Positions 1-27,972 of a DNA stretch of 27,972 nucleotides are shown here, one piece after another (within the stretch, counting starts at the first letter, position 1; the number at the start of each line of letters is the position of its first letter). The DNA comes from a virus. The notes below the pieces were generated by a model. The model made no database searches, was not told where the DNA came from, and saw only the letters and a list, made by a program, of their open reading frames with translations. The DNA is taken from the IMG/VR virus record IMGVR_UViG_3300013137_000081, positions 1 to 27,972 of that record; one strand, given 5' to 3'. The translations under genes and the position numbers were made by a program.

Positions 1-476
1 TCTGGATTGTTGCCAACGGCAGTAGCGAACGACGACAACAAAAGTCCGGAAGCGCATCTGGCAATGAAAGCACGTATGAAGGGCGGACCAAGGAAAACGA
101 TCACGTCACTGCAGGTGAAGATAAAATCGCTACTCCCGACTGCGCGTACAAACATGATGACCGGACCGGGACAGAGAGGCGAGGTCGGAATGAATCTACA
201 GACGAGGATAGCGGTTCTCCCGACACCGGACGCGAACGACGGAGCAAGAGGACCAACGAAGGTGTACGATCCAAAGGCGAAAAGCCAGAGCGGGAGGACA
301 GTGGTGTCGGCGGTTGGGAGCGGGACTGGTTTGCGGTTGCATCCGAACTTTGTCGAGTGGATGATGGGATACCCGCAAGGATGGACCGAAATCCCCGACT
401 CAAAGCTCTTGGAAATGCGATCGTCCCGCAGGTTGCAGAAGAAATTATGAGAGCAATAAAAAACACCACGATATGA
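1..476 (+). CDS. DNA (cytosine-5) methyltransferase, C-terminal part, frameshifted
   Basis: This is the C-terminal part of a C5 cytosine DNA methyltransferase; the N-terminal catalytic part lies before the window. Frame 1 reads from base 1 with the LPTP/LPTA...AND repeats common in the variable region of phage and bacterial C5 enzymes, then HPNFVEWMMGYPQGWTEI (about 351-393). The conserved final motif, RLKALGNAIVPQ, follows in frame 3 (396-431), and that frame ends at a TGA at 474-476, which overlaps the next start as ATGA. Frame 1 instead runs on to a stop at 448-450. The switch is at the CCCC run 393-396; one extra C would join the frames. Family identity is clear. Whether the frameshift is a real mutation, a programmed shift or a sequence error cannot be told. 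The enzyme probably protects phage DNA from restriction. Confidence 0.8.
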   Translation, partial: WIVANGSSERRQQKSGSASGNESTYEGRTKENDHVTAGEDKIATPDCAYKHDDRTGTERRGRNESTDEDSGSPDTGRERRSKRTNEGVRSKGEKPEREDSGVGGWERDWFAVASELCRVDDGIPARMDRNPRLKALGNAIVPQVAEEIMRAIKNTTI

Positions 477-1243
477 AACGCGAAACAGTAAAACTCGGCG
501 ACCTCTGGCAACTCGGCGACCACCGATTGCTCTGCGGCGACTCAAGCGATGAGGGGGGGGTACAGCGACTCATGGGCGGCGACAAGGTGCGCGTGGTGCT
601 CACCGATCCCCCTTATGGCGTGGCATACGTGGAGAACAAGGCGCACTTCAAAACGCGCGGAGGCGACACGCAGATCAGCGTACCGAAAGCGATAGCGAAC
701 GATGGACTCCAAAGCGAGGAGCAGTACGCCGCATTCACCCGGGGCTGGCTCGGCGCAATACGGGGATACCTCGAGAGCTACAACGCCGCATACATATTCA
801 ACAGCGACCTCATGATGTGCGCCCTCCGGAAAGGAATGGCGGATGCCGGCTGGTACTACTCACAGACGCTCATCTGGGTGAAGCAGAGCGGCGTGGTCGG
901 CAGAAAGGACTACATGCCACAGCACGAACTCTGCGTCTACGGCTGGATGGGCAGGCACAAGATGGAACGACCGAAAGGGAAATCGGTCATCTTCCATCCG
1001 CGACCGAGCGCGAGCAAACTGCACCCGACGCAGAAACCCGTGGGTCTGGTCCGGAAACTCATGCTCGACAGCACGAAGCCCGGCGACATCGTCTACGAAC
1101 CATTCTGCGGAGGAGGGAGCACGCTCATCGCGGCAGAGCAGACGCGCAGGCGATGCCGGGCGATAGAACTGGACGAAGATTATTGCGCCACGATCATCGC
1201 GCGATGGGAGAAATTAACAGGCAATAAAGCAAAGAAGATATGA
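473..1243 (+). CDS. DNA N6-adenine or N4-cytosine methyltransferase (beta class)
   Basis: A 256-residue SAM-dependent DNA methyltransferase acting on an exocyclic amino group. The catalytic TDPPYG motif is at residues 44-49 and the SAM-binding EPFCGGGST motif is near residues 209-217. Catalytic-before-SAM order defines the beta class. HPTQKP near residue 184 and the N-terminal GDLWQLGDHRLLCGDSSD are typical of phage and ParB-associated methylases, but no ParB domain is present, so the protein is short and free-standing. Target base and recognition site cannot be read. It starts by an ATGA overlap with the frame-3 end of the upstream C5 methylase, so the two form a modification cassette. No Shine-Dalgarno is visible. 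A run of eight G (553-560) encodes Gly-Gly and is a possible slippage site. Confidence 0.9.
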   Translation: MKRETVKLGDLWQLGDHRLLCGDSSDEGGVQRLMGGDKVRVVLTDPPYGVAYVENKAHFKTRGGDTQISVPKAIANDGLQSEEQYAAFTRGWLGAIRGYLESYNAAYIFNSDLMMCALRKGMADAGWYYSQTLIWVKQSGVVGRKDYMPQHELCVYGWMGRHKMERPKGKSVIFHPRPSASKLHPTQKPVGLVRKLMLDSTKPGDIVYEPFCGGGSTLIAAEQTRRRCRAIELDEDYCATIIARWEKLTGNKAKKI

Positions 1244-1398
1244 AAAAATATCCGACAGACAGTGAGTACCACCGTCGATGGTGCAACAATTGCCAAGGGA
1301 AATACGAAGGGAAACGAAAATGCCCGGCGTGCGGAGGAACAAACACAGGAATCGATGAGGTGAAAATAATGTTACCCATTAAAAAGAAAATATCATGA
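1240..1398 (+). CDS. small zinc-ribbon protein
   Basis: A 52-residue basic protein with two paired-cysteine knuckles: WCNNC at residues 14-18 and CPAC at 28-31, spaced like a four-cysteine zinc ribbon. A hydrophobic/basic tail follows. The ATG overlaps the stop of the methylase as ATGA, and its own stop overlaps the next gene the same way, which strongly supports a real translationally coupled gene. Zinc ribbons of this size often bind nucleic acid or act as small adaptors, but no function can be assigned. A role as a phage transcription factor is possible but unsupported. No Shine-Dalgarno is present. Confidence 0.7.
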   Translation: MKKYPTDSEYHRRWCNNCQGKYEGKRKCPACGGTNTGIDEVKIMLPIKKKIS

Positions 1399-1616
1399 CA
1401 ACCGTACGAAGCATGGATATCGACAAGAATCACACGAACTATTCAAAGCACCCGGCACTCAAGGGGAAGATCATCGCGCAAGCGAAAGGACCGAACCGTG
1501 CGACGAGACGCGGCGGGAAGTACCGCAATCTACCGAAGCAATTCCACATAGTCGGAAAGCGCCAAGTAGCGATGATGATGGCTGAGCGCGGAGTAACAAA
1601 GGCGAAGAAGATATGA
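1395..1616 (+). CDS. small basic hypothetical protein
   Basis: A 73-residue, strongly basic protein rich in Lys and Arg (for example RATRRGGKYRN in the middle). No signal peptide or membrane segment is visible and I do not recognise the family. Coupled by ATGA overlaps at both ends (1395-1398 upstream, 1613-1616 downstream), it belongs to the same operon as the methylases and the zinc-ribbon gene. The charge suggests nucleic-acid contact, which is inference only. Confidence 0.6.
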   Translation: MTTVRSMDIDKNHTNYSKHPALKGKIIAQAKGPNRATRRGGKYRNLPKQFHIVGKRQVAMMMAERGVTKAKKI

Positions 1617-1897
1617 CGGACGGCGCATACGAGGAAGGATTCAAGGCGGGTGCCGAGGCGGAGCGGAAGAAGATGACAGGAGAACTCGCGGGTGCTGGCT
1701 TCAATGAGATCACGAGCGGAAGGAAGGTGGCGAAGAAACTCCGCCAGCAATACTCCCGTTCAATCAGGGCACTCTCAACAGCACGAGTGGACGGTCTCTA
1801 TAAAACATTCGAGGAGCACATCCGACCGAAGCCGAGATGGATACCGGGACCGGCGTGGAGAGTTATCCAGAGGATTGTGCTCGTGCACTACATTTGA
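1613..1897 (+). CDS. hypothetical protein
   Basis: A 94-residue protein, not recognised. The N-terminal third is acidic and alanine-rich with likely helix (AYEEGFKAGAEAERKKM), the middle is basic (GRKVAKKLRQQYSRSIRAL), and the C-terminus is Pro/Trp-rich then hydrophobic. The start is set by the ATGA overlap at 1613-1616. It is the last gene of the ATGA-coupled run that starts with the methylases. Its last codons hold the DnaA-box-like sequence of the next promoter (TTATCCAGA, 1863-1871). Confidence 0.6.
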   Translation: MTDGAYEEGFKAGAEAERKKMTGELAGAGFNEITSGRKVAKKLRQQYSRSIRALSTARVDGLYKTFEEHIRPKPRWIPGPAWRVIQRIVLVHYI

Positions 1898-1909
1898 CAA
1901 TGCTAGAAT
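1863..1909 (+). promoter_or_regulatory. promoter with upstream DnaA-box-like element
   Basis: TTATCCAGA at 1863-1871 lies 32 bp before TAGAAT (1904-1909), which is preceded by TG at 1901-1902 (extended -10). TTGACA at 1894-1899 is only 4 bp from the -10 box and so cannot be a normal -35. The arrangement matches five other sites in the window. It would drive the gene at 1943 from about 1916. Confidence 0.5.
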
Positions 1910-1942
1910 GAAGGGGAACGATTTATACATAACACCACTACC

Positions 1943-2122
1943 ATGGGAGCATTCTCACAACTCGCCGGTGCAGTCGCAAAGCAATACGAGCGCGCCGGCA
2001 TGAGCAAGAAGCGCGCCGAGCAGATCGGAGGCGGAGTCGCATACAAGCAGGGCGTGAAGAAGATGGGTAAGTCGGCACTGCTCGCAAAGGCACGCGCCGC
2101 ACGAATGCGGAACGCGGCATAG
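1943..2122 (+). CDS. small basic alanine-rich hypothetical protein
   Basis: A 59-residue protein, very rich in Ala, Lys and Arg, predicted to be mostly helical, with a Gly-rich turn (QIGGGVAYKQG) in the middle. Not recognised. It is preceded by its own promoter-like sequence (-10 at 1904-1909) and a purine-poor leader, ATAACACCACTACC, with no Shine-Dalgarno. It is separated from the RNA island by two hairpins. Basic charge suggests a nucleic-acid or structural binding role, which is inference. The clear promoter and open frame support it as a gene. Confidence 0.6.
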   Translation: MGAFSQLAGAVAKQYERAGMSKKRAEQIGGGVAYKQGVKKMGKSALLAKARAARMRNAA

Positions 2123-2142
2123 TACGAATCACTCCTCGACTC

Positions 2143-2206
2143 ATGCTCCGAGGGCGCATACTCGAAGCAGTAGCCGGGGAGCGACTCGACCCCGTTCTCC
2201 GGACCA
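2143..2206 (+). other. two hairpins before the tmRNA, the second ending in ACCA
   Basis: The stretch 2123-2267 has no convincing gene. It holds two hairpins. The first pairs TGCT and CGAG with CTCG and AGCA across 2143-2168. The second pairs CCGGGGAGCG (2174-2183) with CGTTCTCCGG (2193-2202), ten pairs including two G-T, and is followed directly by ACCA (2203-2206). A T6 run follows 11 nt later (2219-2224), so a weak terminator for the 1943 gene is possible. Confidence 0.45.
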
Positions 2207-2221
2207 CAGCATAAGCAGTTT

Positions 2222-2251
2222 TTTACAAAGGAGGGGAGGCATGAGATACAT
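2222..2251 (+). promoter_or_regulatory. probable tmRNA promoter
   Basis: TTTACA (2222-2227), a 17-bp spacer, then GATACA (2245-2250) preceded by TGA (extended -10, 2242-2244). Initiation would fall near 2257, about 11 nt before the proposed mature tmRNA 5' end, which suits RNase P processing. It lacks the DnaA-box-like element of the late promoters. Confidence 0.45.
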
Positions 2252-2267
2252 GCAATTCCCTCTGCGC

Positions 2268-2694
2268 GGGCTCGACAGGCATAGACGCACGCACATTGAC
2301 ATCGCAAGCATGCAGACCTCGCCGGACACGTCTCGAAAACTGCCGGCAACCGGATACACGGCAAAACCGCAATCCAATCCCCGTACTTCGGTACGGTGAG
2401 TGCGCTCCGCGAGCTACAGCTCGTCTGACGCCTCCGTCCTCTCGCTCGGATCACCGGAGCGAACAGGGCGACATGAACAGGTGAATGCAAGGAGGCAGGT
2501 CGTCGCCCCTCCCCGTAAGACAGACGTGGTGGAGGTGTCATACACCCAACTCGGTACGCTGATTCCAACACTGTGGGCTTCGCATCGCGCAAGCGGTGCC
2601 CGGCGAAACTTCCTAGCAGTAAAATCAGACAAGCATGTAGACAGCGATGGCAAGAACGGAGCGGACGCGGGTTCAATTCCCGCAGAGTCCACCA
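2268..2694 (+). ncRNA. ssrA: phage-encoded transfer-messenger RNA (tmRNA)
   Basis: tmRNA rescues stalled ribosomes with alanyl-tRNA mimicry and a short degradation tag. The 3' tRNA-like domain is unmistakable: T-arm GCGGG-TTCAATT-CCCGC (2667-2683), acceptor strand AGAGTCC (2684-2690), ACCA (2691-2694), and upstream AAGCATGTAG (2631-2640), a tmRNA hallmark. Helix H2 pairs CATCGC (2300-2305) with GCGATG (2644-2649) and GCATGC (2308-2313) with GCATGT (2633-2638). Pseudoknot PK1 uses AGAC/GTCT and GCCGG (2321-2325)/CCGGC (2343-2347). The last pseudoknot uses GGGC (2575-2578)/GCCC (2598-2601) and TTCGC (2579-2583)/GCGAA (2603-2607). The 5' end at 2268 is chosen because GGGCTC pairs with GAGTCC and gives the G3-U70 pair needed by alanyl-tRNA synthetase. 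The usual GGnTTCGAC box appears only as GGGCTCGAC, overlapping that acceptor, so the 5' end is uncertain. The tag frame is ambiguous. Confidence 0.85.
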
Positions 2695-2816
2695 TGACAC
2701 GAGACACAGAAAAACCCGGAGAATCACTCCGGATACGGCTCAAGGAGGAACGAAGCCGAGAGCCAGTCACACCAGAGCAATCACTCGCAATTTGCACAAC
2801 AGAACACGAACTATGA
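2694..2816 (+). CDS. 40-residue hypothetical protein starting on the tmRNA terminal base
   Basis: A 40-residue charged protein, rich in Glu and Arg, not recognised. Its ATG begins at 2694, the terminal A of the tmRNA CCA, so tmRNA 3' maturation would cut the message just before or within the start codon. Its stop overlaps the HAD gene start as ATGA (2813-2816), which supports translation. No Shine-Dalgarno is available because the tRNA-like domain lies immediately upstream. It could instead be a chance open frame linking the tmRNA to the HAD gene. Confidence 0.5.
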   Translation: MTRDTEKPGESLRIRLKEERSREPVTPEQSLAICTTEHEL

Positions 2817-3166
2817 AAGAAATCATCATCGCATTTGATATAGACGGGACCATCCTAAACAACGAAGGCATTCCGCCGGAGACACCGGTACACCTGCGCC
2901 CGGCATCGCCGGTGAACTTGGAAATCGTCATGCTCCTGCAGATTCTCTCGAAGGGAATGAAGAACACGAAGGTCATCGTGTGGAGCGGAGGAGGAAAAGA
3001 ATACGCGGAGCAGATCGTTCGTCGGTACGGACTCGAGCGGTATGTGCACCGATGCTACGGCAAGCACGAATACGAAGCGGAGATAGAGGGAACGGTCGAC
3101 ATCGCCTTCGATGACGTGCACGCATGCACACTAGGGGATAAGAACTTGATTGTCCGCATGAAGTGA
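2813..3166 (+). CDS. HAD-superfamily phosphatase
   Basis: A 117-residue protein with the main HAD motifs: AFDIDGTI near residues 8-15 (nucleophile Asp and acid/base Asp), VWSGG near residues 55-59 (motif II Ser), and VDIAFDD near residues 96-102 (motif IV acidic pair). It is a minimal HAD with little cap, so small phosphorylated molecules or nucleic-acid 3' ends are possible substrates; the exact one cannot be read. The start is set by the ATGA overlap with the 40-codon gene; a longer open frame upstream runs through the tmRNA and is rejected. It lies between the tmRNA and the 16S-complementary RNA, so a link to RNA metabolism is tempting but unproven. Its stop codon TGA forms the extended part of the next promoter. 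Confidence 0.85.
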   Translation: MKEIIIAFDIDGTILNNEGIPPETPVHLRPASPVNLEIVMLLQILSKGMKNTKVIVWSGGGKEYAEQIVRRYGLERYVHRCYGKHEYEAEIEGTVDIAFDDVHACTLGDKNLIVRMK

Positions 3167-3172
3167 TACACT
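3146..3172 (+). promoter_or_regulatory. promoter of the small RNA
   Basis: TTGATT (3146-3151) and TACACT (3167-3172) are 15 bp apart, and the -10 box is preceded by TGA (extended -10, shared with the HAD stop codon). Six nt later, at 3179, the sequence GGAGGCGC begins, which is exactly the 5' arm of the stem that closes the RNA. The match of predicted start and stem start supports both. Confidence 0.55.
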
Positions 3173-3178
3173 GAAGAC

Positions 3179-3316
3179 GGAGGCGCAAAGCCAACGACGC
3201 CCAGGCCATGAGCCAACGGGCACACACTCAATCGCAGAGCGCCTCCACCAGATTCCAATCATCTCGAAAGGAGGTGATCCATATCTCCCCGGCTATCCAC
3301 TGCCGGGGTTTTCTTT
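3179..3316 (+). ncRNA. structured small RNA with 16-nt complement of the 16S rRNA 3' end
   Basis: No known family recognised. The predicted RNA has three parts. First, a 5' domain closed by a perfect 8-bp stem, GGAGGCGC (3179-3186) with GCGCCTCC (3239-3246), containing an inner hairpin GCCC/GGGC (3199-3202/3218-3221) and GGC/GCC (3204-3206/3212-3214). Second, a linker of about 40 nt with little obvious structure, holding GAAAGGAGGTGATCCA at 3266-3281. This is the exact reverse complement of TGGATCACCTCCTTTC, the nearly universal 3' end of bacterial 16S rRNA. Third, an intrinsic terminator. No ATG, GTG or TTG stands at initiation distance after the element, so it is not the ribosome site of a gene. 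It could bind the anti-Shine-Dalgarno tail and block SD-dependent initiation. It could also be just the HAD 3' UTR. Structure is seen; function is inferred. Confidence 0.6.
3287..3316 (+). terminator. intrinsic terminator
   Basis: Stem CCCCGGC (3287-3293) with GCCGGGG (3302-3308), 8-nt loop TATCCACT, then TTTTCTTT (3309-3316). The T-run is on the plus side only, so it ends the small RNA and any HAD read-through. Its loop doubles as the DnaA-box-like element of the next promoter. Confidence 0.85.
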
Positions 3317-3338
3317 ATCCCTTGACACGGGGTATACT
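3293..3338 (+). promoter_or_regulatory. terminase promoter, predicted leaderless transcript
   Basis: CTATCCACT (3293-3301) lies 31 bp before TATACT (3333-3338). The ATG of the terminase small subunit begins at 3345, exactly where initiation would occur, so the mRNA should have no leader. TTGACA at 3322-3327 is only 5 bp from the -10 box. Confidence 0.6.
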
Positions 3339-3344
3339 TACCTC

Positions 3345-3929
3345 ATGAAAAACGGGACAACTCCGAAAGGAGCCCCGGAACAGCCGACGCAGGAGAATGG
3401 CGCGGCATCCGGAACTCCACGAAAACCAGCGAAGAAGACCGCAAAGCAACGCGCGGAAGAACAACTCAAGCGCTCAGGCGTAGACACTGCTGGCATGACA
3501 TACGCGAAGATGCGTAGCACAATACAGCGCTTAAAAGCGGAAGGGAAACTCATCGATGCTCGAGCAGAGAATAGCGGACCAACCACAGTCGAATCGCTTA
3601 CGGCAAGAGGACTGCAGATTGTGCTTGACCGGCACGCAAACGAAACAGTGAAGGTGCGAATCACTGATGGGAAGGGGAACATCGTAGAGGTAGAGAAGCC
3701 GCGCGTTATACTCGCACTCGAGAAGCTCTTTGAACGCGCCACAAAGGGACAGGGAGAAACGCAGGCACTGGAGAAATGGCTCGACCGGGCAATGGGCAAA
3801 GCGCCGCAAGCAGTAGCACTGAAGCACTCCGGCGAGGTAGGCACGTATACAGCAAAGCGGCCGAGCAAGGCGGACATAGCGGCAAAACGAGCATATGAAC
3901 GAGCACTCTACACAGGAGAAGCAGAATGA
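3345..3929 (+). CDS. putative terminase small subunit
   Basis: A 194-residue protein. The first 40 residues are Pro/Lys-rich and probably disordered, followed by a helical middle (KQRAEEQLKRSGVDTAGMTYAKMRSTIQRLKAEGKL), a short beta segment around VRITDGKGNIVEVEKP, and a helical tail with LEKWLDRAMGKAPQ. No signature motif proves the family. The call rests on position immediately before, and overlapping by 35 nt, the large terminase, plus size and charge. Such proteins recognise the packaging site and regulate the motor. The start is the ATG exactly 6 nt after the -10 box; no Shine-Dalgarno exists. Another DNA-binding head protein is the alternative. Confidence 0.55.
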   Translation: MKNGTTPKGAPEQPTQENGAASGTPRKPAKKTAKQRAEEQLKRSGVDTAGMTYAKMRSTIQRLKAEGKLIDARAENSGPTTVESLTARGLQIVLDRHANETVKVRITDGKGNIVEVEKPRVILALEKLFERATKGQGETQALEKWLDRAMGKAPQAVALKHSGEVGTYTAKRPSKADIAAKRAYERALYTGEAE

Positions 3930-5517
3930 CCCATACGAGCAGTCGATTCTCAGATCGAGTACGCTCGCGTGGGTCAAGAAAAAAGGCATCGTGAACGAGA
4001 TGGGCATGCCAATCCGCGTTGACGGGGACTCTGACTATTTCTTCCTGCACGATATCTACGCCGACGAAGCAGACCTCATCGGCGCTCGAAAGCCGTCTCA
4101 ATTCGGACTCAGCACGTGGGCGATACTGACGGAGATACACGATGCGAAGTATAGGAACCTGAACCAGATCCACACGCTCCCGACACAAGGCGACGTGCGG
4201 AAATTCGTGCCGACTAAGGTGGACGAAATCATAGAGCGTAACGCAGAGATACGGGAGGGCATGGCGACGATGGACCTCGGTGCAATAGGGCAGAAGCAAT
4301 TCGGAAGTGGTTTCGTTTACTACACACCGACATTCTCCGAGCGCACGGGCTTCATCATCACCTCGGACAGGAACTGGTACGACGAACTCGACCGCAGTAA
4401 CCAAAAGAGCATCAAGAACTACGCATCGCGTACTGAGGGGCAGGACTCGCTGAAGCAGGAGCGCTGGCTCTCCACGCCGACGATACCGAGCTTCGGCATC
4501 GACAAGATATGGCAGGAGAGCGATCAGAAGCACTGGCGCTTTACCTGCGGGCACTGCGGAAAAAGACAGCACATGAAGTGGCCGGAGAACGTCGACATGA
4601 CGAGAGGCGAGTACATCTGCAGTCATTGTGGAAAGACAATCGACCGGGAGTGGGTACGACCGCAGACAAAACTGCACCCGAAAGGGACCGGACGATGGGA
4701 GGCGCGCTTCAAGGGGAAACCGATATCCGGCTACTGGTTCACGCAGATGATTGCGCCATGGGTGAGTGCGAAGGATTTATGCAAGGCGCACGACGAAGCG
4801 GAGAAGGAGCACCAGCTCGATTACTTCTACAACCACAAGCTCGGGATGCCATACGTCTCCGGCGACAGTGCTATCAGCGCAGGACTCATCTACCGCAACC
4901 TGCTCGGCGACCGACCGCACATCGAAGTGAATTCGTGCATGGGCGTGGACGTACAGCTCCGCGAACTCTACGTCTCCATCGGCACAAAGGAGGGAGTGTT
5001 CGGACTGGCCGCACTGCAGGAGACGGAGAGCAAGAGCAAGTGGGACCGGCTCGCGGAACTGATGGAGGTCTATGACGTGCGGTACTGCGTTATAGACGGC
5101 GGCTTCACACCAAACGAAGTGCTGGCGTTCGCAAAGAGATTCAGAAACAGGGTATGGGTGAACTGGTACAAAGACGATCCGAAGCACGCGAAGATGGTGC
5201 GGTGGAGCGATGACGAATTCCACGCGACTGAGAAGAAGACCTTCGAGGAGGAGGTGACCGTGCTCACGGAGCGGGACCGGATGATTGACTTCCTACTCGC
5301 CGAACTGCAGAAAGGCAACATCCGCTTCTTCTACGCGCAGGCAGACCAAGCGATAAAGACACTGGTGCGGCACGTGGAGACGACCTACGCGCGAACGGTC
5401 ACGGACCGGCTCGGACTCGCATCGCGCGAATGGGTATCAACCGGCAAGGACGACTTCCTGCACGCGCTCATCTACTGGCGCATCGCGCGCATGAAGCAGG
5501 AGCAGAGCGAGAAGTAA
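3895..5517 (+). CDS. terminase large subunit, GpA family
   Basis: A 540-residue DNA-packaging motor with ATPase and nuclease domains. A Walker A-like segment, ARKPSQFGLST, is at residues 64-74, where GpA proteins have ARQ/K-x-G/Q-x-S. The acidic Walker B region is YDELDRS at 162-168. A GpA-type zinc ribbon has cysteines 218/221 (CGHC) and 242/245 (CSHC). The nuclease domain shows GVDVQ near 350, VIDGG near 399-403 and DDFLHALIYWR near 520, the expected acidic ladder and closing Asp/His. Length is slightly below the lambda GpA class and complete. The start overlaps the upstream gene by 35 nt with no Shine-Dalgarno. It pumps DNA into the prohead through the portal encoded next. Confidence 0.9.
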   Translation: MNEHSTQEKQNDPYEQSILRSSTLAWVKKKGIVNEMGMPIRVDGDSDYFFLHDIYADEADLIGARKPSQFGLSTWAILTEIHDAKYRNLNQIHTLPTQGDVRKFVPTKVDEIIERNAEIREGMATMDLGAIGQKQFGSGFVYYTPTFSERTGFIITSDRNWYDELDRSNQKSIKNYASRTEGQDSLKQERWLSTPTIPSFGIDKIWQESDQKHWRFTCGHCGKRQHMKWPENVDMTRGEYICSHCGKTIDREWVRPQTKLHPKGTGRWEARFKGKPISGYWFTQMIAPWVSAKDLCKAHDEAEKEHQLDYFYNHKLGMPYVSGDSAISAGLIYRNLLGDRPHIEVNSCMGVDVQLRELYVSIGTKEGVFGLAALQETESKSKWDRLAELMEVYDVRYCVIDGGFTPNEVLAFAKRFRNRVWVNWYKDDPKHAKMVRWSDDEFHATEKKTFEEEVTVLTERDRMIDFLLAELQKGNIRFFYAQADQAIKTLVRHVETTYARTVTDRLGLASREWVSTGKDDFLHALIYWRIARMKQEQSEK

Positions 5518-5560
5518 TCCACACACAGGAGTGCACTTGACAGACGAACGGTGCTACACT
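5515..5560 (+). promoter_or_regulatory. portal operon promoter, predicted leaderless transcript
   Basis: TAATCCACA (5515-5523; its TAA is the terminase stop) is 31 bp before TACACT (5555-5560), with TGC before the -10 box. TTGACA at 5537-5542 is 12 bp away. An ATG stands at 5567, exactly 6 nt after the -10 box, opening an 8-codon ORF. Confidence 0.6.
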
Positions 5561-5566
5561 TCAAGC

Positions 5567-5593
5567 ATGAACGCTTATCCTCCATTTGCATAA
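5567..5593 (+). CDS. possible 8-residue leader peptide MNAYPPFA
   Basis: The first ATG of the predicted leaderless transcript opens an 8-codon ORF whose stop (5591-5593) lies 4 nt before the portal ATG at 5598. It contains a Pro-Pro pair, a known ribosome-slowing step. The near-contact suggests that it loads ribosomes for reinitiation at the portal gene. It is too short to test by homology. Confidence 0.4.
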   Translation: MNAYPPFA

Positions 5594-5597
5594 CACT

Positions 5598-7550
5598 ATG
5601 ACAGAACCAACAGATGCGGCAAAAGCGGAGATGAAGGTACTCGCTGACGAGGCGAATAACCTCACGCCCGAGCAAAAGGACACTCCGGACGAACACGAGC
5701 GCAAGCAAATCGCGCTCTGGCAAGGACGCTTTACACGCGCAGAGAACTATCGCAGAGCGCACATCGACCGGATGAACCGGATGTACAAACTCTATCGGGC
5801 ATACCGAGACGCAACGAACTACGCCTACGGAACGAACATCATGCCGCCGGTGGGCTTCGAAATCGTGGAGACCATCAAACCGCGCCTCGCCAGTGCAGAC
5901 ATCGACATCACACTCCAGCCGACCAAGCAGGAGAATATCGACGACCCGCTCATCTCGGAGTGGGAGTCGCTCGTGGAGTACGACCTCTCGGTACTCGGAG
6001 GCGATACCGGCTTCGACGACCTGAAGATTATGTGGATCAACAGCATGCTCATCTTCGGCAACGGTCCCGCACAGCTCTCATGGGACGGCGATGAGAACGG
6101 GCACCCGTATCTCGAGATCGTTGACCCGTACCTTTTCTACCCGGACCCGAAAGCAACGAACCGCTTGCTCGACAGTCGCTGGGAAATCAAACAGACGTTC
6201 AAGGACAAAGCAGTCATCGTCTCGGACGAGAAGAAGCGCGGAAGCTACTCGCTCTACGATGCAGAGAAGCTGAAAGAGATTGAGGACAAGCCAATCAAGC
6301 TCGACCCGCGCGTTGACCGCGTGAATATCAATACGCTCCGCATGGGGCAGGTGAATGACGGAAAGATGCGCGGACAGGCAACCGATGCAGGACCGGGCAC
6401 ATCAGCCACAGATAAAAATACAGGAGAGAGTCAGGTGGAAATCTGGGAGTGCTGGGATCACGTCACGAACAAACTGCAGGTCATCTTCAACCGCGAGAAG
6501 CTGATGCGCGATGACGACAACCCGTACATGCGCGTGCGCGGCGGAAGAATGTTCATAGACCTGCCCGACATCAGCTTGAACTGGGAATACTACGCGATGA
6601 GCCACCTCGAGCCGGTGGAGACGACCATCTACGAAATGGCTGACAGCAGAAACCAAGCGATGGACGACATCGTCTTCTCGCTCGACCCGATCCGAAAGAT
6701 TAAGAAAGGCAAAGGATATAAACCGGAAGACCTGAAGCACGCACCGGGAGCGGTATGGGAACTCGACAACGTCACCGACGTGACCATCGAGACGGGACCG
6801 AACATCAGTAGTAGCTGGATAGCGAAGGACAACATCCTCCGTCAAAGCATCCAGACCGCGCTCGCACTTTCTGAATACACGCAAGGCATACCGAACTCCG
6901 GCACCGAACCGGTGGGCAAAGTGGAGCTCCTCCTCATGCAGACGAACATCCGCTTCAGCTTGCTCGTGCGGCAGATGGAGATAGCATTCACCGACCTCGT
7001 GAACGCTATGATCCAGATGAACCAGGAATTCCTCGGCGACACGATGGAGTACCGTATCACCGGCACAAAGATATCGTTCAAGTCATTCGGACCGGATGCG
7101 AAGACGATAGGCGTGGACGCCCGGGTAGACATCCAACCGAAGCCGGAGAAAAGCGCGGTGCAGGAAGCGAACGAAACCGTCGCACTCTACAAGGCGCTGG
7201 TGACCGACGACACGCCGCAACAGGGCGCAGACCCGGCGGAGGTAGATCAATTCAAGAAGCGAAAGCGCGCCATGCAGAGAATGCTCATCCGCGCATTCGG
7301 CAAAGGAGAATACGAAGACGAACTCATGGGACCGGATACCAGAGTGCAGGCGAAGCCAGCACCAGCTCCGACACCACTGCCGGCAGAAAAGCCGGGAGGC
7401 ATCGTGGCGCAACCGGCAATCGCGCCGGAACTTCAAAACCCCGCACCGCAACCGGTGAGCGTGATGCCGCCGGAGACATCTGGACTGCCCGGAGTGGGTG
7501 GTAGTCCACAGGGCTTCCTTGCGCGACTCCTTGCACGCGTGCGACAATGA
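5598..7550 (+). CDS. portal protein
   Basis: A 650-residue protein placed directly after the large terminase. The pattern fits large portals of short-tailed phages: an N-terminal helical region with many Tyr and Arg (RFTRAENYRRAHIDRMNR), a PPVGFEIVETIKPRL segment, DPYLFYPDP near residue 180, and a Pro/Ala-rich C-terminal tail ending in a short basic helix. I see no fused protease. Portals form the dodecameric ring at one head vertex that nucleates assembly, docks terminase and later joins the adaptor. I take ATG 5598 rather than an in-frame TTG at 5586, because the former directly follows the leader ORF. The upstream sequence is TAACACT, with no Shine-Dalgarno. Confidence 0.8.
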   Translation: MTEPTDAAKAEMKVLADEANNLTPEQKDTPDEHERKQIALWQGRFTRAENYRRAHIDRMNRMYKLYRAYRDATNYAYGTNIMPPVGFEIVETIKPRLASADIDITLQPTKQENIDDPLISEWESLVEYDLSVLGGDTGFDDLKIMWINSMLIFGNGPAQLSWDGDENGHPYLEIVDPYLFYPDPKATNRLLDSRWEIKQTFKDKAVIVSDEKKRGSYSLYDAEKLKEIEDKPIKLDPRVDRVNINTLRMGQVNDGKMRGQATDAGPGTSATDKNTGESQVEIWECWDHVTNKLQVIFNREKLMRDDDNPYMRVRGGRMFIDLPDISLNWEYYAMSHLEPVETTIYEMADSRNQAMDDIVFSLDPIRKIKKGKGYKPEDLKHAPGAVWELDNVTDVTIETGPNISSSWIAKDNILRQSIQTALALSEYTQGIPNSGTEPVGKVELLLMQTNIRFSLLVRQMEIAFTDLVNAMIQMNQEFLGDTMEYRITGTKISFKSFGPDAKTIGVDARVDIQPKPEKSAVQEANETVALYKALVTDDTPQQGADPAEVDQFKKRKRAMQRMLIRAFGKGEYEDELMGPDTRVQAKPAPAPTPLPAEKPGGIVAQPAIAPELQNPAPQPVSVMPPETSGLPGVGGSPQGFLARLLARVRQ

Positions 7551-7572
7551 TTAGTAATTAATTATCAATACT

Positions 7573-9066
7573 ATGGCACAGAAAAACCAACCGATAGTAC
7601 CGCAAGCGAAAGGATCGCCGGCAGGTCATTACCTCGTCGGGACTCTGCTCGCGAAAGCATCGATAGAGCGCGCCAACTACAGCGTGCTCAGCACAGATCA
7701 GGTGATACACACGCTTGACACGACGACCGGACTGCTTCGCATCAGTGCCATCACTAAGGGACTCTTCGTGGCATTCGCCGCAAACCCGTCAGGCGTAGCG
7801 GGACAGGCGTATACCACGCTCACTCTCGCCGCGAATCCGACCGAGGACGACACGATGACTCTCGGAACACAGGTCTACAACTACAAAGCGGAGACGCTTG
7901 GATACGCCAAGAGCACGCTCACTCTGAACACTGTCATCACACCGGGAAGCCATGCTGAGAGTGTTGTGACTGCGAACACCATCATCGATGGCGACACGCT
8001 CACTATCGGCACAACTGTCTACACATTCAAAACCGCACTCTCAACAGGACCAACCGTGGCGTATGAAGTGCTCATCGGCGGATCAGATGCAGTGGCGCTC
8101 GATAACCTGAAGCTCGCTATCAACGCAGGCGCAGGCATCGGCACCAACTACTCCACCGGCACGGTAGCGCATCCAGATGTGGTAGCAACCACGAATGCAG
8201 ACACTACACAAAAGGTAGTGGCACGCGTACCCGGAACGGCGGCAAATGCGAAAGCAACAACTTCGACAGGCGGAACGCTCTCATGGCCGGATACCACTCT
8301 CGGAGGCGGAACTGGCGCATCGAACCCGGGCGTAGCACCGGAAACGGCAACCATAGGCGGGAAGACATACAGCTTCCTCGACGTGCTCTCGGAGACAAAC
8401 GGAGCGGCCGCAATCGTGAACCAAGTGCTCTTCGGTTCAGACACTGCATCGGCTCTCGACAACTTCAAGAGCGCCATCAACGCAACTGCAGGAGCCGGTA
8501 CGACCTACTCAACCGGCACCACGGCAAATGCGAATGTGACCGCGACAACGAACACGAACACCACACAGCTCTGCGTGGCTATCGTAGGAGGCGCGGCAGG
8601 CAACAGCATCGCCACCACTGAGACGATGGCGCAAGGTTCGTGGACCAGCACCGTAATGGTAGGCGGACACGCGGATGACGGAATGACGATCGTCATTGGC
8701 AACGCGGCAGGCGACACGCAGACCAACACGCAGGCGGCGATAAACGGAACTGCAGGCGCAGGCACGCTCTACAGCTCGGCACTCGCAGAAAACGCAGTCG
8801 TCTACTGCAAGGACTTCGCTACCAACGCGGCCGCTATCACGGCTAAAGCAACCGGCACGGATGGAGACGGCATCGCAACAACGGGCACATTCGCATCGGG
8901 AAGCAACACACTCAGTGCGGCCGCGACATCCGGCGGTTCGGAAGGTCGCTTCGATGACTACATTCCGGCAGGCACGATGCACGAATACGCGATAGACGAC
9001 AGCACCACGGTGGTGGGACTCCTCGGAGACGGGGGTACTGCACAGGCGGTGCTGGTCGAACATTAA
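7573..9066 (+). CDS. repeat-rich head decoration or fibre protein
   Basis: A 497-residue protein made almost wholly of Thr, Ala and Gly. About four degenerate repeats of roughly 100 residues carry a beta strand of the form DTxTIGxxxYxF, then ALDNxKxAINAxAGxGTxYSTGT, then a VTATT segment. Copies start near residues 85, 140, 255 and 365. The C-terminus (GRFDDYIPAGTMHEYAIDDS) looks like a capsid-anchoring or closing domain. Such repeats are frequent in phage head fibres and decoration proteins. Position between the portal and scaffold genes supports a head-surface role; a tail location is less likely. AT-rich leader ATTATCAATACT without Shine-Dalgarno. No cysteine pairs or signal peptide. Confidence 0.6.
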   Translation: MAQKNQPIVPQAKGSPAGHYLVGTLLAKASIERANYSVLSTDQVIHTLDTTTGLLRISAITKGLFVAFAANPSGVAGQAYTTLTLAANPTEDDTMTLGTQVYNYKAETLGYAKSTLTLNTVITPGSHAESVVTANTIIDGDTLTIGTTVYTFKTALSTGPTVAYEVLIGGSDAVALDNLKLAINAGAGIGTNYSTGTVAHPDVVATTNADTTQKVVARVPGTAANAKATTSTGGTLSWPDTTLGGGTGASNPGVAPETATIGGKTYSFLDVLSETNGAAAIVNQVLFGSDTASALDNFKSAINATAGAGTTYSTGTTANANVTATTNTNTTQLCVAIVGGAAGNSIATTETMAQGSWTSTVMVGGHADDGMTIVIGNAAGDTQTNTQAAINGTAGAGTLYSSALAENAVVYCKDFATNAAAITAKATGTDGDGIATTGTFASGSNTLSAAATSGGSEGRFDDYIPAGTMHEYAIDDSTTVVGLLGDGGTAQAVLVEH

Positions 9067-9086
9067 TAACCAATAAATTATTCACC

Positions 9087-9500
9087 ATGCAAACTCTACA
9101 GGACAACATCAAGGTAGTGACGTTCCAGAAGCCGCTCGCGCTTGACGAGGACAACTCCCCGATCCGCTCGACGGTCATCGACACGTGGGGCACGGAGCCG
9201 GAGTCATTCGACAGCGCACTCGTTCTCGTATCAACGGGAGCGAAGGGTGCGGACGTGACGGTCATCAGTGTCAAGGTGCAGGAGTCGGACAATGCGGACG
9301 GCTCAACCAGCGCCACAGACGCAGAGGGTGGTGCGGCACAGACCGTTCTCGAGAACACCACGACAGCGTTCCAGATCCACCGCACGAAGCGGTACTTGGT
9401 CGTTGTCGTGACGCTTACGGCAACCGGCGCGGCTGACACCGTACCGATGTCGGCTGTGGGCGTTCTCAACAACTGGGCGCTTCCGTTCCCGGTTCTCTAA
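9087..9500 (+). CDS. putative minor head or decoration protein
   Basis: A 137-residue protein predicted to be mostly beta. It contains SALVLVSTGAKGADVTVISVKVQESD, a charged gap, and then HRTKRYLVVVVTLTATGAADT, a pattern often seen in small phage head-surface proteins. No specific family can be named. It lies between the repeat-rich head protein and two small genes, 20 nt after the former, in the head operon. The leader is AATAAATTATTCACC with no Shine-Dalgarno. Confidence 0.55.
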   Translation: MQTLQDNIKVVTFQKPLALDEDNSPIRSTVIDTWGTEPESFDSALVLVSTGAKGADVTVISVKVQESDNADGSTSATDAEGGAAQTVLENTTTAFQIHRTKRYLVVVVTLTATGAADTVPMSAVGVLNNWALPFPVL

Positions 9501-9529
9501 TTAACAGGTGCGAATAATCGAACAATCCT

Positions 9530-9808
9530 ATGGGACCAGATACAACAGTAGAACAGCCGCTCGGACCAGCCGATGAGAAGGCATTCCTCGATAAGATTGA
9601 CAATGCATTCCACAATGCGTGGGACGACCTCCGCAAAGGCGGACCCGTGACGGCGACCGCCGCAATCAGCGCGATCGTCGATGCGCTCCAAGCCGTGAAG
9701 CCGGAGCCGACTCTCGGCGGCATGGGAATGAATCAGGGTATGCCGGACATGGAGAGCATGGCCGAAGACCAGGGTGGTGCAGAAGCAGAAGTAGGGGCAG
9801 GAGAATAA
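9530..9808 (+). CDS. small acidic hypothetical protein of the head operon
   Basis: A 92-residue acidic protein with a likely helical core (DEKAFLDKIDNAFHNAWDDLRKG) and a Gly/Met-rich tail (LGGMGMNQGMPDMESM) ending in Glu/Gly/Ala. Not recognised. Genomic position between decoration-type and scaffold-type genes suggests a minor head or assembly role. The start is the first ATG after the previous stop; the leader AATCGAACAATCCT lacks a Shine-Dalgarno. Confidence 0.5.
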   Translation: MGPDTTVEQPLGPADEKAFLDKIDNAFHNAWDDLRKGGPVTATAAISAIVDALQAVKPEPTLGGMGMNQGMPDMESMAEDQGGAEAEVGAGE

Positions 9809-9810
9809 CC

Positions 9811-10050
9811 ATGAGCACACGGCGCGACTTCACTGAGACCGAGAGAACGCCCGGATGGGCGCACTACACGGGACTCGTGGAAACCGCGATAGCGAATCTC
9901 AAGGTTGACCTCGCCACCATCGAGACGGAAGGCAAGACCGCTGAAGCAATCGGCGTCGAGCATCTCCGGATCGCAGAGCGCATTGCCGGGCTCGAACGCG
10001 CTCTCGGAGTGGCGGAGGACATAAAGAAAGAGCCCGCAGACGACCTATGA
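9811..10050 (+). CDS. small helical hypothetical protein
   Basis: A 79-residue protein, mostly helical with a probable coiled-coil centre (LVETAIANLKVDLATIETEGKTAEAIGVEHLRIAERIAGLERAL broken by Gly). Not recognised. The ATG at 9811 lies 2 nt after the previous stop and is the one start in the operon with an SD-like AGGAG (9799-9803) at normal distance, although that sequence is also the coding end of the gene before. Its stop overlaps the next ATG (ATGA, 10047-10050). Confidence 0.55.
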   Translation: MSTRRDFTETERTPGWAHYTGLVETAIANLKVDLATIETEGKTAEAIGVEHLRIAERIAGLERALGVAEDIKKEPADDL

Positions 10051-10373
10051 ACCCACAAATCCAAACAGCACTCGCACGACTATCGGCTCTCAAAGACGCG
10101 CTCGGCAAAGCCGGGGGCTTCATCGGGAGTGAAGTGAAAGGGACGCTTGCGAACCTCTCGCCGGCGGCTATTGCCGCGCGTTACAAAGCGCAGGACGTAG
10201 CTCAGCAGGCGGAGAACGATACGGCGGCGCGACTGGGCGGATTCCCTGGGGGCGTAGCGCAATGGGCGGAATGGAATAAAACCCAGCCGCCACTGCCTGA
10301 CAGCACGAACGTACTCGGCGACATGGCATCGAAGCTGGTCGGCGTGTACCGCAAATTTACCAAGAAGAAATAA
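10047..10373 (+). CDS. hypothetical head-operon protein
   Basis: A 108-residue basic protein with a helical N-terminal half (ALARLSALKDALGKAG) and a C-terminus with PQPPLPDS-like proline spacing followed by a Lys-rich tail. Not recognised. It is coupled by ATGA overlap to the 79-residue gene and followed after 11 nt by the scaffold-like gene. A capsid-assembly role is suggested by position only. Confidence 0.5.
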   Translation: MNPQIQTALARLSALKDALGKAGGFIGSEVKGTLANLSPAAIAARYKAQDVAQQAENDTAARLGGFPGGVAQWAEWNKTQPPLPDSTNVLGDMASKLVGVYRKFTKKK

Positions 10374-10384
10374 TCCATACATTT

Positions 10385-11251
10385 ATGGCAAAACCCGACG
10401 ATAACGCTGACTTCGAAGATCTCGAAGAAGGTGCCGAAGGGGAGGAAGCAGATACCTCCACCGGCGCTGAAGAAGAAGCTGGTGAAGGAGACGACACCGG
10501 CGCTGATGAAACAGGGGAAGACGGCGGTGAGGGCGAAGGTGAAGGAGACGACACTGGAGCCGATGACGAATTTACTATCCCCGAGAAATTCAAGGGCAAG
10601 GAAGCAAAGGACATAGCCAAGAGCTATGTAGAACTCGAGAAGCAGATCGAGAAGAAAGCCGCCGAGAAAGCACGCGAGATGCTCGGCAAGAACCGTCCGC
10701 AAAAGAAGGACGGCGAAGAAGACGCGGCTATCAAAGAAGCGATGAAGGGCGTGGACTTCTCCAAGATGAAGCCGGAGGAATTTGCCGCATGGCTCATCAA
10801 GACCGTGGAAGCACGGGCGCAGGAGATCGCACGCAACACCTACGAAGCGGCCGACTCCACGAAGTCAGCTGTGCAGACGGAGATAAACACCGTCACGAAG
10901 ACATGGCCCCAGCTCAAGGAGAACGAGGGCTTCCGAAACATGGTGCTGGCGCTTATCGAGAACAAAGCGAACAAGGGAGAAATCCTCACGCTCAAGGAGG
11001 CGTGCTCGCAGGTAGGCAAGGCACTCGGACAGAAGCCCGGCGGAAAGCCCGCAGACGGCAAAAACGGGGCTGGAGAGGGCGCAGGAGACGGAAAGGGCAA
11101 AGAGGGCGAAGGAGAGGGCAAACCGCGCCCCAAGACAGGCGTAGAGCGCCCCAGCGGGTCTGGCGGAGGCGACAGGGAAACCGACGAGGAGAAAGTGCTC
11201 GCCGGACTCATGGGCGGTAAAACACCCGGATCGCTCGGCGGACTGTACTAA
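10385..11251 (+). CDS. putative capsid scaffolding protein
   Basis: A 288-residue, very polar protein. The first 60 residues are acidic repeats of the type GEGDDTGAD, followed by FTIPEKFKGKEAKDIAKSYVELEKQ, a helix common near the start of scaffolds in DUF5309-capsid phages. A long helical region follows, then a Gly/Lys/Glu-rich tail with GEGxGK repeats. The C-terminal residues GLMGGKTPGSLGGLY may dock on the capsid protein. Low sequence complexity, acidic helix content and position directly before the capsid gene support scaffold. Scaffolds guide prohead assembly and are then removed. No protease gene is seen here. Start leader CCATACATTT has no Shine-Dalgarno. Confidence 0.65.
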   Translation: MAKPDDNADFEDLEEGAEGEEADTSTGAEEEAGEGDDTGADETGEDGGEGEGEGDDTGADDEFTIPEKFKGKEAKDIAKSYVELEKQIEKKAAEKAREMLGKNRPQKKDGEEDAAIKEAMKGVDFSKMKPEEFAAWLIKTVEARAQEIARNTYEAADSTKSAVQTEINTVTKTWPQLKENEGFRNMVLALIENKANKGEILTLKEACSQVGKALGQKPGGKPADGKNGAGEGAGDGKGKEGEGEGKPRPKTGVERPSGSGGGDRETDEEKVLAGLMGGKTPGSLGGLY

Positions 11252-11252
11252 C

Positions 11253-11298
11253 TAATCCACAGCCCGTTATATTCTCGCGCACGCACAGGTGCTACACT
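11253..11298 (+). promoter_or_regulatory. capsid operon promoter
   Basis: TAATCCACA (11253-11261) is 31 bp before TACACT (11293-11298), preceded by TGC. No -35 match at normal spacing. Initiation near 11305 gives a leader of 2 nt or less before the ATG at 11307. Confidence 0.6.
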
Positions 11299-11306
11299 GA
11301 AAACAA

Positions 11307-11396
11307 ATGTGGGAGGAGCAAACCATCCCGGACCCGAAAGCCCCGACGCGCAAGCGCGGACAAGCTGGAGGACAATCTAAAAGCGTTAGCCGATGA
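11307..11396 (+). CDS. 29-residue small protein before the capsid gene
   Basis: The first ATG of the predicted capsid transcript opens a 29-codon frame encoding a Pro/Lys/Arg-rich peptide. Its stop overlaps the ATG of a second tiny frame (ATGA, 11393-11396), the same coupling used by recognised genes here. No family recognised. It may act in translation coupling towards the capsid gene. Confidence 0.4.
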   Translation: MWEEQTIPDPKAPTRKRGQAGGQSKSVSR

Positions 11397-11449
11397 GGGT
11401 GATAGGGAATAAGAGAATCCCGGTCGACCCCGAAACGATTTACCAATAA
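11393..11449 (+). CDS. 18-residue small protein before the capsid gene
   Basis: An 18-codon frame, ATGA-coupled to the previous one, encoding MRVIGNKRIPVDPETIYQ. It ends 13 nt before the capsid ATG. The peptide has a plausible folded composition, but is too short to judge by itself. Confidence 0.35.
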   Translation: MRVIGNKRIPVDPETIYQ

Positions 11450-11462
11450 CCAGAACACTACT

Positions 11463-12638
11463 ATGGCCGCAACAGGAACACGAGACACTAGCAACCTCAC
11501 CGCGCGTCGCTACGACGTATCGGGAGTAATCACCCTGCTTGACGTTGACCAATTCCCTCTCCTCGCCATTCTCACGAATGCCGGGAAGGATATTGTCACC
11601 AACAAGGGCAAGGCGATGAAGAAGGAGGTCGCTACTGACTCCGAATTCAAGTGGTATGAGGATGCATTCGGCACGCGCACCATTACGAGCACAACCGGTC
11701 AGACCGGCAAGAGCAACGCGGGAGCAATCACGCTTGTGCTTGCATCTGACAACGGAGCGTTCGTATCGGTGGGTGATGTTGTATACATCCCCTCCCTGAA
11801 GTATATGTACGAGGTCACGGGGGTGAGCACGGACACGCTGACTCTTACCGCAGAACGCGGTGGGGACACGACCGGCTCGCTCGACCTTTCCTCGCTCACT
11901 ATCTGGATCATCGGCAATGCTAACGCGGAAGGCGCAGGTCTCCGCACGTTGAAGGGCACTGCTCCTACTGAGAAGGTCGGCTACACGCAGATCTTCCGCA
12001 CGCCGTTCGGCGTAACGGAGACGAGCAAGAACACCACCACTCTCATCAAGGAGAATGACCTCGACTACCAACGCCGTAAGAAGGGTATTGAGCACGCAAC
12101 GGACATCGAGCGTAGCTTCTTCTTCGGGAAACTGAAGAAGGACACGACCGGTACGCATCCGAAGCGTTACACTCAGGGCATCATCAACGCCATCTCCACC
12201 TACGCTTCGGCGAACGTGGATACGGAAGCCGAGTTTGATGCATTCCTCGAGAATGCGTTCGCACACGGTTCTCCGGAGAAGTATGCGTTCTGCTCTCCAA
12301 CGTTCCTCTCGCAGATTGACCAGTGGGCTAAGAACAAGCTCCAGGTAATGCAAAACGCGAACACCTACGGTGTGCGCATCTTGCAGTACGTCACTCCGCA
12401 CGGAACGCTGAACTTGATCAAGCACAAGCTCCTGACGGGTACCCCGTTCGGGAACTACATCGTGGTCACGGATATGGTGAACTTGACCTACAAGTATCTC
12501 CAGAACCGCGACAGCAAGCTCCTCACCAACCGGCAGTCGCCGGGTGATGACGAGCTCGTTGAGGAATACCTCACCGAGTGTGGACTCAAGATCGCCTTGG
12601 AAAGCACTCACGCAGTCGCTTCGAAGGCCGCTCTCTAA
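11463..12638 (+). CDS. major capsid protein (SU10-like, DUF5309-like)
   Basis: A 391-residue HK97-fold type capsid protein. Features I associate with the DUF5309/SU10 group: the N-terminal DVSGVITLLDVDQFPLLAIL, a central beta insertion (VGDVVYIPSLKYMYEVTGVS), the segment HATDIERSFFFGKLKK near residue 212, and the terminal ECGLKIALESTHAVASKAAL. The length fits the family, and no cleavable delta domain is obvious. It should be the most abundant virion protein, yet its leader AACCAGAACACTACT holds no Shine-Dalgarno, an important point for how this phage is translated. It is served by a promoter at 11253-11298 and two tiny ORFs. A structured RNA segment follows the stop. Confidence 0.88.
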   Translation: MAATGTRDTSNLTARRYDVSGVITLLDVDQFPLLAILTNAGKDIVTNKGKAMKKEVATDSEFKWYEDAFGTRTITSTTGQTGKSNAGAITLVLASDNGAFVSVGDVVYIPSLKYMYEVTGVSTDTLTLTAERGGDTTGSLDLSSLTIWIIGNANAEGAGLRTLKGTAPTEKVGYTQIFRTPFGVTETSKNTTTLIKENDLDYQRRKKGIEHATDIERSFFFGKLKKDTTGTHPKRYTQGIINAISTYASANVDTEAEFDAFLENAFAHGSPEKYAFCSPTFLSQIDQWAKNKLQVMQNANTYGVRILQYVTPHGTLNLIKHKLLTGTPFGNYIVVTDMVNLTYKYLQNRDSKLLTNRQSPGDDELVEEYLTECGLKIALESTHAVASKAAL

Positions 12639-12649
12639 TGAGCTTGCGC

Positions 12650-12702
12650 GCGGTTCGGGCTCTTTCGCCTCTTACGGAGAGCCGGAGCCGCGACAAAGAG
12701 GC
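12650..12702 (+). other. hairpin with possible pseudoknot after the capsid gene
   Basis: GCGGTTCGGGCTCT (12650-12663) pairs with AGAGCCGGAGCCGC (12678-12691), 14 positions with one G-T and one mismatch. Loop bases GCCTCTT (12667-12673) are complementary to AAGAGGC (12696-12702). No T-run follows, so it is not a standard terminator. It may slow transcription or protect the capsid mRNA 3' end. Confidence 0.55.
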
Positions 12703-12746
12703 CGCAAGCACTCTAAACCTTATTAATCAAACTTAGCGATAATCTT

Positions 12747-13274
12747 ATGGACACACCAAAGACCGCACGTTACATCAGCAAGTACCGCAATCTCACGATC
12801 GCGGTGAAAAGCGCGTACTACAAAACCGTCGAGGACAAGCGCATCCTCGTGGACGGCAAGCGCGTGAACTTTACCGAGGGCTTCTTCGAGACCAACGACG
12901 AGAATCTCGTCAAGGAACTCGAGAGTCGCGCTGACTTCGGGACCGCATTCGTGCGCATTCCGGAGAACAAGACGGTAGATCAGATGCGCGAGAAGATGAA
13001 GGCAGTCGATGAGAAGGAGCGCGAGCTCGCCGCACGCGAAGCGGAACTCGACGCTCGCGAGAAGAAGATAAAGGCCGCCGAGGAAGGCGGGGATCTTGAA
13101 GACGGCAATGCCGACCTCGAGGAGATGAACCGCAAGGAACTCGTCGAGACCGCCGAGGCGCTTGGTCTTCCTCCGGAGACATGGAAGGTCGGCACTAAGA
13201 ATGTCGACATCGCGGAAGCGATCAAAGCGAAGCGAGCGGAGACGGCTGACGAAGCCGGTTCGTTCGACGAATAA
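12747..13274 (+). CDS. head accessory protein with coiled coil
   Basis: A 175-residue protein. The N-terminal 75 residues are beta-rich (YRNLTIAVKSAYYKTVEDKRILVDGKRVNFTEGFFETND), a type of small domain often found directly after phage capsid genes. Residues about 76-115 form a heptad-like coiled coil (EKERELAAREAELDAREKKIKAAEE), followed by an acidic linker and a C-terminal helix-extended-loop-helix-like segment (LEEMNRKELVETAEALGLP). A capsid-associated or head-completion role is likely by position, although no named family is recognised. The leader AGCGATAATCTT has no Shine-Dalgarno. Confidence 0.55.
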   Translation: MDTPKTARYISKYRNLTIAVKSAYYKTVEDKRILVDGKRVNFTEGFFETNDENLVKELESRADFGTAFVRIPENKTVDQMREKMKAVDEKERELAAREAELDAREKKIKAAEEGGDLEDGNADLEEMNRKELVETAEALGLPPETWKVGTKNVDIAEAIKAKRAETADEAGSFDE

Positions 13275-13276
13275 CC

Positions 13277-13477
13277 ATGGACATCACCGCAAAAACAACC
13301 GTCAGTATCCAGGCCCGCGTGTTCCGTATCGCTTGGGACCGGAAGCCATTCTTTATCCCGAGAGGGATATGGATGGCTCTCGGGAAAAGGCGAGTACCGG
13401 GAACCGGTCGATGGGAGAACCTGGGGCAGATAGCCGGAAGCGATGAGGGCACAGCTCGCATTGCTCTGGCGCATTAA
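13277..13477 (+). CDS. small basic hypothetical protein
   Basis: A 66-residue basic, Trp-containing protein (VFRIAWDRKPFFIPRGIWMALGKRR). It starts 2 nt after the previous stop with ATAACC before the ATG, the same leader as at 9811 and 27730. Not recognised. An overlapping 94-codon frame (13162-13446) is judged a shadow because it overlaps the coiled-coil gene deeply. Confidence 0.5.
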   Translation: MDITAKTTVSIQARVFRIAWDRKPFFIPRGIWMALGKRRVPGTGRWENLGQIAGSDEGTARIALAH

Positions 13478-13495
13478 CAGCTAAGCAATACGCAT

Positions 13496-13876
13496 ATGGC
13501 CACAAAACTGACAAACGTAGCCGTGGCGAAGCTGATCGACGGCATCTACGGCACGTCAATCACTGCTCCGACATACATCGGCTGGGGAACCGGCACGACG
13601 GCGGCGGCGGTGACTGACACGGCGCTTGAGACGGAGGCGGCAGAAGCACGCACCAACGGCTCGAAGGCGAAGACCACCACATCGGTGACGAACGACACGC
13701 TCTCTATCACGGGAACAATAACCGCGGCAGGGGCAGGTAAGACGATCACCGAGGCGGGCATCTTCGATGCTTCGACGTCCGGCAACATGTACGTGCACGG
13801 GGTCTTCACGGGGATCGTACTCTCCATCGGAGACAGCATCGCGTTCACGGTCACCGTACAGGTGACGACATCCTAA
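13496..13876 (+). CDS. putative virion protein, neck or tail
   Basis: A 126-residue Thr/Ala/Gly-rich beta protein. It contains YIGWGTGTTAA near residue 27, LETEAAEARTNGSKA, and TITAAGAGKTITEAGIFDA, a pattern found in small phage structural proteins located near neck and tail genes. The closing segment GDSIAFTVTVQVTT is a typical last strand. No specific family can be named. It follows the head accessory genes by 19 nt and precedes the adhesin-like protein. Leader CAATACGCAT lacks Shine-Dalgarno. Confidence 0.5.
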   Translation: MATKLTNVAVAKLIDGIYGTSITAPTYIGWGTGTTAAAVTDTALETEAAEARTNGSKAKTTTSVTNDTLSITGTITAAGAGKTITEAGIFDASTSGNMYVHGVFTGIVLSIGDSIAFTVTVQVTTS

Positions 13877-13944
13877 AGACGCATTGGTACCAGTGCATCT
13901 AGCGCTACTGGCAGACAGGAACGTTCGAGTCGTTCCGGCGCGTC

Positions 13945-15675
13945 ATGAAAGATACCGCAAAAGGACGAATCGACTACAACGACCTGACCTACGTCATGGA
14001 GCGCTTCGGTGCTCCACTCGAGTGCATCCCCGCACCAAAAACCCGCTACGAAGAAGGCCCGCTCAAGGGGCAAGAAAAGATAAACCCGCACGTATCAAGA
14101 TTCGTCATGCGCCGGGAGGTGAAGCGTCGCTGGGGTAAGGTGACCGTGACCGAACACAACATAGACGTCTTCCACGTAAAGCCAATCTACTACAAGCACC
14201 AGAATGGCGGGTGGCGTCCGATAAGTGAAGTGGCATCCCACTACGGGAACCGTCGCGTCACCCTGCGCGTGGGCTGGGAGGAGAACCTCGATATGGCATT
14301 CCTTGCATGGTGGATCCGCCGATCCGAGAGCATACAGGGAAGCATCAGCATACCCTCACCTTTCATGCCGAATAAGACATCGGTCCCTCTCTCGCTTTAC
14401 CAGCGCCCCGGGCACGCGCAAATAAGCTTCTCGACCGCAACGGTATACCCTGACGCCAATCCAGAGACCACCACCGTAGACGGTGAAACAGGTTATGAAA
14501 ACAACACAGGAACGAATATAAGCTGGAGCGACATCCATTCAGGAGCAAGCGGAGCTACCAAACAAGCAAACGATAGTGGAACGATCGCGCACGTTCAGGT
14601 TGAGAGTGACACAGGATCTAACGGTTACCGAAAAAACTATAGAGCGTTTACGCTTTTCGATACGAGCTCACTCACGAGCTCCGCTACCATATCTGCAGCA
14701 ACGCTCTCCCTCTACGGGCAAGACAAGGGAAACAGCTCGGGTGGTTTCTGGACGACCATCGAAATCGTCACCACCACCCCTGCTTCAAATACTGCTATAA
14801 CGACGAGCGATTATACAAACGTAGGATTCGTGCGCCAGGCAACCGGCGTGTCTTACTCCTCGTTCTCGACGAGCGCCTATAATGACTTCCCATTCAACGC
14901 AACAGGTATAGGAAACATCTCAAAAACGGGAGTGTCTAAATTCGGCCAGCTGAACGACAAGGACCTCGACAATACCGAGCCAAGCTGGGAAAACAACCAC
15001 AACGAGTACACCTTCTGGTATACGGCCGATCAGTCGGGTACCTCGAATGACCCGAAGCTCGTGATAACGTACACGACATCGACGACATATGACCAAAGCG
15101 CAGCAGCCGTGGGAGTTGGTGCAGCAGCTCTCCTGAAGCAGATACCGCGCACCTACGCAGCAACTGGAGCAGGAAGCGCCACTGTGAAAAAAGGTATCAC
15201 CATGAGCATCAGCACTCTAAGCGCCATAGGAACTGGCATAGCGAAGGTAGCCAAAGGCATAACGATGAGCATCACGACCCTTGCAGCAACAGGGGCCGGA
15301 TCCGCAACCATAGCAGCAAGCCGGGCCTACCTGAAAGTACTCGCCGCAACCGCAGCGGTAACCGCAACCACCGCCACGGCGATGGTGTGGGGAAAGGTGC
15401 TCGCTGCAACGGGAGCCGGAAGCGCCGCATTATCGAGAACCCTCTCACTCTTTCGAACAATAGCTGCAACGGGAGCGGGCGTGGCAGACATGGAGACCGT
15501 CCGCGGCATCATCCTGACGGCCGTCGCACAGGGCGTAGCGACGATAACCACGACGATAGGGAAAACACTCGGAGCGGTGGCGAGTGTGACCGCGCGCATC
15601 CGCCGGGACTTCTGGCGCACTAAGTACACTGCACAAGGCGATGATTATGAGATAAAATATCCCCATGGCGACTAA
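13945..15675 (+). CDS. DNRLRE-like virion adhesin with 20-residue repeats
   Basis: A 576-residue protein in three parts. The N-terminal 165 residues are mixed alpha/beta and look like a virion-anchoring domain. The middle (about 170-385) resembles DNRLRE-type beta-sandwich modules: YRAFTLFDTSSL, followed by ATISAATLSLYG and DPKLVITYTT. The C-terminal part contains about seven tandem 20-residue repeats starting AATGAGSAT, then a charged end. These features suggest a host-contact or tail-surface protein. The ATG at 13945 has no Shine-Dalgarno; 14 in-frame codons upstream (13903-13944) look coding but begin right after an amber codon at 13900-13902. The end overlaps the adaptor gene by 11 nt. 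Confidence 0.55.
   Translation: MKDTAKGRIDYNDLTYVMERFGAPLECIPAPKTRYEEGPLKGQEKINPHVSRFVMRREVKRRWGKVTVTEHNIDVFHVKPIYYKHQNGGWRPISEVASHYGNRRVTLRVGWEENLDMAFLAWWIRRSESIQGSISIPSPFMPNKTSVPLSLYQRPGHAQISFSTATVYPDANPETTTVDGETGYENNTGTNISWSDIHSGASGATKQANDSGTIAHVQVESDTGSNGYRKNYRAFTLFDTSSLTSSATISAATLSLYGQDKGNSSGGFWTTIEIVTTTPASNTAITTSDYTNVGFVRQATGVSYSSFSTSAYNDFPFNATGIGNISKTGVSKFGQLNDKDLDNTEPSWENNHNEYTFWYTADQSGTSNDPKLVITYTTSTTYDQSAAAVGVGAAALLKQIPRTYAATGAGSATVKKGITMSISTLSAIGTGIAKVAKGITMSITTLAATGAGSATIAASRAYLKVLAATAAVTATTATAMVWGKVLAATGAGSAALSRTLSLFRTIAATGAGVADMETVRGIILTAVAQGVATITTTIGKTLGAVASVTARIRRDFWRTKYTAQGDDYEIKYPHGD
15157..15582 (+). repeat. tandem 60-bp coding repeats
   Basis: Seven imperfect units start at 15157, 15223, 15283, 15343, 15403, 15463 and 15523. 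After the first (66 bp) the spacing is exactly 60 bp. Each encodes a 20-residue unit beginning AATGAGSAT or a variant. The strict spacing with diverged sequence implies protein-level selection rather than fresh duplication. Confidence 0.8.
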
Positions 15676-16336
15676 CTCTACACTGCAGGACTATCGCGAT
15701 GACTTGGATTCGCGCATCAGCGCATCAAAGGTCTCCGGCTTCTGGACGCAAGCGTTCAAAGACAAAGCATTGAACGACGGAGGCAAGCAGGCATGCAACG
15801 CGTACCGTTGGCCATTTCTAGAACTCGCACTCACCACGCAAAGCCGTGACGCAAAAGAATACTACGACTACCCAGCCGCGCCGAATGCATTCAGCGTGGA
15901 CAGCATCTACCAGATCAATGTAGAGAGCGAGGACTACGGAGACGCTGACGGAAGGACCCGCGTGAACTGGGGCGAATTCCAAAAGCGCAAGAACCTCGGA
16001 GATGATGGCACCTATGTCTTCACCAACCACAATGGATTCTATTTCCTCTACCCGGTCCCGGCAGACGGATTGGAGGTATCACTCTACGGGTTGAAGCAAT
16101 GGCGCGTACTCGCGAATGCAGGAGACGAGTCAGTCACACCAACCGACCTCGATGACAGCATCGTGAAGATCGCGTTGGCACGCTGTCTTCGGAAAGCGAA
16201 GAAATACAGCGAAGCCAAGGCGGAACTCTTGGAGGTGCTCGATCCGCAAGTAGGAACGCTCTCACAGCTCTGGGCGAAGGTGCACGAGGAGAGCCCGGGA
16301 GGGTATAAAGGCAACGCGCAAAGCTCGCGCTGGTAA
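15665..16336 (+). CDS. head-to-tail adaptor (gp4-like)
   Basis: A 223-residue protein resembling gp4/gp11-type adaptors of short-tailed phages: an N-terminal helix (LQDYRDDLDSRISAS), FKDKALNDGGKQACNAYRWPFLE, a beta region with YPVPADGLEVSLYGL, then a C-terminal helical pair (IVKIALARCLRKAKKYSEAKAELLEVLD). Adaptors sit below the portal and join it to the nozzle. The order adhesin - adaptor - nozzle fits a podovirus neck. It starts inside the last codons of the upstream gene, with ATAAAATATCCCC before the ATG and no Shine-Dalgarno. Confidence 0.65.
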   Translation: MATNSTLQDYRDDLDSRISASKVSGFWTQAFKDKALNDGGKQACNAYRWPFLELALTTQSRDAKEYYDYPAAPNAFSVDSIYQINVESEDYGDADGRTRVNWGEFQKRKNLGDDGTYVFTNHNGFYFLYPVPADGLEVSLYGLKQWRVLANAGDESVTPTDLDDSIVKIALARCLRKAKKYSEAKAELLEVLDPQVGTLSQLWAKVHEESPGGYKGNAQSSRW

Positions 16337-16345
16337 TATGAAACT

Positions 16346-17764
16346 ATGGACGACTACATCATCCTACCAATCACGGACTTCAGAGGAGGGCTTAGCCCGG
16401 AAGCGAATCGCGGACCGCGAGGCGCATTTTATGGCGGGTACGCGATAGACATCCGATCGGGCGACAACACGCTCAAGTGCAACCAAAAGCTGAAGAAGGA
16501 CTCTGGAACGATTGTCGTGGATGAAGTATTGACTGGCTTCCGCGCATCTGACGGGAAGCAGTACGCATTCGGCGACACAGGAAAAATATATAGGAAGAGC
16601 TCCGGAACATGGAGCGTGGTCTATACCGAAGCTGGCGGGAAGATAACCGGCGCGGCAGAATTCACACACAACGATGGCGCGGGGAACTACGTGCCGTATC
16701 TCTGCTGGGCAACGCAGACGAAGCTCCGCCAGACAAAGCTCTCCGACACATCCTTCGCGGCCGTGGCTGACGCAGGCACCTTTGCAGTAGGAAGCGCAAG
16801 TTATCCCCACACGATGCGTATCGCCGCAGGGTCTCTCATGGTAGTGGATAGCCAGTACACCGCACTCCTCGACTTCGAGAATGCGTTCAATGCAACGGCA
16901 CTGAACATAGCGGCCGGAAATAACGGAAAAGCACTCTACGAGAGAAACGACACCGTCGTCGTGGGGACCGCAGGAAGCACCGAAGCCGAAGGATGGGTGT
17001 TCACGTGGGACGGATTCCAAGACAGCTGGATACTTAAACGTCCTGCTCAAGGCGCGGCGGTAAACGCGATGATCCCGCTCGAGGGCGGTATGCTCCTGCA
17101 GGTAGGAACACTGGGTCACCTTCGCTTCTGGAACTACGCAGACGTGTCTCCGCTCACACGAATAATCAACTCCGGCTGGGCATACCCGGGAGGCGCGTGC
17201 GAGTACAACACGATCCCGCACATCGGCATGAACGGCGGGACGATGAACGGGGTATACAGCATCGGTCGGCTGAATAAGAACGATGTGGTGGCTCTGAATT
17301 TAGAATACATTCCATCTCACGGAAAACTGACGGGCACGGAGATAGGCGCGGTGTGGAAGGACGGCACGGATCTCTATGTCTCATGGAAAGATGGTAGCAC
17401 CTACGGCATCGACATAATCGACACCGCAAACAAGGCGACGGCGGTCTGGGAGTCGCTCGAGAACGACATCAAGCGCCCGGACATGGAGAAAGTAGTCCGC
17501 ATCCTGAAGCTCGTGGCAAAGGCAACCATACCGACCGGCTGTAGCGTCACACCAAAAATAAAAGCATCCCGGGATAGCGACTGGGTGGAGCTGGACTCCG
17601 AAGACGGGCAGACGACGATGATCGCCGGCGACGACAAGAGAATCTTCAACGCGGAGAACATGGGCGAGGTCTTCCAGATACAGCTCACACTCACGCCAAG
17701 CGGAAACACCGGACCGGAAATCTCCGGCATCATTGCCATGCTCGACAATGACAACAACCTATGA
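16346..17764 (+). CDS. tail nozzle/tubular protein, beta-propeller-like
   Basis: A 472-residue beta-rich protein starting with ILPITDFRGGLSPEANRGPRGAFYGGYAIDIRSG, the style of tail nozzle proteins (T7 gp12, P22 gp10 type), whose first lines describe a virion-binding strand. Repeated blade-like units follow, such as GKQYAFGDTGKIYRKSSGTWSVVY, YVPYLCWATQTKLRQTKL and GTDLYVSWKDGSTYGIDI, suggesting a propeller. The C-terminal third (KIKASRDSDWVELDSEDGQT) looks like a beta sandwich. It follows the adaptor and overlaps the fibre gene start (ATGA, 17761-17764). Length is below T7 gp12 but close to P22 gp10. Confidence 0.6.
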   Translation: MDDYIILPITDFRGGLSPEANRGPRGAFYGGYAIDIRSGDNTLKCNQKLKKDSGTIVVDEVLTGFRASDGKQYAFGDTGKIYRKSSGTWSVVYTEAGGKITGAAEFTHNDGAGNYVPYLCWATQTKLRQTKLSDTSFAAVADAGTFAVGSASYPHTMRIAAGSLMVVDSQYTALLDFENAFNATALNIAAGNNGKALYERNDTVVVGTAGSTEAEGWVFTWDGFQDSWILKRPAQGAAVNAMIPLEGGMLLQVGTLGHLRFWNYADVSPLTRIINSGWAYPGGACEYNTIPHIGMNGGTMNGVYSIGRLNKNDVVALNLEYIPSHGKLTGTEIGAVWKDGTDLYVSWKDGSTYGIDIIDTANKATAVWESLENDIKRPDMEKVVRILKLVAKATIPTGCSVTPKIKASRDSDWVELDSEDGQTTMIAGDDKRIFNAENMGEVFQIQLTLTPSGNTGPEISGIIAMLDNDNNL

Positions 17765-19116
17765 GCGACAGAATCGTCCTACAAAACGAAATAGACGAGA
17801 TGCCTCTTCCCGAAGGGGTCTCCTATGAAACACTCACCGGCAAGCCAACCTCGCTGGCGGATATTTCTATAACGGACGCAACGATACTCTCGAGCGTCTC
17901 AAGCGGCTCGCCGGCAGGAGGTCTCGACCTCTCAATTCAGGGGTGGACATTTGACGGCACGTTCAGCGCATCAAGCGCAACGGCAATAGCGTGGACCACG
18001 GGCACACTGCGCTTCAAAGACGGGACCACATTCACCATCACAAGCGGGAGCGTCTCCGGTCTCTCAACATCCGTGCCGAGATATATATACTTCGACAAAG
18101 CCGTCTCGCAGACCGTACTGCAGACGAGCGTCACTGCGTCCGTATCCGTGGGTCAGAACAAGGTTCTCATGGGCGTGGTGCAGGGGAACGCGGCATCAGG
18201 CAAAAACGCAATCTTCCAAGTATTCGGCGGAGCAGGAGGGATGAGTCCGTTCGTCTCCGGCGTGAACATCGCGGCATCGAGCATCACCTCGGCAATGATA
18301 GTGGCTGGGACGATCGTGGCTTCAAACATCGCCACCGGAACGATAACGGCGAATGAAATAGCGGCGAACACTATCACCGCGAACAAGCTTTCCGTCTCAA
18401 CGCTCTCGGCAATAGCCGCCGACCTCGGGACCATCACGGCAGGGACGATCAGCGCGGTAAGCATAAGCGGCTCAACCATCACCGGCTCAACATTAACCAC
18501 CGCATCAAGCGGGCAGAGAGTGGTGCTCACATCAACACTCGCGCAATACTACAACTCCAACGGCACACTCTCGGTAGAGACGTACGCATCCACATCACCC
18601 TCCTCCAGCTTCATCATCAAAGGGCAACAAAGTGCTTCAAGTATTTATTTAGATACCGGAAGCGCCGGGACCATCGCATTTCTCGCCAACGGAACACTCA
18701 AGGTTATTATCGATGCACCGAACAACCGAATATATCCTCAAACAAATGGCGGCGTGGATCTGGGCGTGGCAGGTGCGAACTGGAACGACATCTACAATGT
18801 CGGAGAGCATTCCTACCAAGGCATCAGCCAGCCAATCGTCTACTGGGGCTATTGCTCCGGCACAACCATGAATCCGGACAACACACCGGGCTGGTCTCTA
18901 TCGAACCCATCCACGGGGAAATACACGATCACCCATAACCTCAACCACAGCAATTACGCGGTCGTGGCAACAGCACTCAGAGGATCAGGAGCCGGGGCAT
19001 ACAGTGCAAAAATAGAAAGCATCTCCACGACCACAGTGAACGTGACCATCTTCGATGACACGGGCACGGTGCGGGACTCTGACTTCATGTTCGTGCTCAC
19101 TGAAAGCCCGATATGA
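17761..19116 (+). CDS. tail fibre protein
   Basis: A 451-residue protein. The N-terminus likely binds the virion (IVLQNEIDEMPLPEGVSYETLTGKPTSLADI). A beta domain with VSVGQNKVLMGVVQGN follows, then ten-residue repeats (AGTIVASNIA, TGTITANEIA, ANTITANKLS; about residues 181-212) typical of trimeric fibre shafts. Further beta repeats come next, and finally a C-terminal knob with YTITHNLNHSNYAVVATA and DSDFMFVLTESPI. It is likely the host-recognition fibre. It is coupled to the nozzle gene by ATGA and to a small coiled-coil gene downstream. No enzymatic motif and no separate chaperone gene is visible. Confidence 0.7.
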   Translation: MSDRIVLQNEIDEMPLPEGVSYETLTGKPTSLADISITDATILSSVSSGSPAGGLDLSIQGWTFDGTFSASSATAIAWTTGTLRFKDGTTFTITSGSVSGLSTSVPRYIYFDKAVSQTVLQTSVTASVSVGQNKVLMGVVQGNAASGKNAIFQVFGGAGGMSPFVSGVNIAASSITSAMIVAGTIVASNIATGTITANEIAANTITANKLSVSTLSAIAADLGTITAGTISAVSISGSTITGSTLTTASSGQRVVLTSTLAQYYNSNGTLSVETYASTSPSSSFIIKGQQSASSIYLDTGSAGTIAFLANGTLKVIIDAPNNRIYPQTNGGVDLGVAGANWNDIYNVGEHSYQGISQPIVYWGYCSGTTMNPDNTPGWSLSNPSTGKYTITHNLNHSNYAVVATALRGSGAGAYSAKIESISTTTVNVTIFDDTGTVRDSDFMFVLTESPI

Positions 19117-19289
19117 AAAAGCTGACCGACATAGAGAGGATAGAAAAGGATGTGGAGAAGCGCCATGCCGGGTATGAAAAAGTGTACGCGAAAGCGGACC
19201 GGGAACTTGAGGCGGGGAAAAAGAGAATAGTCGAAGCGCAAAAGGCAAGGACTAATCCACAGCGCCGGCGTGTCAAGGGTGCGCGATAG
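19113..19289 (+). CDS. small basic coiled-coil protein
   Basis: A 58-residue, Lys/Glu/Arg-rich protein predicted to be one long helix (IERIEKDVEKRHAGYEKVYAKADRELEAGKKRIVEAQKAR), basic at the end. Start coupled to the fibre gene (ATGA at 19113-19116). Its last codons contain the TAATCCACA box of the next promoter (19253-19261). Not recognised; a fibre assembly factor is a guess. Confidence 0.6.
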   Translation: MKKLTDIERIEKDVEKRHAGYEKVYAKADRELEAGKKRIVEAQKARTNPQRRRVKGAR

Positions 19290-19298
19290 AGCTATACT
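19253..19298 (+). promoter_or_regulatory. ejection-block promoter
   Basis: TAATCCACA (19253-19261) is 31 bp before TATACT (19293-19298). A partial -35, GTGTCA (19270-19275), stands at 17-bp spacing. Initiation near 19305 gives a leader of about 3 nt before the ATG at 19308. Confidence 0.6.
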
Positions 19299-19307
19299 AA
19301 AACCACC

Positions 19308-19532
19308 ATGGCAACAACTCCACAACTCGACCGATTGGAAGCAGACGCGCGCAAGCGTTTTGATATGAAGAAAGCGGAAGCGGTCGCATGTGAAGCGCGC
19401 ATCGCCAAAGAACAGACATCTCTCGCGGAGATGACTCAGGAACTCGCGCGCATCCAGGGAGAATTCCGTACCATCCAGAACCTGCGGGTGCGAAGCACAC
19501 AGGCGGAGAAATTACCAGCTAAGAAGAAATAA
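19308..19532 (+). CDS. small coiled-coil protein
   Basis: A 74-residue, almost fully helical protein (LDRLEADARKRFDMKKAEAVACEARIAKEQTSLAEMTQELARIQGEFRTIQ) ending in a Lys-rich tail. The heptad-like spacing implies a coiled coil. Not recognised. It is the first gene after a promoter and lies 1 nt from the LysM gene, so a virion or ejection assembly role is likely by position. The leader AAAACCACC has no Shine-Dalgarno. Confidence 0.6.
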   Translation: MATTPQLDRLEADARKRFDMKKAEAVACEARIAKEQTSLAEMTQELARIQGEFRTIQNLRVRSTQAEKLPAKKK

Positions 19533-19533
19533 C

Positions 19534-20619
19534 ATGGCAACGCAAACCTACACTGTCAAAAGCGGGGACACTCTGGGGAAGATCGCCAAAAGCTACGGCG
19601 TGGGACTCTCCGACATCTCCGGCTACAAAAGCGGCAATCCGGACCTGATACTGCCCGGCGAGACGCTCACGGTGAATCCGACCGCAAAAAGCACCACAGC
19701 AGACACAAGTGCTCAAGGATACGCGTCAGCCGTGAAAGACGCGCTCGGTGGAACTAGCGGCACAACCGGCGGGACCAAGACCGACACATCCGGCACCACC
19801 GTGTCAGATGATTATCTGAAGACACTGCGCGATAGCATCTCCTCCGCGCAGAACACGGTAAGCACCGCCGCCACACAGCTCGCGGGGCTGAAGACCAAAG
19901 CATACTCAGACGAGTATGCGGCATCAGGACTGGGAGAAAAGAAAAACCAGATCAGCTCACTGGATCAGAGCATCGCCGACAAGAAAGCCGAGCGCGATGC
20001 GGCCGTGGCGAAAGTGCGTCAGAACCCGGGACTCTCCGCCGCTCTTCTGACCGGCACCGTATCGAAGCTGACCGACAAAGCGAATGCCGACATCAACAAT
20101 CTCATTCAGCAGAGAAACGGACTCGCCGGCGACTACAACACCGGACTCACCGAGGTGAACAACAAAGTCAGCGCCAAAGTGGGTGACGCGGAGACGGCAT
20201 ACAATGCCGCAAGCAAAGCACTCGAATCACTCACAGGTAGGGCAAAGGACTACCAGAGCGCACTCGTGGATTCGCTCAAAAACAAGAGCACCGCCGACTA
20301 CCAAGACAAACAGCTCGCTATCTCGCTCATGAACGCAGAGACCGCCGCAAAGAAAGCCGGACAGACCGGAAGCGACCTCACGCTCGCTCGGGACTCTGAC
20401 GGGAATCCGCTCTACTGGTTCGACAAGGCAGGCAACATCATCCCGCTTGCCGCTGGCACAGATGCATCACTTGGAGGAGGACAGGGCGGATACGGATCGC
20501 TTGATACCGGAGCCGCAGGAACAGGCAATGGAGCCGGAGGTGGCGCACCGGGATCGACTGTGACTGACACCACGCCATGGTACCGGAAGCTCCTCGGCTT
20601 CTTCGGCATCGGCGGATAA
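19534..20619 (+). CDS. LysM-domain internal virion protein
   Basis: A 361-residue protein. Residues about 5-48 are a LysM domain (YTVKSGDTLGKIAKSYGV...NPDLILPGETLTV), which binds the glycan part of peptidoglycan. A Thr/Gly-rich linker follows, then a long helical region (about 90-280) with possible coiled coils, a Gly-rich stretch, and a short amphipathic C-terminal helix (WYRKLLGFFGIGG) that could touch membrane. There is no signal peptide or hydrolase motif. In front of the 1254-residue ejection protein, it probably travels in the virion and helps cross the host wall. A free wall-binding protein is less likely. Confidence 0.65.
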   Translation: MATQTYTVKSGDTLGKIAKSYGVGLSDISGYKSGNPDLILPGETLTVNPTAKSTTADTSAQGYASAVKDALGGTSGTTGGTKTDTSGTTVSDDYLKTLRDSISSAQNTVSTAATQLAGLKTKAYSDEYAASGLGEKKNQISSLDQSIADKKAERDAAVAKVRQNPGLSAALLTGTVSKLTDKANADINNLIQQRNGLAGDYNTGLTEVNNKVSAKVGDAETAYNAASKALESLTGRAKDYQSALVDSLKNKSTADYQDKQLAISLMNAETAAKKAGQTGSDLTLARDSDGNPLYWFDKAGNIIPLAAGTDASLGGGQGGYGSLDTGAAGTGNGAGGGAPGSTVTDTTPWYRKLLGFFGIGG

Positions 20620-20623
20620 CACT

Positions 20624-23600
20624 ATGACACTAGGCGACATCCTCAATGGCATAAAAAACTTGGGGACGAAAGCCGCAGGGACGATAGGGAACCTGCTCTC
20701 GTCCGCCAACACAAACGCCGTACAGCCGGCGGTTAAAACCATGTCCGATTACTTTGCGCCGTCTCCTAACGGGGTGCGCGTGCGTGATGTACTGCGTGAG
20801 GTGCCCGGAGCAACGGCAGGCGTGGCAAAAGATATCGCTCGAGGAGCGGCAACGTTCGCACTCTCCGCAGGCGAAGCCATTCCAGAAATCCCGCTCGAGG
20901 GTGTGGCACTGGCAACCGGCAAGCCGTCTCCCATAAAGCCATACGAGCCGACCACCATACCGGGAATCGGATTCCTCGGACCGCTGGAGAGCTACCAGAA
21001 CAAGGCGAAGAAAGCAGTCACCGCAGGAGAAAGTCCGGTCGGGGCGATCCTGAAGGGAGCGGGGAGCGCGGTATTGGATGAGCCGACAGGCATAGCGGCA
21101 AAACCACTTCTCGTGGCAGGGAAGGCGTTCGCGCCAGTACTCGCAGGGTTCATCAAAGGCGGCGGAGGCAAGGAAGTGGAGGCGATGATACAGGCGTTGG
21201 TAGGAAGCAAGACCGCAGAGGAAGCCACGCAGATACTGACCAAGGCGGGTATGGACACTGAAAAGGCCGCCGGAATCGCGCCAAAACTGGCTCAGGCGAC
21301 GAGTGAAGGGGATGTGAGGGGAATACTCGCATCTGGGGCAAAAGGCACGGCTGTGAAGCCCGTAGCGAGCCAGGGAGCGGATATGACCCTCTACCACACA
21401 ACTACGCCAAAGGCAGAGAAAGCCATCCAAGCAGGAGGATTCAAGACCGTTCCTCCGGAGGACCAGATCGGGCAGGCATTCGGACAGGGCAGTTATTTCT
21501 CTACAACGCCGGAAGAAGCTCAGGCGTGGAAGCAATTCGTGACCAATGACGGAAAAGGGAAGATCGTGACCGTCAAAGGTAAATTCAACATCTACGACCC
21601 AAAGGTGGCGAGTCCTGCTGACTACTGGGACAAACTGGCAAAGAAAGCCGGAGTGAAAAGCACGCCGGAGATGGGGCAAGAGATCGCGGATGCATACCTC
21701 ATGCGCGGATACGAAGCAATGGGAAGCACTGAAAATATAATGTCGAGAGAGGCATACGATGCGGCGATGACTCGCTCACAGAAAATCATCGAAGGACTCA
21801 AAGCCAAAGGCATCGATGGTGCCAAATTCGTCGAACCGGACATGGGTAGTGACATCACGAACCCGCAGGTCGTCATTTTCAATATAGAGAAACTGAACTC
21901 CGCGATGAAGGCGGGGGCTGTTACACAGACAGCAAAAGAAACTCCGAAGGGTGTGCAGGGAGCAAAGAGCGTCGGTGAATTACTTGCAGAACGAGGAACC
22001 GGAGGCGCAAAGCCCCCTCGCGTTCCACGTGAAACGACCGGACCGATACCAAGCGGAACTCCTCCAGAGCGCCGATTTATTACCCGCACAAAGGAGATGG
22101 CACCCGAAGCCGCGCCGCTTCTCAAAGGACAGTACGCGCGCAGGGATACCGCCGCACTCATCGCACAGGCAGACGCTCGCATAGCAAAGGACCCGGCAGG
22201 AGCGGTGACATTCGCAAAGACCGACACAACCGATGAAGGCGTGGCTACGGCATCGCGTCTCTTGGACAATTTTATAGGACAGGCGAAGGTGGCGACTGAC
22301 GAAGCAACGAAGAACGAACTCTACGCAAAGGCGGCAGAGGTGGCGAACGATGCGGCTAAAAACCTCACAGAACACGGGCGCGCGGTGCAGGCGGCAACTA
22401 TCCTCGGCAAACTCACTCCGGAGGGAATGGTCAGATGGGCGGCAGGAGAAATCCAGAGATACAACGAATCTGCAGGAGCTCGCACCGTGCGGAACTTCCT
22501 CGGCGGAGCGAAGAAGATACCGGAACTCACCGCTGAACAAACCAAACGAATAACGACTGAGATGCAGAGAATCGCCAACATGACCGATATCGAGGCGAAG
22601 GCGCAAGCATTCTCCGCGCTCCAAAAAGAGATCAAGACATACGTCCCGAGCTCGCTCTACAGCAAAATCATCGCACTGTGGAAGGCGGGACTCCTGACCG
22701 GCATAAAGACCACGGGACTGAACATCATCTCGAACGCAAGCCACGCAGTAAGCGAGGTGGCAAAGGATGTACCGGCATCTCTCGTGGACCGGATAGCTTC
22801 ACTCTTCACGGGTAAGCGGACACTCGCGCTCACCGGCAAAGGCATTGCAGGAGGAACAAAAGAGGGCATCAGCAAGGGCTGGCGCTTCCTCCGCACGGGA
22901 TACGATGAACGCGATGCGCTCGGGAAACTCGACTACCATCAGGTGAACTTCGGCAAAGGACCGATAGCGAAGACGCTCCAAAAATACGAGGAGACCGTGT
23001 TCGGTCTGCTCGGCGCTGAAGACCAGCCATTCTACTACGGAGCAAAAGCAAGATCGCTCTACAGCCAAGCCATCGCAACGGCAATGAACGAAGGACTGAA
23101 GGGACCGGCAATAGCCGCGAGAGTGAATGAGCTGGTGGCAAACCCGACCGATGACATGCTCAAGTACGCGGTGATGGACGCGCAGACGGCGGTCTTCCAA
23201 AACAAAACGGCACTCGGGAAGGTGGCAAGCTCACTGCAGAAAGCGCCAGGAGGAGAAATCATTCTCCCGTTCGGCAGGACTCCGGCGGCCGTGGCAACAC
23301 AGATTATCAACTACTCCCCGGCAGGCATCGTCAAAACCATCATCGAGAACATCGGCAAGGGACGCTTCGACCAGCGACTCTTCAGTCAGGGGATAGGGCG
23401 CGGGCTGACCGGTACCGGGGTACTGGCAATAGGCGCGGCGCTCTACAGCAACAAACTCATGACAACAACCCGACCGACAAGCGAGGGCGAACAGAAGCTC
23501 TGGCAGTTAGAGGGAAAGGGACCGAACATGGTCAACATCAACGGCACGTGGAGAAATATAAACGTGCTCGGACCGCTTGGAATGGTGCTGGCGGTGGGAG

Positions 23601-24388
23601 CGAACATGGAGCAGGGCATCAAAGAGACCGGAACATTCATCGGCGGACTGGGAGCGGCCGCGGCCGGTGCCGGATCAGCTCTGACTCAGCAGACATTCCT
23701 CTACGGCATAAACCAAGCAATCAACGCACTGAACGATCCGAGTCGCTACGGCGCACAATTCATCAACAACCTCGTGGGCTCAGTGATACCGACCATCATC
23801 GCCGACGTCGCCAGGGCAACCGACCCATTGGAACGCCGGACAACGACTGCCGGCGAACGACTCACGAGTCGCATACCGGGACTGAGAGAATTCTTACAGC
23901 CACAGGTAGATACCTTCGGGACCAAGATACCAACGCCGAACTTCTTCACGGTGATGGCTGACCCGACCCGCCCGGGAAACGCAACGGCAGATGCAAATGA
24001 CCCCGTGGTGCTGGAACTCCGCCGGCTCTCTGACGCTGGATTCCCCGCAACGCCGACCATGCTCGGCGGGACCACTGGATACAAGTCGCTCACTGAAAAG
24101 CAAAACAACCAGCTCTGGGAGATAGCCGGGAAATTCGCCAAGCAAAAAGTTGCAGAGACCATGCAGAATCCTCGCTACCAGAAATGGGACGATGAGGAAA
24201 AAGCGAAGAAGATAGCGAGCGCGGTCGATGACAGCAAGACAGAAGCCCGGGCGCGGGTGATCTACTACGCAACGAAGGGTCTCGAGGGCGCACAACTGAA
24301 TTCCGCGTTGTCCACATTCAAGGCAGACAAACTGCTTACGAAGCAGGTGTATACGCGCTATAAAGAGATTATCCGCTTCGGCAAATAG
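20624..24388 (+). CDS. giant ejection (internal virion) protein with ART-like domain
   Basis: A 1254-residue multi-domain protein, the largest here. Residues about 254-425 resemble ADP-ribosyltransferase-like domains of phage polyvalent proteins: LYHTT, then GQGSYFSTTPEEAQAW, then GIDGAKFVEPD and NPQVVIFNIEKLN. The region about 520-690 is helical. From about 680 the segment IIALWKAGLLTGIKTTGLNIISN and later PFGRTPAAVATQIIN resemble large phage proteins thought to be ejected with DNA. Hydrophobic stretches near 929-942 and 1004-1020 could insert in membrane. It ends 1 nt before a membrane/coiled-coil gene. The ART catalytic residues cannot be confirmed. A role in DNA delivery and possibly early host modification is inferred from composition and position. 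Confidence 0.6.
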   Translation: MTLGDILNGIKNLGTKAAGTIGNLLSSANTNAVQPAVKTMSDYFAPSPNGVRVRDVLREVPGATAGVAKDIARGAATFALSAGEAIPEIPLEGVALATGKPSPIKPYEPTTIPGIGFLGPLESYQNKAKKAVTAGESPVGAILKGAGSAVLDEPTGIAAKPLLVAGKAFAPVLAGFIKGGGGKEVEAMIQALVGSKTAEEATQILTKAGMDTEKAAGIAPKLAQATSEGDVRGILASGAKGTAVKPVASQGADMTLYHTTTPKAEKAIQAGGFKTVPPEDQIGQAFGQGSYFSTTPEEAQAWKQFVTNDGKGKIVTVKGKFNIYDPKVASPADYWDKLAKKAGVKSTPEMGQEIADAYLMRGYEAMGSTENIMSREAYDAAMTRSQKIIEGLKAKGIDGAKFVEPDMGSDITNPQVVIFNIEKLNSAMKAGAVTQTAKETPKGVQGAKSVGELLAERGTGGAKPPRVPRETTGPIPSGTPPERRFITRTKEMAPEAAPLLKGQYARRDTAALIAQADARIAKDPAGAVTFAKTDTTDEGVATASRLLDNFIGQAKVATDEATKNELYAKAAEVANDAAKNLTEHGRAVQAATILGKLTPEGMVRWAAGEIQRYNESAGARTVRNFLGGAKKIPELTAEQTKRITTEMQRIANMTDIEAKAQAFSALQKEIKTYVPSSLYSKIIALWKAGLLTGIKTTGLNIISNASHAVSEVAKDVPASLVDRIASLFTGKRTLALTGKGIAGGTKEGISKGWRFLRTGYDERDALGKLDYHQVNFGKGPIAKTLQKYEETVFGLLGAEDQPFYYGAKARSLYSQAIATAMNEGLKGPAIAARVNELVANPTDDMLKYAVMDAQTAVFQNKTALGKVASSLQKAPGGEIILPFGRTPAAVATQIINYSPAGIVKTIIENIGKGRFDQRLFSQGIGRGLTGTGVLAIGAALYSNKLMTTTRPTSEGEQKLWQLEGKGPNMVNINGTWRNINVLGPLGMVLAVGANMEQGIKETGTFIGGLGAAAAGAGSALTQQTFLYGINQAINALNDPSRYGAQFINNLVGSVIPTIIADVARATDPLERRTTTAGERLTSRIPGLREFLQPQVDTFGTKIPTPNFFTVMADPTRPGNATADANDPVVLELRRLSDAGFPATPTMLGGTTGYKSLTEKQNNQLWEIAGKFAKQKVAETMQNPRYQKWDDEEKAKKIASAVDDSKTEARARVIYYATKGLEGAQLNSALSTFKADKLLTKQVYTRYKEIIRFGK

Positions 24389-24389
24389 T

Positions 24390-24722
24390 ATGGAAATCAC
24401 CACTGACACACTCAGCTTCTTAATGGGAATTTTAGGCGTTATTGGGATACTGTTTGCTGTGTACAGCTACTTCCGCAACCCGCAGGTGGATGGCGACAAA
24501 CGCGATGCTCTGCTCGCACAGCAGATCAAGTTTTTCATAGAGGGCACCGAGCGCCGATTCAAAGAAGTGCAGGAGAGCTTCAACTCACTGCTCCTACAGA
24601 GCAACAACCATATCCGTACGGTAGATACCAAGGTCGACGGACTCGGCACGGACATGAATCTGATGAGGAACGAGATCACCCGGCTCGCGACGATTATCGA
24701 GGAGAGAATGCCGAAAAAGTAA
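24390..24722 (+). CDS. membrane protein with coiled coil, holin- or spanin-like
   Basis: A 110-residue protein with one clear N-terminal membrane helix (about residues 8-27: SFLMGILGVIGILFAVYSYF) followed by a long helical coiled-coil region ending in basic residues. It lies at the end of the ejection block, before the lysis promoter. It could be a holin-type or spanin-type protein, or a membrane anchor acting during ejection. No lipobox and no second membrane segment are visible. The ATG follows the previous stop by 1 nt. Confidence 0.55.
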   Translation: MEITTDTLSFLMGILGVIGILFAVYSYFRNPQVDGDKRDALLAQQIKFFIEGTERRFKEVQESFNSLLLQSNNHIRTVDTKVDGLGTDMNLMRNEITRLATIIEERMPKK

Positions 24723-24764
24723 TCCACACACAGGTGCTGAAATAGCTTGCCGGAAGGGTATACT
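24720..24764 (+). promoter_or_regulatory. lysis-block promoter, predicted leaderless transcript
   Basis: TAATCCACA (24720-24728; its TAA is the previous stop) is 30 bp before TATACT (24759-24764). The ATG of the peptidase gene begins at 24771, exactly 6 nt after the -10 box. No normal -35; TTGCCG (24747-24752) is 6 bp from the -10 box. Confidence 0.6.
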
Positions 24765-24770
24765 TAAGGC

Positions 24771-25847
24771 ATGGAACCCGAGCAGATACATCTCGGCGCA
24801 AACATCGACACCCGTCCGCCCGAGCAGGCGGCGCGCGAGGACATAACCGCACACGAGACAATAGCGGAAGCATCTGCCGTTAACTGGCAGGAAATGACAC
24901 CGGAGAGCATTCGGGTCTTCGGCGTGCAGAATCAGGAAGGCAAAAGCGACTGCGTTGCGGAGACGCGCCGGAAACTGAAGCGGGTGATGCTCAAGGTGAA
25001 CAAAGGCATTGACCTCGATTTCTCGTCCGTGGCTTTTTATAGAAAGCGTTCGAATTACCCGGGAGGTGGAATGATAGCGACTGACGCGATCAAGCTCGAT
25101 GCAGAGGGCGGCATGACGCTCGATAAACTTGTCCCGAGTGAACCAGTAGCAACTGAGGCGGAGGCGAACGCACTCAACCCGGACACATACAACAATGATC
25201 TCGCGAAGGTATTCGCGGTGCAGGGAGGCGAGATGGTCTTTACCCCGGGCGATATAGAGACACCGGCAGGGACTATACAGAAGACACGCAAGGCAGTGAT
25301 GATGTGGTTCTACGCAACCGCAGAGGAGTGGTCGAAGCTCGTTCCGACAGTCATAACTGACCTCACGGGACCGGCTGATCCAAGGACGCAGGTGGTGCAC
25401 TCGGTCTCCGGAATAGAGCCGGCACTCTATCAAGGCGTTAAAGGCATATGGATAGACGACAGCGCGCACTTCGGCGGACTCAGTCGCCGATTCATCACGG
25501 CAGATTTTTACAAGCGCCGAAACTTCTGGGCATCGTATCCGATGGCGTTCAAATTTGAAGCAAGCGCAATAGCAAAGCCGAGACACCACTTCTATAAAGA
25601 CCTCGAATTCATCTCGTCATTCTTCATCGATACGGATGTTGTGGCACTCCAAGACATATTGAAATTCGAGGGATGCATGCCAACAAACGTGGACAGCACC
25701 GGCTACTTCGGAGCGCTCACCTTGGCGGCGGTGCAGAAATATCAATCGAAGCACGGCATTATAACCTCCGGCACACCGGAGACAACTGGGTACGGACGCG
25801 TCGGTCCGAAAACCCGCGCCGTGCTGAACGCGGCATACGGGCAGTAA
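24771..25847 (+). CDS. papain-like cysteine peptidase with C-terminal peptidoglycan-binding domain
   Basis: A 358-residue protein. Residues about 50-260 look like a C1A/papain fold: GVQNQEGKSDCVAE with candidate nucleophile C61, QVVHSVSGI with candidate H210, and GIWIDDSAHFGG where papain has the NSWG asparagine region, here D230. The Asn-to-Asp change is unusual. Residues about 288-354 are a PG_binding_1 domain (VALQDILKFEGC, TGYFGALTLAAVQKYQSKHG, GYGRVGPKTRAVLN). There is no signal peptide, so release needs a holin or the virion. A lytic role against cross-links or wall proteins is likely. The substrate is not known. The binding domain resembles those of Patescibacteria. The start is the leaderless ATG. 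Confidence 0.7.
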   Translation: MEPEQIHLGANIDTRPPEQAAREDITAHETIAEASAVNWQEMTPESIRVFGVQNQEGKSDCVAETRRKLKRVMLKVNKGIDLDFSSVAFYRKRSNYPGGGMIATDAIKLDAEGGMTLDKLVPSEPVATEAEANALNPDTYNNDLAKVFAVQGGEMVFTPGDIETPAGTIQKTRKAVMMWFYATAEEWSKLVPTVITDLTGPADPRTQVVHSVSGIEPALYQGVKGIWIDDSAHFGGLSRRFITADFYKRRNFWASYPMAFKFEASAIAKPRHHFYKDLEFISSFFIDTDVVALQDILKFEGCMPTNVDSTGYFGALTLAAVQKYQSKHGIITSGTPETTGYGRVGPKTRAVLNAAYGQ

Positions 25848-25872
25848 GCCGCTTATAAATAACCGCATTACT

Positions 25873-26169
25873 ATGACAATCATCACCGCAGGAGCTCTCG
25901 TGTTCGGCATTAACATCCTCACCTCGGTACTGAAGCGCTGGGTCTATCCGACCTTCGGTAGCTTCGGAGTGCAGGTAGTCGCATTCGCTCTGGCAAGCGT
26001 AGGAGCTGTGTACTTCATCTACGGCGGGAATTACCCGGGGCTGACCAACCTCGTGACATCGGCTGGGGTCGTCTTCTCGACCAGCGTCGCATTCTACGAG
26101 GTCGTGCTGAAGCATCTCAGTGTCTTCAAAGTGGAGACACCGGAGATGACGGCGGCGCGTCTTGGATGA
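25873..26169 (+). CDS. holin-like membrane protein
   Basis: A 98-residue protein with three predicted membrane segments (about residues 5-18, 33-50 and 57-78) and a short polar C-terminus, a class-I-holin-like layout. Placed between two cell-wall proteins and ATGA-coupled to the CHAP-like gene (26166-26169), it is the best holin candidate of the window. Small integral membrane proteins with other roles cannot be excluded. The leader AACCGCATTACT has no Shine-Dalgarno. Confidence 0.65.
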   Translation: MTIITAGALVFGINILTSVLKRWVYPTFGSFGVQVVAFALASVGAVYFIYGGNYPGLTNLVTSAGVVFSTSVAFYEVVLKHLSVFKVETPEMTAARLG

Positions 26170-26666
26170 GTAGACCAAAGCGAGCACTCGCGCTCGCCAT
26201 AGCATTCTCTGTTCTGCTCATCCTCGGATGGGCGAATAGAGCTGAAAGCGTAGCCGAGCCCCAACCGGGGCTCGTGCCGCCTCCGGACTGCAGTGCCATG
26301 GAAGATCCCCTGCACATAGGCATAAAAGACCCGCTCTACTGCGCGAAGCAATGGGAAGGGAAGCACGGAGGATCGTGTGTTGAATTCATTCAGCGCCTCT
26401 ACGGGAGCTACTACAGCGATCCCGCGTTCAGAGGATACGCCGGCACAATACAACCAAACGAAACCGAGCCGAGAGTGGGTGATGTGGTGCTTGAGAGTGG
26501 ATGGAGGGACAACGCGCATGCGGCGATTATATTCAGCATCGAAGGCAACACGCTCACACTGGTGGAAAGCAACGAAAACGGCGATGAGCTGGTGACGTTC
26601 GGGAGGACCATAGCGACAAGCTCGCCGATGATTCGGGGGTATTACCGCTTCAAAAATGCGCCATGA
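26166..26666 (+). CDS. secreted CHAP-like amidase/peptidase
   Basis: A 166-residue protein with a signal peptide or N-terminal anchor (MSRPKRALALAIAFSVLLILGW). The catalytic part has the CHAP/NlpC order: GGSCVEFIQRLYG with candidate C71, the PRVGDVVLESG strand common to CHAP domains, AHAAIIFSI with candidate H118, and VESNENG with a possible third residue. CHAP enzymes cut peptide bonds in peptidoglycan. Being exported by itself, it could act without the holin or as a signal-arrest-type endolysin. It is coupled to the holin-like gene (ATGA, 26166-26169) and followed by the inverted-repeat region. Confidence 0.7.
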   Translation: MSRPKRALALAIAFSVLLILGWANRAESVAEPQPGLVPPPDCSAMEDPLHIGIKDPLYCAKQWEGKHGGSCVEFIQRLYGSYYSDPAFRGYAGTIQPNETEPRVGDVVLESGWRDNAHAAIIFSIEGNTLTLVESNENGDELVTFGRTIATSSPMIRGYYRFKNAP

Positions 26667-26736
26667 CGATACTCCATTTGATTCCGAACGATACTCCAAA
26701 TGGAGTATCGAGACGGCATCCACGATACTCCATTTG
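26667..26736 (+). repeat. four copies of a 14-bp motif in direct and inverted order
   Basis: CGATACTCCATTTG occurs at 26667-26680 and 26723-26736. Its exact inverse is at 26697-26710, and a partial direct copy (first 10 bp) at 26689-26698 forms the palindrome CGATACTCCA-AA-TGGAGTATCG (26689-26710). Either full direct copy can form a perfect 14-bp hairpin with the inverse copy, with 16-nt or 12-nt loops, so the two hairpins exclude each other. This looks like an operator cluster or an RNA switch. It fills half of the 221-bp gap after the CHAP-like gene. Confidence 0.9.
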
Positions 26737-26763
26737 TTCCACAGAGTTATATAAGAGTAAATA
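26734..26763 (+). promoter_or_regulatory. possible promoter overlapping the repeat operators
   Basis: TTGTTC (26734-26739) overlaps the last 14-bp repeat, and TAAATA (26758-26763) is 18 bp further. A protein bound to the repeat would block it. Weak match; read with the palindromic repeats. Confidence 0.3.
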
Positions 26764-26805
26764 CATAAGGTAAGAGATAGAGAGCGCACACGCATTTTTG
26801 CTGGG

Positions 26806-26849
26806 TGGGGATAACTCGCCTAGCCACAGTCGGGAGTCGGGAGTACACT
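26806..26849 (+). promoter_or_regulatory. possible promoter with inverted DnaA-box-like element
   Basis: TACACT (26844-26849) follows an inverted TTATCCCCA (26806-26814 on the other strand) by 29 bp, a mirrored and weaker version of the late promoter layout. Downstream is AGGGAGGTCG (26850-26859), about 28 nt before the ATG at 26888 and so too far to serve as its Shine-Dalgarno. Confidence 0.35.
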
Positions 26850-26887
26850 AAGGGAGGTCGAACGATTACCAAAAAACACATGAACGT

Positions 26888-27058
26888 ATGATCATCACGA
26901 AAGAAGAAGGGACGCCGTACTGGGTGGCAACGCACAAGGGAAGCCAATACCTCGGGTACAGTCCGTTCGAAGCGCTGATGCGATGCGTCGAAAACATATG
27001 GAAGCACTCAAAACTGCGCTCTGGATTGCTCTCGCTCTCCTCGCACTTGACGCCATAG
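26888..27058 (+). CDS. small hypothetical protein
   Basis: A 56-residue protein (first half YWVATHKGSQYLGYSPFEALMRCVENIWK) with the style of small phage proteins that carry a short beta hairpin and a helix. The last 20 residues overlap, in another frame, the beginning of the next membrane protein gene, and are Leu/Ser-rich. A short upstream ATG (26880) gives only three codons. Not recognised. No Shine-Dalgarno. Confidence 0.5.
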   Translation: MIITKEEGTPYWVATHKGSQYLGYSPFEALMRCVENIWKHSKLRSGLLSLSSHLTP

Positions 27059-27150
27059 GGTTCGCCGCATGGGTGGTGTCCGGACAGTATCCTCAAGACG
27101 GATTCTATCTCGGCACAATCACCGCGCACACCATCGCATTGTTCCAATGA
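26998..27150 (+). CDS. small single-span membrane protein
   Basis: A 50-residue protein with one hydrophobic helix (LKTALWIALALLALDAIGFAAWVV) and a short polar tail. It overlaps the upstream gene by 61 nt out of frame and the 3D-domain gene by ATGA (27147-27150). The membrane segment next to a secreted wall enzyme fits a lysis accessory role, not proven. Confidence 0.55.
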   Translation: MEALKTALWIALALLALDAIGFAAWVVSGQYPQDGFYLGTITAHTIALFQ

Positions 27151-27533
27151 AGCACCTGCTCCAAAGATCACTCATCGCGTTCGTCTCCATCGTGTTGCTC
27201 GCTCTCCTAACCGAGAGTCCGCCGGCACAAGAGGCAGAAGCGCAAACGGAAGGCACCGTGATCACTGCCGAGGTGACGAGCTACAGCTCGGACCCGGCGG
27301 AGACCGATGACACTCCGGAGATAACCGCGAGCGGTACGCGCGTGCATGACGGGACACTGGCATGCCCGAAGCAGTACGCATTCGGCACGAAGGTAGAGAT
27401 AGCAGGAAAGGAGTACGTGTGCGAAGACCGGATGAGCCGGAAGTATCCTGACCGATGGGATGTATGGTCGCCAAGCAAAGAGGCGGCGACAGAGTGGGGC
27501 GTGAAGACATTATCAGTAACGATTAAGCAATGA
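27147..27533 (+). CDS. secreted 3D-domain protein (putative lytic transglycosylase-like)
   Basis: A 128-residue protein. Residues about 5-25 form a signal peptide or membrane anchor (LLQRSLIAFVSIVLLALLTES). The rest is a 3D domain, a double-psi beta-barrel named for three Asp: ITASGTRVHDG, LACPKQYAFGTKVEI, then CEDRMSRKYPDRWDVW with acidic D94, D102 and D105. 3D domains occur in MltA- and YocH-like wall enzymes that cleave or bind peptidoglycan glycan. The start is the ATGA-overlap ATG; a longer upstream open frame is rejected. It adds a third wall-active protein to the region. Confidence 0.75.
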   Translation: MKHLLQRSLIAFVSIVLLALLTESPPAQEAEAQTEGTVITAEVTSYSSDPAETDDTPEITASGTRVHDGTLACPKQYAFGTKVEIAGKEYVCEDRMSRKYPDRWDVWSPSKEAATEWGVKTLSVTIKQ

Positions 27534-27727
27534 CGAAAGGAAAATTGTACGGCATCTACAACAAGCGCGGTCTCTGGATGGAGATAGTGAAAGGACCGAA
27601 GGGCGGCATGAAGCGCGTGATGCTCTTCGGCAAAGCAGAGGCAGAGAAGAAAGCGGAGAAACTAGCGAGCGACCACAAGCTCGGCTACTGGGTGCGCGAA
27701 GTACTTGTCACGGAAGTGGCGGAATAA
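27530..27727 (+). CDS. small basic hypothetical protein
   Basis: A 65-residue Lys-rich protein with a beta start (LYGIYNKRGLWMEIV), a basic middle and a helix (AEAEKKAEKLASDHKLG), ending in VREVLVTEVAE. This fold-like pattern is common in small phage proteins, but no family is recognised. ATGA-coupled to the 3D-domain gene at 27530-27533. Confidence 0.55.
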   Translation: MTKGKLYGIYNKRGLWMEIVKGPKGGMKRVMLFGKAEAEKKAEKLASDHKLGYWVREVLVTEVAE

Positions 27728-27729
27728 CC

Positions 27730-27972
27730 ATGGACGAGAAAGGCATACCATCACCGCTAAACAAAATGTTCGGCTTCGGGAATCCGCCGATTATTAAGAA
27801 GCTCGACATCAACGTGAGCTGTCCACGCGGCGGGGGAGGGTTTCTGAACCAGATGGCATTATTTATGCTACTCGTCATCGGCGGAGCGGCGGCATATGCG
27901 TTTACAATGTACACACCGCTCAGCATCGAAGATTGGGTGGGGACTCTAGCGTTCTCCTGTTGGAACCTGGCA
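27730..27972 (+). CDS. hypothetical membrane protein, partial
   Basis: The frame is open from the ATG at 27730 to the window end (81 codons). It has a polar N-terminus with Pro and Gly, one membrane segment around residues 44-58 (LFMLLVIGGAAAYAF), and a further hydrophobic stretch at the edge. It starts 2 nt after the previous stop with ATAACC before the ATG. Incomplete, so function is not assigned. Confidence 0.5.
   Translation, partial: MDEKGIPSPLNKMFGFGNPPIIKKLDINVSCPRGGGGFLNQMALFMLLVIGGAAAYAFTMYTPLSIEDWVGTLAFSCWNLA

Follow-up and report, generated by a model that had tools for sequence, protein, structure and literature searches.

The window, meaning the whole 27,972-nucleotide stretch of viral DNA that was analyzed (IMG/VR virus record IMGVR_UViG_3300013137_000081, positions 1 to 27,972), carries on its plus strand the gene for a terminase large subunit at 3895..5517 (phrog_675, 1.3e-73; Pfam GpA_ATPase). 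It is preceded by an ORF in the terS position (3345..3929, +) with no family match in PHROG or Pfam. The element under study lies directly ahead of these terS and terL genes, which places it in the packaging module. Farther upstream, Rfam assigns a tmRNA to 2268-2694 (RF00023, 61.9 bits), for which ARAGORN finds none, and positions 2813-3166 hold a 117-aa ORF that starts MKEIIIAFDIDGTI and shows a HAD-phosphatase-like motif, with no Pfam or PHROG match.

Positions 3266-3281 (+) read GAAAGGAGGTGATCCA, which confirmed exactly the report of the earlier note that the conserved 16S rRNA 3′ tail (TGGATCACCTCCTTTC) has a perfect 16-nt complement here. Its core, GGAGGTGATCC at 3270-3280 (11 nt), is the part that does not vary in the class of elements described below, and it is followed at 3283..3288 (+) by a second conserved block, ATCTCC, recognized in the viral contig scans and their permuted control, which could pair with GGAGGT. 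The class pattern thus appears as GGAGGTGATCC-AT-ATCTCC (3270-3288) and matches once in the whole window record. The 16-mer has no ATG, GTG, or TTG at initiation distance, again in agreement with the earlier note, and the element lies outside any coding frame, the only same-strand overlap being a 46-aa mechanical ORF. For a fixed 16-mer on both strands of the window, we computed 1.3e-5 expected matches (1.1e-5 using the window GC), close to the figure of about 1e-5 given before.

The second block runs into a terminator hairpin, CCCCGGC-TATCCACT-GCCGGGG (3287-3308, +, with a U tract to 3318), in which the terminator scan found 7 GC pairs followed by TTTTCTTTAT. Folding also predicted an 8-bp hairpin that holds the 16-mer, ATCATCTC-GAAAG-GAGGTGAT (3258..3278, +; 3258-3265 paired with 3271-3278), and this hairpin is specific to the window, not a general feature of the class. 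Upstream of it lies a 5′ stem domain (3179..3250, +), supported by folding and by relatives, with an 8-bp closing stem (GGAGGCGC at 3179-3186 paired with GCGCCTCC at 3239-3246) and an acceptor-like 3′ ACCA; both this stem and the terminator were found where they had been placed earlier. Compared to shuffled sequences (−36.3 ± 3.2 kcal/mol), the RNA 3179-3317 folds at −56 kcal/mol (z = −6.1), and the computed duplex with the 16S tail is worth −29.9 kcal/mol vs a cost of 12.3 for opening the element within the window RNA. The start of this RNA at 3179, which had been taken as the predicted transcription start, is less firm: a possible but weak −10 hexamer, TACACT, can be read at 3167..3172 (+), 7 nt before G3179, but the promoter scan gave no sigma-70 promoter upstream of 3179. 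Rfam models matched the window only at the tmRNA, and near the element there was just one sub-threshold, terminator-driven match.

Scanning with the 16-mer returned many coding copies and true ribosome binding sites, together with a recurrent non-coding form composed of GAAAGGAGGTGATCCA, a few bases, ATCT(CC), and then a hairpin or terminator; coding copies were excluded as protein-driven, partly by hand. In several phage genes (L012, L023, L033, L040, and others, with many related contigs) the 16-mer encodes RKEVIQS near the C-terminus. We searched viral contigs for GGAGGTGATCC-N1-4-ATCTCC and obtained at least 120 stretches; the matches listed fall into 79 distinct contexts, 51 of them outside long ORFs, that is, outside any 120-codon ORF in six frames. 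When the GGAGGT/ATCTCC pairing was kept and the rest of the 16S complement altered, 4 stretches matched, and when the complement was kept and ATCTCC permuted there were 43, reducing to 4 distinct contexts, all coding. Since both controls lose the signal, the sequence comparisons indicate that the 16S complement and the second block belong to one selected unit. The earlier view of a non-coding, 16S-tail-complementary element that is not a start site and is linked to an intrinsic terminator was upheld, and the same layout recurs across many unrelated phages.

In bacteria the pattern occurred in 19 of 968 genomes (4/380 Patescibacteria, 11/289 Alphaproteobacteria, and 4/299 Bacillota), a count that includes the centre genomes of the three groups (G010, G011, and G012), which had been picked for carrying it; the reversed pattern was absent from the same 968 genomes. 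For three Patescibacteria (G013-G015), the sole occurrence found for TGGATCACCTCCTTTC was the element itself. Annotated carriers include Salmonella phage 9NA and its relatives, Erwinia/Dickeya jumbo phages, Goslar, Ruegeria phage V13, Klebsiella phage KA2-1, and a TM7 phage, and a variant form with ATAACTC is present in Pseudomonas phage Phabio. Exactly one copy was present in all 25 carrier phage records tested (5-267 kb). We regard the element as a widespread and apparently undescribed phage RNA, which phages of very different kinds carry as one copy per genome.

Members of the class share an 11-nt clamp, GGAGGUGAUCC, then 0-6 nt (mostly 2-4), AUCU(CC), and a second hairpin that often includes an intrinsic terminator. 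The stem of this hairpin varies between phages with pairing kept, and its loop is conserved in many copies: an SGGWNA loop on a variable stem was seen in 38 of the 105 dereplicated copies listed, compared to a mean of 2.8 and a maximum of 7 in shuffles, a test that was not blind because the consensus came from the same copy set. A second loop type, GGCUA[AU]YCC, occurs in L008, the Nomurabacteria copy L163, L038, L310, and L318, and in L318 this hairpin directly precedes the U tract, like in the window. The window loop, UAUCCACU, contains no SGGWNA and bears only a loose likeness to CUA[AU]YC loops, and so to the (G)GGCTA[AT]YCC loops of these five copies. MAFFT misaligned the variable second hairpin. 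A pseudoknot between a GGG in the second loop and CUCCC was rejected by eye, as the pairing fails across copies. Pairing of the second loop with 16S helix 45 was also rejected: the GGUUA variant alone fits it.

Of the 118 copies listed, 39 lie on the stop codon that ends an ORF of 60 aa or more, where random placement gives 5.2%, and 30 of 116 have a strong terminator within 130 nt (2.7% at random positions), with many class copies having no obvious terminator. Upstream sequestering hairpins were not enriched in the class (43 observed vs 43.4 shuffled), and association with tRNA genes was weak (6/82 vs 2.8 expected). Head scaffolding proteins are the commonest products encoded downstream, then the terminase large subunit and the major head protein, and upstream we found minor head, morphogenesis, and protease genes; head/packaging modules hold most copies of the element, which lies in the sense orientation of the late genes. 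In L008 and in genomes of Patescibacteria (L163, L142), very short basic ORFs (for example MRYSPMRRRVALFILRTRYCRKRR) stop immediately ahead of the element or right at it.

Among the relatives identified through TerL, the strict clamp pattern was found in 0 of 9, and L008 alone has a longer-spacer copy, GGAGGTGATCC-AGCCT-ATCTATC; a methyltransferase of the same family lies upstream of the element in both L008 and the window. The ACCA-ending stem RNA has a distribution of its own, being found directly upstream of terS in the window (3179-3250), in L002 (1067-1155), and in L004 (5325-5391), with stem sequences that vary between phages while pairing is kept and folding z values of −3.7, −4.0, and −6.5 for the 5′ stem domain and its counterparts. 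In L002/L003 and L004 it stands with a terminator before a leaderless-looking terS and the clamp is absent, and the clamp element is found elsewhere without the window's 5′ stem. The earlier proposal of a single 138-nt stem-element-terminator unit is not supported by these arrangements; because L002/L003 and L004 keep the stem RNA and terminator without the clamp, the supposed single RNA probably comprises two elements on one transcript. TATACT stands directly before the ATG of the terS-position ORF (~3329-3345), downstream of the terminator, and this immediate succession suggests that the ORF is probably expressed as a leaderless mRNA from its own promoter. Likewise, in L002-L006 a −10-like TATACT or similar sequence ends a few bases before the terS ATG. 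L002-L004 also have tmRNA-like 3′ ends upstream of terS.

The closest described RNA is Rfam RF01867 CC2171, a Caulobacter sRNA; the likely primary paper is reportedly that of Landt and colleagues from 2008. Its 5′ sequence, cAAcaAucGAAAGGAGGUGAUCCAGUGUCUCAU, contains the same 16-nt complement; a UCUC block comes next, and a terminator closes the RNA. The CC2171 model scored 71.5 bits in Brevundimonas L146 and 42.7 in Roseovarius L152, and more weakly in the phages L216 (30.6) and L176 (26.4), all below its gathering cut-off of 75 bits, and gave no match in window positions 1800-3900 at E ≤ 1. As a further difference, the copies of Caulobacterales have a GTG at initiation distance. The Brevundimonas CC2171-like copies L143 and L146 lie near flagellin/FlbT genes and include a GTG with a short ORF of 21-22 codons. 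The claim that no phage RNA of this type had been described stood as far as the literature search went, which found none in the open-licence part of PMC, but it has to be qualified by CC2171, whose 5′ sequence contains the same 16 nt.

STAB-SD sequences, for example in the cry3A leader of Bacillus thuringiensis, are Shine-Dalgarno (SD)-like, start no gene, and are thought to act via 30S binding. They act similarly in principle and differ in place and length: STAB-SDs are shorter and stand near the 5′ end of the mRNA they stabilize, whereas the phage element has an 11-16 nt complement followed by a structured block and in the window is found directly before an intrinsic terminator. The phage RNA motifs GP20-a and GP20-b (RF02991, RF03003) share the gene neighbourhood of the element, but the 16S complement lies outside their matches. 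In Staphylococcus aureus, extended SD helices continue past the core anti-SD in the direction of the 16S-tail AUC, which shows that pairing into the same region is possible on ribosomes (PMC13009471).

In 16S numbering, the stretch complementary to GGAGGUGAUCC comprises the single-stranded tail as far as the foot of helix 45. Pairing of the clamp with 16S rRNA is strongly implied by the sequence and the computed energies, and docking of 30S subunits without initiation would be its simplest interpretation. Our preferred reading, held tentatively and with slightly less than even confidence, is that window positions 3266-3318 hold a copy of an RNA element widespread among phages, which docks the 30S subunit, most likely in cis. 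Once transcribed, the clamp would pair with the tail of 16S rRNA as far as the base of helix 45, docking a 30S subunit or ribosome without translation being started; in unbound RNA, AUCUCC could close the clamp. The most likely site of action would be the end or a junction of the phage's own packaging/head-gene mRNA, where docking might protect the 3′ end, hold ribosomes, or influence termination, and in the window the upstream ACCA-stem RNA would be a separate element on the shared transcript. Action in cis is favoured because, within head operons, copies are located at stop codons and at terminators. Points against the preferred reading are that most TerL relatives of the window phage do not have the element, that one copy per genome would be unexpected of a generic stability element, and that many copies have no obvious terminator. 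Docking on the phage's own transcript appears at least as likely as the masking of ribosomes and host shut-off put forward in the earlier note.

The strongest competitor, which we rate as possible but clearly less probable, is a trans-acting small RNA that would occupy the anti-SD of free 30S subunits and lower SD-dependent host translation late in infection. It gains from the single copy per genome, kept even in 260-kb phages, and from CC2171, which has the same 5′ clamp and is a free-standing sRNA in Rfam; these are the grounds on which trans action is favoured. Terminators just downstream, a window RNA with no convincing ORF, and perfect pairing to a universal sequence are also compatible with it. 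Such an RNA would, however, face thousands of ribosomes with a clamp that AUCUCC, or in the window its own hairpin, partly closes, SD-bearing late phage mRNAs would suffer too, and the typical sites lie within head operons, not in dedicated RNA genes. In its broadest form, a general RNA class of jumbo and smaller tailed phages with hosts in many phyla would clamp the whole single-stranded 16S tail in trans and redirect or throttle late SD-dependent translation, with CC2171 as a bacterial relative; this we consider a bold proposal, doubtful and a shade less probable again. A conserved non-coding element of this kind, with one copy per genome in unrelated phages, would through pairing with the universal 16S tail bring phage RNA into direct contact with the ribosome. 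Culturable carriers exist (Salmonella phage 9NA on laboratory LT2 derivatives, and the Escherichia coli phages Goslar and Bas82 on K-12), and work on the element could show whether phages steer translation via the anti-SD itself and could reveal the role of the uncharacterized CC2171 RNA.

A ribosome-sensing attenuator seems unlikely. Here a 30S subunit on the clamp would decide the fate of the downstream hairpin or terminator and tune readthrough into scaffold/capsid or terminase genes, as might be expected from the mutual pairing of clamp and AUCUCC, the enrichment of terminators downstream, and the position directly before scaffold/capsid genes. Yet a strong terminator is present in only about a quarter of the copies listed, and readthrough may not matter in the window because the downstream gene appears to be leaderless with its own promoter.

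That the element is the ordinary strong SD of an unannotated or decayed short ORF is very improbable, and for the class this reading is largely refuted by sequence. Some 16-mer matches at other sites are genuine ribosome binding sites ahead of an ATG or GTG, and in the Brevundimonas copies a suitably spaced GTG comes with ORFs of 21-22 codons; against this, a start codon follows GGAGG at 5-12 nt in only 4 of the 118 class copies listed, and the second half is often a variable-stem hairpin rather than a reading frame. The AUC reading frame in class copies was no more open than the other two, so that translation from AUC is unsupported. Slightly less probable still is a DNA-level packaging or recombination signal with an incidental 16S match, suggested by the single copy per genome near terminase/head genes; altering the 16S-complementary bases outside GGAGGT alone abolishes the signal, stems vary with pairing kept, and copies adjoin same-strand stop codons and terminators. 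A chance 16-mer match, conceivable since the earlier reader examined many windows, is barely credible when ATCTCC and a terminator follow the match just as they do in unrelated phages, a recurrence that rules out chance far more strongly than the figure of 1e-5.

Two other origins were set aside. A 16S rRNA gene or contamination was rejected as no 16S match was found in the window record and the flanking sequence is not 16S, and an attachment site with a core matching 16S was dropped because the second block forms a hairpin or terminator and does not continue as rRNA flank. At one further locus (L193, 3066-3131), a GP20-b RNA (RF03003) lies directly between the clamp element and the downstream gene.
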